A stretch of 64,000 nt of DNA. Source: Sporanaerobium hydrogeniformans (lineage in GTDB: Bacteria; Bacillota; Clostridia; Lachnospirales; Cellulosilyticaceae). The stretch covers positions 186,001-250,000 of the forward strand of contig NZ_PEDL01000001.1 of NCBI RefSeq assembly GCF_002735925.1, read 5' to 3'. Below, piece after piece: positions 1 to 64,000 of this stretch. Position numbers and translations under genes: made by a program. Position 1 is the stretch's first letter; the number at the start of each line of letters is the position of its first letter. Below the pieces are notes generated by a model. That model ran no database searches and was not told where the DNA came from. It saw only the letters and a list, made by a program, of their open reading frames with translations.

Positions 1-285
1 ATATTAAGCAAGAGATGCAAGTCTTTTGCTTATAAAATCTCCCCATAATATATCTATTTTCCTGTTTTAAAATATGAACGGAACGAGAAGAAGCTAATCC
101 CCAATAGCTTCTTCTTTTTTTGTAAAGGTGCTAAAGCAGATGGTATTGATCCGTACGTATTATAGGAGGCTGCGGATGACAGTATTTATTTAAAATTGTA
201 CATTGACCTCTACGTAGATAGCGATTAAAATTGGAATAGAGGGAACAGGAGTAATTAATATAGATTAATGGGTTGGAGAATAAAA
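1..285. other. Window edge and intergenic DNA
   Basis: No complete gene is visible. An intrinsic terminator at 86-120 must end a gene lying left of the window. Between about 121 and 165 the + strand reads KGAKADGIDPYVL and then stops. This faintly resembles the extreme C-terminus of IS66-type transposases (TAKANGLxPYxYL). It is far too short to call and may be chance. A five-codon ORF behind an AGGAGG at 162-167 is not considered a gene. Confidence 0.3.
86..120 (+). terminator. Rho-independent terminator
   Basis: Perfect 11-bp stem AGAAGAAGCTA / TAGCTTCTTCT with a short loop, followed by a T run. It would end a + strand transcript entering from the left of the window. Confidence 0.8.
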
Positions 286-915
286 ATGCATTTTAATACA
301 TTTAAAAAGATGACTCCTATGGAGTGGATTAAAAACTTAGTTTTATATACAATAGGTGTAGGATTTATGCCACTTGGTGTAGTGCTTACAATTAATGCAC
401 ATCTAGGAGCAGGTGGATATGATGCACTTAACTTTGCATTGGCAGATAAACTACATATTAATACGTCTCTAGCTATTTATAGTACGGCACTATTGGTACT
501 TCTTTTATCAGCTTTTATAAGACGTAGTTATCCAAGAATAGAAACCTTTCTTTCTTCTTTCTTTCTTGGTTTTTTTACAGACTTTTGGAAAGGTATGCTT
601 TTAAATTTAGAAGGGACTTCTATAAGAAGTTCCTTTCTCCTAATGCTTGCAGGAATGCTAGTTATTGCCTTTGCAGTTGCTTGTTATATTATATCTGTTT
701 TTCCAACGAATCCAACAGATGATTTGGTGGTAGCATTAAATGAAAAAGGTATAAGTCTTGGCATGGCTAAGATGGGATTAGATGTAATTTGTGTAATCAT
801 TGCTTTTTTATTAGGTGGGGAAATAGGAGTAGGAACACTTATTTGTACCTTGGGTTTAGGGCCTATTATTGATGTGTTTCATAAGTTGGTCAATAGGATT
901 GTTTGTACTATTTAA
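286..915 (+). CDS. YczE/YitT-type integral membrane protein
   Basis: Predicted membrane protein of about 209 residues with roughly five hydrophobic segments. It resembles the YczE/YyaS group: an N-terminal helix with PLGVVLTINAHLGAGGYDAL, then a loop with NPTDDLVVALNE, then a final GVGTLICTLGLGPIIDVF segment. Family members are uncharacterised membrane proteins, so no substrate is claimed. The reading frame opens at ATG 268, but only ATG 286 has a ribosome binding site (GGAG at 275-278, 7 nt before it), so I start there. It stands alone between two terminators and is convergent with lysA. Confidence 0.8.
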   Translation: MHFNTFKKMTPMEWIKNLVLYTIGVGFMPLGVVLTINAHLGAGGYDALNFALADKLHINTSLAIYSTALLVLLLSAFIRRSYPRIETFLSSFFLGFFTDFWKGMLLNLEGTSIRSSFLLMLAGMLVIAFAVACYIISVFPTNPTDDLVVALNEKGISLGMAKMGLDVICVIIAFLLGGEIGVGTLICTLGLGPIIDVFHKLVNRIVCTI

Positions 916-931
916 AGGAAAAGAATAAATA

Positions 932-991
932 AAAAGAGCTGTTGCAGTAAGAAGATTTTTTGAAAAATCTTCTTACTACAACAGCTTTTTT
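932..991. terminator. Bidirectional terminator between convergent genes
   Basis: Long near-perfect hairpin (about 22 bp, one G-U pair) with A and T runs on its two sides. It serves both the + strand membrane protein gene and lysA on the - strand; its T run abuts the lysA stop codon. Confidence 0.9.
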
Positions 992-2242
992 TTACAACAT
1001 ATTACGAATTAAATCTTCAAAGGTATCACGTTTACGAATAAGGCGAACAGTATCTGCTTCTGTAATGAGTATTTCAGCTGGTCTAAAACGTTGATTATAG
1101 CAAGAAGCCATGCTGTAACCATAAGCACCTGCATCTAAAAGAGCAAGAGCATCACCTCTGTAAGCTGGAGGAAGTACTCGTCCTTTTGCAAGGATATCAC
1201 CACTTTCACAAATATTACCTACAATAGTAAAAGGCTCGGCGGCTAAAGTACGTTTTTCTTTTGAATAAATTTCGATATCGTGATGTGAATCATACATAAT
1301 AGGACGTTGAAGAGCATTGAAACCAATGTTACATCCGATATAATTAACACCACCATTACTTTTAGTAGCAGTAACATCGCCGACCAGAACGCAAGATTCA
1401 CAAGGAATATAACGTCCTGGTTCAATTTGGAATTGAATCTCTTTGCCATACTCTTTTGCAAAAGCAAAAAGTACAGGGTCTAGAGCCTCTCCAAGAGCTT
1501 TAATATCTAGACGTGCTTCACCATCTTGTTTATGATAAGGAATACCAAAGCCACCACCAAGATCTACAAAATCTAAGTCTTCAAACTGTCTTGCAATATT
1601 TAAGATGGAATCTAAGCTCTTTATATAAGGTGCATAATCCATAAAGAGCGAGCCAATATGTTGATTAATCCCAACACATTTAAGGTTATAGGTTTCAAGG
1701 ATTTTTTTGACTTCTGAAATATCCTCTGGGTTTACTCCAAATTTAGTTTTCTTACCGCCTGTAACTACTTTTTCATGATGCCCAGCACCTACTCCTGGAT
1801 TAAAACGAATAGCTACCTTACCTCCTTTGTTAAGCTCACCAAAAAGTTTAAGTTGATCTAGAGAGTCAATACTTGTAATAACGTTTTCAGTGATAGCATA
1901 ACGCATATCTTCAGCTGTTACATTGTTTGGAATAAAAAAGAGTTCTTCACTTGTATAGCCACTTTGCTTTGCTAAGAAGATTTCCCCTGGACTCATAACA
2001 TCTGCATGTAAACCTTCTTCACGTATGATTTTCAAAAGATGAATATTAGTATTTGCCTTAATAGAGTAGTGAGGTACAAAATTAGGGTAGGTAACAAGGT
2101 GTTTCATTTCTTGACAGCGTTTTCTTAAAATGGCTTCATTATAAATATAGAGTGGGCTACCATACTGCTCTAGTAGCTCAAACACATCATGACTGCCATA
2201 AAAGTTTGTTTCCTGGGTAAATGAACCATTGAGTGTGTACAT
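992..2242 (-). CDS. lysA: Diaminopimelate decarboxylase
   Basis: PLP-dependent fold-III decarboxylase of 416 residues, the last step of lysine synthesis (meso-diaminopimelate to lysine plus CO2). Visible residues: the PLP lysine K62 in HYSIKAN, H195 in NQHIGS, the phosphate-binding GGGFG at 229-233, EPGRY at 274-278 and the active-site cysteine C345 in CESGD. The order and length fit LysA; carboxynorspermidine decarboxylase is a weaker alternative because the CESGD signature is intact. It lies 10 bp downstream of a TrmB-like regulator on the same strand, so the two are probably one transcript, possibly autoregulated through the operator at 2953-2976. Confidence 0.9.
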   Translation of the reverse strand: MYTLNGSFTQETNFYGSHDVFELLEQYGSPLYIYNEAILRKRCQEMKHLVTYPNFVPHYSIKANTNIHLLKIIREEGLHADVMSPGEIFLAKQSGYTSEELFFIPNNVTAEDMRYAITENVITSIDSLDQLKLFGELNKGGKVAIRFNPGVGAGHHEKVVTGGKKTKFGVNPEDISEVKKILETYNLKCVGINQHIGSLFMDYAPYIKSLDSILNIARQFEDLDFVDLGGGFGIPYHKQDGEARLDIKALGEALDPVLFAFAKEYGKEIQFQIEPGRYIPCESCVLVGDVTATKSNGGVNYIGCNIGFNALQRPIMYDSHHDIEIYSKEKRTLAAEPFTIVGNICESGDILAKGRVLPPAYRGDALALLDAGAYGYSMASCYNQRFRPAEILITEADTVRLIRKRDTFEDLIRNML

Positions 2243-2252
2243 AAAATCCTCC

Positions 2253-2942
2253 TTAATGTTGGGTAAGTGTAATGATATCTAATTCTGTTACAAAAGATTC
2301 ACGCATAAGACGAACCAAAGATTGATGGGAAGAAAAGAGACACTGGGCATCTTTTGCGTTTAAGTCACCGGTAATAACAGATTGCGTATCTATAATCATA
2401 TGAAAACCTTGAGGTGATTTGCTTCTTATATAGGTTATCAGGTTATAATCAGCCTCCAAAGGTTGATCACAAATAAGCGTTACTTTTTTAGTAGAAGCAA
2501 TTTCTGAAAGTTCTTTTTCAAGCAATTTAACATAATCTGTATTACTTAAAATGTAGAGATGAGATTGACAAAGTAAAATACAATTTTTAATTTTATTAAG
2601 GACATTTTCATAGCCTTTAACTGTTATATAAGGCTCTGAAATCTTTGCACTTTCAGGGAAAGTGACCTCCAGTTGCTCCAATGTATAAGTCATTTCTCTT
2701 TTAATAGAAAGCAAAAACTCCTCTTTCGAAAGAGCCACATATTTAGTAGGCTCTCCTTCAGATAAAGCACAACGTCCTTTTTCTTGCAAACTATAGAGAG
2801 TGGCATAGACATTAGAGCGAGAGATACCGCTAAGTTTAGCTACTTCATAACCTGTAAGACTCCCGTGTTTACAGAGAATGATAAAGACAGTTGCTTCAAT
2901 AGGAGAGAAGCCGAGCTTTTGTAAACAAGTTGTAAAATCCAT
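2253..2942 (-). CDS. TrmB-family transcriptional regulator
   Basis: A 229-residue regulator with an N-terminal winged helix (about residues 5-75; GLSPIEA-like start, LTGYEVAKLSGISRSNVYATLYSLQEKG) and a C-terminal effector-like region of the TrmB sugar-sensing type. TrmB proteins are known mainly as archaeal sugar regulators; bacterial members are poorly studied. Being co-directional with lysA at 10 bp spacing suggests it controls lysA or itself, which is inference. A helix-turn-helix of this type would fit the partial palindrome just upstream of its start. Confidence 0.85.
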   Translation of the reverse strand: MDFTTCLQKLGFSPIEATVFIILCKHGSLTGYEVAKLSGISRSNVYATLYSLQEKGRCALSEGEPTKYVALSKEEFLLSIKREMTYTLEQLEVTFPESAKISEPYITVKGYENVLNKIKNCILLCQSHLYILSNTDYVKLLEKELSEIASTKKVTLICDQPLEADYNLITYIRSKSPQGFHMIIDTQSVITGDLNAKDAQCLFSSHQSLVRLMRESFVTELDIITLTQH

Positions 2943-2952
2943 AAAATCACCT

Positions 2953-2976
2953 TATAGTAGTATTGTTTAGTACCAC
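2953..2976. promoter_or_regulatory. Possible operator of the trmB-lysA pair
   Basis: Imperfect palindrome with half sites TAGTAGTATT and AGTACCACTA (8 of 10 positions symmetric), starting about 10 bp upstream of the regulator start codon. The position suits autoregulation by the TrmB-like protein. No experimental motif is available to me. Confidence 0.4.
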
Positions 2977-3052
2977 TATATAAGAGAGTGTAGAAGTTGT
3001 CAATATATTATGTGGAAAATGTTTTAAATGAATGATACCAAAACAATGCATA

Positions 3053-3088
3053 TTAAAAATTATTTTAATATTCAATAATAATTTTTAA
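3053..3088. repeat. AT-rich inverted repeat
   Basis: Perfect 12-bp arms TTAAAAATTATT / AATAATTTTTAA with a 12-nt spacer, lying between the divergent trmB-like gene and pflB. It is too AT-rich to be a convincing terminator. It may be a protein site or simply compositional. Confidence 0.4.
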
Positions 3089-3118
3089 TACTTAATTTTT
3101 ATTAAATAATAATTACTA

Positions 3119-3185
3119 TTGACTAAATTAAGTGGAAGGTATAAAATAAATACATCAAACAAAGTTGTATACTGTATACAACTTT
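3119..3185 (+). promoter_or_regulatory. pflB promoter with palindromic operator
   Basis: Sigma-70-type promoter: TTGACT at 3119-3124, a 17-nt spacer, TAAAAT at 3142-3147. About 13 bp further on is a palindrome with perfect 12-bp arms (AAAGTTGTATAC at 3161-3172, GTATACAACTTT at 3174-3185) around one central base. It would cover the transcription start region, so a repressor bound there should block pflB. The TTGTATAC half site resembles operators of GntR/FadR-type regulators; this assignment is inference. Confidence 0.65.
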
Positions 3186-3216
3186 TAGTACATCTAATGC
3201 GATATTATACGGACAT

Positions 3217-3268
3217 AAAGGAGGTGGAGTAGAGCCTAAGTTTAGATTTTAGGTATCTACACAAACAT
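3217..3268 (+). promoter_or_regulatory. pflB leader: distant ribosome binding site and hairpin
   Basis: A near-perfect Shine-Dalgarno (AAAGGAGGTG, 3217-3226) ends 42 nt before the ATG, far beyond normal spacing. Between them, 3230-3259 can fold into a stem of about 11 pairs with one bulge (TAGA/TCTA outside, CCTAA/TTAGG inside). When folded, only about 12 nt separate the site from the ATG. An in-frame TAG at 3230-3232 excludes an upstream start, and none of the codons from 3233 to the ATG is a usual start. Confidence 0.55.
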
Positions 3269-5491
3269 ATGGAACAATGGAGAAATTTTAAACCAGGAAA
3301 ATGGGAAAACGAGATTAACGTAAGGGATTTCATTATAACAAATTATACAGAATATACAGGTGATGATAGCTTCCTTCAAGGTCCAACAGCTGATACATTA
3401 GCGCTATGGGAACAACTTGGTGAGCTTATGAAAAAAGAGAGAGAAAGAGGATGCTTTGCAGATACAAAAACTCCTGCAACGATTACCTCTCATGATGCGG
3501 GATATATTAATAAAGATAAAGAAAAAATTGTAGGTCTTCAGACTGATGCACCACTTGTAAGAAGCTGTCATCCAAATGGTGGTATTCGTGTGGTAGAAAA
3601 TGCGCTTAAATCTTATGATTATGAAATTGATCCACACATGAAAGAGATTTATACAAAATATAGAAAAACACATAATGAAGGTGTATTTGATGTTTACAAT
3701 GCAGATATTCGCACAGCACGAAAAGTAGGTGTTATTACAGGTCTTCCAGATGCTTATGGCCGTGGACGTATTATTGGTGACTATAGGAGGGTTGCTCTTT
3801 ATGGTATTGACCGTTTAATTGAAGAGAAGACAAAAGATAAGGTAGCTCGTTCTATAAACTTTACAGCAGAATCAATAAGAGATATTGAAGAAATCTCTGA
3901 ACAAATCAAAGCACTTAAAGAGCTTAAACAATTAGGTGAAATGTATGGCTTTGATTTATCAAGACCAGCTAATAATTTTAAAGAAGCAGTGCAATGGTTG
4001 TACCTTGCTTATCTTGCAGCAACAAAAGAACAAGATGGTGCAGCGATGTCTATTGGTCGTACAAGTACTTTCCTTGATATTTATGCAGAAAGGGATTTAC
4101 AAGAAGGCCTTATTACAGAGCAAGAGGTACAAGAAATTGTTGATCATTTTATTATGAAACTGCGCATTATTAGATTCCTTAGAACGCCAGAATACAACGA
4201 ACTATTCTCAGGAGATCCAACATGGGTAACAGAATCACTTGGTGGTATGCTTGAAGATGAAAGTGCCTCACTTGTAACGAAAAATAGCTTCCGTTACCTT
4301 CACACACTTTACAATATTGGACCTGCTCCAGAGCCTAACTTAACTGTTCTTTGGAGTCAAAAATTACCTCAAGGCTATAAAGATTTCTGTGCCAAAGTAT
4401 CCATTGATACATCTGCTATTCAATATGAAAGTGACGACTTAATGCGACCACAATTTGGTGATGATTACGGTATTGCTTGTTGCGTATCTCCAATGCGTAT
4501 TGGTAAGCAAATGCAATTTTTTGGGGCAAGAGCAAACCTTGCTAAAGCTGTACTTTATGCTATAAATGGTGGGGTAGATGAAAAAACAGGGCTTAAAGTT
4601 GTACCAGGTATAGAACCATTAACAGATGAGTATTTAGATTATGATAAAGTGATGAAAAATTATCAAATCACAAAAGAATGGGTAGCCAAAACGTATACAG
4701 ATGCACTTAACATCATTCATTTTATGCATGATAAATATGCCTATGAAAGAATTGAAATGGCTCTTCATGATACCGAAATTTTAAGAACGATGGCATGTGG
4801 CATTGCAGGACTTGCAGTAGCAACAGATTCTTTATCAGCCATTAAATATGCTAAAGTTAAACCAGTAAGAAATGAACAAGGTATTGCTATAGACTTTGAA
4901 ATTGAAGGAGAGTATCCAGCGTACGGTAATAATGATGAACGTGTAGATACTATTGCGTGTCATTTAGTAGAAGATTTCATGAACGAAGTAAGAAAGCATA
5001 CACCATATAGAAATGCTCTTTATACACAATCTGTTCTTACGATTACCTCTAATGTTGTATATGGTAAGAAGACAGGAGCAACTCCAGATGGACGTAAAGC
5101 AGGTGTACCTTTTTCACCAGGTGCAAACCCAATGAATGGTAGAGAAACAAAAGGTGTTCTTGCAGCGTGTGCTTCAGTAGCTAAATTACCATTTGAACAT
5201 GCACAAGATGGCATTTCTTATACTTTCTCTCTTGTACCAGCAACTCTTGGTCACACATCAGAAGAGAGAATAAGTAATATGGTAGGTATCCTTGATGGCT
5301 ACTTTGGACAAACAGGTCAACATATCAACGTGAATGTACTCCATAAGGATGTACTTTTAGATGCAATGGATCACCCAGAAAAATATCCTCAACTAACAAT
5401 TCGTGTATCTGGTTATGCTGTAAACTTTATTAAATTAACAAGAGAACAACAACTGGATGTTATCAGTAGAACCTTCCATGAAAGAATGTAG
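3269..5491 (+). CDS. pflB: Pyruvate formate-lyase (formate C-acetyltransferase)
   Basis: Glycyl-radical enzyme of 740 residues that splits pyruvate with CoA into acetyl-CoA and formate during fermentation. Visible: the adjacent active-site cysteines C404-C405 in IACCVSP and the glycyl-radical loop RVSGYAVNF with the radical glycine at about G715, near the C-terminus as expected. The N-terminus ([13 protein letters not shown]) and [20 protein letters not shown] match true PflB rather than glycerol or choline GREs. No cognate pflA activase lies next to it; the radical SAM gene at 6973 belongs to another family. It is monocistronic, with a regulated promoter and a strong terminator. Confidence 0.96.
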
Positions 5492-5496
5492 TTAGT

Positions 5497-5541
5497 AATA
5501 ATAAAACCACGTAAACATTGAGTTTACGTGGTTTTATTATT
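5497..5541 (+). terminator. pflB terminator
   Basis: Perfect 20-bp stem (AATAATAAAACCACGTAAAC and its complement) with a 5-nt loop, starting 6 nt after the pflB stop codon. Its symmetric A and T flanks allow termination in both directions. Confidence 0.9.
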
Positions 5542-5731
5542 GGATGCTTTAGCGTAATTTACTAGGAGTAAATAAAAATACTTTAGTATATAAAACCTCC
5601 TATTAGAATAGAATGTAGGTTTGAATTGCACAAAGTTACAAAATATAACATACCAAAAGTGTTATACTATGAATAGATACATAAACACGAATAAGTTATA
5701 GAAATGGATACAGTATAGGAGAGATGTAAAA

Positions 5732-5953
5732 TTGTGTATAATTTGCAAGAAAGTATTAAAGGTTATTGGTTGGATATTAATAATAGGCTTTGTAAGTTTT
5801 AGTATGTATGATGGCTATATGTATAATACTGCATATAAATATGGTTCAGCTCCTTTTTATCTCTTTATTATTGTGCGATTTTTAGAATTTGTAGTACCTG
5901 GTATTCTATGTTTGTTAATTTCTCATTTTTTAAAATACAATAAGAAGAATTAA
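5732..5953 (+). CDS. Small two-helix membrane protein, unknown
   Basis: Seventy-three residues with two hydrophobic segments (about 7-24 and 42-64) and a lysine-rich tail (KYNKKN). I do not recognise a family. The start is TTG at 5732, supported by AGGAGAG at 5717-5723 with 8-nt spacing; the nearby ATG at 5724 is followed at once by a stop. A CICKK cysteine pair sits at the extreme N-terminus. It lies between the pflB terminator and the candidate structured RNA, whose promoter overlaps its 3' end. Confidence 0.5.
   Translation: MCIICKKVLKVIGWILIIGFVSFSMYDGYMYNTAYKYGSAPFYLFIIVRFLEFVVPGILCLLISHFLKYNKKN
5912..5941 (+). promoter_or_regulatory. Possible promoter of the structured RNA
   Basis: TTGTTA at 5912-5917, an 18-nt spacer and TACAAT at 5936-5941. 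It is embedded in the last codons of the small membrane protein gene and predicts a start near 5948. Confidence 0.4.
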
Positions 5954-6154
5954 TGTATTAAATCTTATATGCTGCACATACTACTAGTAGGTGGTTGGCA
6001 GAGCCAAAAGCAATTCTTTCTCCCAGGAAAGTTGCCTAGCTAATAAGATTCAGTTATTCACCTAGTTGTGCTTACAGAAAAATCTAATTAGCTAAGTAAA
6101 TAGTGCTATAACCGTAATAACTGCCAGCGTGGGGCCATGTGCCTCACGTTTTTT
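5948..6154 (+). ncRNA. Candidate structured RNA of about 200 nt, class unknown
   Basis: Non-coding stretch with several complementary segments. (a) 5995-6001 TTGGCAG pairs with 6121-6127 CTGCCAG as a closing stem. (b) A local hairpin lies at 6010-6035. (c) A 15-bp stem pairs CTAGCTAATAAGATT at 6036-6050 with 6081-6095. (d) The loop segment CAGTTATT (6051-6058) is fully complementary to AATAACTG (6116-6123), a pseudoknot-type contact that overlaps the 3' strand of the closing stem, so (a) and (d) compete over three bases. It ends in a terminator hairpin at 6128-6154. A plausible promoter precedes it. I could not match it to tmRNA, SRP RNA, RNase P or a known riboswitch; 6S-like RNA remains possible. 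Confidence 0.5.
6128..6154 (+). terminator. Terminator of the structured RNA
   Basis: Stem CGTGGGGC / GCCTCACG (8 bp, one G-U) with a 5-nt loop and six T, directly 3' of the paired elements described for the RNA. Confidence 0.75.
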
Positions 6155-6245
6155 ATTGTATTTTTTATACGTTCTATCAGGACACATACTCGTTTTGCTC
6201 AAGGTATCCATAAGTTTTATGAAGGCAAAATAGGACTTGGAACAT
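6155..6245 (+). other. Possible gene remnant
   Basis: One frame reads IRTHTRFAQGIHKFYEGK and GLGT before a stop at 6244-6246. The composition looks protein-like and a terminator follows immediately, but there is no start codon with a ribosome binding site and I recognise no family. It may be the tail of a deleted gene or chance. Confidence 0.2.
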
Positions 6246-6293
6246 AAAAAGACTCTTTGTAACTATTTAGAATAGGTGCAAAGAGTCTTTTTT
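6246..6293 (+). terminator. Rho-independent terminator
   Basis: Perfect 14-bp stem AAAAAGACTCTTTG / CAAAGAGTCTTTTT with an inner CTATT/AATAG stem in the loop and a T run. It isolates the downstream dut operon. Confidence 0.85.
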
Positions 6294-6449
6294 AGATGGT
6301 TGCTTGATGAATAGAAAAAGAATATAGTATGATAGAAGAAAAGGTATTTAATAATAAAGAGCTTTAGTTTCTCAATATAAAAAAGGATAGTAATAAGAGA
6401 TCAAGCAAGATGGTTTACTGAAGATTAAGGAAATAAAGGAGTAATAGAG

Positions 6450-6959
6450 ATGGACAAACAAATGATTTATTTTTCGAAATTAAAGGAGAATGCCATTATC
6501 CCAAGCAAACGAGATGAGGATGGTGCCTTTGACATATATGCATGCTTTGAGGAGGAATATCTCGTTCTAGAGCCACATACTACGGTAATGGTACCTACAG
6601 GAATTGCTTCTGCATTTTCGTCAGATTATGTAGCTATTTTAAAGGAGAGAGGTTCCACAGGAACCAAGGGGATTGGACAGCGTTCAGGTGTGATTGATTC
6701 GGGCTATAGAGGGGAGTGGCTGATGCCTATAACGAATCATAATGAAGTACCTCTTATTATAATGAAAAAAGAAAGTGTTTTGCCACAAAGCCTGAGTGAG
6801 GATTTAAGAAAGGCCATTATTTATCCCTATGAAAAAGCCCTTAGTCAATGTATTATGGTGGAAGTGCCTAAACTTCAAATTAATGAGATACCTTATGAAG
6901 AGCTGGTACAGTTTCAATCTCAAAGAGGTACTGGCCGCTTAGGTTCTTCCGGAAAATAG
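6450..6959 (+). CDS. dut: dUTP diphosphatase-like protein (trimeric dUTPase fold)
   Basis: 169 residues containing the dUTPase motifs in order: I DGAFDIYA, II ERGSTGTKGI, III GVIDSGYRGEW, IV around ALSQCIMVEV and V RGTGRLGSSGK at the C-terminus. The enzyme hydrolyses dUTP to dUMP and PPi, keeping uracil out of DNA. Motif V has leucine instead of the usual phenylalanine (RGxGxFGSTG), and about 30 extra residues lie between motifs III and IV, so a dCTP deaminase/dUTPase-like variant is possible. AAAGGAG precedes ATG 6450. A radical SAM gene follows 13 bp later, probably co-transcribed. Confidence 0.85.
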   Translation: MDKQMIYFSKLKENAIIPSKRDEDGAFDIYACFEEEYLVLEPHTTVMVPTGIASAFSSDYVAILKERGSTGTKGIGQRSGVIDSGYRGEWLMPITNHNEVPLIIMKKESVLPQSLSEDLRKAIIYPYEKALSQCIMVEVPKLQINEIPYEELVQFQSQRGTGRLGSSGK

Positions 6960-6972
6960 TGAGGAGAAGACT

Positions 6973-7872
6973 ATGTTTGAAGAATTAAAGGCGTGTAAGC
7001 TTTGCCCCAGGGGGTGTGGTGTGAATCGCTTAGAAGGACAGAGAGGATTTTGTGGAGCTGGAGATAAAGTAAAGTTAGCACGGGCTGCTTTACATCATTG
7101 GGAAGAACCTTGTCTTTCAGGAGAACGTGGGTCAGGAGCCGTTTTCTTTTCTTATTGCACCTTGGGCTGTGTATATTGTCAGAATTATGAAATTAGTAAA
7201 GAAGGTAAGGGGAAGGAAGTAGACTATAAGGCATTAGCCACTATTTTCTTGAATTTACAGGAGCAGGGAGCACATAATATTAATTTAGTCACACCTACTC
7301 ACTACGTACCTCAAATAAAGGAAGCACTTTATCTTGCAAAAGATAAGGGGTTAAGGCTACCGATTGTCTACAATACCAGTGGCTATGAGACGAAAGAAAC
7401 CTTATCCATGCTCAGAGGACTCATTGATATTTATCTACCAGACTTTAAATATTTTAAAGCAGAGTATGCTAATAAATATTCTCATGCACCCCATTATGTA
7501 AGCTTTGTTAAGGAAGCTATTGAAGAAATGCTCAATCAAGTAGGAAAGCCGTGTTTTGATGCGGAAGGTTTGATGTTAAAAGGAGTTATTGTGCGTCACC
7601 TTCTGCTTCCAGGACTTTTATTTGATAGTAAGAAAATTGTTACTTATTTATATACTACCTACGGGTCAAGCCTTTATATGAGTCTGATGAACCAGTATAC
7701 ACCTCTTAAAAATGTAGAGAAGTATAAGGAGCTTAATCGGCCATTAAATCCAGTTCATTATGACTTTATAATAGAATATGCCTTAGAATTAGGTGTCGAA
7801 AAGGGATTTATCCAGGAAGGTGAAACAGCCCTTGAAAGCTTTATTCCACCATTCAATGAGGAAGGTATATAA
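6973..7872 (+). CDS. Radical SAM protein, PflX/COG1313 type
   Basis: 299 residues. An N-terminal cysteine cluster (CKLCPRGCGVNR and GFCGAG, residues 8-29) precedes the radical SAM motif CTLGCVYCQN, which binds the SAM-coordinating [4Fe-4S] cluster. The family is often annotated as a putative pyruvate formate-lyase activating enzyme, but this is the PflX/COG1313 group, which differs from PflA and whose substrate is unknown to me. It begins 13 bp after dut behind GAGGAG and is followed by rarA 53 bp later, so it probably belongs to a dut-radicalSAM-rarA transcript rather than to pflB. Confidence 0.8.
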   Translation: MFEELKACKLCPRGCGVNRLEGQRGFCGAGDKVKLARAALHHWEEPCLSGERGSGAVFFSYCTLGCVYCQNYEISKEGKGKEVDYKALATIFLNLQEQGAHNINLVTPTHYVPQIKEALYLAKDKGLRLPIVYNTSGYETKETLSMLRGLIDIYLPDFKYFKAEYANKYSHAPHYVSFVKEAIEEMLNQVGKPCFDAEGLMLKGVIVRHLLLPGLLFDSKKIVTYLYTTYGSSLYMSLMNQYTPLKNVEKYKELNRPLNPVHYDFIIEYALELGVEKGFIQEGETALESFIPPFNEEGI

Positions 7873-7925
7873 GAGTTTTAGTGTACTAAATACAACAGAT
7901 CATACAGGAAAGAAGGGGTGGGAAG

Positions 7926-9248
7926 ATGGATTTATTTGATTATATGAGTGAGAAAAAAGGAAGTGTTGAATCACCTTTAGCGTCACGTATGCGACCTACT
8001 CGGTTAGAAGAAATTGTAGGACAAGAGCATATTCTTGCACCAGGTAAGCTACTTTATCGTGCAATTAAAGCAGATAAGTTGCAGTCTCTTATTTTTTATG
8101 GCCCTCCAGGAACGGGTAAAACAACTATTGCCAAGGTAATTGCTAATACAACCAAGGCCCACTTTATTGTACTTAATGCTACAAGTGCAGGGAAAGCAGA
8201 TATTATAAGTGCTGTGGAGAAGGCAAAGATAGAGCGTTCTATGACCAGTAAGAAGACCATTATTTTTATTGATGAGATTCATCGCTTTAATAAGGCACAG
8301 CAAGATGCTCTTTTACCATATACTGAAGATGGAACCTTGGTTTTGATAGGGGCTACGACAGAAAACCCTTATTTTGAAGTAAATCGTGCATTAATTTCTC
8401 GTTCTCTTATCTTTGAATTAAAACCTTTAAAGGAGCAAGATATTAGTCGGATTGTGAAGGAAGCTGTTTATAATAAGGAAAGAGGAATGGGAGCTTATAA
8501 GGGTGAGATTACAGAAGAAGCCATTCAGTATTTAAGCATGAATGCAGCTGGAGATGCCAGAAGTGCTTTAAATGCTATTGAACTAGCGATGATGACAACA
8601 GACCGAAATGAAGAGGGGATAATCCATATTACGCGTTCAGTACTTCAGGAGTGTATGCAAAAGAAAGTATTGAACTATGATAAAAATGGGGATAATCATT
8701 ATGATATCATTTCAGCTTTTATTAAAAGCATGCGTGGAAGTGATCCAGATGCAACGGCTCACTATTTAGCTCGTATGATAGAGTCGGGAGAGGATCCTAA
8801 ATTTATTGCAAGACGTATTATAATCTGTGCCAGTGAGGATGTAGGAAATGCTGATCCACAGGCATTAGTGGTAGCTACTAATGCCATGTTAGCTGTAGAA
8901 CGTATTGGTTTTCCAGAAGGCAGAATTATTTTGTCTCAAGCAGCTCTTTATGTAGCTTGTGCACCAAAGAGTAATGCCAGCTTGATGGCTATTGATCAAG
9001 CTATAAGTGATGTACGAAATAAACCCATTGGAGTTGTGCCTAGTCATCTGAGAGATGCACATTACAGTGGAGCTAAGGAATTAGAACATGGTAAAGGGTA
9101 TTTGTATGCTCATAACTTCCCACATCACTATGTAGAGCAGCAGTATTTACCTGATAGATTAGTAGGAACAACCTACTACGAGCTTTCAAACGAAGGTTAC
9201 GAAAAAGAATTAAAGAGTTCTCTTCAAAAAAGAAAAGGCTCTATTTAA
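7926..9248 (+). CDS. rarA: Replication-associated recombination ATPase RarA (MgsA)
   Basis: AAA+ ATPase of 440 residues, acting at stalled replication forks. Visible: the N-terminal RMRPTRLEEIVGQEH, Walker A GPPGTGKT (59-66), Walker B IIFIDEIHRF (about 112-121), sensor GATTENPYFEVN, and the C-terminal tetramerisation region with RIIICASEDVGNADP and HLRDAHYSGAKELEHG. Length and order match RarA/MgsA. Its last 4 bp overlap the 3' end of the convergent spoVB-like gene, so no terminator separates them. Confidence 0.93.
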   Translation: MDLFDYMSEKKGSVESPLASRMRPTRLEEIVGQEHILAPGKLLYRAIKADKLQSLIFYGPPGTGKTTIAKVIANTTKAHFIVLNATSAGKADIISAVEKAKIERSMTSKKTIIFIDEIHRFNKAQQDALLPYTEDGTLVLIGATTENPYFEVNRALISRSLIFELKPLKEQDISRIVKEAVYNKERGMGAYKGEITEEAIQYLSMNAAGDARSALNAIELAMMTTDRNEEGIIHITRSVLQECMQKKVLNYDKNGDNHYDIISAFIKSMRGSDPDATAHYLARMIESGEDPKFIARRIIICASEDVGNADPQALVVATNAMLAVERIGFPEGRIILSQAALYVACAPKSNASLMAIDQAISDVRNKPIGVVPSHLRDAHYSGAKELEHGKGYLYAHNFPHHYVEQQYLPDRLVGTTYYELSNEGYEKELKSSLQKRKGSI

Positions 9249-10774
9249 GAGCCTACTATAGTTTTGATATCTTTTAGAGTAAGACATTTAAGGGCAAAAA
9301 GTGAAAGAAGGTAAGAGCAGCCTAAGAGCAGGGTAGCAATCATTGTCCCCATTGGCAAGGAAAAATGAGTAGAGAGATAACTTCTATAGAGAGAAATTGT
9401 AAATAAGCTACAAATGATTCCAGAGGCTATGGGCTTCATAATCCAGTTGTATACATCTACAGGAAGTGAAATATTCTTTAAAACATGCCATAAGAGCAGA
9501 GTTGTCACAGTACCTGACTGTAGGAGCATAGCCACTACAAAGCCTAGAATGCCTTTTTTAGGGATGATTAAAAAGATAGTAGAAATGCAAATAAGAGATC
9601 CAATAATATTGGTTTTAAAGGTTTGTTTTTGCATGCCTAAACCATTCATGGCACCCATTAAAATATTTTGAAGGTATAAGAAAGGGCAAATGATGGCTAA
9701 AAGCTTAAGGAGATGCCCCACCTCTTCAATACCGTAGCAAGAAAGGGCGATTTCTCTTGATAGAGAAAAGAATAAAGCTGTTGCCCCTACACCGATCAAG
9801 GATGAGAACTGAATAGCCATAGACATGGTACGTTGCAGTTGTGATTGATTTTTCATAGCTGCTGCTTCAGAGATAGTAGGTACAAGAACAGTAGAGAGTG
9901 ACATGGTTACCATGGAAGGAAAAAATAGTAGAGGTAGGGCCATTCCACTAAACTCACCATAAAGACCAAGTGCTGCATGAGAACTTAAACCAAACTTTTG
10001 AAGCTGAATAGGTATAAGAATATTCTCTAAGGATTGTAAGATAGAGGTAAGAAAGCGATTAGCTGTAATAGGAATAGTTAGGAGAAGAAGTTTATTGAGG
10101 GTACTGTGGTAGGGAACAGTAGCAGGTCTTAATTTTAATTGGTATTTCTTCAGCTTAAAGAAGATAATGGTCATTATAAAAGAGAAGACTTCACCAGCAC
10201 ACATACCTAAGACGCCTAATGCACAAGCATACTTTAGACCTTTGGGAATGAAAAAGCTAGCAAAGAAATAGATCACTAACATACGCATAGCTTGTTCACC
10301 AATCTGAGCAATAGCAGAGATAGACATTTCTTGTCTCCCTTGAAAGTAGCCACGAATGCAACAAGCAGTGCACATAAAAGGAATACAGCTTGCCAGTATA
10401 CGTATAGAGAGTTCAGTAATAGGTTCATGAATAAAATAGGTGGCGACAAAAGGAGCAAAGAAATAAAGTAGTATGGAGAGTAGGGTACTAAAAGGAACGC
10501 CAATGGCTAAAGCAACTTTGAGGACACGTATGGCATCGCTATGTTGTCCTTTGGAAGTATATTCAGCAACCATTTTAGAAATAGCCAAAGAAATACCAGC
10601 AGAAGAAGCTGCCCATAGGAGCATATAAATAGGGAAGAGCAATTGATAAAGTCCCATACCTTCAGCTCCCATAACATTGGACATATAGACTCTAAAGACA
10701 AAGCCAAGAAGGCGAGTAATGAGACTTGCGAAGGTAAGGATGAGGGTACCTGTAATAAGTGATTTTTTCTTCAT
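9245..10774 (-). CDS. spoVB: SpoVB-like polysaccharide/lipid flippase (MOP superfamily)
   Basis: 509-residue polytopic membrane protein with about 14 hydrophobic segments, of the polysaccharide-transporter branch of the MOP flippases. The start GTLILTFASLITRLLGF with RVYMSNVMGAEGMGLYQL matches stage V sporulation protein B and its paralogues, which function in spore cortex or wall precursor export. The longest frame begins at a TTG, but the AAAGGAG on the complementary strand lies 5 nt before ATG at 10774, which I take as the start. MurJ-like or YtgP-like paralogues cannot be excluded. Convergent with rarA. Confidence 0.8.
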   Translation of the reverse strand: MKKKSLITGTLILTFASLITRLLGFVFRVYMSNVMGAEGMGLYQLLFPIYMLLWAASSAGISLAISKMVAEYTSKGQHSDAIRVLKVALAIGVPFSTLLSILLYFFAPFVATYFIHEPITELSIRILASCIPFMCTACCIRGYFQGRQEMSISAIAQIGEQAMRMLVIYFFASFFIPKGLKYACALGVLGMCAGEVFSFIMTIIFFKLKKYQLKLRPATVPYHSTLNKLLLLTIPITANRFLTSILQSLENILIPIQLQKFGLSSHAALGLYGEFSGMALPLLFFPSMVTMSLSTVLVPTISEAAAMKNQSQLQRTMSMAIQFSSLIGVGATALFFSLSREIALSCYGIEEVGHLLKLLAIICPFLYLQNILMGAMNGLGMQKQTFKTNIIGSLICISTIFLIIPKKGILGFVVAMLLQSGTVTTLLLWHVLKNISLPVDVYNWIMKPIASGIICSLFTISLYRSYLSTHFSLPMGTMIATLLLGCSYLLSLFALKCLTLKDIKTIVGS

Positions 10775-10947
10775 AAGTGCTCCTTTCAATAAAAAGTGGA
10801 CAATACAACTAGTACAATTTATGTAAGAACACTCGAAAATATGAAAATATTTCTCTAAGAAGTAGAGATTGTAGGTTTCAAGTTGAGAAGAATGGTTAAA
10901 TTAGATATAATAAGGTTTGAAGGTAGGTTAGATGGAGGTGAGTAGCA

Positions 10948-11730
10948 ATGGAGACAAAAAATTGGAAAGAAATATTACTGCCCTATATTCAGGCAGTAGA
11001 AGAACTTAAAGTAAAATTCAAAAGCATTCGTACAGGGCTCATTAGTATGGATGAATATTCACCTATCGAATTTGTTACAGGGCGTGTAAAAAAGATATCA
11101 AGTATATTAGAAAAGGCAAAAAAGAAAAATATTGCTTTGGAAGATATAGAAGAAAAAATAGAAGACATTGCGGGTATTCGCATCATGTGTCAGTTCGTTG
11201 AAGATATTTATAAGGTTATTGATTTTGTTCGTGGACGGGATGGCAAAGATCTTTATATTGTAGAGGAAAGAGATTATATCACAAACACAAAAAGTAGTGG
11301 TTATCGTAGTTATCACATTATTATCAAATACCCTGTTCAAACAGGGCATGGAGAAAAGATGATTTTTGCAGAAATTCAAATTCGCACATTGGCTATGAAC
11401 TTTTGGGCAACTATTGAACATTCATTACGTTATAAATATAAGCAGAATATGCCAGCTCATATTCAAGCCCGTTTAACAAAAGCAGCAGAGGCAGCTTACA
11501 AATTAGATGAAGAAATGGCAGAGATTCGTGAGGAGGTTCTTAAATGTCAAGAGTCCTTCCAACAAGAATCTCATGTGGTAGCAGATATCTTTAGTAATAT
11601 TCAAGCATTAAGTGCCAAAAAGTCACCTAGTGAAATGAACGAAATTTATGAAGTGTTTTGGAGTTTATGGGAACAAGGAGATGTTGCCAAATTAAAAACC
11701 TTTAGTGAAAGCTTACAAAAAGATCATTAG
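10948..11730 (+). CDS. Small alarmone synthetase (RelQ/YjbM-like GTP pyrophosphokinase)
   Basis: 260 residues with only the RelA/SpoT synthetase domain, which transfers pyrophosphate from ATP to GTP or GDP to make (p)ppGpp. Visible: GRVKKISSILEKAKKKN, the DIAGIRIMCQFVEDIYKV strand, SSGYRSYHIIIKYPV and AEIQIRTLAMNFWATIEHSLRYK. There is no HD hydrolase domain or TGS/ACT tail, so it is of the single-domain SAS1 type rather than Rel. A GGAGGTG site precedes ATG 10948. metA follows 27 bp later and may be co-transcribed. Confidence 0.88.
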   Translation: METKNWKEILLPYIQAVEELKVKFKSIRTGLISMDEYSPIEFVTGRVKKISSILEKAKKKNIALEDIEEKIEDIAGIRIMCQFVEDIYKVIDFVRGRDGKDLYIVEERDYITNTKSSGYRSYHIIIKYPVQTGHGEKMIFAEIQIRTLAMNFWATIEHSLRYKYKQNMPAHIQARLTKAAEAAYKLDEEMAEIREEVLKCQESFQQESHVVADIFSNIQALSAKKSPSEMNEIYEVFWSLWEQGDVAKLKTFSESLQKDH

Positions 11731-11757
11731 AAGACAGAAAATAGAGGGGGAGTAGAA

Positions 11758-12717
11758 GTGCCAATTCGTGTGCCAAATGCATTGCCAGCCATTGAGGTAT
11801 TGCAGAAAGAAAATATATTTGTAATGGATGAGAATCGAGCGATAAAGCAAGATATAAGGGCATTAAAAATAGCTGTACTTAATCTGATGCCTATTAAAGA
11901 GGAGACAGAGGTACAGCTTTTAAGATTACTTAGTAATACACCACTTCAGATTGATATTACTCTTTTAAGGCCTATTTCACATGCCAGCAAAAACACTTCA
12001 AAGGAGTATTTAGAAAACTTTTATCAAACCTTTTCGGAAATCAAAGAGGATAAATTTGATGGAATGATTATTACAGGAGCCCCTGTTGAACAGATGGAAT
12101 TTGAGAAAGTAAACTATTGGGAAGAGCTAACTGAGATTATGGAATGGACTAAAACCCATGTAACCTCTACCTTCCACATTTGCTGGGGAGCACAAGCAGG
12201 ACTTTATTATCACTATGGTATTCCTAAATATTCTTTAGAAACTAAAAAGTTTGGCATTTTTGAGCATCAAAAAATAAATTATGAAAAACTGCTTCAAGGG
12301 CTAGATGATATTGTTTATATTCCTCATTCAAGACATAGTGAGGTACATAAGGAGGATATTTTAGCTTGTGATCAGTTAAAACTCTTACTCCATTCGGAGG
12401 AAGCAGGAGTAGCCCTTGTTATAGCCAATGAAGGTAGACAGATTTTTGCTACAGGCCATGCAGAATATGACCCTAGCACCTTAGACAAGGAATATACGAG
12501 GGATCTTAAGAAAAATCTTCCTATAGAAATGCCTTGTAATTATTATGTAGATGATGAAATGGAGAAAGGAACGCTTGTACGTTGGCGTTCTCATGCGTAT
12601 ATACTCTTTTCTAACTGCTTAACTACTATGTTTATCAAGTCACACCCTATAATTTGGAAGAGATTAAGTAGGGGCGTTGATACTGAAAGGGTTAAGCCAG
12701 TTAGGGGTATTGGATAA
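11758..12717 (+). CDS. metA: Homoserine O-acetyltransferase (MetA family), C-terminus frameshifted
   Basis: Activates homoserine for methionine synthesis. GTG start behind GGGGGAG. The catalytic cysteine C142 ([12 protein letters not shown]) and the GHAEYD His/Glu pair (H234, E236) are present. Residue 111 is Glu (GAPVEQMEF); in this family Glu111 predicts acetyl-CoA use and Gly111 predicts succinyl-CoA. The last 33 residues are abnormal. Skipping one base at 12616-12618 (TGC read as TGGC) restores [18 protein letters not shown] and a stop at 12669-12671, giving a 304-residue protein, the family's usual length. So a single G is missing, by mutation or sequencing error. The catalytic core is unaffected. 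Confidence 0.9.
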
Positions 12718-12739
12718 ATGGTTACAGATTTTGGTAAAT

Positions 12740-12798
12740 TGGTGTAAAATGGTGTATAAAATATAAGTTTACAAAATAAATGGTGTAGAAATGGTGTA
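12740..12798 (+). repeat. Four iterated TGGTGTA motifs downstream of metA
   Basis: TGGTGTA occurs at 12740, 12750, 12781 and 12792, as two close pairs about 30 bp apart. The rest of 12718-13062 holds a terminator and AT-rich DNA without genes. Such iterations resemble arm-type integrase sites next to integrated elements, but no integrase is present here. Confidence 0.4.
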
Positions 12799-12840
12799 AG
12801 AAATTACACTCAAATATCATTTTTTAATATTATCAGAAGG

Positions 12841-12873
12841 GATCTAAAGCAGTTTAGCTTTAGGTCTTTTTTT
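12841..12873 (+). terminator. Terminator after the alarmone synthetase-metA unit
   Basis: Ten-bp stem GATCTAAAGC / GCTTTAGGTC (one G-U) with a 6-nt loop and seven T. Confidence 0.8.
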
Positions 12874-13062
12874 GTTACCATTTTTCTTCCTTAATAAATA
12901 ATTCATAAAGCCCTCATATTGGCTTTTTAACAGGCCGTCATATTGTATGTTTCTTAAGTGTAAGACTTGCAATCCTATTTGCTTATATGAGAGATAAAGT
13001 ATAGAATAGTTATTTGAAAAGTGGTATTATTTATACATATTAGTATATAGGGGAAGAAACAG

Positions 13063-13308
13063 ATGATAGCATTTTGGAATAGGAAAGAAATTTACATGGG
13101 GTATTCGATGGTAGATTTTATAGAAATACGCAACATACTTTCAATACATCAAATTAGACATACATATAAGATCCTATGCCCTTTTGGTGGAAGTGGTAGA
13201 AGAAGAGTTAGTTTTGGAGTAAATCCAGATTTTAGTCATATGTACTATATATACATTCATATTAAAGATTATGAATATGTATGCAAATTAATAAGAGACA
13301 ATAGATAA
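13063..13308 (+). CDS. Small hypothetical protein
   Basis: Eighty-one residues, no transmembrane segment, rich in Ile and Tyr. The layout FWNRKEIYMGYSM, then SIHQIRHTYKI, SFGVNPDFSHMYYIYIH and a final DYEYVCKLI resembles small uncharacterised clostridial proteins of similar size that I have seen, but I cannot name a family. The purine-rich AGGGGAAG precedes ATG 13063; a second ATG at 13096 is less likely. It opens the islet of small genes between metA and topB. Confidence 0.6.
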   Translation: MIAFWNRKEIYMGYSMVDFIEIRNILSIHQIRHTYKILCPFGGSGRRRVSFGVNPDFSHMYYIYIHIKDYEYVCKLIRDNR

Positions 13309-13434
13309 ATCAGCTTGTGGAATAAAAGCAAAATAAATCTTAGTAGATGTAGAAGGGACTTAAACCTTAATGTTTTAATAGATAAAAACTTATAATAAAA
13401 TATTCTGAATATAATACAATATAGGAGGTTCTAG

Positions 13435-13467
13435 GTGAATTCAGCTAAAATAGGTATTATATTTTAG
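13435..13467 (+). other. Possible ten-codon leader ORF
   Basis: GTG followed by nine codons (NSAKIGIIF) and a stop, behind a textbook AGGAGG (13423-13428, 6-nt spacing) and just after a TATAAT (13410-13415). It lies 33 bp upstream of the flavin-binding protein gene. It could be a leader peptide or a decayed gene start. Confidence 0.25.
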
Positions 13468-13500
13468 GAATGGATAAATTAGAGTTTGGGAGGACAAAAA

Positions 13501-13953
13501 ATGAACGCATATGAGAAGAGTATAGAGGTATTAACAGAACTATTTAGTAAAGATTGTACGTTTTCTTTAGCTACAGTAAAAGGAGACATGCCAGCTGTTA
13601 GAGTAGTTGATGCTTATTACCACAAGAGTATGTTTTGGATTGTTACTTATGCGACAACCAATAAAGTAAAGGAAGTTACAGCAAATCCAAAGGTTGCGTT
13701 ATGCAATAACCTTTATTCTTTTAAAGGAAAAGCATTCAATGTAGGGCATCCATTAGATAAAGATAATCAAGAGATAAGAGAAAAGTTAATTGAAGTATTC
13801 AAACCATGGTATTTTGCACATAATGATGAAAATGATGAAAATATGTGCTTTGTAAAAGTTGAATTGGAATACGGTTTTTTTTATAAAAATGGAAAAGGAT
13901 ATAAAGTTAATTTTATAGATAAAAATGCAGAAGAGTTTCCATTTACAGAGTAA
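13501..13953 (+). CDS. Pyridoxamine 5'-phosphate oxidase-like flavin-binding protein
   Basis: 150 residues with the split-barrel FMN-binding layout: CTFSLATVKGDMPAVRVVDA, then MFWIVTYATTNKVKEVTANPKVALC and a C-terminal strand with CFVKVELEYGFFY. Proteins of this family bind FMN or F420 and act as small oxidoreductases or general stress proteins; the substrate is not predictable. The frame opens at TTG 13486, but GGGAGG lies inside that stretch and is correctly spaced for ATG 13501. It stands alone among small accessory genes. Confidence 0.8.
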   Translation: MNAYEKSIEVLTELFSKDCTFSLATVKGDMPAVRVVDAYYHKSMFWIVTYATTNKVKEVTANPKVALCNNLYSFKGKAFNVGHPLDKDNQEIREKLIEVFKPWYFAHNDENDENMCFVKVELEYGFFYKNGKGYKVNFIDKNAEEFPFTE

Positions 13954-14022
13954 TGAGAGGGTGTAAATAAGTATCAAAATAGTTTTTAAGGTATGGTATA
14001 CTCAGATAAGGAGGGGATGAGA

Positions 14023-14373
14023 ATGGGAAAGAAAATAAAAGTTAAGCCAGGCAAGGCTCAATCTATGATGGGATTTTTTGTTGGTATTGTTTTTTGTGGG
14101 ATTGGACTTTTTATAGTAATTCCTACATTTGGTGCCTTCGGTATTTTTTGGGCTATTATAGCAGTTATTATAACAGTTACCAATGGCATAAATGCTTTTT
14201 CAGAAAAAGGAATTGCTACCCATAGTATTGAAATTGAAGATACAGATAAAGTTGTGAAGCAAGAAGAAAGTATAGAATCAAGACTAGAGAAGTTAAAAAA
14301 TTTATATCAACAAAATTTAATCACTGTAGAAGAGTATGAAAAGAAAAAAGATCAGTTACTTCAAGAATTATAG
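14023..14373 (+). CDS. SHOCT-domain membrane protein
   Basis: 116 residues: a lysine-rich N-terminus, two hydrophobic segments (about residues 14-58), a linker, and a C-terminal SHOCT domain (RLEKLKNLYQQNLITVEEYE, ending KKKDQLLQEL). SHOCT is a short oligomerisation-like tail found on many small membrane proteins; no enzymatic function is implied. The reading frame begins at 13993, but AAGGAGGGG at 14008-14016 points to ATG 14023. A terminator follows at 14416. Confidence 0.7.
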   Translation: MGKKIKVKPGKAQSMMGFFVGIVFCGIGLFIVIPTFGAFGIFWAIIAVIITVTNGINAFSEKGIATHSIEIEDTDKVVKQEESIESRLEKLKNLYQQNLITVEEYEKKKDQLLQEL

Positions 14374-14415
14374 GAGAAAATAGAATGTCTTATGTTCACT
14401 GTTTTAGAATATAAT

Positions 14416-14446
14416 AGCCAACCATCTAGGTTGGTTTTATTTTTTC
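14416..14446 (+). terminator. Terminator after the SHOCT gene
   Basis: CCAACC / GGTTGG stem extended by one A-T and one G-U pair, 5-nt loop, T-rich tail. The rest of 14447-14701 holds no gene I can support. Confidence 0.75.
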
Positions 14447-14701
14447 TTTAAAACAACATTTACTCCACACAACAATCTACAACCCCACCAATATTTATCT
14501 ATCCTATATCTATTTTGACGCTTACCTTATACCATTACTAGAGAAGGTGAGGAATAAATGTAGGGGGGAGATATAATACGTATTCAAGATAGTTTAATAG
14601 CTACTAAAACTTAAAAGTTTGAATTATTTGAAAGTATATAGGTGAGGTGGTAAAATAAAAATAATTTAAAGGTTGAAAAATAAATAGGGGGAATTCAAGA
14701 T

Positions 14702-14935
14702 ATGAAAAGAGCAGTAATTGGAGGTTTTTTAGGATTGATTGGTACATTAGGAGATATAGGAGTGTTTATAATGGTTTCTAACAACTTAGTTGGCACATGG
14801 CAAACCCCACCTGGACGCTTTTTTTCAACACTTATGCAATTAGAGATATGGCCTTTGTTGGCATTTTCTACTATTATTTTATGGGTCGGTTTAATCATTA
14901 TGGGGGTGGAATATTTTAGAAAAGAGGATAAATAG
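14702..14935 (+). CDS. Small two-helix membrane protein, unknown
   Basis: Seventy-seven residues with two hydrophobic segments (about 5-26 and 50-68) and a charged C-terminus (YFRKEDK). GGGGGAA lies before ATG 14702. The family is not recognised. The antisense frame over it (14695-15015) lacks a ribosome binding site and is rejected. It lies directly upstream of the frameshifted small gene at 15014, which may be in the same transcript. Confidence 0.6.
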   Translation: MKRAVIGGFLGLIGTLGDIGVFIMVSNNLVGTWQTPPGRFFSTLMQLEIWPLLAFSTIILWVGLIIMGVEYFRKEDK

Positions 14936-15013
14936 GGAAGAAGTAGAGGATATAAGGGAATTGTAGGGATTAAGAGAGTATCACTTCTACAGATGCAAGA
15001 GGGGGAATGAAAC

Positions 15014-15251
15014 ATGAAGGTTGTTATTTTAGTAGTAATGTTAATAGGCTTTATATGGGAAAGTATGCTATTACCTCAAAAGGTGGAAAAAAAAAATTAC
15101 AGCTGACATTGAGGAAAGAGGAGGTAAAATAGAGGACTTAAAGCTGATAAATAGGAGAGAGTGCATATACAATGTGAGCTATCTAATTTACAATCGATTG
15201 ATTAGTAAAAATGTAAGATATAATTTTTGGGGAGAAATAGAGTGGATTTAG
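15014..15251 (+). pseudogene. Small membrane-anchored protein gene split at a run of ten A
   Basis: From ATG 15014 (behind AGAGGGGG) the frame reads MKVVILVVMLIGFIWES, a signal or anchor segment, then hits a stop 21 bp after a run of ten A (15087-15096). If the run were nine A, translation would continue as ITADIEERGGKIEDLKLINR and on to a TAG at 15249-15251, giving a 78-residue protein. Both halves look coding. The gene may be truly broken, a homopolymer sequencing error, or expressed through transcriptional slippage on the A run. Family unknown. Confidence 0.6.
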
Positions 15252-15633
15252 ATGAAATATTAAAGCATTTATGTGTGAAATAGACAAGATTGATAGTTGC
15301 GTCGAATTAAAAAAGAAGGAAGGATTTGAGAAAGTGTAGGAGAATCCTTCCTATAAAATAAAAAGTAGGATTTTGTATATTGAAGATAAAAGTTAATTTG
15401 GTATATAATATAAGAATATAAAACGAGTAAAATTTAAAAATAATATAAGTATTCATAAGGTATTCATATAAATAGAGTTATAATAAAGAAAACTATAACT
15501 TTAGATAGGATGACTTTTGTATAATTTATAGGAAAAGAAGCAAAACTAAAAGGAAAGTGAAAATAACTTATTGTGATTGTTATAAAATTAAAATATTGAT
15601 ATAATAAATTATGGAACTAAAGGAGAAGAAGCT
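15252..15633. other. Intergenic, possibly degraded
   Basis: No intact gene. Just after 15251 a few short frames look coding-like (for example MCEIDKIDSCVELKKKEGF at about 15270-15339) but are broken by stops. An inverted repeat AGGAAGGATT / AATCCTTCCT spans about 15317-15354 without a T run. The rest is AT-rich. Confidence 0.35.
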
Positions 15634-16002
15634 ATGACCACTAAATTTAAAGAGTTCCCACTAACAGTTGAGGAGGTCAGAGAAATGATGAAAAAAGAAA
15701 AATCAAGTAAGTTTGTTTGGGTAGGTATTGCCATTGGCGTAATTGTAGCACTTATAGGTGTCATCATTTGGTTAGCTAAAAAAAGTTGCAAAGATATAGA
15801 AGAACATTATGAGTACTTCGATGATATGGGTGAAGAGGATGAGGACTACGATAATTACGAAGACTTTGATGATGATCTTTATGATGAAGAAGAAGAACAA
15901 GTAGAATATGTAAAAATTAAAGATTTTATGAATTATGCTGAAGAAGGAAAAGAAGAAGAAATAAAAGAACAAACTGAAGAACAAGATTCAGAAGAAAAAT
16001 AG
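15634..16002 (+). CDS. Single-pass membrane protein with a very acidic tail
   Basis: 122 residues: a short basic N-terminus (to about residue 27), one transmembrane helix (about 28-48, FVWVGIAIGVIVALIGVIIW), then about 70 residues dominated by Asp, Glu and Tyr (for example DEDYDNYEDFDDDLYDEEEE). The orientation is presumably N-in with the acidic tail outside or facing the wall, although lysines on both sides leave this open. AAAGGAG precedes ATG 15634. Function unknown; acidic tails can bind cations or partners. A terminator lies at 16041. Confidence 0.7.
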   Translation: MTTKFKEFPLTVEEVREMMKKEKSSKFVWVGIAIGVIVALIGVIIWLAKKSCKDIEEHYEYFDDMGEEDEDYDNYEDFDDDLYDEEEEQVEYVKIKDFMNYAEEGKEEEIKEQTEEQDSEEK

Positions 16003-16040
16003 TTATAAATAATAAAAGTAGAACAATAATGTTACTTTAT

Positions 16041-16081
16041 ATAAAACAGACACAATGATACACTCCTTGTGTCTGTTTTAT
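16041..16081. terminator. Terminator upstream of topB
   Basis: Perfect 15-bp stem ATAAAACAGACACAA and its complement with an 11-nt loop; A and T flanks make it potentially bidirectional. It supports starting topB downstream of it rather than at the longest frame (16055). Confidence 0.85.
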
Positions 16082-16126
16082 TCCGTAAGAGAAAGAATAG
16101 GTAACTTTAGTATAGGAGATGAAGGA

Positions 16127-18352
16127 ATGAGGGTAATAATAGCGGAAAAACCTTCTGTAGCTAAAAATATAGCAGATGCCTTTAAGGTAAAGAAACGGTG
16201 TGATGGTTATTTTGAAGGAGAAGAGTATCTGATTACGTGGGCATTTGGACATCTTTTAGAACTTTATGATGCTAAAGATTATGATGATAAGATGAAAAGC
16301 TGGCGCTTGGAAAATTTCCCCTTTATGCCCCAAGAATTTAAATACAAAGTAAAAGAGGACAAGACGAAGAAGACAACAGACTTAGGAGCTAAAAAGCAAT
16401 TAAAATGTATTAAAGATCTTATAAATCGTCAAGATGTGGAAGCTGTTATTTCAGCAACTGACTATGATCGAGAAGGTCAGATTATAGCAGATATTATTTT
16501 TGCTTATTTAAAGGTAAAAAAACCTATTTATCGTTTACTTCTCAATGAGTGGACGGAAAAAGAAGTACAAAAGGGTATTGAGCAGATTGTTCCTAATCGA
16601 GAGATGAAACCACTTCAAGATGCAGGAATCAGTAGACAACAAGCAGATTGGCTGATAGGGATTAATCTTACTTCTGTGGCTACTGTGAAATATGGTGGAA
16701 GAGGGGAGCTTTTAAATGTAGGGCGTGTGCTACTTCCTACTTTGAAATTGATTTATGACCGTGATCAAGAAATAGAAGCCTTTCGTGAAGAACCTTATTA
16801 TAAGCTTGCAGCTACCTTTGAAAAAGGGGAATTAAACTATGAAGGAATTTATACAGAGGATAAAAAAGATAAGTTTGAAGAAAAGTCTTACTTAGAAGAG
16901 ATTAAGCAAAAAATAGAAGGTAAAATAGGTCGTATTACGAAAAAGGAAAAGATAGAAAAGACGGAATACCCTCAGAGTTTATTTAACCTTTCTGCATTGC
17001 AGGGGTATGTAACCAGTAAATACCAAGGCTTTACTTCAGATAAGGTATTAAGTATTGCTCAAGGACTTTATGAAAAAAAGTATATTACCTATCCAAGGAC
17101 AGCTAGTAGTGTATTAGATGAAAGTTTAGTAGATAAAGTAAGAAGTGTACTTTTTACTCTGAAAAAGGGACTTCCCTTTGAGGATGAAATCCAGTTTAGC
17201 GTGAGTAAGAAGGTTTTTAATAGTAAGAAAGTAGAGAGTCATAGTGCGATTATTCCAACCTATGTTGTTCCAAAAAATTTATCTCCTCAAGAGGAAAAGG
17301 TTTATTATGCAATTCGCAATCGCTTTTTAGCCCAGTTTATGCCACCAGCTAAAATAGAAGAAACAACTATTGAGACGACTATAGAGGGAACTCCCTTTGT
17401 TTTTATAACTAAAGGAAAGATTCAAAAGGAATTAGGCTTTAAAAAGGTCGAGCAAGAACAAAGTAAAGAGGTTATTTTACCATCTCTGGAAGAAGGTATG
17501 CAGTTTGAAATAGAGAAGTTAGCGCTTGCAGAACTGAAAACTAAACCGCCTGCACCTTATACGGAGAAAACTCTACTTCGTGCTATGGAAACCTGTGGAA
17601 AACAGTTTAAAGCTTCAGGAGATGAAGAGGATAAGTCAGAGGATGAAAAAGAAGAAAGTGAATTTATGGATGCGATCCTTAGTGGCTTTAGTATTGGAAC
17701 ACCTGCTACTCGAGCAGAGACACTTAAAAAATTAAACACTACAGGTTATACGGTGATGCAAAAGAAGAATATACGATGTACACCAAAAGGAAAATATATT
17801 ATTGAAATGCTTCCAGTTAAAGAACTGATGGATTTAGAGTATACAGGAAGATTAGAGAAGACCTTACAAGACATTGAAAAGGGAAAGGTAACAAAAAATG
17901 ATTTCTTAGTACACATTAAGCAGTTTGTAGCCAGTGCTATTAAGGATATTAAAGGGCAAAGAGCACGTAGCTTAGAACTTTCTTCATCAAGCACAATAGC
18001 TCCTGCATCGTATAGAGCTTCTAAAGCTACTTCAAGTGCACAAGTAAAATCGGAAGAACGTGAACGATTAGGAAAGTGCCCTTATTGTGGTGGGGATGTT
18101 ATAGAAGGGAAAAAAGGCTTTGGCTGCTTAGGGTATAAGACGGGCTGTCATTTTGTGCTTTGGAAAGAAATACCCGATTTGCAGGCTTATGGGAAAAATC
18201 TTACGAAGACTGCCGCTAAAGCTCTTCTAAAAAAAGGAGAAGCAACGTTTAGAAATGTAAAACTACCTAGTGGTGAAAAAAGAGATGTGTTAGTTAAATT
18301 AGTAAAAGAGCAAGAAAATAAAGAGGCAAAAATTGTAGTAAATCTACTATAA
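16127..18352 (+). CDS. topB: DNA topoisomerase III
   Basis: Type IA topoisomerase of 741 residues that relaxes and decatenates DNA. Visible: the N-terminal TOPRIM start RVIIAEKPSVAKNIA, the metal-binding DYDREG at 112-117, the catalytic tyrosine Y322 in ITYPRT, TPATRAETLKKL, and a C-terminal zinc-ribbon-like region (CPYCGGDVIEGKKGFGC, GYKTGCHFVLW). The frame opens at 16055 inside a terminator; ATG 16127 has AGGAG with 8-nt spacing. Topo III copies are common on mobile elements, but here it has ordinary composition and could be chromosomal. Confidence 0.93.
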   Translation: MRVIIAEKPSVAKNIADAFKVKKRCDGYFEGEEYLITWAFGHLLELYDAKDYDDKMKSWRLENFPFMPQEFKYKVKEDKTKKTTDLGAKKQLKCIKDLINRQDVEAVISATDYDREGQIIADIIFAYLKVKKPIYRLLLNEWTEKEVQKGIEQIVPNREMKPLQDAGISRQQADWLIGINLTSVATVKYGGRGELLNVGRVLLPTLKLIYDRDQEIEAFREEPYYKLAATFEKGELNYEGIYTEDKKDKFEEKSYLEEIKQKIEGKIGRITKKEKIEKTEYPQSLFNLSALQGYVTSKYQGFTSDKVLSIAQGLYEKKYITYPRTASSVLDESLVDKVRSVLFTLKKGLPFEDEIQFSVSKKVFNSKKVESHSAIIPTYVVPKNLSPQEEKVYYAIRNRFLAQFMPPAKIEETTIETTIEGTPFVFITKGKIQKELGFKKVEQEQSKEVILPSLEEGMQFEIEKLALAELKTKPPAPYTEKTLLRAMETCGKQFKASGDEEDKSEDEKEESEFMDAILSGFSIGTPATRAETLKKLNTTGYTVMQKKNIRCTPKGKYIIEMLPVKELMDLEYTGRLEKTLQDIEKGKVTKNDFLVHIKQFVASAIKDIKGQRARSLELSSSSTIAPASYRASKATSSAQVKSEERERLGKCPYCGGDVIEGKKGFGCLGYKTGCHFVLWKEIPDLQAYGKNLTKTAAKALLKKGEATFRNVKLPSGEKRDVLVKLVKEQENKEAKIVVNLL

Positions 18353-18487
18353 AATAAAACTAGACTTCTGTTAATCTTCTTGACAGGCTAGTACCAATAA
18401 TAGTATTATTAACTTGAGTTTGAGGTATTAAAAATCAAACATAATTAATGAAAAAAACAAATCTATTATTTAATGGAGGGAATAGCA

Positions 18488-18661
18488 ATGGCATATTTTA
18501 TTAATGATGAATGTATCAGTTGTGGAGCTTGTGAAAGTGAATGTCCAGTAAGCTGCATTTCTGAAGGAGATGGCAAATATGTAATCGATGCAGATGAATG
18601 TATCGAATGTGGTGCATGTGCAGGTGTTTGTCCAGTTGGTGCTCCAAATCCAGCTGAATAA
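18488..18661 (+). CDS. 2[4Fe-4S] ferredoxin
   Basis: Fifty-seven residues with two CxxCxxCxxxCP motifs (CISCGACESECP and CIECGACAGVCP), the classical clostridial ferredoxin that carries low-potential electrons for pyruvate oxidation, hydrogenase and related enzymes. An earlier in-frame ATG at 18473 overlaps the GGAGGG ribosome binding site, so ATG 18488 is the start. It is monocistronic, with a shared terminator against the AraC gene. Confidence 0.95.
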   Translation: MAYFINDECISCGACESECPVSCISEGDGKYVIDADECIECGACAGVCPVGAPNPAE

Positions 18662-18677
18662 TAAAGAGTTAACGTAA

Positions 18678-18729
18678 AAACACTAAAAGAGGTGCTTCCT
18701 AAATAAAGGGAGTGCCTCTTTTAGTGTTT
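18678..18729. terminator. Bidirectional terminator, ferredoxin and AraC genes
   Basis: Fifteen-bp stem AAACACTAAAAGAGG and its complement, extended inward by imperfect GC-rich pairs, flanked by A and T runs. It overlaps the stop codon of the opposite-strand AraC gene. Confidence 0.85.
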
Positions 18730-19581
18730 AGAAAAGTATCTGCACTTAGAAGGTGGAAAACCATAATATTTTTTAAAAAGCTTACTAAAGTGATACATAT
18801 CTGTATACCCTACTTGTGCTGCAATCATACGAATAGGCAGGTCTGTTTTCTCAAGGAGCTCTTTAGCGTGAGAAAGACGAATATGAATGAGATAATTAAT
18901 AGGGGAAGTACCTACTTCTTCTTTAAAAATTTTGGAAAGATAAACTTGACTAAGATACATATCTTTTGAAAAGACTTCTAAAGATATATCTTGCATGTAA
19001 TGAGTATTCATATAATGAATCATAGCTTCTGCTAACTCTCTTTTTTGCGGATAACCAAAGGAGAGCGTACTTTTAGTCTCTATGATTGGTGTATTTTCAA
19101 GTTCACGATAAATAAGGACAACAAGCTGTGTAACAAGAAGACGGAGCATCGTTTTATAACCAGGCTTCCTAGAAGTATTTTCTTTTAAAAGTGTATGACA
19201 CGTTTCAAAGAAAATAGATTTATTTTCTTTAAAATCAAAAAGTGGTAATTTTTTTAGAAGAGGAAAGTAATTAAATTCACCTGTAGGGAGGAGTAGATGA
19301 TTAAGGCCAATATGTAGATCCTTATAATGTTCTTGGACCGGCAAAGTAACTGCGTGTAAAACATTAGGGTTAAGTACAATAAGGCTTTCTTTGGGAACGT
19401 TCATTTCCTGGTCATCAAATTGATAATGGGCAGTACCATCTAGAATGATAGACAACTCAATCATTTCATGGGTATGAGGTTTAGATTGGACATGAGAGTT
19501 TTGTAATTGGGGAAATTCATTACTAAACACATAAAGCACCTCGGGATTAAGTAGATGAGAGAGTTGTACTTTGCTAGACAT
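18721..19581 (-). CDS. AraC-family transcriptional regulator with cupin sensor
   Basis: 286 residues. The N-terminal cupin-like sensor has HTHEMIELSIILDGTAHYQF and NPNVLHAV. The C-terminal double helix-turn-helix spans about residues 185-283: ISLEVFSKDMYLSQVYLSKI with FKEEVGTSPINYLIHIRL, then IRMIAAQVGYTDMYHFSKLF and KKYYGFPPSKCR. Such regulators usually sense sugars or oligosaccharides and activate nearby genes, but the flanking ferredoxin and typA genes give no clear target. It is transcribed divergently from typA across a 324-bp gap. Confidence 0.9.
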   Translation of the reverse strand: MSSKVQLSHLLNPEVLYVFSNEFPQLQNSHVQSKPHTHEMIELSIILDGTAHYQFDDQEMNVPKESLIVLNPNVLHAVTLPVQEHYKDLHIGLNHLLLPTGEFNYFPLLKKLPLFDFKENKSIFFETCHTLLKENTSRKPGYKTMLRLLVTQLVVLIYRELENTPIIETKSTLSFGYPQKRELAEAMIHYMNTHYMQDISLEVFSKDMYLSQVYLSKIFKEEVGTSPINYLIHIRLSHAKELLEKTDLPIRMIAAQVGYTDMYHFSKLFKKYYGFPPSKCRYFSKH

Positions 19582-19905
19582 ACTAGGCCTCCTAATTTAA
19601 AATGAAACTATTTTTATTATAGATAATATAAAAACCTACAGCAAGCATAAATATTTTTATATAAAAATATTTTGGAAAAAAGAAAGGTACTTTTTAGAAA
19701 ATATATGTAAAAAAACATAAATAAGAAAGTAAAATCCCTTAAAATATAGAGACATTCCTACAAAAAATAGCCCTCTAATTACTTGACTTAAATGTTTAAA
19801 ACATTTACTCCATGTAGATACTATGAATATTATAGTTGTGAAAGATGATGAAACGTGATAAAATTAGTACTTGTGATTAACAGAAGAAAGAAGGTTTTAT
19901 AACCT
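19582..19905. promoter_or_regulatory. Divergent promoter region of the araC-like gene and typA
   Basis: AT-rich region without genes. It holds a perfect palindrome with 9-bp arms (TAAATGTTT-A-AAACATTTA, 19789-19807) overlapping a TTGACT (19784-19788 and following base), an operator-like arrangement. Just before typA, AGGTT and AACCT (about 19892-19905) could fold over the weak AAGG ribosome binding site. Confidence 0.45.
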
Positions 19906-21720
19906 ATGAGTGATATGAAAATAATTAATATAGCGGTAATTGCTCACGTAGATGCAGGAAAATCTACATTAGTAGATGCATTTTTAAACCAAAGTGGGGT
20001 TTTTCGCGAAAATGAAGAACATGTTGACTGCGTTATGGATAGTAATGATTTAGAGAGAGAACGTGGGATTACGATTTATTCTAAAAACTGTTCTATTAAG
20101 CATGGTGATTACAAAATCAATATTGTAGATACACCAGGACATAGTGACTTTTCCTCAGAGGTAGAACGTGTTATTCGTACAGTAGATACTGTTATTTTAT
20201 TAGTGGACTCCATTGAGGGCCCTATGCCACAAACACGTTTTGTACTTCAAAAGTCTTTAGAGTTAGGACTTAAGCCTATCCTCGTTATTAACAAGATTGA
20301 TAAGCCTAATCACCGAGCAGAAGAAGTTGTGGATATGACTTTTGATCTCTTTGTAGATCTACAAGCCAATGATGAACAATTAGATTTCCCTATTCTTTAT
20401 GGAATTGGTAAACAGGGTATTATGCAATATAATCTTGAAGAAGAAGGACAAGATATTATGCCACTTCTTGATACTATTATTGAACGTGTAGGTGAGTATC
20501 CTAAGCAAGATGATGAACCTCTTCAACTACAAATCAGTGCCCTTGCGTATGATAACTTTGTAGGTCGTCTTGGAATTGGACGTATTTACAAAGGTAAAAT
20601 TAAAGAAGGTCAAACAGTAGAGATTGCTGATAATGAAGGTAAAATACGTAGTGCAAAAGTTTCTAAGGTTATGGTATATGAGGGTCTTAAACAAGTTGCT
20701 GTACCAGAAGTAACAAGTGGAGACATTGTTGTTATTGCGGGTGTAGCGGATATTTCAATTGGTGAAACAGTAGGAGAAATTGGCAAAGTAGAAGCAATGA
20801 CTCCTATTACTATTGAAGAACCTACTCTAGCTATGAACTTCCTTGTAAATAGCTCACCTTTTGCTGGGCAAAGTGGTAAATATGTTACAACAAGGCATAT
20901 TAAAGAGCGCCTTGAAAAAGAAACAGAAATTAACGTTGGTTTAAGAGTAGAACCTATGGAAACGACAGATGGATATCGTGTATCTGGGCGTGGAGAACTT
21001 CACTTATCTGTTTTAATAGAAAACATGAGAAGAGAGGGTTATGAACTCAGTGTATCTAAACCAGAGGTTATTATGCACCGAGATGAAAATGGAAAATTAG
21101 TTGAACCAGTTGAGCGTGTTATTATTTCTGTGCCAGAAGAGTATTCAGGTTCTGTTATTAGCAAGCTTGGTCTTAGAAAAGGTATGCTACAAAGCATGGA
21201 GCCAGAAAATGGGCATATTCGTATTGAATACCTTTGTCCAACCCGTTCGCTTCTTGGCTTTAGAAGTGAGCTTATTACAGATTCTCGTGGTGAAGCAACC
21301 ATGGTAAGAAGGATTGAGGGATATACAGAATATGTAGGTGAACTTCCAAGGCGTGCGAATGGTGCCCTTATTGCACAAGAGATGGGAACGACTATGGGCT
21401 ATGCTCTTAACTCATTGGAGGATAGAGGGACTCTTTTTGTTAAACCAGGTGTAGAAGTTTATCCTGGAATGATTATTGGTCAAAATAATCGTAAAGAAGA
21501 TATGACTGTTAACCCATGTAAAAATAAAAAACAAACCAATACGCGTTCTTCTGGTGCGGATGATGCCATTCGTTTATCCCCACCAAAAATCTTTAGCCTT
21601 GAAGAAGCTCTAGAATTTATTGAAGAGGATGAATTAGTAGAAATTACCCCTGATGCCATTCGACTTCGTAAAAAAATTCTAGATGAAGGCGAAAGGACAC
21701 GTGCAGCTAGAAAAAAATAA
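19906..21720 (+). CDS. typA: Ribosome-associated GTPase TypA/BipA
   Basis: Translational GTPase of 604 residues, related to EF-G, involved in ribosome assembly and stress adaptation. Visible: G1 [22 protein letters not shown] switch, G3 [15 protein letters not shown]4 NKIDKPNHR, and the C-terminal TypA-specific region with [39 protein letters not shown] and [20 protein letters not shown]. The P-loop has DAGKS where many TypA have DHGKT; both are seen in translational GTPases. Start ATG 19906; the alternative ATG 19915 gives [11 protein letters not shown]. Confidence 0.94.
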
Positions 21721-21736
21721 ATAAGAAATAAATGAG

Positions 21737-21775
21737 AAGTGCAGAGTAGACATAATGTTTACTTTGTGCTTTTTT
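21737..21775 (+). terminator. typA terminator
   Basis: Stem AAGTGCAGAGTAGAC / GTTTACTTTGTGCTT, paired throughout with several G-U pairs, 5-nt loop and T run. Confidence 0.75.
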
Positions 21776-22279
21776 ATTTGAGAAAAATAAAAGAACTAAA
21801 AATGAAGTTTCTAAAATGCTATAACAAAAAGTTATAGTTTGCATAAGAAAATAATATTTCATTTATAATAAAAAGAGAGATATACTATATAAAAGTAGCA
21901 TTATATGAAAACTTAATTATACAAAAATTTAGGTAAGACATACTATAAGATAAAAGATGATTTAAAGATAAAAACTCTAGATAATAAGAAATAGCATTGT
22001 TTAAGTAGCAAAACAAATAGAAATAAAATGCAATAAATAGAATAAATATTCAAAAATACAAGAGCTCCTATCAGAAAAAAATACAAAAGTGATAGATTAT
22101 GTAGAGTAAGAATAAAGAGTAGTAAAGAGGCGAGAAGTCTTTAAAAGAGGGATATTTACTTAAATTACATCAAAAATAAAGAAGAAAAAGTTAACATAAG
22201 TTTAAAATGAAGGATTTAAGAGTTTTTAAAATTAGATTTTAAAATAATGCAAAATTAAACATAAAATTAGATAAAATTA
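21776..22279. other. AT-rich intergenic region
   Basis: About 500 bp with no supportable gene or RNA. A small hairpin CTATAAC / GTTATAG lies near 21820. A possible upstream promoter (TTGCAT about 21839, TATAAT about 21864) would lengthen the leader of the branched-chain operon, but the promoter at 22280 is better. Confidence 0.4.
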
Positions 22280-22308
22280 TTGACACCTTCCTTTAATATT
22301 GTTAAAAT
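22280..22308 (+). promoter_or_regulatory. Promoter of the branched-chain amino acid operon
   Basis: Consensus -35 TTGACA (22280-22285), a 17-nt spacer, then TAAAAT (22303-22308), immediately upstream of the T-box leader. Confidence 0.8.
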
Positions 22309-22314
22309 ACTTAT

Positions 22315-22593
22315 AAATTAATAGTTGAACAAATGCAATGAAAGAGAATGGCTTTTGCAAAATCACTATCAGAGAGTTAACGGTTGGTGCAAGTTATCAG
22401 TGAAGCAGTAAGCAAATCACTCTTGAGCAGAGCTTATGAAAGGTAAGACTAAGTAAGAAGTTTCCGGAGGCCCCGTTACAGGCAACAGTTTGATAGAACT
22501 GAGTGAGCGGACTTATAATAGGAGTGTTATAGGTCAAGATGGGTGGTAACGCGTGGAATATTCCTCGTCCCGTTAATGGGATGAGGATTTTTT
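22315..22593 (+). promoter_or_regulatory. T-box leader, probably isoleucine-responsive
   Basis: Contains the T-box sequence GGGTGGTAACGCG at 22541-22553 and a terminator stem CCTCGTCCC / GGGATGAGG (22563-22586) with a T run. The distal stem I is recognisable: AGAGAG at 22371 and GGTTGGTGCAAG at 22382. My fold pairs AAGAG (22342-22346) with CTCTT (22420-22424), GCTT-TGC with GCA-AAGC, and TCACT with AGTGA. This leaves AAATCA in the specifier loop, so the codon is most likely AUC (Ile, 22416-22418) followed by A. The UGGU of the T-box fits discriminator A73, as in tRNA-Ile, -Leu and -Val. Uncharged tRNA should promote readthrough. Confidence 0.88.
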
Positions 22594-22655
22594 ATATAAT
22601 TTTTTGGAGTAAATTATATTTTATGAATATTAAATAATAAGAAGGAGGGAAAGGT

Positions 22656-24263
22656 ATGAAATTATCAGATGTATTTGTTCGTTGTTTGGTGGAAGAGAAT
22701 ATAGATGTTATATTTGGCTATCCTGGAGCAGCTGTTTTAGCAATTTATGAATCCTTGAGGACCTCAAGTATTCATCATGTGCTTGTTAGGCAGGAACAAG
22801 CGGCTGTACATAGTGCTAGTGGCTATGCACGTACAACCGGTAAAGTAGGCGTATGTATCGCAACTTCTGGACCAGGAGCAACTAACCTTATTACAGGGAT
22901 TGCAACAGCTTATATGGACTCCATTCCGATGGTGATTTTTACAGGACAAGTAAAATCTAGCCTTATAGGAAGAGATGTTTTCCAAGAGGTAGATATTACA
23001 GGTGCAACAGAACCTTTTATCAAACACAGCTATCTCATTAAAAAGGCACAGGATTTTCCTCGTATTGTGAAAGAAGCTTTTTACATTGCGCAAACAGGTA
23101 GACCTGGGCCAGTGCTTATAGATATTCCAATGGATATTCAAGATGAGCAAATTGACTATATTTATCCCAAAGAAATTAACATAAGAGGATACAAGCCAAC
23201 GGTAGAAGGGCACATGGGTCAGATTAAGCGTGTTGTTAAGTTGTTAGAACGTAGTAAGAAGCCTCTTATCTGTGTCGGTGGAGGTGTTATGCTTAGCCAC
23301 GCAGAAGAAGAACTTAGAGAATTTGTAGCAAAATCCAACATCCCAGCAGTACATACATTAATGGGTATAGGAGGGTTGCCTACTAGTTCATCTTATAATA
23401 TGGGGATGATAGGTAGTCATGGTTTCAATCATGCTAATTGGGCACTTAAAAATGCAGATACTATTCTCTTTATGGGAGCACGTATTGCAGATCGTGCAGT
23501 GGCGAATGCAGGTATTTTAAATGATAATGCCAACATTATTCATATTGATATTGATCCTGCTGAAATCGGTAAAATTACATCGGCTACTATTCCATTAGTA
23601 GGAGACATCGGTTCTATATTAAGAGAGATGCTTCCGCTTATAAAACCGATGGAAACTGCTACATGGCAAGAAGAGATAGTAGCAAAGGTTAAACAGAAGG
23701 AAGAAGTACATGCAAACGGTTATATTAATCCTAAATTAGTTGTAAGAAAGCTTTCGGAGATGTTAGGTGAAGAAGCTATTATTGCAGCAGACGTGGGGCA
23801 AAATCAATTTTGGACTGTACGCCATATGGAGATGAAAGGTAATCGTAAGCTTATTTGTTCAGGTGGTTTTGGTACAATGGGTTATTCTCTTCCTTCTGCA
23901 ATAGGAGCCGCTATTGGCAATAAAGAAAAGCAAGTAGTGAGTATACTAGGGGATGGAAGCTTTCAAATGAGTTTTTTTGAATTAGGTACACTGATTCAAG
24001 AAGGAGTAGCACCTGTTATTATTTTATTTAATAATAGTGGTCTAGGTATGGTAAGAGAACTTCAAAGAAGAACAGAGTTAAAAGAACATGGTGTAGGTCT
24101 TAAGTGTAATCCGGATTTTGCAGCTATTGCGAGGGCTTATGGTATTGCAGCAAAAACAATTACAAGTCCAGTAGAAATAGAGGGAGCTATTCAAGAAGCA
24201 CTTGAGAGCCATCAACCTTATTTCTTGGAGTTCATCGTAAGTGATAAAGAATCTACATTATAA
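22656..24263 (+). CDS. ilvB: Acetolactate synthase large subunit, divergent copy
   Basis: ThDP-dependent synthase of 535 residues; it condenses two pyruvates to 2-acetolactate, or pyruvate with 2-oxobutyrate. The catalytic glutamate E47 lies in RQEQAAVHSASGYAR, and the ThDP/Mg site is GDGSFQMS with NNSGLGMV. First gene after the T-box, followed by ilvN 14 bp later. The region after GLGMV reads RELQRRTELKEHGVG and lacks the RQWQ and FYEKRYAEST segments seen in the second copy at 34763, so it is diverged from the classical anabolic form. AGGAGGG precedes ATG 22656. Confidence 0.92.
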   Translation: MKLSDVFVRCLVEENIDVIFGYPGAAVLAIYESLRTSSIHHVLVRQEQAAVHSASGYARTTGKVGVCIATSGPGATNLITGIATAYMDSIPMVIFTGQVKSSLIGRDVFQEVDITGATEPFIKHSYLIKKAQDFPRIVKEAFYIAQTGRPGPVLIDIPMDIQDEQIDYIYPKEINIRGYKPTVEGHMGQIKRVVKLLERSKKPLICVGGGVMLSHAEEELREFVAKSNIPAVHTLMGIGGLPTSSSYNMGMIGSHGFNHANWALKNADTILFMGARIADRAVANAGILNDNANIIHIDIDPAEIGKITSATIPLVGDIGSILREMLPLIKPMETATWQEEIVAKVKQKEEVHANGYINPKLVVRKLSEMLGEEAIIAADVGQNQFWTVRHMEMKGNRKLICSGGFGTMGYSLPSAIGAAIGNKEKQVVSILGDGSFQMSFFELGTLIQEGVAPVIILFNNSGLGMVRELQRRTELKEHGVGLKCNPDFAAIARAYGIAAKTITSPVEIEGAIQEALESHQPYFLEFIVSDKESTL

Positions 24264-24277
24264 AGAGGAGGGATAGG

Positions 24278-24769
24278 ATGCAAAAGCATGTTTTATCTGT
24301 ATTAGTAGAAAACCATTCAGGTGTACTAAGTAGAGTCTCAGGACTATTTAGTCGAAGAGGTTATAATATTGATAGTTTATCTGTAAGTGAAACAGAACAC
24401 TCTGATATTTCGCGTATGACAATTGTAACAGAAGCAGATGAATACACTTTAGAACAGGTTAAAAAACAGCTCAATAAATTGGTAGATGTGATTAAAATTG
24501 TAGAATTAAAAGAGCATACAGCCATTTATAGGGAGCTAGCGCTTATTAAAGTAGAGGCTGATACACGTAGCCGGGCTGAAATTATAGAAATTGCTAATAT
24601 TTTTAGGGCACATATTGTAGATGTTTCTAAAACATCTCTTATTGTAGAGGCTACTGGAGATCAAGGTAAGATTAAAGCTTTAACGAATATGCTAGAACCT
24701 TATGGGGTGAAAGAAATTATTCGTACAGGGCTTACAGCTCTTCAAAGAGGAGAGTCAGAACTTAAGTAA
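24278..24769 (+). CDS. ilvN: Acetolactate synthase small (regulatory) subunit
   Basis: 163 residues with the IlvN/IlvH layout: an N-terminal ACT domain (LSVLVENHSGVLSRVSGLFS, RRGYNIDSLSV, SRMTIV) that binds valine for feedback control, and the C-terminal domain (ELALIKVEADTRSRAEI, VEATGDQGKI). It sits 14 bp after ilvB and is presumably its partner; whether it also serves the second large subunit downstream cannot be told from sequence. An AT-rich hairpin follows before ilvC. Confidence 0.93.
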   Translation: MQKHVLSVLVENHSGVLSRVSGLFSRRGYNIDSLSVSETEHSDISRMTIVTEADEYTLEQVKKQLNKLVDVIKIVELKEHTAIYRELALIKVEADTRSRAEIIEIANIFRAHIVDVSKTSLIVEATGDQGKIKALTNMLEPYGVKEIIRTGLTALQRGESELK

Positions 24770-24800
24770 TTAAAATAAAAGTGATTTACTTTTATTTTAA
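24770..24800 (+). other. Intercistronic hairpin between ilvN and ilvC
   Basis: Perfect 13-bp stem TTAAAATAAAAGT and its complement with a 5-nt loop, right after the ilvN stop. It is too AT-rich and lacks a T run, so an mRNA-stability or partial attenuation role is more likely than full termination. Confidence 0.5.
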
Positions 24801-24826
24801 TCATATATTAAAACTATTATTGATGA

Positions 24827-25846
<1,020 letters not shown>

Positions 25847-25868
25847 TAAAAAATGGAGAGGGATAATA

Positions 25869-27400
25869 ATGGCAAACTTTGTTAAGATTTTTGATACAAC
25901 ACTTCGAGATGGTGAGCAATCACCAGGCTGTAGCATGAACCTTGCTGAAAAGCTAGAGGTAGCACTGCAATTAGAGCGACTCGGTGTTGATGTAATGGAA
26001 GCTGGCTTTGCAATCGCATCTCCTGGAGATTTTGCCTCTGTAAAATCAATTGCAAAAACCATTAAAAATGTGAAGGTAGCGAGTCTTGCAAGAGCACTGA
26101 CGAAAGATATTGATGCAGCAGCTGAGGCACTTAAGGCTGCTAAGTATCCTAGAATACATACCTTTATTGCAACCTCTGATATTCATATGCAATATAAGCT
26201 TAGAAAAAGCCCGGAGGAAGTTTTAGAAACTGCCATTGAAATGGTTAAATATGCAAAACGCTTTTGTGAAGATGTAGAATTCTCAGCTGAGGATGCATCC
26301 AGAAGCAATCCTGCTTTCTTATATCAAATCTTCGAGGCTGTTATTAAAGCTGGGGCAACAGTTATTAATGTACCTGATACCGTAGGCTATACCTCACCAG
26401 AAGAATTTACAAAACTTATTCATGGGATTAAAGAAAACGTACCTAGTATTCATAAGGCAGATATTTCTGTACATTGTCATAATGACCTTGGTCTTGCTGT
26501 TGCTAACTCTTTAGCAGCAGTTAAGGCTGGGGCTACTCAAATCGAATGTACCATTAATGGTATTGGTGAAAGAGCAGGTAATGCAGCTTTAGAAGAAGTC
26601 GTTATGAACTTAAATACACGTCATGATCTCTATGGTTTAGATTGCAAGATTCATACTAAAGAAATCTATAGAGCCAGTAAACTTTTAAGCAGTATTACCG
26701 GTGTACGTGTACAGCCTAATAAAGCTATTGTAGGCGAAAATGCTTTGCGCATGAGTCAGGTATTCATCAACATGGTATGTTGGCAAATAAAGAAACCTAT
26801 GAAATTATGACACCTGAATCAATTGGTCTTACAGAAAATAAAATGGTACTTGGGAAACACTCAGGTAAGCATGCTTTTGAAGATAAGTTAAATGCAATGG
26901 GCTACCACTTAGACACAGAAGCGTTAGCTACAGCTTTTGAACAATTCAAAGTATTAGCTGATAAGAAAAAGGATATTACTGATCGTGACATTGAGGCATT
27001 AGTATGCCGCAAAACAGTACAAATTCCAGAAGCTTATAAATTAGACCGTTTTGTTATTAATTCAGGAAATACCATTACTACTACTTCATCTATGCGCCTA
27101 CTTAGTAAAACAGGTCATATTTTAGAAGAAGTTGTATCTTCTTATGATGGACCAATTGATGCTTCTTATAAAGCCATTGATAAATTGGTAGGTAAGAAGT
27201 TTATGTTAGAAGACTTTGTCATCAATTCCGTAACAGGTGGAACAGATGCACAAGGGGAAGTAAATGTTAAGATTAGCAATAATGGTCGTATATATAATGG
27301 ACACGGTGTAAGTATGGATATTGTTGAAGCAAGTATTTTAGCTTACATTTCAGCAATTAATAATATGCTTTATGACCAAGAGGAGAAAAGGGAGGTATAA
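25869..27400 (+). pseudogene. leuA: 2-isopropylmalate synthase, split by a single-base frameshift
   Basis: The first leucine-specific step (2-oxoisovalerate plus acetyl-CoA). The first frame, 25869-26810, has the intact catalytic barrel: [43 protein letters not shown]. At 26744-26746 the run TTT should be TTTT. One extra T gives [20 protein letters not shown] and joins smoothly to the second frame, which ends at 27400 with the LeuA regulatory domain (NSVTGGTDAQGEV). The restored protein would be 510 residues, normal for LeuA. As read, the product is cut at about codon 293 and loses the accessory and regulatory domains. A homopolymer sequencing error is quite possible. Confidence 0.9.
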
Positions 27401-27403
27401 GGA

Positions 27404-28993
27404 GTGAAGAAAATCGCTATATTTGATTCTACTCTTAGGGACGGCGCACAAGCAGAAAGTATCTCCTTTTCCGTTGCAGATAAATTAAAGATTGTAAGTA
27501 CTTTGGATGAGCTTGGGGTGGGTTATATTGAAGCCGGTAACCCCGGCTCCAATCCTAAGGACTTAGAATTTTTTACAGAAGTAAAAAAGGTGACTTTAAA
27601 AAATGCAAAACTTGCAGCTTTTGGAAGCACCAGACGACGAAATATAAAAGTAGAAGAAGATAGCAATGTGCAGTCTTTACTTGTAGCAGATACACCTGTT
27701 GTTGTTATATTTGGGAAAACATGGGATTTTCATGTGACAGACATTATAAAAACAACACTTGAAGAAAATTTATGTATGATTGATGAAACAATTCGTTTTT
27801 TAAAAGCAAAAGGCAAAGAAGTGATTTTTGATGCAGAGCACTTTTTTGATGGCTACAAGAATAATCAAGCATATGCGTTAAAGACACTTGAGACTGCTCA
27901 AAAGGCTGGTGCAGATTGTATTGTGCTTTGTGAAACAAATGGAGGGGCATTTCCTGATGAAGTCATTGAGATTATGAGTGACGTCAAAGAGAAGATATCG
28001 TGTGAAATAGGGATCCATACTCATAATGATACAGGTATGGGTGTAGCCAACAGTATAATGGCTGTTTTAGCTGGTGCAACTCATGTGCAAGGTACCTTTA
28101 TAGGCTTTGGTGAACGTTGTGGAAATGCTAATCTCTCAACGATTATCCCTAATTTACAACTAAAAAGAGGCTATCAATGTATACCCGAAGAAAATATGGT
28201 GAAGTTAACACTTGCGGCAAGGCGAATTGCAGAAATAGCTAATATTTCCTTAGGAGAGCATATGCCCTATGTAGGAAAAAGTGCTTTTACACATAAAGCA
28301 GGTATGCATATTGATGGGGTAACAAAGGCACCTATTTCTTTTGAACACGTAGTACCAGATAGTGTAGGAAATGAAAGAAGATTCTTAATGTCAGAGGTAG
28401 CTGGACGGAGTACCATTTTAGAAAAGGTACAGCGCATTGCACCTCATATCACAAAGGATGATGCTGTAACAGGTCAAATTATTGCACGTATTAAGGAATT
28501 AGAACATAAAGGTTATCAGTTTGAAGGAGCAGATGGAACCTTTGAATTGCTCGTTCGCAAGGCATTAGGTAAATATAGACCTTTTTTTGATTTAGAAGAG
28601 TTTAAAACAATAGGTGAAGAACCTTCACATTCAAAAGAAATCAGTTCCTCAGCTATTATTAAAGTAAGAGTAGATGGTAAGGTAGAGATGACAGCAGCAG
28701 AGGGAGAGGGACCGGTGAATGCCCTAGATAAGGCCCTTAGAAAAGCCCTAGAAGTTTTTTATCCTGAGCTAAAGACCGTTCACCTTACTGACTATAAAGT
28801 AAGAGTATTAGATACCAAGTCAGCAACAGCTGCGAAGGTACGTGTGCTTATTGAGTCCACAGATGGTGAGGATTATTGGAGTACTGTAGGGGTTTCAACT
28901 GATATTATAGAAGCGAGTTGGATTGCACTGGTTGATTCCATTGAGTATAAACTTATAAAGGATATTGAGAAGCGTTTTAAAGCCTATTTATAA
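27404..28993 (+). CDS. cimA: (R)-citramalate synthase
   Basis: 529-residue LeuA-superfamily enzyme of the CimA type (acetyl-CoA plus pyruvate to (R)-citramalate), the entry to 2-oxobutyrate without threonine. The start [60 protein letters not shown] and [13 protein letters not shown] are characteristic of CimA rather than LeuA (GAQAE instead of GEQSP). The C-terminal domain carries the allosteric region. GTG start with AGGGAGG, 3 bp after leuA. Downstream LeuC, LeuD and LeuB would process citramalate further. Homocitrate synthase is unlikely in this context. Confidence 0.9.
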
Positions 28994-29049
28994 AACGTTC
29001 ATCAAGTGTTTTAAAGCAAGTAGATATAAACTTAAGGAGGAATTGGGAA

Positions 29050-30315
29050 ATGGGAATGACAATGACACAAAAAATATTGGCAGCACATGCAGGGCTTGAA
29101 AGCGTAGTAGCAGGTCAATTAATTGAAGCAAAATTAGATTTAGTATTAGGAAATGATATTACATCACCAGTAGCTGTAAAAGAATTTAATAAAATTGGCT
29201 GTGACTGTGTGTTTGATAAAAGTAAGGTAGCTATTGTACCTGATCACTTTACACCTAATAAAGATATTAAAGCAGCTGAACAATGTAAATTTATTAGAGA
29301 GTTTGCTAAAGAAAAAGAAATTGAAAATTACTTTGAAGTAGGTCAAATGGGTATTGAACATGCGCTTATTCCAGAAAAAGGGTTAGTTGTACCAGGAGAT
29401 GTAGTTATTGGTGCGGATTCTCATACTTGTACGTATGGTGCATTAGGTGCTTTTTCAACAGGTATTGGTAGTACAGATATGGCAGCTGGTATGGCAACAG
29501 GTAAAGCATGGTTTAAGGTGCCTTCAGCGCTTAAGTTTGTATTAACGGGTACGCCAAGTAAACATGTAAGTGGTAAAGATGTGATTCTTCATATCATTGG
29601 CATGATTGGCGTAGATGGTGCACTGTATAAATCCATGGAATTTGTAGGTGAAGGTATTAAGAACCTCTCTATGGACTCACGTCTTTGTATGGCGAATATG
29701 GCGATTGAAGCAGGGGCTAAAAACGGAATATTCCCTGTAGATGAAAAAACTTTAGAATTTGTAAAAGAGCATAGCACAAAACCCTACACAGTCTATGAAG
29801 CTGATGAAGATGCCGAATATGATGCAGTTTATGAAATCGACCTTGCAAAAATCCGTCCAACTGTAGCATTCCCACATCTTCCAGAAAATACAAAAACGAT
29901 CGATGAGATTGGCGTGCAAGAAGTAAAAATCGATCAAGTGGTAATTGGTTCTTGTACCAATGGTCGCATGGAAGACCTTCGTATTGCCAGAGATATCCTT
30001 AAAGGTAAAAAAGTATGTCAAGATATCCGTGTTATTGTTTTCCCAGGTACTCAAAAGATTTATTTACAAGCACTTGAAGAAGGCATTATTAAAGATATCG
30101 TAGAAGCAGGTGCTGTATTTAGCACACCAACTTGTGGGCCTTGCTTAGGTGGCCATATGGGTATTTTAGCAGCAGGAGAGCGAGCTGTTTCTACTACAAA
30201 TCGTAACTTCGTAGGACGTATGGGACATGTTGATTCAGAAGTTTATCTTGCAAGTCCTGCTGTAGCAGCAGCATCTGCTTTAACAGGCTATATTACTAAT
30301 CCAGAAACACTTTAA
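29050..30315 (+). CDS. leuC: 3-isopropylmalate dehydratase large subunit
   Basis: 421 residues, aconitase family; with LeuD it isomerises 2- to 3-isopropylmalate and, in the citramalate route, citramalate to methylmalate. Cluster-binding cysteines are visible in VIGSCTNGR and in [33 protein letters not shown] is the substrate and cluster region. The length matches the archaeal/clostridial short LeuC type (about 420), not the 470-residue enterobacterial type. AAGGAGG precedes ATG 29050. leuD follows 20 bp later. Confidence 0.95.
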
Positions 30316-30335
30316 TTTAAGGAGGAATAAGAATT

Positions 30336-30824
30336 ATGAATGCAAAAGGAACCGTATTTCGCTATGGCGATAATGTAGATACAGACGTTATTATACCTGC
30401 ACGTTATTTAAATACTTCAGATCCTAAAGAATTAGCTAAATATTGTATGGAAGATATTGATGCAGACTTTGTAAAAGAAGTTAAAGAAGGCGATATCATT
30501 GTAGCGGATAAAAACTTTGGTTGTGGCTCTTCTCGTGAGCATGCACCTATTGCGATTAAAGCAGCAGGTATCTCTTGTGTCATTGCAAGAACCTTTGCAC
30601 GTATTTTTTACCGTAATGCTATTAATATTGGTCTTCCTATCGTAGAGTGTGAAGCAGCAGCAGATGGTATTCGTAAAGGTGATGTAGTAGAAGTAAATTT
30701 TGATACAGGTCTTATTACTAATGTGACAAAGGGTGAAACTTACCAAGGGCAGCCTTTCCCAGAATTTATGCAAAAAATCATCAAGTCTAATGGACTTGTT
30801 AATTATATTAAAGAAAACAATTAG
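30336..30824 (+). CDS. leuD: 3-isopropylmalate dehydratase small subunit
   Basis: 162 residues, the swivel-domain partner of LeuC. Visible: [17 protein letters not shown], the catalytic-loop motif [13 protein letters not shown], and [19 protein letters not shown]. The length fits the short LeuD that goes with the short LeuC. AAGGAGG precedes it. After the stop, a 99-bp gap to leuB contains a protein-like frame without a credible start, which I do not call. Confidence 0.95.
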
Positions 30825-30923
30825 GGTGTTTTATTCTTAGAAAAGCCATTGAAGAGGGGATTTATAGAGCCTTGAAAAGACATGATGAAGAGGCTTGCAA
30901 AAGTATGAAGGAGGATAAAAGGG

Positions 30924-32006
30924 ATGAATTTTAAAATTGTCACACTTCCAGGTGATGGAATTGGACCTGATATTGTTACAGAAGCTGTTAAAGTATTAGA
31001 TAAAGTGGGAGAAGTTTACGGTCATACGTTTACATATGATGAGCAAATGATGGGTGGAGTAGCTATTGATCATAAAGGATCTTCTCTTCCACAAGAAACC
31101 ATCGATGCTTGTCTTCAATCAGATGCAGTGCTTCTAGGTGCAGTAGGTGGTCCTAAATGGGATAACTTACCCAATGGAGATCGCCCAGAAAAAGGACTTT
31201 TAGGTATTCGTGGTGCACTTAAATTGTTTGCAAACCTTCGTCCAGCTGTGCTTTATCCACAGCTTAAACACGCTAGTCCATTAAAGGAAGAAATCATTGG
31301 GGATAGTTTGGATATTCTTATTGTAAGAGAGCTTACAAGTGGTATTTATTTTGGAGAAAAACAAAAAGTAGTATGTGAAGAAGATGATAGTAAAACATTT
31401 GCTTCTGACCTTGAAAAATACACAGTGGCAGAAATCGAACGCATCACACGTGTTGGGTTTGATGCAGCTATGAAACGTAGCAAAAAAGTGTGTGTAGTAG
31501 ATAAGGCCAATGTGCTTGAATCTTCTAGGCTTTGGAGAGTAGTGGTTAATCGTGTAGCTAAAGATTATCCAGAAGTAGAATACTCTTTTATGTATGTTGA
31601 TAACGCAGCGATGCAGCTTGTTGTTAACCCTAAACAGTTTGATGTGATTGTTACTTCTAATATTTTTGGGGATATTCTATCAGATGAAGCAAGTATTATT
31701 ACAGGTTCTATCGGTATGCTTGCATCAGCTTCTCTAGGAGAAGGGTCACTTGGACTATATGAACCAAGCCATGGTAGTGCGCCAGATATTGCAGGTCAAA
31801 ATAAAGCCAATCCCATTGCAACCATTCTTTCAGCAGCTATGATGCTTCGTTATTCACTGAATTTAGAAAAAGAAGCTGTAGCCATTGAAAAAGCGGTTAT
31901 GAGTGCTTTAGATGCAGGCTACCGTACAGGTGACATTATGAGTGCTGGTATGAAGCAAGTAGGAACAAAAGAAATGGGCGAGCTAATTGTAAATGCTATT
32001 CAATAA
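30924..32006 (+). CDS. leuB: 3-isopropylmalate dehydrogenase
   Basis: 360 residues; NAD-dependent oxidative decarboxylation of 3-isopropylmalate, also acting on methylmalate in the citramalate route to give 2-oxobutyrate. Visible: [11 protein letters not shown] at the N-terminus, VGGPKWD, the substrate-site strand [25 protein letters not shown], and [20 protein letters not shown] with [28 protein letters not shown] precedes ATG 30924. Confidence 0.95.
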
Positions 32007-32086
32007 GTAAGAGCTAATCAAGTAGTAAAAATAAAAATAATGCAAGAAAGGTGCCACACAAAAAGTGACAGGTTAGGTGAAGGAAC

Positions 32087-32965
32087 ATGGGTAAACGTAT
32101 TATTTATTTAGACGGTGAATATGTAAATGAAGACGAGGCAAAGATTTCTGTCTTTGACCATGGTGTGCTTTATGGAGATGGTGTATTTGAAGGGATTCGT
32201 GCTTATAATGGACGGATATTCCGCTGTGAAGACCATATTGACAGACTATATGAAGCTGCTAAAGCCATTATGTTAGATATTCCACTTTCTAAAAAAGAAA
32301 TGACAGAGGCCCTTTTAGAAACTTGTAGAAGAAATGATTGTAAGGATGGTTATATTCGTTTAGTTGTTACAAGGGGAAAAGGGGATTTAGGTCTAAGTCC
32401 TACAAAATGTCCTAAGCCTTCTATTTTCTGTATAGCTGGAAGCATCACACTTTATCCAGAAGAAATGTATACAAAAGGGATGCCGCTTATTACAGCAACC
32501 CAAAGACGTAATAAAGCAACCATTGTAGATCCACAAATCAAATCGCTTAACTATCTAAATAATATCCTAGCTAAAATTGAAGCCAATCGTGCAGGAGCAG
32601 CGGAAGCTCTTATGCTGAACCATGATGGTATTGTAGCAGAATGTACAGGGGATAATATTTTTATCGTAAAAGACAATGTCATTTATACACCTCCTATCTA
32701 TATTGGTATTTTAGATGGAATCACAAGACGTACTATAATAGAACTTGCAAAGAAGCTAGGCTATGAAATAGTAGAGAAAGAGTTCACACTTTTTAATGTC
32801 TATAATGCAGATGAGTGTTTCTTAACAGGTACAGCAGCTGAGGCTATTCCAGTGACAACAGTAGATGGAAGGGTGATTGGAGAGGGTGTAGCTGGACCGA
32901 TTACCAAAGCTTTACTTGCAGCTTTTAAAGAGTATGCTAATAGCAATGGAACGGATATTTTTTAA
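32087..32965 (+). CDS. ilvE: Branched-chain amino acid aminotransferase
   Basis: 292 residues, fold-IV PLP enzyme, the last step for Ile, Val and Leu. Visible: YGDGVFEGIRAYNG, VTRGKGDLGL, the PLP lysine in IKSLNYLNNILAK (about K158), and the phosphate/cofactor loop GILDGITRR with FLTGTAAEAIPV. D-amino-acid transaminases share the fold, but FEGIRAYNG and the operon context favour IlvE. Its upstream 80-bp gap has no terminator; a GGTGAAGGA site precedes the ATG. Confidence 0.93.
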   Translation: MGKRIIYLDGEYVNEDEAKISVFDHGVLYGDGVFEGIRAYNGRIFRCEDHIDRLYEAAKAIMLDIPLSKKEMTEALLETCRRNDCKDGYIRLVVTRGKGDLGLSPTKCPKPSIFCIAGSITLYPEEMYTKGMPLITATQRRNKATIVDPQIKSLNYLNNILAKIEANRAGAAEALMLNHDGIVAECTGDNIFIVKDNVIYTPPIYIGILDGITRRTIIELAKKLGYEIVEKEFTLFNVYNADECFLTGTAAEAIPVTTVDGRVIGEGVAGPITKALLAAFKEYANSNGTDIF

Positions 32966-32972
32966 TAGAAAA

Positions 32973-33052
32973 TCAAACAGGGGAATAGCATTTTGCTAAC
33001 TTCCCCTTGTTTACTAATGTAGGAAGCCTTTTGGAATAACTAGAAGTTTCCT
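32973..33052 (+). other. Two hairpins between ilvE and ilvD
   Basis: AAACAGGGGAA / TTCCCCTTGTTT with an inner TAGC/GCTA stem (about 32973-33013) and a weaker AGGAA / TTTCCT hairpin after it. The first is terminator-like but lacks a T run, so it may cause partial termination, lowering ilvD-ilvB2, or may protect the upstream mRNA. Confidence 0.45.
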
Positions 33053-33089
33053 TGTTTTAAAAAGAAAAAAGAGTAAAGGAGAATAGAAG

Positions 33090-34751
33090 ATGAAGAGTGA
33101 TCGTGTAAAGTTAGGCGCAGCAAGGGTACCCCATCGTTCATTGTTTAAAGCAATGGGATATATTGATGAAGAAATAGATAAACCACTTATAGGAGTAGTT
33201 ACAGCAAAAAGTGAGATTGTACCAGGGCATTCCCACTTAGATAAAGTAACAGAAGCTGTAAAAACAGGCATACGTATGGCAGGAGGAACACCTATTGAAA
33301 TTCCAGCAATTGGTGTATGTGATGGTATTGCTATGGGACATGAGGGAATGAAATATTCACTTGTAACAAGGGAACTCATTGCAGATTCCATTGAATGTAT
33401 GGCAACAGCTCATGCTTTTGATGGTCTTGTACTGGTACCTAACTGTGATAAAATCGTACCAGGTATGCTCATGGGGGCTGCACGTATGAATTTGCCAACC
33501 ACACTTGTAAGTGGCGGTCCAATGCTTGCAGGGACAGTGAATGGTAAAAAAACAAATCTTTCAGTAACCTTTGAAGCTGTAGGCGCTTATAATGCAGGAA
33601 AGATATCTGAAGAAGAGCTTAGGGAGTATGAAAACCATGCATGTCCAGGCTGCGGCTCTTGTTCAGGGATGTATACAGCAAATAGTATGAACTGTATGTG
33701 TGAAGTATTAGGTATTGCACTTCCAGGAAACGGTGCAACACCAGCTGTTTTTGCAGAACGTATTCGTTTAGCAAAATATACAGGTATAGCGGTTATGGAT
33801 ATGCTTGCTAAAGATATTAAAATTTGTGATATCTTAAATGATAAAGCCTTTAATAACTCTTTAACTGTTGATATGGCACTTGGCTGTAGTACAAATACGA
33901 TGCTTCATTTACCTGCTATTGCACATGAAGCAGGCGTACATATCAATTTAGATATGGCTAATGAAATTAGCTCTAAGACACCTAACCTCTGTCATCTTGC
34001 ACCAGCAGGACATCATCATATGGAAGACCTTCACTTTGCAGGTGGTGTAGCAGCTGTTATGAAAGAGCTGACCAAGCAAAAACTTTTAGACACTTCTTTA
34101 ATGACTGTAACAGGTAAAACGATTGCTGAAAATCTGGAGAAAGTAATGAATAAAAACCCAGAGGTGATCCGTCCTATTGAAAATCCCTATAGTGTAACAG
34201 GAGGTATTGCTGTTCTTAAAGGAAATCTGGCAGAGGATACTTGTGTTGTTAAACGTTCAGCTGTTGCACCTGAGATGCTTGTGAACAAAGGAAAAGCAAA
34301 AGTATTTAATAGTGAAGAAGAAGCTATAGTAGCTATTGATGGTGGTAAAATTGAAAAAGGTGATGTAGTCGTTATTCGCTATGAAGGGCCAAAAGGTGGT
34401 CCTGGTATGCGAGAAATGCTTCAACCTACAGCTTGCCTTGCTGGCATGGGACTTGATAAAGATGTAGCACTTATTACAGATGGACGTTTTTCAGGGGCTA
34501 CAAGAGGTGCCTGTATTGGGCATGTTTCACCAGAAGCAGCAGAGGGAGGACTTATTGCACTTGTAGAAGATGGGGATATTATTAGCATTGATATGAATGC
34601 CTGTACGATCGAATTGGAAGTAGATGAAGAAACACTAGCAAAAAGACGCATGAACTGGGTAAAACCAGAGCCAAAAGTAACTAAAGGTTATTTAGCACGT
34701 TATGCAAAACTTGTATCATCTGCTAATACAGGTGCAATCTTTAAATCATAA
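33090..34751 (+). CDS. ilvD: Dihydroxy-acid dehydratase
   Basis: 553 residues; dehydrates dihydroxy acids to the 2-oxo acids of Val and Ile. An Fe-S enzyme: cysteines in [12 protein letters not shown], in [19 protein letters not shown], and in [14 protein letters not shown]-terminal [20 protein letters not shown] is typical. Length and motifs are standard. AAAGGAG precedes ATG 33090. The second ilvB follows 11 bp later. Confidence 0.96.
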
Positions 34752-34762
34752 GGGGGAGAAGC

Positions 34763-36427
34763 ATGAACATAAATGGATCGCAAATACTGATAGAATGCTT
34801 AGTTGAACAAGGGGTAGATACTGTTTTTGGTTACCCTGGAGGCCAAGTACTCAATATTTATGATGCACTCTATAAAAATAAAGACCGTATACGTCATATC
34901 TTAACTGCCCATGAGCAAGGTGCTTCTCATGCAGCAGATGGCTATGCAAGAGCAACAGGTAAAGTAGGGGTGTGTATTGCTACCTCTGGTCCTGGGGCAA
35001 CTAATTTAGTGACCGGTATTGCTACAGCGTATATGGATTCAGTGCCGATGGTAGCTATTACTGGTAATGTGCCTACACCTTTATTGGGAAAAGATAGTTT
35101 TCAAGAAGTAGATATTTCCGGGATAACGATGCCTATTACAAAACACAATTATATTGTAAAGGATGTAACGAAACTAGCGGATACTATTCGTGAAGCTTTT
35201 TATATTGCCCAGTCAGGTAGACCGGGTCCTGTACTTATTGATATCCCAAAGGATATTTCTGCCCAATTCTGTGAGTATGAAGTAGAGAAACCAAGACCCA
35301 TCGGACGTACAGTGCATCGTATTAAGCAGCAAGATATAGAAGTAGCTGTAAGCTTACTTAAAAATGCCAGAAAGCCTTTTATTTATAGTGGAGGAGGCAT
35401 CATTCGTAGTGATGCTCATGAGGAGCTTTTACAGTTTGCAGAGAAACTTCAAGCACCTGTAGCTACTTCTCTTATGGGGATTGGTGGTTTTGCAGAAACC
35501 CATCCCTTAGCAACTGGTTTAATAGGTATGCATGGTAGCAAGGCTTCTAATTTAGCAACGACAGAATGTGACTTACTCATTGCGCTTGGAGCAAGATTTA
35601 GTGACCGCGTTATAAGTGATGTTTCTAAATTTGCACCACATGCTAAGATTTTACATGTAGATATTGATCCAGCAGAGGTAGGAAAGAATGTAAAGGTTTA
35701 TAGCTCAGTTATAGGAGATGTAAGAGAAATTCTAACCACTTTTATCAGTCTTATTCCTCAGATGGAACATGATGCATGGATTGAGCAAGTAAGAGCTTGG
35801 AAGGAAGAATTCCATTTTGATTATCAAAAGGATGAAACCCTAAGACCAGAGTTTATTCTTGAAAATATTTATGACCAAACACAAGGAGAGGCCATTATTA
35901 CAACAGAAGTAGGCCAACATCAAATGTGGGCTGCACAGTTCTTTAAATATACGAAACCTAAAACTTTTATTAGTTCAGGTGGGCTTGGAACAATGGGTTA
36001 TGGAACGGGAGCCAGCATCGGGGCACAAATTGGCAAACCGGAAATGCAGGTTGTACATATTGCTGGTGATGGTTCTTTCCGCATGAATTGTAATGAACTT
36101 TCTACTATCGCATACTATAATATACCTGTTATTATTGTTATTATGAACAATGCGACTTTAGGTATGGTACGTCAATGGCAGACTAAATTTTATGAAAAAC
36201 GTTATGCAGAAAGCACCTTAGATAGAGGACCAGACTTTGCACTTCTAGCACAGGCTTATGGGGTGACTGGTTATACAATTACATCACAAGAAGAATTTAG
36301 TAGGGCATTTAAAGAAGCATTAGAAAGTAATAAGCCTGCTGTATTAAACTGTCAGATTGGTATTGATGAAATGGTATTACCTATGGTAGCACCTGGTGCA
36401 GCCATTCATGATTTAATCTTGGAATAA
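34763..36427 (+). CDS. ilvB: Acetolactate synthase large subunit, classical copy
   Basis: 554 residues, ThDP-dependent. E51 in HEQGASHAADGYAR is the catalytic glutamate; the ThDP/Mg site is GDGSFRMNCNEL with NNATLGMVRQWQ. The following FYEKRYAEST and the RQWQ tryptophan are the hallmarks of the biosynthetic AHAS type. It closes the operon, 11 bp after ilvD, and is about 12 kb from ilvN. The operon thus has two large subunits and one small subunit. A strong terminator follows. Confidence 0.94.
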   Translation: MNINGSQILIECLVEQGVDTVFGYPGGQVLNIYDALYKNKDRIRHILTAHEQGASHAADGYARATGKVGVCIATSGPGATNLVTGIATAYMDSVPMVAITGNVPTPLLGKDSFQEVDISGITMPITKHNYIVKDVTKLADTIREAFYIAQSGRPGPVLIDIPKDISAQFCEYEVEKPRPIGRTVHRIKQQDIEVAVSLLKNARKPFIYSGGGIIRSDAHEELLQFAEKLQAPVATSLMGIGGFAETHPLATGLIGMHGSKASNLATTECDLLIALGARFSDRVISDVSKFAPHAKILHVDIDPAEVGKNVKVYSSVIGDVREILTTFISLIPQMEHDAWIEQVRAWKEEFHFDYQKDETLRPEFILENIYDQTQGEAIITTEVGQHQMWAAQFFKYTKPKTFISSGGLGTMGYGTGASIGAQIGKPEMQVVHIAGDGSFRMNCNELSTIAYYNIPVIIVIMNNATLGMVRQWQTKFYEKRYAESTLDRGPDFALLAQAYGVTGYTITSQEEFSRAFKEALESNKPAVLNCQIGIDEMVLPMVAPGAAIHDLILE

Positions 36428-36439
36428 GTAAATTGAAAT

Positions 36440-36486
36440 AAAAGGTATAGAAGCTAAAGATAAGAATTAAGCTTCTGTACCTTTTT
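36440..36486 (+). terminator. Terminator of the branched-chain operon
   Basis: Stem AAAAGGTATAGAAGCT / AGCTTCTGTACCTTTT (one mismatch) followed by T residues, 13 nt after the last stop codon. Confidence 0.85.
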
Positions 36487-36610
36487 GTTTTGGCTAATAT
36501 CTACAAAAAAGCACTAAAACAAATAATTATTTTATACTTATTGAAAAATAACGATTTAATTGTTAAACTTAGGATAAGTAGAAAATAGGTAGCAGCTGGA
36601 GGGATGTTTG

Positions 36611-37672
36611 ATGAAGAGAACGGTACAGCATTTTTACGGATGTTTGATGGGAGGGGCTATTGGAGATGCATTAGGAGCACCTATAGCTTTTATGAAATAT
36701 GACATGATACAAGGTTTATACGGTGAAAAAGGGTTGGAATATTTAATTATTCCTCAGGGTATACCTCAAGCGTTTATTTCTGACCATACACAAATGACTT
36801 TATTTACAGCAGAAGGTCTTTTAAGAAGTAAGGTAAAGGCACATAAGAATCAAGAACCGCTTGATTTAAATACTACTTTGAGAGGTGTATTTAGAGCTTA
36901 TTTAAGGTGGTTATATACTCAAGGGTTAGCAACACCTCATTGGAATGCTAAAGATTATGATGGTTGGCTTATTAAAGTAAAAGGCTTACATGCTTATAGA
37001 GAACCTGGTTTAACAAGTATTACTACTTTAGGAAGAGGGGTTATGGGATCTATTAAGAAGCCAATTAATGATAGTAAAGGGTGTGGTGGAATTATGCGTA
37101 TTTCACCTGTTGGCCTTATTGAAGGTGAAGAGAAGGTTTTTGACATGGGAGCGAACATAGCGGCGATTACCCATAGTCATCCAACAGGTTATTTAGCGAG
37201 TGGTACCCTTGCAACAGTTATTCATTATTTGGTTGAAGGACAAGAAATAGAAGAGGCTATCAATAAGGCTTTTTGTATTTTAAAAGGGCAAGAAAAGAGT
37301 GAAGAATGTGTAGGAGCTATCAATAAGGCACTTGAATTAGCTGCAAGTGGACAGCCTACAAGGGAGAAGCTTCAAAGTTTAGGGCAAGGCTTTTTAGCAG
37401 AAGAAGCTTTAGCTATGGCAATTTATTGTGTACTGAGTTATCCAAATGATTTTATGGCAGCACTACGATTAGCTATTAATCATGATGGGAATAGTGGGAC
37501 AATAGGAGCACTTACCGGTAATATTTTAGGAACTTATGTAGGTATAGAAAACATCGATGTTAATTTTATTGATAAAGTAGAATTAAATAAAGAGATTCAA
37601 TTAATAGCAGAGGATTTATGGAAGGGATATGAGGATACATCAGAATGGGAGATGAAATACCCAGCATGGTAA
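36611..37672 (+). CDS. ADP-ribosylglycohydrolase-fold protein with degenerate metal site
   Basis: 353 residues of the ARH/DraG fold, which normally removes ADP-ribose from proteins with two Mg ions. GCLMGGAIGDALGAPIAF and KGCGGIMRISPVGL are preserved. The usual SDDTQMTLFT is SDHTQMTLFT (H59), and the C-terminal motif usually like HxGDSDSTGAITGNI reads HDGNSGTIGALTGNI, so two acidic positions are N294 and G296. Several metal ligands are therefore missing, and hydrolase activity is doubtful; ADP-ribose binding might remain. ATG 36611, one codon after a TTG, has GGAGGG at 7 nt. Monocistronic, with a terminator after it. Confidence 0.85.
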   Translation: MKRTVQHFYGCLMGGAIGDALGAPIAFMKYDMIQGLYGEKGLEYLIIPQGIPQAFISDHTQMTLFTAEGLLRSKVKAHKNQEPLDLNTTLRGVFRAYLRWLYTQGLATPHWNAKDYDGWLIKVKGLHAYREPGLTSITTLGRGVMGSIKKPINDSKGCGGIMRISPVGLIEGEEKVFDMGANIAAITHSHPTGYLASGTLATVIHYLVEGQEIEEAINKAFCILKGQEKSEECVGAINKALELAASGQPTREKLQSLGQGFLAEEALAMAIYCVLSYPNDFMAALRLAINHDGNSGTIGALTGNILGTYVGIENIDVNFIDKVELNKEIQLIAEDLWKGYEDTSEWEMKYPAW

Positions 37673-37676
37673 AAGT

Positions 37677-37727
37677 AAAAGGCTAAGATGTCTAAGGGAA
37701 CAGACTCCTTTAGAACTTAGCCTTTTT
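37677..37727 (+). terminator. Terminator after the ARH-like gene
   Basis: AAAAGGCTAAG / CTTAGCCTTTTT with an inner CTAAGG/CCTTTAG stem and a T run. Confidence 0.85.
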
Positions 37728-37776
37728 AGATAAAAATGAATGCATATGTAAGCGTAGTATTATTTAAAGTATTAAG

Positions 37777-38451
37777 TTATTCTTGATTTAAGATAGTTTT
37801 CAAATCAAGAGCTCGGTCTTTGACGCGTTCAGAGATACCTGCTGTTGTTAATACAGAACCTAGATATTTTTTTGCTTCTATAGGCTTGCCTAATTTATAG
37901 GCAAGAGCTGCTAACATATACATGGTAGTAATTTCATCTAAGCCTAAAATAGGAAAACGTTCAGTAGAAAGAGCAGTGGAAAATCCATCATAGGCCCTTT
38001 CTAAAAAAGCTATTTCATTTTCTGTATCCTCTAAATCCCTATAAAGCCAAGCAATATGAAGAGCGATATAAGCTTGTTCACCTACTTTGCCTTTTTTGGT
38101 AAGACAGGCAAGCAAGGCCATTTTATGCTTGTAAATGGCTTCTTCTGTTGTTACGAACTCACTAAAGGTATGGGATTTATAGTTAGAACAAATCTGGTTA
38201 CGAATCCATTCCTTTTGCTTAGGAAGAAGTGTGTCAAAGTTTTTACTAGTTGCAGCATACCCACAAAATTCACAAAATAAGATATCGTAAAGTAAAGGAT
38301 TTACCAAACTATAGTGAGGATAAAGATCTAAATCTACAGATACAACTTGGTTTTTACCAAGCTTGATGGTTTTTGAGGTAAACTTACGATTACATACAGG
38401 ACAAACATAAGACTTATCATAAAGAACGTCTTTTAAAGAAGTATTACTCAT
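37777..38451 (-). CDS. DUF2225 family protein
   Basis: 224 residues. Two cysteine pairs near the N-terminus (CPVCNRKF at about 17-24 and CEFCGYAA at about 60-67) probably bind zinc, followed by a helical, TPR-like region (AYIALHIAWLYRDLED, FLERAYDGFS, YMLAALAYKLGKP). DUF2225 is common in Firmicutes and is uncharacterised. Convergent with the ARH-like gene. No operon partner. Confidence 0.85.
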   Translation of the reverse strand: MSNTSLKDVLYDKSYVCPVCNRKFTSKTIKLGKNQVVSVDLDLYPHYSLVNPLLYDILFCEFCGYAATSKNFDTLLPKQKEWIRNQICSNYKSHTFSEFVTTEEAIYKHKMALLACLTKKGKVGEQAYIALHIAWLYRDLEDTENEIAFLERAYDGFSTALSTERFPILGLDEITTMYMLAALAYKLGKPIEAKKYLGSVLTTAGISERVKDRALDLKTILNQE

Positions 38452-38922
38452 TTTAATTCACATCCTAACGTATAATGATATACATAAGTATACTACTATA
38501 AATATAGCATATTTTACTAAATATAAAAATACGTTTAAAGAATTTAATAAGAGTCAAAAACAAACAAAAAAAATGAAAAGAATGAAGAAAAAGGAACCTT
38601 TTAGGAGAGTTATTGCATAAACTATTAATAAAATAAATAGCACACTTTTTAAGGTAATGCATATGATATAGCATAGAGTTGTAAAATGGTAGAGTATCCC
38701 CTTTTTGAATAAAAATTTAAATGATTAAAATAATGAGCTTCAGATTTATAAATCCTTTTCATATCAAAAGATAGTCCTACTCCTCAAATGGGGCCAAATG
38801 AGGAGCAGAAGTTACTAGTAGGTAGTATATTTTTAAATATATTATTTATTAAGTCTAAAGCTCATTTAATTATATAACTCCTAAATATATTAAAGAATAT
38901 GCAAATCAAATAAAAAATATGT
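38452..38922. other. Intergenic region without supportable genes
   Basis: AT-rich. A - strand frame at 38465-38674 is rejected for lack of a ribosome binding site and a Phe/Ile/Lys composition typical of AT-rich noncoding DNA. A short CTCCTCAAATG...GAGGAG inverted repeat lies near 38770-38810. Confidence 0.4.
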
Positions 38923-39024
38923 ATAAGAGACTATGAAAAGACGTCACCCTACCTATTTTAGCAAGAGCTTTAAGAAGAATTTTGCTAAAATAGATAGGGT
39001 AGAGGTTTTGACATAGTCTCTTAT
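38923..39024. repeat. Large imperfect inverted repeat, 42-43 bp arms
   Basis: Arms 38923-38964 and 38982-39024 around a 17-nt loop. Both ends match perfectly for 13 bp (ATAAGAGACTATG and its complement), and the loop-proximal 11 bp (TATTTTAGCAA) are also perfect, with small internal mismatches around AAAAG/GTCA. It has no T run, so a simple terminator is unlikely. It could be a miniature transposable element, a dispersed intergenic repeat, or a folded RNA upstream of iscR. Confidence 0.65.
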
Positions 39025-39069
39025 GCAGTTGTTAAGAAAAAATAAAAGACAAAAGAATAAATGGGTATA

Positions 39070-39118
39070 TTGACAAAAAAACAGGGGAATGATATGCTAC
39101 AAATATAATTCCTAGGAA
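39070..39118 (+). promoter_or_regulatory. iscR promoter with possible operator
   Basis: TTGACA (39070-39075), a 17-nt spacer and TATGCT (39093-39098). The start region carries the palindrome TTCCTAGGAA (39109-39118), and CTAGG repeats at 39123. Rrf2-family regulators commonly control their own isc/suf operon, so an autoregulatory site is inferred. Confidence 0.6.
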
Positions 39119-39143
39119 ATAACTAGGGATTGGAGGTGGACAA

Positions 39144-39593
39144 ATGAAATTATCAACTAAAGGGCGTTATGGCCTACAAGCAATGGTTGATTTAGCGGTT
39201 TATTCAAAAGAAAAGCATGTTTCTCTGAAAAGTATTTCCGAGAGACTTTCATTATCTGAAAATTACTTAGAACAGCTTATTGCATTACTTAAGAAAAATG
39301 GACTTGTCTCCAGTGTAAGAGGTGCTCAAGGGGGTTACTTTTTAGCAAAACCACCTGAAGAGATTACCATCGGAGAGATATTAAGAGCTTTAGAAGGCTC
39401 TTTAGCACCTACAGATTGTACATGTGAAAGCAATACAGTACACTGCGCTTTAAATGGTAAGTGTGTAACCCGTTCTGTATGGGAAAAAATTAGAGACAGT
39501 ATTAACAAAGTTGTTGATAATATTACGTTAAAACAGCTCATGGATGATTATGAAAAAATAAATGAAAATGCATCAAGTATTTATTACATTTAA
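39144..39593 (+). CDS. iscR: IscR-type Rrf2-family regulator
   Basis: 149 residues. Winged helix at the N-terminus (MKLSTKGRYGLQAMVDLAV, LSLSENYLEQLIALLKKNGL, VRGAQGGYFLAKPP) and a cluster of cysteines C92, C94, C101 and C107, which could ligate a [2Fe-2S] cluster as in IscR. Its position directly before nifS and nifU supports a role in sensing Fe-S status and repressing this operon. CysR-type (CymR) Rrf2 proteins lack such cysteines, so IscR is favoured. Confidence 0.9.
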   Translation: MKLSTKGRYGLQAMVDLAVYSKEKHVSLKSISERLSLSENYLEQLIALLKKNGLVSSVRGAQGGYFLAKPPEEITIGEILRALEGSLAPTDCTCESNTVHCALNGKCVTRSVWEKIRDSINKVVDNITLKQLMDDYEKINENASSIYYI

Positions 39594-39612
39594 ACACTAA
39601 GGAGTGAGCAAT

Positions 39613-40791
39613 ATGAATAAAATTTATTTAGATAATGCTGCAACGACGCCTGTTAAAAAAGAAGTTTTAGATGCAATGCTTCCTTATTTTATGGAGAGTT
39701 TTGGAAATCCTTCAAGTGTCTATCAAATTGCTCAAATCAATAAAAAAGCAGTAGATGAAGCACGAGAACAAGTAGCTAAAACACTAGGTGCAAATGCAAA
39801 TGAAATCTTTTTTACTAGCGGAGGTTCAGAAGCAGATAACTGGGCACTTAAAGGAATTGCTGAAGCCTATAAGGATAAGGGTAATCATATTATTACCTCT
39901 AAAATTGAACATCATGCCATTTTGCATACCTGTGAATATTTAGAAAAAAAAGGGTATGAAGTAACCTATCTAGATGTAGATGAGAAGGGCATGATTACAC
40001 CAGAGGCAGTTGAAGCAGCTATAAAAGAAAATACAATTCTTATTAGTATTATGTATGCAAACAATGAGATTGGTACGATTAATCCTATATCTGAAATTGG
40101 TAAGATAGCTAAAGCACACCATATTATTTTTCATACAGATGCAGTGCAAGCAATGGGGCAAGTAAGGATAGATGTAAAAGAGCAAAACATCGATTTACTT
40201 TCTCTATCTGCTCATAAAATCAATGGACCTAAAGGAGTGGGTGCTCTCTATATTAGAAGGGGACTTAAAATAGCTAACCTTATTCATGGTGGAGGTCAAG
40301 AAAGAGGTCGCCGTGCAGGAACAGAAAATGTGCCCGGTATCGTTGGATTAGGTAAAGCTATAGAACTTGCTTATGAGGATTTTGATGCAAAGATAGAAAA
40401 ACTTACTGTATTACGAGATAAGCTAATTGATGGATTATTAGAGAAAATTCCTTATACGCGTTTAAATGGCCATCGCATACAGCGTTTGGCGAATAATGTC
40501 AACGTAGGTGTGGAATTTGTAGAAGGTGAATCTTTACTCCTTTTATTAGATATGAATGGTGTAGCAGCATCAAGTGGTTCGGCCTGTACGTCAGGTTCAT
40601 TAGATCCATCTCATGTTCTTTTAGCCTTAGGTATTCCACATGAAAAGGCCCATGGTTCTATCCGCTTTACACTAGGTGGTATGAATACAGAAGAAGAAAT
40701 TGATTTTGTGCTTGAAAAAATGCCTTCTATCGTAGAGAGAATGCGAAGCATGTCGCCACTTTATGAAGACTTCTTAAACAAAAACAAATAA
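39613..40791 (+). CDS. nifS: Cysteine desulfurase NifS/IscS type
   Basis: 392 residues, PLP enzyme that removes sulfur from cysteine as a persulfide for Fe-S clusters and thiolation. Visible: YLDNAATTPVKKEVLDAM, FTSGGSEADNWALKG, the PLP lysine K202 in LSAHKINGPKGVGAL, GGGQERGRRAGTENV, and the persulfide cysteine C325 in SSGSACTSG. A GTG at 39604 is in frame, but AAGGAG at 39599-39604 suits ATG 39613. Between iscR and nifU. Confidence 0.94.
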   Translation: MNKIYLDNAATTPVKKEVLDAMLPYFMESFGNPSSVYQIAQINKKAVDEAREQVAKTLGANANEIFFTSGGSEADNWALKGIAEAYKDKGNHIITSKIEHHAILHTCEYLEKKGYEVTYLDVDEKGMITPEAVEAAIKENTILISIMYANNEIGTINPISEIGKIAKAHHIIFHTDAVQAMGQVRIDVKEQNIDLLSLSAHKINGPKGVGALYIRRGLKIANLIHGGGQERGRRAGTENVPGIVGLGKAIELAYEDFDAKIEKLTVLRDKLIDGLLEKIPYTRLNGHRIQRLANNVNVGVEFVEGESLLLLLDMNGVAASSGSACTSGSLDPSHVLLALGIPHEKAHGSIRFTLGGMNTEEEIDFVLEKMPSIVERMRSMSPLYEDFLNKNK

Positions 40792-40841
40792 CTATGAAAA
40801 CAAGACGATAAAAGAGATAAAAAATAGACGAGGTGAACTTT

Positions 40842-41297
40842 ATGTATAGTGAAAAAGTAATGGATCATTTTATGAATCCTAGAAATGTAGGTGAAATTGA
40901 AGATGCCAGCGGTGTAGGAACTGTTGGAAATGCCAAATGTGGCGATATTATGAAAGTCTATCTTAAAATAGATGAGGGTATCATTACAGATGCAAAATTT
41001 AAAACCTTTGGTTGTGGTGCAGCTGTAGCTACAAGCTCTATGGCAACTGAACTTGTTATTGGAAAAACTATTGAAGAAGCTCTTAAAATCACTAATCGCT
41101 CAGTAGCAGAAGCTTTAGATGGACTTCCACCTGTTAAAATGCACTGCTCACTTCTTGCTGAAGAATCGCTGCATGCAGCACTTTGGGATTATGCAAAGAA
41201 AAACAATATTACAATTGAAGGGTTAGAAGAACCAGTAGCAGATGTACATGAGCACGATCATGACCATGAAGAAGGTTCTGGGTGTTGCAATGCCTAA
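40842..41297 (+). CDS. nifU: Fe-S cluster scaffold NifU/IscU with His-rich tail
   Basis: 151 residues of the IscU scaffold. Cluster cysteines C33 ([13 protein letters not shown]), C58 ([11 protein letters not shown]) and C102 ([12 protein letters not shown]) are all present. The C-terminus has an extra [17 protein letters not shown] tail with four His, many acidic residues and a CC pair, a plausible metal-binding extension. ATG 40842 follows GAGGTG; the longer frame uses an upstream GTG inside that site. The last 8 bp overlap mnmA. Confidence 0.92.
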
Positions 41298-42372
41298 TGC
41301 AGTAAAGAAGAAAGTTGTTGTGGGTATGTCTGGTGGGGTAGACAGCTCAGTAGCAGCCTATCTTTTAAAGCAGCAAGGTTATGAGGTTATTGGGATTACT
41401 ATGCAGATTTGGCAAAAGGATGCACCTGAAGATAAAGATGGTGGGTGCTGTGGACTCTCAGCAGTAGATGATGCAAGGCGTGTCTGTCAAAAGCTTGAAA
41501 TTCCTCATTATGTAATTAATTTTAGAGATGACTTTAAAAAGCATGTTATTGATTATTTCTTAGAGGAATATCAAAACGCACGTACACCTAATCCTTGTAT
41601 TGCCTGTAATCGTTATGTAAAATGGGAGTCTATGCTTCACAAAGCACTTCAAATCGGTGCAGATTACATTGCTACAGGTCATTATGCAAGAGTGATACAG
41701 AATGAAAAAACAGGACGTTATACCTTGAGACAATCCAAGACTTTAGCAAAAGATCAAACTTATGCGCTCTATAATTTGACGCAATATCAACTAGAGCATA
41801 CGTTGATGCCACTTGGAGAATATACAAAAGATGAAGTACGTGCTATTGCAAAAGAGATTGGTTTAGCAGTAGCAAGTAAGCCAGATAGTCAAGAAATCTG
41901 TTTTGTACCAGATGACGATTATGCACGTTTTATTGAAGAAGAAACTGGAAAGAAATCACCAGAAGGTAACTTTATCACGAAGGATGGAACGGTGATTGGA
42001 AAACATAAAGGTCTTATTCACTATACCATTGGTCAACGTAAAGGGTTAGGACTTTCTATGGGTAAGCCAGTCTTTGTCACCCAGCTTAATCCAGAAGATA
42101 ATACGGTTGTTATCGGACAAAATGAAGATATTATGACGACAACGGTCTATGCAAATAAGGTAAACTTTATGCCTTTTGAAAAGTTAGAAGGAGAACTTAG
42201 ATGTACAGCTAAGATTAGATATAGCCATCAAGCTGCACCTTGTACCATTAGAATGCAGAGTGACGAGATAGTCATTTGTGAGTTTGATGAAAAACAACGT
42301 GCAGTAACACCAGGACAAGCCATTGTCTTTTATGATAATGAACTGGTCTTAGGTGGTGGAACGATGATGTAA
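41290..42372 (+). CDS. mnmA: tRNA-specific 2-thiouridylase
   Basis: 360 residues; adds sulfur to U34 of tRNA Lys, Glu and Gln using sulfur passed on from a desulfurase. Visible: the PP-loop [15 protein letters not shown] (12-26), active-site C103 ([11 protein letters not shown]) and C204 ([12 protein letters not shown]), GHYARV, and [15 protein letters not shown]. The longest frame begins at 41242, inside nifU; ATG 41290 overlaps the nifU end by 8 bp and gives the normal N-terminus, consistent with translational coupling. Context suggests NifS supplies the sulfur. Confidence 0.95.
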
Positions 42373-42375
42373 TAT

Positions 42376-42437
42376 AAGGGAACCTATAAAAGGGGTTAAG
42401 TAGAAAGGCTACTTAATCCCTTTTATAGGTTCCTTTT
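42376..42437 (+). terminator. Terminator of the iscR-nifS-nifU-mnmA operon
   Basis: Long stem (about 26 bp, one mismatch) beginning AAGGGAACCTATAAAAGGG, 5-nt loop, then a T run. Confidence 0.9.
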
Positions 42438-42605
42438 TTAACTTCATAATCAAAAAAGAAAAGAAATATAAAAAGCTAAGACTTCCGGATATTTCCAAAT
42501 GCCTTTCAGACATTTTAAGTAAATCAGGTTATAAAATCTTTTGTAAGGTGAGATATTAATAGATAATGAGTCATTTGTAATTAAAGTAAGCTATGGAGGC
42601 AGAGC

Positions 42606-44279
42606 ATGAGCGAGATAAATTGGTTAGACATAGGACTTCAGTTTTTAGGAGGCTTTGGCCTTTTCTTATTTGGGATGAATTTTATGGGAGAGGGGCTTCA
42701 AAAAGCGGCAGGAAGCAAGATGAAAAATCTATTGGGCATTTTAACAGCAAACCGCTTTTTAGGTGTATTAGTAGGTGCTGGGGTGACTGCTCTTATCCAA
42801 AGCTCTTCTGCTACAACCGTTATGGTGGTTGGATTTGTTAATGCAGGTCTCATGTCTCTTATGCAAGCTGTAGGTGTGATTATGGGAGCCAATATTGGTA
42901 CCACTATCACTGCTTGGATTGTTTCACTAGGTGAATGGACAGAATTCCTAAAGCCCTCTGTACTTGCTCCTATTTTCATTGCTATAGGTGTAGTTAGGCT
43001 GATGTTTGCCAAGAAGGATGGGGCAAAAAGTATAGGTCAAATTTTATTAGGCTTTGGTACTTTGTTTTTAGGACTTGATATGATGAGCGGGGCTGCTAAA
43101 CCACTGAGTACTTTAGAAGAGGTAAAAACGTTATTTACCACATTGGGTTCTCATCCTTTCCTTGGTATTTTAACAGGTACTGTGGTAACAGCCATTATTC
43201 AAAGCTCTTCTGCTTCGGTAGGAATTTTGCAAGCACTTGCTTTAGCGGGTTTAGTACCTTGGAATTCAGCTATTTATATTATTCTGGGACAAAACATAGG
43301 AACTTGTGTGACAGCTATTTTATCAAGTATTGGAGCAAATATAAATGCTAAAAGAGCTGCATCTATTCACTTTTTATTTAATTTAATAGGATCTGCTATT
43401 TTTGCAATTATAGCCATTATTGTTTTTCGTTTTTGGCTTCCTAACATAGGAAGAACTACTATTCGTGTAACAGAAATCAGTATAGTTCATACGGTATTTA
43501 ATATTCTTAATACGCTTATTCTTTTTCCTTTTGCAGGTGGTTTAGTGTATTTGGCAGAGCATTTGGTAAAGGGAAGACGTGGGGAGGAAAAGGAAAATGG
43601 ACTTCAACATTTGGATGAACGTATTTTAGAAACACCTTCGTTTGCTATTGAAAATGCAACGAAAGAAGTAGTACGTATGGGTAAATTAGCAGAAACGAAT
43701 GTAAAAAGAAGTATGGCTGCTTTATTTGAGAAAGATAAAGAAAAAGCACATCAGGTTTTTGAGACCGAAAAAGTCATTAATGAATTGCAACATGGCATTA
43801 ATGCTTATTTAATTAAACTGAGCAATGCACCTCTTTCAGAAACAGAACAGCTTGTTGTAACAGGGCTTTTTCATGCAGTAAGTGATATTGAGCGAATTGG
43901 CGATCATGCAGATAATATTGGTGAGTTAGCTGAAAGTGCGATTGAAAAAGACTTAAAGTTTTCAGATGCAGCCCAAAAAGAATTACAAACTATTTCTAAA
44001 CAAGCTATTCAATGTCTTGAGTTGGCATTAGATGCCTATGCTACAGGTGATTATGCATTAGCCAAAAAAGCTTTGCCACTTGAGGAAGAAGTAGATAGAT
44101 TAGAAAGCAAATTACGTTCAAGACATATGAAACGTTTGGCAGAGAATGTATGTGATACTTTTTCAGGTGTTGTATTTCTTGATACAATTAGTAATATTGA
44201 ACGTATATCTGATCATGCTATTAATATTGCTGAGTTACTTTTAGATGAAAATAAATGTATTGCTCTTTTTGAAGAATAA
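42606..44279 (+). CDS. Na/Pi-cotransporter family protein with PhoU-like domain, copy 1
   Basis: 557 residues. The N-terminal half has two inverted Na/Pi-cotransporter repeats marked by the QSSSATT (IQSSSATTVMVVGFVNAG) and QSSSASV (IIQSSSASVGILQALALAG) motifs in about eight or nine membrane segments. The C-terminal half (about 350-557) is a PhoU-like helical domain with GLFHAVSDIERIGDHADNIGEL and VFLDTISNIERISDHAINIAEL. It likely mediates Na-coupled phosphate movement or its control. GGAGG precedes ATG 42606. A close paralogue lies at 49121. Confidence 0.88.
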   Translation: MSEINWLDIGLQFLGGFGLFLFGMNFMGEGLQKAAGSKMKNLLGILTANRFLGVLVGAGVTALIQSSSATTVMVVGFVNAGLMSLMQAVGVIMGANIGTTITAWIVSLGEWTEFLKPSVLAPIFIAIGVVRLMFAKKDGAKSIGQILLGFGTLFLGLDMMSGAAKPLSTLEEVKTLFTTLGSHPFLGILTGTVVTAIIQSSSASVGILQALALAGLVPWNSAIYIILGQNIGTCVTAILSSIGANINAKRAASIHFLFNLIGSAIFAIIAIIVFRFWLPNIGRTTIRVTEISIVHTVFNILNTLILFPFAGGLVYLAEHLVKGRRGEEKENGLQHLDERILETPSFAIENATKEVVRMGKLAETNVKRSMAALFEKDKEKAHQVFETEKVINELQHGINAYLIKLSNAPLSETEQLVVTGLFHAVSDIERIGDHADNIGELAESAIEKDLKFSDAAQKELQTISKQAIQCLELALDAYATGDYALAKKALPLEEEVDRLESKLRSRHMKRLAENVCDTFSGVVFLDTISNIERISDHAINIAELLLDENKCIALFEE

Positions 44280-44296
44280 CAAGCAGTTCGTAAGTT

Positions 44297-44347
44297 AAGC
44301 TTCCTTAAATTTAGAGATTAAATTTTCTAGTTTTTAAGGAGGCTTTT
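44297..44347 (+). terminator. Terminator after the first Na/Pi transporter gene
   Basis: Thirteen-bp stem AAGCTTCCTTAAA / TTTAAGGAGGCTT (one G-U) with a paired inner AAATTT segment and a short T run. Confidence 0.7.
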
Positions 44348-44429
44348 AAAATGTAAAAAAATAAATTAAGCCTATTCATAATTATTCTGAATTGTTATAA
44401 TAATCTTATAAAAAAAGAGGGGGAAAGTT

Positions 44430-45362
44430 ATGAATAGTCAAGAACAACTTAATAAACTTATTAATCATATAGAGCAGGTAGTAGTAGGAAAGAGAGAGGT
44501 TATTAAGCTAGTACTGATAGCACTCTTAGCAGAAGGACATTTATTGATAGAAGACGTGCCTGGGGTGGGAAAAACAACACTAGCAAATACTTTAGCAAGT
44601 AGCATTGCATGTTCTTTTACACGCATTCAATTTACACCAGATACTTTACCGAGTGATATAACAGGGCTTTCGATTTACAATTTGCAATCTGGACAATTTG
44701 AATTTGTACAAGGAGCTATTATGAGTTCTATTGTACTAGCGGATGAGATAAATCGTACATCACCTAAAACACAAGCTAGCCTTTTAGAAGCGATGGAAGA
44801 AAGGCAAATAACAGTGGATGGCAAAAGTTATAAGTTGCCAAAACCTTTTATGGTAATTGCTACTCAAAATCCTATAGATTATTTAGGAACGTATAACTTA
44901 CCAGAAGCTCAAATGGATCGTTTCTTGATGAGAATCTCTATGGGATATCCCAGTAGCTTAGATGAAAAGCAGATGATTAAAAATTTCCTAGGAAATAAAG
45001 GACGTAAAAAAATAGATGCAGTATTAGATGTAGCTAGCCTGTGTAAGATGCAGGAAGAGGTAAAAGAAGTAGCAGTGAGTGATGATTTAATAGGTTATAT
45101 TTATGAAGTAGTTTATCAAACACGTCAGCATGAGGCGATCCAGCTAGGCGTAAGTCCAAGAGGAAGCTTGGCTCTTATACGTGCAGCACAAGCTAAAGCT
45201 TATGTAAGTGGCAGGGACTATATTATTCCTGATGATATTGTGGCTATGATTGACCCAGTACTTCAGCATCGTCTATTATTAGCACCTGAAGCTACCATCA
45301 ATAGACTTACACCAGAAAAGATACTTGGGCAAATTGTAGGAAAAATTAAAATACCTATTTAG
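44430..45362 (+). CDS. MoxR-family AAA+ ATPase
   Basis: 310 residues. Walker A GVPGVGKTTLANTLA, Walker B VLADEINRTSPKTQASLLEA, and FMVIATQNPIDYLGTYNLPEAQMDRF with the C-terminal lid GVSPRGSLALIRAAQAKA. MoxR ATPases act as chaperones for assembling or activating partner proteins and typically stand beside DUF58 genes, as here. It is first of a three-gene operon (14 bp to the DUF58 gene), probably working at the membrane with the transglutaminase-like protein. GGGGGAAAG precedes ATG 44430. Confidence 0.92.
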   Translation: MNSQEQLNKLINHIEQVVVGKREVIKLVLIALLAEGHLLIEDVPGVGKTTLANTLASSIACSFTRIQFTPDTLPSDITGLSIYNLQSGQFEFVQGAIMSSIVLADEINRTSPKTQASLLEAMEERQITVDGKSYKLPKPFMVIATQNPIDYLGTYNLPEAQMDRFLMRISMGYPSSLDEKQMIKNFLGNKGRKKIDAVLDVASLCKMQEEVKEVAVSDDLIGYIYEVVYQTRQHEAIQLGVSPRGSLALIRAAQAKAYVSGRDYIIPDDIVAMIDPVLQHRLLLAPEATINRLTPEKILGQIVGKIKIPI

Positions 45363-45376
45363 TAGGGGGAAAGCTT

Positions 45377-46606
45377 GTGGTTAGAAATCGTATACTCTTA
45401 AGTATAAGCCTTATATTATCAGTCATTTTTGTAAGTTTTTATGGAGGTACAACAGCTTATCTTCTCTTTTATAGTTTAGTAATTTTACCAGTGATTGCAT
45501 GGGGATATACAGCGTATGTTTACTTACGTCTTCATTTTTATCAAGAGGTAGGACAAAGAAAAGTAGTAAAAGGTGAATTAGTACCTTATTACTTTAAACT
45601 AGTAAATAAAGATTATCTTACATATTCACATATTAAGTTATATTTTCATCAAGAATTTTCCACTATTCAAGCAGATGCGTTAGAAACGGTATATTGCTTA
45701 TTGCCAGGAGATGAAATAAAAAGAGAAACAATGCTATGTTGTAAATACCGAGGGGAATATGCAGTAGGGGTAAAAAGTATAGAGATTACAGATTTTCTCT
45801 ATTTGTTTAGAGTAAATTACCCAGTAATGTGGGGACCTAAATTAACAGTTTTACCTAAGGTTTGTGAATTAGAGCAATTAATGCTGACAACTTTAGATGA
45901 AGATCCCAAAACACTCTCTTATCATATGGGGGGAAGGGAGGGTTTTTTAGAAAGTGATGTAAAGAAATACACAGGAGGGGAGCCAAGAAAATTTATTCAC
46001 TGGAAGGCATCTGCTAAAAAAGGTGAAATTCTCGTACGTCAATATACAGAGCCTATGGAGCTTAGTCAATACCTGTTAATGGACTTAAGACGTTTAGAGG
46101 GAGAAGTTTTTGAACAGGTCGTGCGAGAAGATTGCCTATTAACAGGAGCTTTAAGTCTAGGTTGGTATTATCAAAATAGGCATATTCAATACGAAATAGT
46201 ATATGAGCAAAATGGGATAAAAGAGTGTACAATTCATAATGAAAAAGATTTTTGGCAATTTTATAAGCGTACAACAGACTTTAAATTTTACTCTGACCTT
46301 TCTATAGGGACTTTGCTAAAAAGAATTAGAACCTCTCAAAGTTTCAATGACGTTTATGTACTCACTTCTTTGCTAGATGCTGAATTAGGGTGTGCTGTTT
46401 TAGAACAGATAAAAAAAGGGAATAAAGTAACTATTTTACTTATTATTCCACATTTGGATGAAAAAGTGTATGCATTAAAAGAAGAACTAGAGAACCAAGG
46501 TATTAAAACGTATATCATACATCATCAAGAACACCTCTATGAAATTCTTAAAAGGGGGGAGGAGGGGAGATGTTCAAAGAAAGAAGTGTTATTTTCTATG
46601 AGTTAA
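45377..46606 (+). CDS. DUF58 domain protein
   Basis: 409 residues. Two N-terminal hydrophobic segments (about 5-47), then a soluble region with the DUF58 core: GGREGFLESDVKKYTGGEPR, KFIHWKASAKKGEILVRQYT and EPMELSQYLLMDLRRLEGE. The family has a vWA-like fold and a characteristic HWK motif, of unknown function. GTG start at 45377 behind GGGGGAA. The next gene starts inside its 3' end (37-bp overlap), suggesting translational coupling. Confidence 0.88.
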   Translation: MVRNRILLSISLILSVIFVSFYGGTTAYLLFYSLVILPVIAWGYTAYVYLRLHFYQEVGQRKVVKGELVPYYFKLVNKDYLTYSHIKLYFHQEFSTIQADALETVYCLLPGDEIKRETMLCCKYRGEYAVGVKSIEITDFLYLFRVNYPVMWGPKLTVLPKVCELEQLMLTTLDEDPKTLSYHMGGREGFLESDVKKYTGGEPRKFIHWKASAKKGEILVRQYTEPMELSQYLLMDLRRLEGEVFEQVVREDCLLTGALSLGWYYQNRHIQYEIVYEQNGIKECTIHNEKDFWQFYKRTTDFKFYSDLSIGTLLKRIRTSQSFNDVYVLTSLLDAELGCAVLEQIKKGNKVTILLIIPHLDEKVYALKEELENQGIKTYIIHHQEHLYEILKRGEEGRCSKKEVLFSMS

Positions 46607-48969
46607 TAAGTTGTATGCTTTTAGCCAGTGGTTGGATGTTAATTGGGCAGGATTATGGAGCATTTTATCTACATTGGGCCACCATATTTGGTTTAGTGGC
46701 AGGATGCATAGGGATAATTAAGTTAATAGATTATTATAAAAAAGAGTTATTACTGTATTTGATACTCCTGATGGTTATAATAGGGAGTCTTTTATTCCTA
46801 AAAAGTTTTTCTCTTCAACTAGGGAAAACATTAAAAGAAATAATACAGTGGTATAACACCTATGATGGTAAAATAGAAAATTATCATAAAGGCTATGGCT
46901 TTATCTTATTTACAGCTTTTACTTTTGGGGTTAGCCTAGGGAGTTATATAATCCATAAGGAAAGTCGTCTTAAAACAATAGTAGCAATAGGAAGCTTTAT
47001 CTTTTTAATAGGTTGTACGTTAAAACAGTATTATCAGCCGAGCCTAAGTGTAAACCTTCTTTTTTGTTTTTTAATATTTACACTTTTAGAAGTAGGGGCT
47101 AAATGGAGTGATAAAGAAATCGAAATCCGTAAGAGTAAAGAGGGTGTTATTTACTTGATGCCAATTGCTTTAGTTATAGTTGGTATAAGCAGTTTGTTTC
47201 CAGCTAGTAATGAGCCAATGGAATGGAAACGTACAAAAGCACTATTGCATACGATGAAGGAAGGGGTATTGACTCTAAAAGAGGAAATAAATTATTTAGT
47301 AGGGAGAGGTGGAGGTGAATTTACTTTAGGTTTTAGCGGAGAGGAAGAGGAAAGTACTTTAGGTGGAGAAATTAAAGTACAAGATCAAACGCCTCTTTAT
47401 GTAGAAATGGATAGGAAGACATCAGGTACTCTCTATTTAATTGGCAGTGTAAAGGATTGTTTTACAGGTACAGGTTGGAAAAGGAGTAAGGAAAAATTAC
47501 CATGGCAAACAGAAGAGTACATACTGGATTTATATGAGTTTTATTATGGCATGGTAGGAGAAGATATTTCAAAGCTTGTAAAACAAAGAAATGCACGTAT
47601 TGAATACCGTACTATTAAGACAAAAAGCGTTTTTTATCCTCTTAAAACCAGTAGTTTTGAGAGGGATAAAAAAACAATTGAGCAAGAAGAAGCGGATGCC
47701 ACAATACGGACTCATCGTGCGCAAGGTAAAGGAAGTAGTTATAGGATATACTTTACAGAATTTAATCTTGGTAGCGAAGAAGTACAAGAAAAGCTCAGAG
47801 CTTTACAAGGATTTTCTTATGCCGAACAGGGACGAAAGCTTGATGTAATTTTATTAAGAGAAGAACTAAAAGGAAGAGTAGAACGAAAGTTATTAGAAGC
47901 TAAGCTACCAAAGGAAAACTTATCAGAAGTATTTACCAAGCGAGCGGCATTTATAAGAAAAAATTATACAGCTCTTCCAGAAGATTTACCTCAAACCATT
48001 CAGGTACTTAGTAAAGAAGTGACACAAGAGGCAACCACTGACTATGATCGCTTAAAGGCTATTGAAGCGTATTTAGATCATTATATTTACACCTTAAAGC
48101 CTGCTTTTGTGCCAAAAGATGAAAATTTATTAGAATATTTTTTATTTACAAGCAAAGAAGGCTACTGTACCTATTTTGCTACAGCAATGGCAGTTATGGG
48201 TAGGTGTTTAGGTATTCCTATGCGATATGTAGAAGGGTATGTAGTGGATTATAAAGAAAAAGTAGCAAGCAATGTATATAAAATAAGGAGTAAAAATGCC
48301 CATGCTTGGGTGGAGGCATATATAGAAGGAATAGGGTGGATTCCTTTTGAACCTACTCCAGCTTATAGGGAGGGGCGCTATGCACCTTGGCAAAAACAAG
48401 ATGGATCCAGAAATAATTACTCTTCCTTTGTAGGAGAAGTTTCACTTACAGAAGAAGAAATGCGTCAGGAAATACAAAAAAAGGCTCAAGAGCAAATAGA
48501 AGATAAAAAGTTTTTTTCACCTATACCTATTAAAAAGTTAATGTATTTAGGGATTAAGTTAATTATTTTCTTGATTGTATTGGTCTTAGGTTATTACACA
48601 GGTATAAAAAGCTATAAAAATCAAAAGTATAAAAAGGCAGACGAAAAAAGAAAACTAAATCTTATTTTTAGAGAGATTCTTTTTTATATGGATAGAAAAG
48701 GAGCAGGGTTAAGATTAGAAGAAACACTTCTTAACTACTTAAAACGAATAAGTAGAGACGAAAAGGGCTTGGTAGAGGAATTAGGTGAAATTATTTATGC
48801 CTATATGGCTATGAAGTATGGAAATAAGGAGATTTCCTCTGAAATTATTCAAAAAGCCGAAGTTTTTAAAAGGACATTACTCCAACAAATAAAAAAAGAG
48901 AAGGGACAAATAAAAGCAATTTACTATCAATTTACCTTTGTCTGGCAACAAGGAAAACAACTGAAATAA
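46570..48969 (+). CDS. Transglutaminase-like membrane protein
   Basis: 799 residues. About five or six N-terminal membrane segments (to about 215), an extracellular stretch, the transglutaminase-like cysteine protease core, then one more membrane helix (about 655-680) and a cytoplasmic tail. The catalytic triad is visible: C533 in EGYCTYFATAMAV, H578 in NAHAWVEAY and E594 in PFEPTP. This is the TgpA-like architecture usually found with MoxR and DUF58 partners. AGGAGGGGAG precedes ATG 46570. Its extracellular action and substrate are unknown; proteolysis or crosslinking are both conceivable. Confidence 0.88.
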   Translation: MFKERSVIFYELISCMLLASGWMLIGQDYGAFYLHWATIFGLVAGCIGIIKLIDYYKKELLLYLILLMVIIGSLLFLKSFSLQLGKTLKEIIQWYNTYDGKIENYHKGYGFILFTAFTFGVSLGSYIIHKESRLKTIVAIGSFIFLIGCTLKQYYQPSLSVNLLFCFLIFTLLEVGAKWSDKEIEIRKSKEGVIYLMPIALVIVGISSLFPASNEPMEWKRTKALLHTMKEGVLTLKEEINYLVGRGGGEFTLGFSGEEEESTLGGEIKVQDQTPLYVEMDRKTSGTLYLIGSVKDCFTGTGWKRSKEKLPWQTEEYILDLYEFYYGMVGEDISKLVKQRNARIEYRTIKTKSVFYPLKTSSFERDKKTIEQEEADATIRTHRAQGKGSSYRIYFTEFNLGSEEVQEKLRALQGFSYAEQGRKLDVILLREELKGRVERKLLEAKLPKENLSEVFTKRAAFIRKNYTALPEDLPQTIQVLSKEVTQEATTDYDRLKAIEAYLDHYIYTLKPAFVPKDENLLEYFLFTSKEGYCTYFATAMAVMGRCLGIPMRYVEGYVVDYKEKVASNVYKIRSKNAHAWVEAYIEGIGWIPFEPTPAYREGRYAPWQKQDGSRNNYSSFVGEVSLTEEEMRQEIQKKAQEQIEDKKFFSPIPIKKLMYLGIKLIIFLIVLVLGYYTGIKSYKNQKYKKADEKRKLNLIFREILFYMDRKGAGLRLEETLLNYLKRISRDEKGLVEELGEIIYAYMAMKYGNKEISSEIIQKAEVFKRTLLQQIKKEKGQIKAIYYQFTFVWQQGKQLK

Positions 48970-49120
48970 GGGGAAAGACGTAGTTTTTTTAAGAAGTTTA
49001 ACCTATAGAGTACAAAATATGTCGTAAAAAATATTTTCCTGAAATAATAAATAGAACTTGTTTATCAAAATAGATAATGCTAAAATAAGTTGGTGTGAAA
49101 ACTTGCTAGGGAGGTTAATG

Positions 49121-50803
49121 ATGAACGAGATAAGTTGGCTTAGTATAGCATTAGGTTTTTTAGGAGGCTTTGGTCTCTTTCTCTTTGGGATGGAGTATAT
49201 GGGAGAAGGGCTACAAAAAGCTGCTGGGAGCAAAATGAAAAACCTACTAGGTGTACTAACAAATAATCGGTTTCTAGGTGTACTTGTTGGTGCTGGTATA
49301 ACAGCACTTATTCAAAGCTCTTCTGCAACAACAGTTATGGTTGTTGGTTTTGTAAATGCAGGACTCATGTCACTTGCACAAGCAGTAGGGGTCATTATGG
49401 GGGCTAATATAGGAACAACAATTACTGCATGGATTGTTGCTCTAGGGGAATGGACGAGTTTCCTCAAACCTTCAGTGCTTGCTCCTTTATGTATTGTCTT
49501 AGGTGTAGTTATGACCATGTTTGCTAAAAAACAACATATCAAACACATTGGTCAAATTGTATTTGGATTTGGTGCTTTATTTTTAGGACTTGATATGATG
49601 AGTCAGGCAGCAAAACCACTTGAAACTTTAGAAGAAGTAAAAAGTCTTTTTGTGGTATTAGGTGATAATCCTTTACTGGGTATTTTGGTAGGAGCCCTTG
49701 TAACAGCTATCATTCAAAGCTCTTCAGCTTCAGTTGGTATTTTACAAGCTTTGGCAACAGCAGCTTTAGTACCTTGGAATTCAGCTATCTATATTATTTT
49801 AGGACAAAATATCGGAACGTGTATTACTGCTATTCTTTCAAGTATTGGTGCAAGTAAAAATGCAAAACGTGCAGCTATGATTCACTTCTTATTTAATTTT
49901 ATTGGTTCAGTAGTATTTGCAATTATTGCATTTATTAGCTTTAAACTTTTAGTACCTAATTTAGGCGCAGTGAGCATTGAAGTGACACAGATAAGTATTG
50001 TACATACAGTATTTAATGTAGTGAATACCATTTTGTTATTCCCATTTGCAGGAGTACTTGTTTATTTAGCTGAAAGAATTATTTCAGGTGGAGAAGAGGA
50101 ACTAGAAGGCGAACTTCAGCATTTAGATGAACGTATCATAGAAACACCTTCCTTTGCAGTAGAAAATGCTGTTAAAGAAGTGGTACGTATGGGAAATTTA
50201 GCAGAGCAAAACGTAAAGACTGCCATGGAAGCTTTGCTTGAAAAAAAAGAAAATAAGATTGAAGAAGTCTACAAGCGAGAGAAAATCATTAATCAATTAC
50301 AACATGGTATTAACCATTATTTAGTGAAGCTCTCGAATTCACCTATCTCAGAAAAAGAACATTCTATTATTACAGGATTATTCCATACGGTTAGTGATAT
50401 TGAGCGTGTAGGTGACCATGCTGAAAACATTGCAGAATTAGCAGAAATTCTTATCAAAGATGATTTATCACTTTCAGAAATCGCTCATCAAGAATTACAA
50501 GAAATTTATGAAGCAGCAGTAAGTTGTTTTGAGCTTTCTTTACAAGCCCATGAATTTGGTGATAAGACTATAGCTAAAAAAGCCATGCCTTTAGAGCAAC
50601 AAGTTGACCGCTTAGAAGAGACATTTCGTTCACGTCATATTAAACGTTTGGCTGAAAATAAATGTAGTTCAGTATCAGGTGTAGTATTTTTAGATACAAT
50701 CAGCAATTTAGAACGTATTTCAGATCATGCCTCTAATATTGCCATGACGATTTTAGATGAAAATAAATCGCTTACTACAGAAGAAATGACATTTTCAGTT
50801 TAA
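49121..50803 (+). CDS. Na/Pi-cotransporter family protein with PhoU-like domain, copy 2
   Basis: 560 residues, same layout as the copy at 42606: ALIQSSSATTVMVVGF and IIQSSSASVGILQALA motifs, then the PhoU-like half with GLFHTVSDIERVGDHAENIAEL and VFLDTISNLERISDHASNIAMT. The two are plainly paralogues. The frame opens at 49058, but AGGGAGGT at 49108-49115 supports ATG 49121, which also aligns with copy 1. A terminator-like hairpin follows at 50812. Confidence 0.88.
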   Translation: MNEISWLSIALGFLGGFGLFLFGMEYMGEGLQKAAGSKMKNLLGVLTNNRFLGVLVGAGITALIQSSSATTVMVVGFVNAGLMSLAQAVGVIMGANIGTTITAWIVALGEWTSFLKPSVLAPLCIVLGVVMTMFAKKQHIKHIGQIVFGFGALFLGLDMMSQAAKPLETLEEVKSLFVVLGDNPLLGILVGALVTAIIQSSSASVGILQALATAALVPWNSAIYIILGQNIGTCITAILSSIGASKNAKRAAMIHFLFNFIGSVVFAIIAFISFKLLVPNLGAVSIEVTQISIVHTVFNVVNTILLFPFAGVLVYLAERIISGGEEELEGELQHLDERIIETPSFAVENAVKEVVRMGNLAEQNVKTAMEALLEKKENKIEEVYKREKIINQLQHGINHYLVKLSNSPISEKEHSIITGLFHTVSDIERVGDHAENIAELAEILIKDDLSLSEIAHQELQEIYEAAVSCFELSLQAHEFGDKTIAKKAMPLEQQVDRLEETFRSRHIKRLAENKCSSVSGVVFLDTISNLERISDHASNIAMTILDENKSLTTEEMTFSV

Positions 50804-50811
50804 GTAAATTC

Positions 50812-50845
50812 AAAAGGTTTTGCAAATTTTGCAAAAACTTTTTTT
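50812..50845 (+). terminator. Terminator after the second Na/Pi transporter gene
   Basis: Self-complementary TTTTGCAAA / TTTGCAAAA stem with flanking AAGG and CTT pairs, ending in seven T. Confidence 0.65.
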
Positions 50846-50974
50846 GATGAACAAATCTTTTATAATAGACAGTGATAGGGTAAAGTATCAGCAGAATAAA
50901 GAAAACTCAAGTGGTTAATTTTTATAAAATAGAGAAATATAAATAAGAGTAGTTATAAATTTGTAAGAAAAATA

Positions 50975-51048
50975 TTGATTAATGTTAAAAAATTTTATAC
51001 AATACTAGTATGGGACGTAAAAAGACACTGTGGGTTAAAAATGTTCCC
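50975..51048 (+). promoter_or_regulatory. Promoter and CggR operator of the glycolytic operon
   Basis: TTGATT (50975-50980), a 17-nt spacer and TACAAT (50998-51003), then two direct repeats in the transcribed region: TGGGACGTAAAAAGACAC at 51011-51028 and TGGGTTAAAAATGTTCCC at 51031-51048. This matches the known CggR operator layout, GGGAC-N6-TGTC twice. CggR therefore probably represses its own operon. Confidence 0.8.
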
Positions 51049-51060
51049 AAGGAGTGAAAA

Positions 51061-52092
51061 ATGCAAAATTTAATAACTGCACTTGATGTATTTATTCCAG
51101 AATTTTCCCTCTTGTTTAAGATAAGGTATCATGTTCTACAGGTAGTAGCAGAACAAGGTCCTATTGGAAGACGAGGTTTAGCTATGGTACTCCAAGCTTC
51201 TGAGCGTATTATTCGCAAAGAAGTAGAGGTTTTATCTAGACAAGGCTTAGTAGAGATTTCTCACATGGGCATAGGGATAACCTGTGAAGGAGAAAAAATA
51301 TTAAGCAGTTTATATTTACCACTTCAAGTATTAGAAGGAGCTTCTTTGTTAGAGCAAGAACTAGAAAAACGCTTAGGGATTAAACAAGTGGTTATTGTGA
51401 AAGGAAATGCAGATCAAGACGAAGAGGTTAAGAAAAGATTGGGTATGGCTTGTGCTAGCATGTTAGGGGGATTACTAAGAGATAATCTCAGCATTGCTAT
51501 TACAGGTGGGACAACTATTGCAAAAATGGTAGAATTTATGCCCAGGCAGCATGGAAATTATAAAAACTTAATGGTTATGCCCGCAAGAGGGAGCGTAGGT
51601 GGACGTGCTGAATTTCAAGCGAATACTGTAGCAGTAGAGTTGGCAAAGAAAATAGGTGCGCAATATGAACTTTTCACCTTACCCGATAATCTTAGTAGTT
51701 CCTCGATTGAACTGATAAAGCAAGAACCGACTATACAAAAAGTGTTGCATAAACTCACTGAAACCGATATGATAATATTTGGTATAGGTAGTGCCATGAA
51801 AATGGCCAGACGGAGAAATGAGCCTTCAGAGGTCATTGAAAAGTTAGAAAGTAAAAAAGCAGTAGCAGAAGCTTTTAGGCATTATTTCGATACAGAAGGT
51901 AATATTGTGTATGCTTCACAGGCGATAGGAGTATCTCCAGCTATTGCAAAACAAATTCCTTTACGGCTTGCTATAGCAGGTGGTGAGTCAAAAGCAAGTG
52001 CACTTCTAGCCACTAGAGAGCTTATTGAAGGAGGCTATCTCATCATTGATGAAAGTGTTGCACAAGAAATAATTAAAAAATTAACGATATAG
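51061..52092 (+). CDS. cggR: Central glycolytic genes regulator CggR (SorC family)
   Basis: 343 residues. N-terminal helix-turn-helix (about 1-85: RYHVLQVVAEQGPIGRRGLA, SERIIRKEVEVLSRQGLVEI) and a C-terminal sugar-phosphate-binding domain (about 90-343: LSIAITGGTTIAKMVEFMP, VMPARGSVGGR, FGIGSAMKMARRR). In the known system fructose-1,6-bisphosphate relieves repression of gapA, pgk, tpi, pgm and eno. The gene order here and the operator just upstream fit. gapA follows 122 bp later. Confidence 0.93.
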   Translation: MQNLITALDVFIPEFSLLFKIRYHVLQVVAEQGPIGRRGLAMVLQASERIIRKEVEVLSRQGLVEISHMGIGITCEGEKILSSLYLPLQVLEGASLLEQELEKRLGIKQVVIVKGNADQDEEVKKRLGMACASMLGGLLRDNLSIAITGGTTIAKMVEFMPRQHGNYKNLMVMPARGSVGGRAEFQANTVAVELAKKIGAQYELFTLPDNLSSSSIELIKQEPTIQKVLHKLTETDMIIFGIGSAMKMARRRNEPSEVIEKLESKKAVAEAFRHYFDTEGNIVYASQAIGVSPAIAKQIPLRLAIAGGESKASALLATRELIEGGYLIIDESVAQEIIKKLTI

Positions 52093-52214
52093 TGTAGAAA
52101 AAAAGCGTAAAAAGTTGTAAAATGAACAAGGTATCATATCGTTCCATTATGCAAATAATAAAATGAACGATTTGAATATAAAAATTAAAAGCAAATTTTA
52201 AGGAGGAACCAATA

Positions 52215-53228
52215 ATGGCAGTAAAAGTAGCGATTAATGGATTTGGACGTATCGGACGTCTTGCATTTAGACAAATGTTCGGTGCAGAAGGGTATGAAGT
52301 AGTAGCAATCAATGATTTAACTAACCCAAAAATGTTAGCTCACTTATTAAAATACGATTCGGCTCAAGGTAGATATGCTTTAGCAGATAAAGTGGAAGCT
52401 AAAGAAGATTCTATCGTTGTAGATGGTAAAGAAATTAAAATTTATGCTGAAAAAAATGCTGCAGATCTTCCATGGGGAGAACTTGGTGTAGATGTAGTTC
52501 TTGAGTGTACAGGTTTCTATGTATCAAAAGCTAAATCTCAAGCACATATTGATGCAGGTGCTAAAAAAGTTGTTATCTCTGCTCCAGCAGGTAATGACCT
52601 TCCAACAGTTGTTTACAGTGTAAACGAAAATACATTAACAAAAGAAGACACTATCATTTCTGCTGCTTCTTGTACAACTAACTGTTTAGCACCAATGGCA
52701 GCTACATTAAACAAATTAGCTCCAATTGTTAAAGGTACTATGACAACAATTCACGCTTACACAGGTGACCAAATGACATTAGACGGTCCTCATCCAAAAG
52801 GAGATTTAAGAAGAGCGAGAGCTGCTGCTGCAAACATCGTTCCTAACTCAACAGGTGCAGCTAAAGCTATCGGTCTTGTTGTTCCAGAATTATCTGGTAA
52901 ATTAGATGGTGGTGCACAACGTGTTCCAGTTCCAACAGGTTCACTTACAGAGTTAGTAGCTGTAGTAGATAAAGAAGTAACAAAAGAAGATATCAATGCT
53001 GCAATGAAAGCAGCTGCATCTGAGTCATTTGGATACACAGAAGAAGAATTAGTATCTTCAGATATTATCGGTATCACATATGGTTCTTTATTTGATGCAA
53101 CTCAAACAAAAGTAACATCACTTGGAAACGGACAAACTTTAGTTAAAGTTGTTTCTTGGTATGACAATGAAAACTCATACACAAGCCAAATGGTTAGAAC
53201 TATCAAATACTTCGCTGAACTTGCTTAA
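52215..53228 (+). CDS. gapA: Glyceraldehyde-3-phosphate dehydrogenase
   Basis: 337 residues, NAD-dependent glycolytic oxidation and phosphorylation of glyceraldehyde-3-phosphate. Visible: [16 protein letters not shown]33 in the AINDL stretch (NAD preference), catalytic C153 in [13 protein letters not shown], and the substrate loop [14 protein letters not shown]. Followed by a terminator-like hairpin before pgk, which could make gapA more abundant than the downstream enzymes. Codon use is visibly more biased than in neighbouring regulators, as expected for a highly expressed gene. AAGGAGG precedes ATG 52215. Confidence 0.97.
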
Positions 53229-53269
53229 TTTTTAGCAAACACATAAAGAAGTGATTATAAGATCCTAAC

Positions 53270-53313
53270 AGGGTCCGGTCTTGTAGGTTAGACTTATAGG
53301 ACTGGGCCCTTTT
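53270..53313 (+). terminator. Hairpin between gapA and pgk, possibly partial terminator
   Basis: GC-rich stem GGGTCCGGTC / GACTGGGCCC with G-U pairs, extended inward, followed by only four T. Partial readthrough into pgk is likely. Confidence 0.65.
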
Positions 53314-53360
53314 AGCTATTAATCAATACAAAATAATGGAAATTTGAAAGGAGAATTCTC

Positions 53361-54575
53361 ATGTTAAACAAAAAAACAGTAGATGATTTAGCAAATCTTC
53401 AAGGTAAAAAAGTCCTTGTTCGTTGTGACTTTAACGTGCCACTTAAAGAAGGCGTTATTCAAAATTACAACCGTATTGATGGTGCAATCCCAACAATCAA
53501 AAAATTATTAGATCAAGGTGCAAAAGTTATCCTTTGCTCTCACCTTGGTAAACCAAAAGGGGAAGCTGTTCCTGAGTTATCTTTAGCTCCAGTTGCAGTA
53601 GCTCTTTCTGAAAGACTTGGCGTAGAAGTTAAATTCGTAGATGACGCTAAAGTAACAGGACCAGAAACACAAAAAGTGGCTGCTGAGCTTCAAGAAGGTG
53701 AAGTATTATTACTTCAAAACACGCGTTACAGAGTAGAAGAAACAAAATACGGTAAAGATGAAAATGCAGAAGCTTATGCAAAAGAGCTTGCAGCACTTTG
53801 CGATAACGAAGTATTCGTAAACGATGCATTTGGTACAGCTCACCGTGCACACTGCTCAAACGTTGGTGTAACTAAATTCACTAAAGAAAACGTAGTAGGC
53901 TACTTAATGCAAAAAGAAATCAAATTCTTAGGCGAAGCTGTAGAAAATCCAGTTCGTCCATTCGTAGCAATCCTTGGTGGTGCGAAAGTATCTGATAAAA
54001 TTGCTGTAATCAACAACCTTCTTGATAAAGTAGATACACTCATCATCGGTGGTGGTATGGCGTATACATTCCTTAAAGCTCAAGGTCAAGAAGTAGGTAA
54101 CTCTCTTCTTGAAGAAGACAAAATGGCTTATGCTTTAGAAATGGTTAAAAAAGCTGAAGAAAAAGGCGTTAAACTTTTACTTCCAGTTGACCACGTAGTA
54201 GGTAAAACATTTGCTAACGATACAGAAAGAGCTGTAGTAGACACAATCGAAGCGGGTTGGTCAGGCTTTGATATCGGACCAAAAACAATCGAACTTTACA
54301 AAGATGCTTTAGCTGGTGCTAAAACAGTTGTATGGAATGGACCAATGGGTGTATTCGAATTTGAAAACTTTGCAGCAGGTACACTTGCAGTATGCGGCGC
54401 AGTAGCTGATCTTGCTGATGCAACAACAGTAGTAGGTGGAGGAGACTCTGTAAACGCTGTTAAACGTCTTGGTTTTGCTGATAAAATGAGCCACATCTCT
54501 ACAGGTGGTGGTGCATCACTTGAGTTCTTAGAAGGTAAAGAACTTCCAGGTGTAGCAGCAGCGGATAATAAATAA
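53361..54575 (+). CDS. pgk: Phosphoglycerate kinase
   Basis: 404 residues; makes ATP from 1,3-bisphosphoglycerate. Visible: [11 protein letters not shown], the substrate-binding [10 protein letters not shown] and [31 protein letters not shown] and the nucleotide motif [11 protein letters not shown] with [19 protein letters not shown]. Monomeric short type without a fused TIM. Between gapA and tpiA in a classical glycolytic order; AGGAG precedes ATG 53361. Confidence 0.97.
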
Positions 54576-54632
54576 ACATTAATTCTTAAAATCACTTGAT
54601 TAAAACAATAAAACCAAAGGAGTGTTTGACAG

Positions 54633-55376
54633 ATGCGTAAAAAAATTGTTGCTGGTAACTGGAAAATGAATATGACTCCAGCTAAAGCTGTAGAATTAGT
54701 AAATACTTTAAAAGACCAAGTAAACACAGAAGCAGTGGATGTTGTATTTTGCCCACCTTTTGTATGCCTTCCAGCTGTTCTTGAGGCAACTAAGGGAACA
54801 AACATTGCTGTAGGTGCACAAAATATGTACTTTGAAGAAAGTGGCGCTTATACAGGTGAAATTGCACCATCTATGCTTGTAGAGTTAGGTGTAAAATATG
54901 TGATTCTTGGACACTCTGAAAGAAGACAATACTTTGCAGAAACCAATGAAACAGTAAATAAAAAAGTATTAAAAGCCATTGAGCACAATCTTGTACCTAT
55001 CATTTGTGTAGGTGAAAGCTTAGAAGAAAGAGAACAAGGCATTACTATTGACCTTGTACGTCTTCAAACTAAAATAGCTCTTAAAGATGTAAAAGCAGAA
55101 GATGCTAAAAAAGTAGTCATTGCTTATGAGCCTATCTGGGCTATTGGAACAGGTAAAACAGCTACTTCTATGCAAGCAGAAGAGGTATGTGCTGCTATCC
55201 GCACTGTTGTAGCTGAAATATATAGTAAAGAAGTAGCAGATGAAGTACGTGTACAATACGGCGGTTCTGTTAACGGAGGCAATGCTAACGAATTATTCAA
55301 TATGGGCAATATTGATGGTGGTTTAGTAGGAGGAGCAAGTCTTAAACCAGAGTTTGCTTCCATTGTAAACTACTAA
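54633..55376 (+). CDS. tpiA: Triosephosphate isomerase
   Basis: 247 residues; interconverts dihydroxyacetone phosphate and glyceraldehyde-3-phosphate. Catalytic residues visible: K11 in AGNWKMN, H94 in ILGHSERR and E166 in [13 protein letters not shown]; phosphate loop [18 protein letters not shown] precedes ATG 54633. 57 bp after pgk and 18 bp before gpmI. Confidence 0.97.
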
Positions 55377-55394
55377 GATTAAGGAGAACTTAAA

Positions 55395-56927
55395 ATGAGT
55401 AAAAAAACAACATTATTACTCATCCTTGATGGATTTGGAGTAAATGAAATACATGAAGCCAATGCTGTCTATGAGGCAAACAAGCCAAATTTAGATCGTA
55501 TTATGAAACAATATCCTACAGTGAAAGGCTATGCAAGTGGTATGGCAGTAGGACTTCCAGATGGCCAAATGGGTAACTCCGAAGTAGGTCACCTTAATAT
55601 GGGAGCGGGACGTATTGTTTATCAACAACTGACAAGTATCACAAAGGCGATTCAAGATGGTGATTTCTTTAAGAATGAAGCACTTATTAAAGCCATGAAT
55701 GTTTGTAAAGAAAATAAGAGTGCTCTTCACTTATTTGGTTTATTATCAGATGGTGGGGTACATAGCCACATTGAGCATCTTTATGGGCTCCTTGAAATGG
55801 CTAAAAAAGAAGGGTTAGAAAAGGTTTATGTTCATGCCTTTTTAGACGGAAGAGACACACCTCCAGCTTCTGCTAAAGAATTTATGGGAGCACTTGTTAA
55901 TAAAATGCAAGAAATCGGTGTAGGAAAGATAGCTTCTATCTCAGGACGTTATTACGCAATGGACCGTGACAATAGATGGGAACGTGTAGAAAAGGCTTAT
56001 GATGCCATCGCTCTTGGAAAAGGTGTGGAGGCAACAGACCCAGTAAAAGCTATTGCAGATTCTTATGCAATGGAAGTAAACGATGAGTTTATGCTTCCAA
56101 CTGTTATCACTGAAAAAGGTCAGGCTGTTACCATCCAAAAAGAAGACAGTATCATCTTCTTTAATTTTAGACCAGACCGTGCACGTGAAATGACCAGGGT
56201 ATTTTGTGATCCAGAATTCACAGGCTTTGAAAGAGAAAGGATTGGATGCAGCTTTACAACCTTTACTCAATATGATGTGACTATTCCCAATAAGGAAGTA
56301 TGTTTTGTTCCAGAAGAGCTTACAAATACCTTTGGTGAATATTTAGCTAAAATGGGAAAAACACAACTACGTATTGCTGAAACAGAAAAGTATGCTCACG
56401 TTACCTTCTTCTTCAATGGTGGAGTAGAAGAACCTAATGAGGGTGAAGAAAGATCACTTATTGCTTCTCCTAAAGTAGCAACGTATGATCTTCAACCTGA
56501 AATGAGTGTACCAGAAGTAGCAGATAAATTAGTGGCGGCTATTGAATCAGCTAAATATGATGTGATTATTGCTAACTTCGCCAATCCAGATATGGTAGGA
56601 CATACTGGTATTTTAGAAGCAGCTAAAAAGGCTATTGAAGCTGTAGATACTGCGGTAGGCAAAGTAATTTCCGCTATTGAAAAAACAGGTGGCCAAGCTT
56701 TTATTTGTGCAGACCACGGTAATGCAGAACAAATGATGGATTACATCAATAATGAGCCGTTTACAGCTCATACTACAAATCCTGTACCATTTATCCTTGT
56801 TAACTATAAGGAAGGGGTAACCTTAAAAGAAGGCGGCAAGCTAGCAGATATTGCTCCTACTCTTTTAGAAATGATGGGACTTAACAAACCACAAGAAATG
56901 ACAGGAGAATCTTTACTGATTAAGTAA
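55395..56927 (+). CDS. gpmI: 2,3-bisphosphoglycerate-independent phosphoglycerate mutase
   Basis: 510 residues; metal-dependent conversion of 3- to 2-phosphoglycerate, alkaline-phosphatase superfamily. Visible: LLILDGFG at the N-terminus, the catalytic serine S62 in GNSEVGHLNMGAG, HAFLDGRDTPP, FFNFRPDRAREM and the C-terminal metal site NFANPDMVGHTG with CADHGNAEQM. AAGGAG precedes ATG 55395. Last of the cggR operon before a terminator; eno follows separately. Confidence 0.96.
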   Translation: MSKKTTLLLILDGFGVNEIHEANAVYEANKPNLDRIMKQYPTVKGYASGMAVGLPDGQMGNSEVGHLNMGAGRIVYQQLTSITKAIQDGDFFKNEALIKAMNVCKENKSALHLFGLLSDGGVHSHIEHLYGLLEMAKKEGLEKVYVHAFLDGRDTPPASAKEFMGALVNKMQEIGVGKIASISGRYYAMDRDNRWERVEKAYDAIALGKGVEATDPVKAIADSYAMEVNDEFMLPTVITEKGQAVTIQKEDSIIFFNFRPDRAREMTRVFCDPEFTGFERERIGCSFTTFTQYDVTIPNKEVCFVPEELTNTFGEYLAKMGKTQLRIAETEKYAHVTFFFNGGVEEPNEGEERSLIASPKVATYDLQPEMSVPEVADKLVAAIESAKYDVIIANFANPDMVGHTGILEAAKKAIEAVDTAVGKVISAIEKTGGQAFICADHGNAEQMMDYINNEPFTAHTTNPVPFILVNYKEGVTLKEGGKLADIAPTLLEMMGLNKPQEMTGESLLIK

Positions 56928-57050
56928 TTTCTTGTAAAAAGCTTTAGCAAAGTAAATGACAACACAAAAAAATCTAACCATTGTTAACAGGAATAAGCCT
57001 AGCGTAGCTAACTAGGTTTGTTTAAGAAATTGCGAGTTTCATGTTGACCG

Positions 57051-57087
57051 AAAGACGCTTTACTTAAAAGGGGTAAAGCGTCTTTTT
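57051..57087 (+). terminator. Terminator between gpmI and eno
   Basis: Perfect 13-bp stem AAAGACGCTTTAC and its complement with a 9-nt loop and T run. The DNA before it (56930-57050) also has a CCTAG/CTAGG hairpin but no gene. Confidence 0.85.
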
Positions 57088-57093
57088 GCATAA

Positions 57094-58464
<1,371 letters not shown>

Positions 58465-58487
58465 TAATAAATAATAGTACGAAGCAT

Positions 58488-58535
58488 AAAGAAAGTCTAT
58501 CAAACGTATAAAATAGTTTGGATAGGCTTTCTTTT
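58488..58535 (+). terminator. eno terminator
   Basis: Stem AAAGAAAGTCTATC-AAAC / GTTTGGATAGGCTTTCTTT (one mismatch or G-U, one bulge) with a T run. Confidence 0.8.
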
Positions 58536-58754
58536 AATAAGAGGGAAGATAAAATGACTCATTAGTCAATTTTAACTATTTGAAGCTTTTTTAACAAAAA
58601 AAATATAGTGAGTTTGTAAATTGTTTTATCAGAAAATTTATTATATAATTATCTTATTCCAACTACATATTAGGTAAAAAATAGGAAAACAACTTAATAC
58701 AAATTGGAAATATTTTTAGATGATAATGATAGGATAAAGATGGGGGATTAAAAA

Positions 58755-59564
58755 ATGAGTGAAGAAAATAGTTCCATTCAAAGTCAGGAAAGAGATCTAC
58801 TAGATGGTGGATTTGCTGTTGTAGACAGAGAAAAGATTATTGAAGAAGAGACACGCGTGATTACACCTTGGTATAAGCATTTTATCAATGTGTTTGTAGC
58901 ACCTAGGAAGATGATGGAAGAGAATTTTTATGCAGATCCACCTAAGGGAACAAGCGTAGCAGTTGTGGGTACTATCCTTTTTACAGCACTGTTTCTTATT
59001 TTAACTTTTGCTAATCCTGTTCAAGTAGAGGCAATTTATAATCAATTCAGGATGCAAGGTATCGCTGAAAATATGCTTAAGCAAAAATATATGCTTGCAC
59101 AAGTAACCGGTTTGATTGGTGGGCTTGTAGGTGTTTTTTTTGGAGCATTACTTAGTGCCATTGGTTTGCAAATTTTCAAGGTAATTGCAAAGGATAAATG
59201 TAAGTTTGGTAGTCTTTATGTACTTAATTTATTAGCGATGATGACCTCTGCTGGTTGGATGTGTCTTGATCGTCTTATTGGTTATTTTATTCCGACAACT
59301 ACAACTGTATTAGGCTTACCTATTTTATTTGATGCAGCAGAGTTGGCTAAAAACTTACCCATGATGACTCTTGTCAATCTTGTGACCATTCCTTCTATTG
59401 TAAGTATACTCATATTAATTATTGGTTACTCTGTACTTACACATACTAGTACTAAAAAAGCAGCCATTGTTGTTCTTCTTTATGAAGCTCTTTTTACAGG
59501 ACTGGGTTTAGCCATTGGTATGGCCATGCAAGGCATGATGCAAAACATGCAAATGATGATGTAG
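58755..59564 (+). CDS. YIP1-like membrane protein
   Basis: 269 residues. A polar N-terminus (about 1-45), the FINVFVAPRKMMEENFYADPP motif typical of bacterial Yip1-domain proteins, then five hydrophobic segments (about 68-86, 115-140, 155-175, 203-232, 240-260) and a methionine-rich end (MQGMMQNMQMMM). Function unknown; Yip1-like proteins in Firmicutes are uncharacterised. It lies after the eno terminator; a GGGGG-type site precedes ATG 58755. Confidence 0.7.
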   Translation: MSEENSSIQSQERDLLDGGFAVVDREKIIEEETRVITPWYKHFINVFVAPRKMMEENFYADPPKGTSVAVVGTILFTALFLILTFANPVQVEAIYNQFRMQGIAENMLKQKYMLAQVTGLIGGLVGVFFGALLSAIGLQIFKVIAKDKCKFGSLYVLNLLAMMTSAGWMCLDRLIGYFIPTTTTVLGLPILFDAAELAKNLPMMTLVNLVTIPSIVSILILIIGYSVLTHTSTKKAAIVVLLYEALFTGLGLAIGMAMQGMMQNMQMMM

Positions 59565-59657
59565 TTGTGTGAGTTATAGACAGAGAGTTGCTTTTTAAGG
59601 TCTTGTATGCTATGATAAAAAAAGGTGTGACAAAAGAGTTTGAAGGAGGCTTTAAGA

Positions 59658-59903
59658 GTGGAAGTATTAAAAATTATTCTTACTGTTATCTTCATTATTG
59701 CAGCACTTGCTATTATTACGATTGTTTTATTACAAGAAGGTAAGTCAGCTGGTCTTGGTTCAATCGGTGGTAGTGCAAGTAATGCAGGTGGAAGCTATTG
59801 GGATAAAAACAAAAAGCATAGCCTAGAAGGTAAATTTGAAAAATGGACAAAAATTACAGCAGGTGTATTTATAGCACTTGGTTTTGTGATTATGTTTCTT
59901 TAG
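59658..59903 (+). CDS. secG: Preprotein translocase subunit SecG
   Basis: 81 residues with two transmembrane helices (about 3-26 and 60-80) and the glycine- and serine-rich linker GLGSIGGSASNAGGSYWDKN typical of SecG, an accessory of the SecYEG channel. The frame opens at TTG 59640, but GGAGG at 59644-59648 fits GTG 59658. It lies upstream of rnr, a common secG-rnr neighbourhood in Firmicutes. Confidence 0.93.
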   Translation: MEVLKIILTVIFIIAALAIITIVLLQEGKSAGLGSIGGSASNAGGSYWDKNKKHSLEGKFEKWTKITAGVFIALGFVIMFL

Positions 59904-59910
59904 TAGTCTT

Positions 59911-59968
59911 AAAAGGACAGTTATAAAAATCCCTCTAATTAAAGGGGATTTTTATAACTGTCCTTTTT
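59911..59968 (+). terminator. secG terminator
   Basis: Perfect stem of about 23 bp (AAAAGGACAGTTATAAAAAT and on, to TCCTTTT) with a T run. It separates secG from rnr. Confidence 0.9.
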
Positions 59969-60103
59969 GAATTTTAAGCTAGAGTATAGAAGTGTAGCAG
60001 CAGAATATTTAATAAAAAATAGAGAAATATGATATAATAAATGAAAGAAGGGAATCCTTTTAGAAAGGCAATAAAAATCCTATACAGAAAAGAGATGGTA
60101 AGG

Positions 60104-62287
60104 ATGAGTACAGAGAAAATAGAGACTTTAGAAAAAAGAAAGCAAACCCTGCTGGATATGATGAAGCATCCTAGTTATGTACCTATGAAAATTAAGGAGA
60201 TTGCTATTTTGCTTCAAATACCACTATCTGATAGAAATGAATTGGAGCTCCTTTTAGGAGAGCTTATAAAAGAAGGTAAGATCATCCGAACGAAACGAGG
60301 TAAATTTGCCATTCCTCAAACCTATAATCTTATAGCAGGAACCTTCCAAGGGCATCCAAAGGGGTTTGGTTTCCTTATTTTAGATGAAGGGGGCAAAGAT
60401 ATTTTTATTCCAGCTTCTGGAGTCAATGGTGCACTTCATAAGGATCGTGTAATGTGTCGTATTACGCGTCCTGAGACAAATGAGAAGCGGGCAGAGGCTG
60501 AGATAATTGAAATTTTAAATAGAGGACCAGAAAGTTTGGTGGGGACTTACCAGGAGAGTCAAAACTTTGGTTTTGTTGTGCCAGATGATCAGAAATACGC
60601 TAGGGATATCTTTATTCCTAAGAAAATGGCAAAAGGAGCTGTAACAGGTCACAAAGTACTCGTTCAAATTACAGATTGGGCAGAGGAAAGACGTAATCCA
60701 GAAGGGAAAATACTTAGTATATTAGGGCATGTTAACGACCCAGGAGTCGATATCCTATCTATTATTTATCAGTATGATTTGCCACAGGAGTTTCCAATAG
60801 AAGTCATGCAAGAGATTGAAAGTATCCCTACAGAAGTATCTGATAAAGAGAAGAGAGGACGCACAGATTTAAGGGATGTGCAGATGGTCACTATTGATGG
60901 TGAAGATGCTAAAGATTTAGATGATGCCATTTCTATAGAAAAGTTAGATAATGGCATGTATCGTTTAGGGGTTCATATTGCTGATGTCACCCACTATGTA
61001 AAGGATAAGCATCCTCTTGATAAAGAAGCCCTAGAACGTGGCACGAGTATTTATTTGGTAGACCGCGTAATCCCCATGCTTCCACATAAACTAAGTAATG
61101 GTATTTGCTCCTTAAATGCAGGGGTAGAGCGCTTAGCACTTACCTGCATGATGGATATTGACCATAATGGAAATGTGCAAAGTCATCAGATTATGGAGAC
61201 GCTCATCAAAATCGATGAGCGTATGAGTTATACTCAGGTAAAGAAAATATTAGTGGATGAAGACATAGAGCTTAAAGAACGTTATAAAGATTTTCTTGCT
61301 ATGTTTGAGAATATGAGAGATTTAGCAGCACTTCTACGTAAAAAGCGTATGAAACGTGGCTCTATTGATTTTGATTTTGAGGAAACCAAAGTGATTTTAG
61401 ATAAAGAAGGCACACCTCTGGATATTAAGCCCTATGATCGCAACGTAGCTACACGTATTATAGAAGAATTTATGCTTATTTGTAATGAGACCATAGCAGA
61501 AGATTACTATTGGCAGGAAAAGCCTTTTGTTTTTAGAAGTCATGAAGATCCAGATCCTGAAAAAGTATTGGCACTTACGGAGTTTATTAATAACTTTGGA
61601 TACAATATTAAAGGAGCTGGTCAAAAGGTACATCCAAAGGATTTTCAAAAGGTACTTGAAACCATTCAAGATACGGCAGAGGAAAATATCATTAGTCACC
61701 TCTTACTTCGTTCTATGAAGCAAGCGCGTTATACACCTGAGTGTACAGGCCACTTTGGATTAGCGGCTCGTTACTACTGTCATTTTACTTCCCCTATTAG
61801 ACGTTATCCAGACCTTCAAATCCATCGTATTATTAAAGCAAATTTACATGGTGAGTTGAAAGGAAAAAAAGAAGCTAGCTTTGCGGAACGTATGCCAGAG
61901 GTCTGTAAGCAATCTTCACTTCGTGAAAGAAGGGCAGAGGAAGCAGAACGTGAGACTATTAAGCTAAAAAAAGCAGAGTATATGGAGCAGTATGTGGGGC
62001 AAATTTTCACAGGAGTTATTACTGGTACCACCTCTTGGGGGATTTATGTGGAACTTCCTAATACAGTTGAAGGTCTAGTTCATGTTAATGAAATGGCAGA
62101 TGATTATTATATCTATGATGAGCCAGGGCATCGCTGGATTGGAGAGCATACAAAACAAATCTATCGATTAGGTGATAAGGTTTATGTTCAAGTTTTAAAA
62201 GCAGATAAGATCTTGCGTTCAGTAGACTTTAGATTAGTAAGTGAAGAGGAATTTACAAAGCAAGAAGGGCAAATAGAAGAAGAATAA
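60104..62287 (+). CDS. rnr: Ribonuclease R
   Basis: About 727 residues; 3'-5' hydrolytic exoribonuclease that degrades structured RNA. Domains: an N-terminal helical region, two cold-shock-like OB folds (about 60-215: GTFQGHPKGFGFLILDEGGK, GTYQESQNFGFVVPDD), the RNB catalytic core (DGEDAKDLDDAISIEKL with the Mg-binding Asp residues; RSHEDPDPEKVLAL; HFTSPIRRYPDLQIHR) and a C-terminal S1 domain (GVITGTTSWGIYVELPN). The longest frame begins at ATG 60041, but a TATAAT at 60033-60038 would put the transcript start beyond it; ATG 60095 or 60104 is more likely. No start has a strong ribosome binding site. Confidence 0.88.
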   Translation: MSTEKIETLEKRKQTLLDMMKHPSYVPMKIKEIAILLQIPLSDRNELELLLGELIKEGKIIRTKRGKFAIPQTYNLIAGTFQGHPKGFGFLILDEGGKDIFIPASGVNGALHKDRVMCRITRPETNEKRAEAEIIEILNRGPESLVGTYQESQNFGFVVPDDQKYARDIFIPKKMAKGAVTGHKVLVQITDWAEERRNPEGKILSILGHVNDPGVDILSIIYQYDLPQEFPIEVMQEIESIPTEVSDKEKRGRTDLRDVQMVTIDGEDAKDLDDAISIEKLDNGMYRLGVHIADVTHYVKDKHPLDKEALERGTSIYLVDRVIPMLPHKLSNGICSLNAGVERLALTCMMDIDHNGNVQSHQIMETLIKIDERMSYTQVKKILVDEDIELKERYKDFLAMFENMRDLAALLRKKRMKRGSIDFDFEETKVILDKEGTPLDIKPYDRNVATRIIEEFMLICNETIAEDYYWQEKPFVFRSHEDPDPEKVLALTEFINNFGYNIKGAGQKVHPKDFQKVLETIQDTAEENIISHLLLRSMKQARYTPECTGHFGLAARYYCHFTSPIRRYPDLQIHRIIKANLHGELKGKKEASFAERMPEVCKQSSLRERRAEEAERETIKLKKAEYMEQYVGQIFTGVITGTTSWGIYVELPNTVEGLVHVNEMADDYYIYDEPGHRWIGEHTKQIYRLGDKVYVQVLKADKILRSVDFRLVSEEEFTKQEGQIEEE

Positions 62288-62301
62288 ACTAAGGGATAGA
62301 G

Positions 62302-62333
62302 AAAGAGCATTTCATTTCAAAATGCTCTTTTTT
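62302..62333 (+). terminator. rnr terminator
   Basis: Eleven-bp stem AAAGAGCATTT / AAATGCTCTTT with a 7-nt loop and T run, 15 nt after the rnr stop. Confidence 0.85.
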
Positions 62334-62504
62334 GCAATTTAGGGACTTGGTTTTTTGTGGTTTTTTAATGATAATAGATTTAAATCCACATAAAAACATA
62401 TTGTTTTTTAGGAAAAGTGGATTATTTTTAAGAAATATATTTAAAAAAAGAAAAGACTGTGTTAGAATTAAACAAAATACAACATTAGGGGTAGGAGGTG
62501 TTCT

Positions 62505-63278
62505 ATGCTTGCTTTAGAGAGACAAAAGCGCATTATAGAACAGATTGAAAAGGAAGAGTCTGTTAAAGTCATTGAGTTAAGTAAAGCCTTTGACGTAACA
62601 GAAGAAACCATTAGACGTGATTTGGAAAAGTTAGAGAAACAAGGTATTTTAAAGAGAACCTATGGTGGAGCAGTTTTAGAAACGAGCAATGGAAAAGAAG
62701 CAGAGGATACACCTTTTAATACACGTGTCAAACAAAACATCACAGGTAAACAAAAAATTGCTTTAGCTGTAGCATCACTTTTAAAGGATAATGAAGTGGT
62801 TATGCTTGATCCGAGTACAACGTGCCTAGAAATTGCTAAACGTATTGATAAAGAGAAACATTTAACGGTAATTACCAATTCCATTAGTGTTTTATCCGAA
62901 CTGAGCAATCACGAAGCACTGAATATTCTTTCAACAGGTGGTACTTTGAGGAAAAGATCCTTATCCCTTATTGGACCTACTGCAAAAGATAATATTCGTA
63001 ACTACTATGCAGATAAAGCAGTTATTTCTTGTAAAGGTGCAGATTTACACCGAGGGCTTATGGATACCAATGAATTAGAAATAGAAATTAAAAAGGCCAT
63101 GATTAGCTGCGCTAAAGAGATTATACTGGCCATTGATAGTACAAAGATTGAAAAGAAGTCCATGTATAAGCTTATGGAGTTAAAGGAAGTTGACTATATT
63201 GTAGTAGATGCACCCCTTTCAGAAGAGTGGGTAAGATACTGTAAAGACAACACTATTCAAGCTATTATTTGTGAATAA
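62505..63278 (+). CDS. DeoR-family transcriptional regulator
   Basis: 257 residues. N-terminal DeoR helix-turn-helix (ALERQKRIIEQIEKEESVKV, VTEETIRRDLEKLEKQGIL, KRTYGGAV) and a C-terminal sugar-phosphate sensor domain (LDPSTTCLEIAKRI, TGGTLRKRSLSLIGPTA, AIDSTKIEKKSMYKL). Such regulators usually repress carbohydrate genes and respond to phosphorylated sugars. The downstream class II aldolase gene suggests control of a deoxysugar or pentose pathway (L-fucose, rhamnose or similar), which is inference. AGGAGGTG precedes ATG 62505. Confidence 0.92.
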   Translation: MLALERQKRIIEQIEKEESVKVIELSKAFDVTEETIRRDLEKLEKQGILKRTYGGAVLETSNGKEAEDTPFNTRVKQNITGKQKIALAVASLLKDNEVVMLDPSTTCLEIAKRIDKEKHLTVITNSISVLSELSNHEALNILSTGGTLRKRSLSLIGPTAKDNIRNYYADKAVISCKGADLHRGLMDTNELEIEIKKAMISCAKEIILAIDSTKIEKKSMYKLMELKEVDYIVVDAPLSEEWVRYCKDNTIQAIICE

Positions 63279-63297
63279 GAAAGTATAATAACAACCC

Positions 63298-63327
63298 AAG
63301 AGGTCTATTTTTAGATAGACCTCTTTT
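63298..63327 (+). terminator. Terminator after the DeoR regulator gene
   Basis: Perfect 11-bp stem AAGAGGTCTAT / ATAGACCTCTT with a short loop and T run. The aldolase gene downstream therefore needs its own promoter. Confidence 0.85.
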
Positions 63328-63363
63328 CTTTTAAAAAATAATTAAATTTAGTATAAAAAAACA

Positions 63364-63392
63364 TTGAACTTCTGTGTAATTAGTGGTATTAT
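63364..63392 (+). promoter_or_regulatory. Promoter of the class II aldolase gene
   Basis: TTGAAC (63364-63369), a 17-nt spacer and TATTAT (63387-63392), about 60 bp before the start codon. Confidence 0.65.
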
Positions 63393-63454
63393 AAAGACAA
63401 ACAAAGAAAAAACAACACAAAATAACAATAAACAAAAAATACGGAGGTAGAATT

Positions 63455-64000
63455 ATGTTTGTAAATGAATTTGAAATGCGTAAATTAATGTGTGAAATTG
63501 GTAACAGAGTATACAACAGAGGAATGGTAGCAGCCAATGATGGTAACTTCTCTATGAAGATTGGCCCTAACGAAATCCTTTGTACACCAACAGGTGTAAG
63601 TAAAGGCTTCATGACACCTAATATGATTTGTAAAATTGATATGAAAGGTAATATCCTTCAATCAGATGGTATTCATAAACCTTCTTCAGAAATAAAAATG
63701 CATCTTCGTGTTTATGAATGTAGAGAAGATGTAAACGCAGTTGTTCACGCGCATCCAATGTATGCAACAGCTCATGCAATTGCAGGTATTCCACTTGATA
63801 AACAAATCATGCCAGAAGCAACTATTTTCCTTGGCGAAGTGCCAATCGCACCATACGGTCTTCCATCAACAATGGAAATTCCAGATGCTATTGAACCTTT
63901 CTTCAATACACATGATGCTGTATTACTTGCAAACCATGGTGCTTTATCTTGGGGTGTAGACCTAATGGCAGCTTACTTCAAAATGGAAAGCTTAGAGTTC
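63455..64000 (+). CDS. Class II aldolase/epimerase (L-fuculose-phosphate aldolase-like), cut by window end
   Basis: Translated from ATG 63455 behind CGGAGGTAG; open to the window end (182 codons seen). Class II aldolase/adducin fold: GMVAANDGNFSMKIGPNEIL, GIHKPSSEIKMHLRVY, the zinc His pair in VVHAHPMYATAHA, the catalytic Glu in MPEATIFLG and the third His in LLANHGALSWG. Such enzymes cleave L-fuculose- or rhamnulose-1-phosphate or act as L-ribulose-5-phosphate 4-epimerase; the substrate is undecided. It follows a DeoR regulator, a common arrangement for sugar-phosphate pathways. The C-terminus is missing. Confidence 0.88.
   Translation, partial: MFVNEFEMRKLMCEIGNRVYNRGMVAANDGNFSMKIGPNEILCTPTGVSKGFMTPNMICKIDMKGNILQSDGIHKPSSEIKMHLRVYECREDVNAVVHAHPMYATAHAIAGIPLDKQIMPEATIFLGEVPIAPYGLPSTMEIPDAIEPFFNTHDAVLLANHGALSWGVDLMAAYFKMESLEF

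Follow-up and report, generated by a model that had tools for sequence, protein, structure and literature searches.

The non-coding segment that lies upstream of a dUTPase-like gene in Sporanaerobium hydrogeniformans raises the question of whether it encodes a structured RNA and, if it does, of what kind. The initial annotation of the window (the whole stretch of 64,000 nucleotides that was analysed) described a candidate of no known class with a promoter, a long stem nested in a closing stem, a possible pseudoknot and a terminator, and offered a riboswitch, an independent sRNA and a divergent 6S RNA as possible identities. Its coordinates for the non-coding segment were correct.

When the genome was searched at the DNA level, a second copy of the segment (copy 2) was found 140 kb distant, at G000:C11 ~331,494-331,697, with 86% identity over 203 nt. 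Only these two copies were detected, one chromosomal and one within a prophage. Alignment of the two nucleotide sequences indicated that the homology begins and ends abruptly and delimits a unit of ~200 bases at window positions 5952-6157 (+ strand), outside which no convincing homology between the copies was found and the neighbours are unrelated. The alignment carries two single-base gaps, so that no reading frame is kept across the copies, and by this conservation test the unit is judged to be non-coding. We regard the RNA candidate as real enough to be worth keeping, though not as it had first been described. Its features are as follows, with positions given in the window.

5952-6157, + strand: entire repeat, candidate non-coding RNA (86% identity to copy 2, sharp boundaries).
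5952-5963, + strand: 5' block AATGTATTAAAT, the same in both copies; this arrangement occurs only at the two copies.
5972-6001, + strand: 5' hairpin, -10.8 kcal/mol, its 12 pairs interrupted by two bulges; the sole change between the copies lies in its loop.
5995-6001, + strand: 5' arm of the closing stem, pairing with 6121-6127; 7 pairs in each copy, one U-G becoming U-A.
6010-6035, + strand: second hairpin, 10 pairs and a C-rich loop, missed by the initial annotation; pairs kept in copy 2.
6036-6096, + strand: long hairpin with arms 6036-6050 and 6081-6095 (13 of 15 positions paired, 12 in copy 2); z -2.3.
6099-6120, + strand: linker AATAGTGCTATAACCGTAATAA, the same in both copies by their comparison and mostly unpaired with the closing stem formed.
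6121-6127, + strand: 3' arm of the closing stem, from the copy comparison.
6126-6157, + strand: intrinsic terminator with a 10-pair stem, loop CATGT and a U tract (site count, z score and changes that keep pairing).

The terminator is the strongest feature of the unit. It had been placed at 6128-6154 and proved to be strong, with one site seen at 6126-6157 against 0.1 expected and a hairpin z score of -3.6, an equally good fold being obtained in 2 of 1000 shuffles. It is intact in both copies, and the three changes between the copies that fall in its stem all retain pairing.

The closing stem, 5995-6001 with 6121-6127, is likewise present, one of its 7 pairs being G-U. The long stem, 6036-6050 with 6081-6095, exists as well, but of the 15 bp assigned to it 13 are standard pairs, positions 6036/6095 (C-A) and 6045/6086 (A-A) being mismatched, and in copy 2 one pair is broken by a C-A mismatch, which leaves 12. 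The stem nevertheless exceeds chance: a Watson-Crick helix as good, with one mismatch allowed, was found in 0.7% of dinucleotide shuffles, but a helix as good with G-U pairs allowed in 15%. The second hairpin retains every pair in copy 2, with one U-G changed to U-A, and by itself is not above chance, an equally good fold occurring in 87 of 1000 shuffles. The 5' hairpin (z -2.0; 41 of 1000 shuffles as good) and the closing stem are mutually exclusive, and both are kept in the two copies, without covariation; the stretch 5972-6001 may instead be promoter DNA. Against shuffles, the folding energy of the unit as a whole stands out only mildly: z is -2.1 for 5960-6157, and the two copies in full give -1.4 and -1.5. 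A helix between 5961-5968 and 6042-6050, predicted for copy 1 at minimum energy, is disrupted in copy 2 and was rejected.

An 8-nt contact between the long hairpin loop and the 3' region, 6051-6058 with 6116-6123, had been put forward as a pseudoknot. The two segments are exact complements, but as a pseudoknot the contact receives no support from the copy comparison: 6 of the 8 pairs are kept in copy 2 and two are lost, and one pair becomes G-U. Taken alone the 8-bp contact is near chance, a perfect helix of at least 8 bp occurring in 19% of shuffles; the sequence has three such helices against 0.2 expected. A second possible pseudoknot, UAGGUG at 5988-5993 with CACCUA at 6059-6064, is invariant in both copies, comprises only 6 bp and is unproven.

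Comparison of the two copies over 5972-6157 revealed 24 changes, 12 of which fall in the 30-nt apical loop of the long hairpin (6051-6080), a density of 12/30 positions against 12/156 elsewhere in the same interval (p 3e-5). This hypervariable loop includes the conserved words AGUURU and CACCUAG, and the arms of the long hairpin show one change in 31 positions. At paired sites, with only two sequences to compare, five one-sided changes keep pairing (three in the terminator stem, one in the second hairpin and one in the closing stem), one breaks a pair and none is two-sided. Since no pair is changed on both sides the fold is unproven, and the patterns of change support constraint only.

Copy 2 lies in the accessory ('moron') region of a prophage of ~50 kb, after the lysis genes. 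The prophage spans about 289.7-339.8 kb of G000:C11, and its gene content includes a serine recombinase, a repressor-like HTH protein, terminase, portal, sheath, tape measure and endolysin. Its integration site is the 3' end of the tmRNA gene; the tmRNA end CTCACCTCCATTGT is repeated at the far prophage boundary (L201:7409-7753 and L034:8364-8378), which gives an element length of about 50 kb. Beyond the endolysin gene come accessory genes and then the RNA unit, which lies ~8 kb inside the right end; next are a ParM-like gene and a phage gene of ATPase-like type. The ParM-like gene suggests a segregation function. The reading frame of the recombinase (L201:7633-9282, minus strand) shares about 120 bases with the predicted tmRNA gene, which is on the other strand.

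The view that the segment belongs to no known class was upheld. Rfam 15 was searched with the window at the gathering cut-off and with both copies also at a relaxed threshold (E up to 10); no family fits the unit at the cut-off, and nothing convincing was obtained for either copy at E up to 10. A weak match to TD-1 RNA (RF03155; 25.4 bits, E 0.04, over 6115-6296, cut-off 64.5) was rejected, as it is mostly outside the unit, is driven by two terminator hairpins and is absent in copy 2.

BLAST and a covariance model built from the two similar sequences found no relative in 24 family genomes, where the model gave matches at 18-27 bits of which the two best fall in coding sequence and are attributed to chance. 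Nor did these searches find a relative among the genomes sampled from the order (392), the class (391) and the phylum (398), the larger samples being filtered more strictly, and the order-level DNA search yielded short pieces only, judged to be chance. Phage and plasmid records, searched at the DNA level, yielded no relative. Exact-pattern scans of viral contigs gave matches that the covariance model did not support, and among the matches listed from a pattern scan of genome contigs none was supported by the model. In phages whose ATPase-like gene (Terrisporobacter phage TPDSL_ph2) or endolysin is related, the stretches checked had no such RNA, and a synteny check of the dut locus in relatives found no such RNA. 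The genus was represented by one genome in these searches; with a two-sequence model, stricter filters and a pattern scan limited to the matches listed, distant or very local relatives can be missed.

Among the identities first offered, the independent sRNA is the best; the unit is non-coding, terminator-ended and outside every Rfam 15 family. On balance we think it probable that 5952-6157 is a self-contained, lineage-restricted small RNA gene with a close paralogue in the prophage, its product probably acting in trans by base pairing. The unit would be transcribed and end at the Rho-independent terminator, and two or three hairpins are predicted in the RNA besides the terminator. Pairing with targets would be made through exposed conserved segments, for which the linker 6099-6120 (AATAGTGCTATAACCGTAATAA) is a candidate together with the CACCUAG word in the variable loop and the C-rich loop of the second hairpin, and the prophage copy may share targets with, or compete against, the chromosomal copy. 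No downstream gene is common to the copies, so a stand-alone role fits better than that of a leader. Counting against a small RNA gene are the number of sequences (two), the lack of two-sided changes at paired sites, the mild folding energy, the lack of a good promoter common to the copies and the C-A mismatch.

The closest known kind appears to be the prophage-carried regulatory RNA, a likeness of setting and not of sequence. Trans-acting small RNAs carried by prophages of enterobacteria include AgvB and AsxR, of 51-60 nt (PMC4104026), DicF (PMC5069750) and svsR (PMC12803456), and the RNAs related to AgvB have a conserved 3' part in common plus a variable segment (PMC4104026). As with these RNAs, a candidate small RNA gene is found here in a prophage accessory region. 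Unlike AgvB and AsxR, the unit would measure about 165-200 nt and have several hairpins, and unlike all four it has a related chromosomal copy and occurs in a different phylum. Most likely, then, the unit is of an ordinary kind, an orphan terminator-ended small RNA, and what is unusual is the pairing of a chromosomal with a prophage copy. Orphan sRNAs are common, and such a pair offers a ready test of phage-carried host-type RNAs beyond enterobacteria.

Analysis of the 5' side bears on where the transcript would begin. The promoter assigned to 5912-5941 could not be retained, promoter-like sites being at chance level (5 seen, 5.7 expected) and this one being absent from the second copy; no promoter-like site common to both copies was found. 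The block AATGTATTAAAT (5952-5963), in which there is no good sigma-70 match, presumably marks the unit boundary and may belong to a promoter or form the 5' end of a processed transcript. Small ORFs of 73 aa in the window (the ORF at 5732) and 69 aa in the prophage stop within about 3 bases of the start of each unit. This position and the lack of a common promoter-like site would suit a 3'-UTR module, in which the mRNA of the upstream small ORF ends with the unit, which serves termination and mRNA stability or is released by processing. However, the two ORFs look unrelated and neither matches a Pfam or PHROGs family, so it is uncertain whether either is a gene, and the conserved, variable and again conserved blocks of the 5' region could be the unit's own promoter, of another type. 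We hold the 3'-UTR origin to be unlikely, though with some chance of being right.

A little more doubtful is a bolder version of the small RNA gene, in which the prophage copy would be a phage-borne mimic or competitor of a clostridial host's regulatory RNA of the same family and the two would represent a new lineage-restricted structured class moving between chromosome and phage.

The unit could also be a DNA element, that is, a small mobile sequence or a phage regulatory one that contains a terminator by coincidence. Its sharp ends, its two copies, of which one is in a prophage, and the weak folding statistics would agree with this, but the genome holds only two copies and no terminal inverted repeats were seen on reading the ends. 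Moreover, the terminator changes retain G-U as well as G-C pairing, which is relevant only in RNA, and the 5' hairpin depends on G-U pairs, and on these grounds a DNA element seems distinctly improbable.

The riboswitch or attenuator, in which alternative folds ahead of the terminator would govern the downstream gene, draws on the competition between the 5' hairpin and the closing stem, both retained in the two copies, and on the overlap of the proposed loop contact with the closing stem. The terminator stem and the closing stem, however, have at most two end bases in common, so the folds do not clearly switch the terminator. There is no regulated downstream gene in common, dut following in the window while an unrelated 286-aa protein is encoded in the prophage, and a second hairpin (6246-6292) separates the terminator from dut; since the downstream genes differ and this hairpin intervenes, a riboswitch or leader is very unlikely. 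A divergent or second 6S RNA is scarcely credible: some Firmicutes have two 6S RNAs, but the length of about 165-200 nt is the sole likeness, the genome has a canonical 6S at another locus (63 bits, E 5.6e-12, above the cut-off), the RF00013 covariance model matches neither copy even at E up to 10, and the predicted fold consists of separate hairpins, unlike a single long hairpin interrupted by a central bubble. Neither the riboswitch nor the 6S reading should be carried forward, nor, for now, should the pseudoknot.

Some observations concern the neighbouring features. The hairpin at 6246-6292, between the RNA and dut, is a 22-nt inverted repeat, 91% complementary and flanked by A and T runs, and is probably a two-way terminator. 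The dUTPase-like gene dut (6450-6959) follows a formate-lyase-type gene in the window, while in several relatives a dUTPase-like gene is found directly after apparent anaerobic ribonucleotide reductase genes (nrdD/nrdG); the differing neighbours indicate a local rearrangement in this lineage. Farther along, a T-box leader (RF00230, 108 bits) at 22329-22575 is the sole Rfam match in the window above the cut-off.
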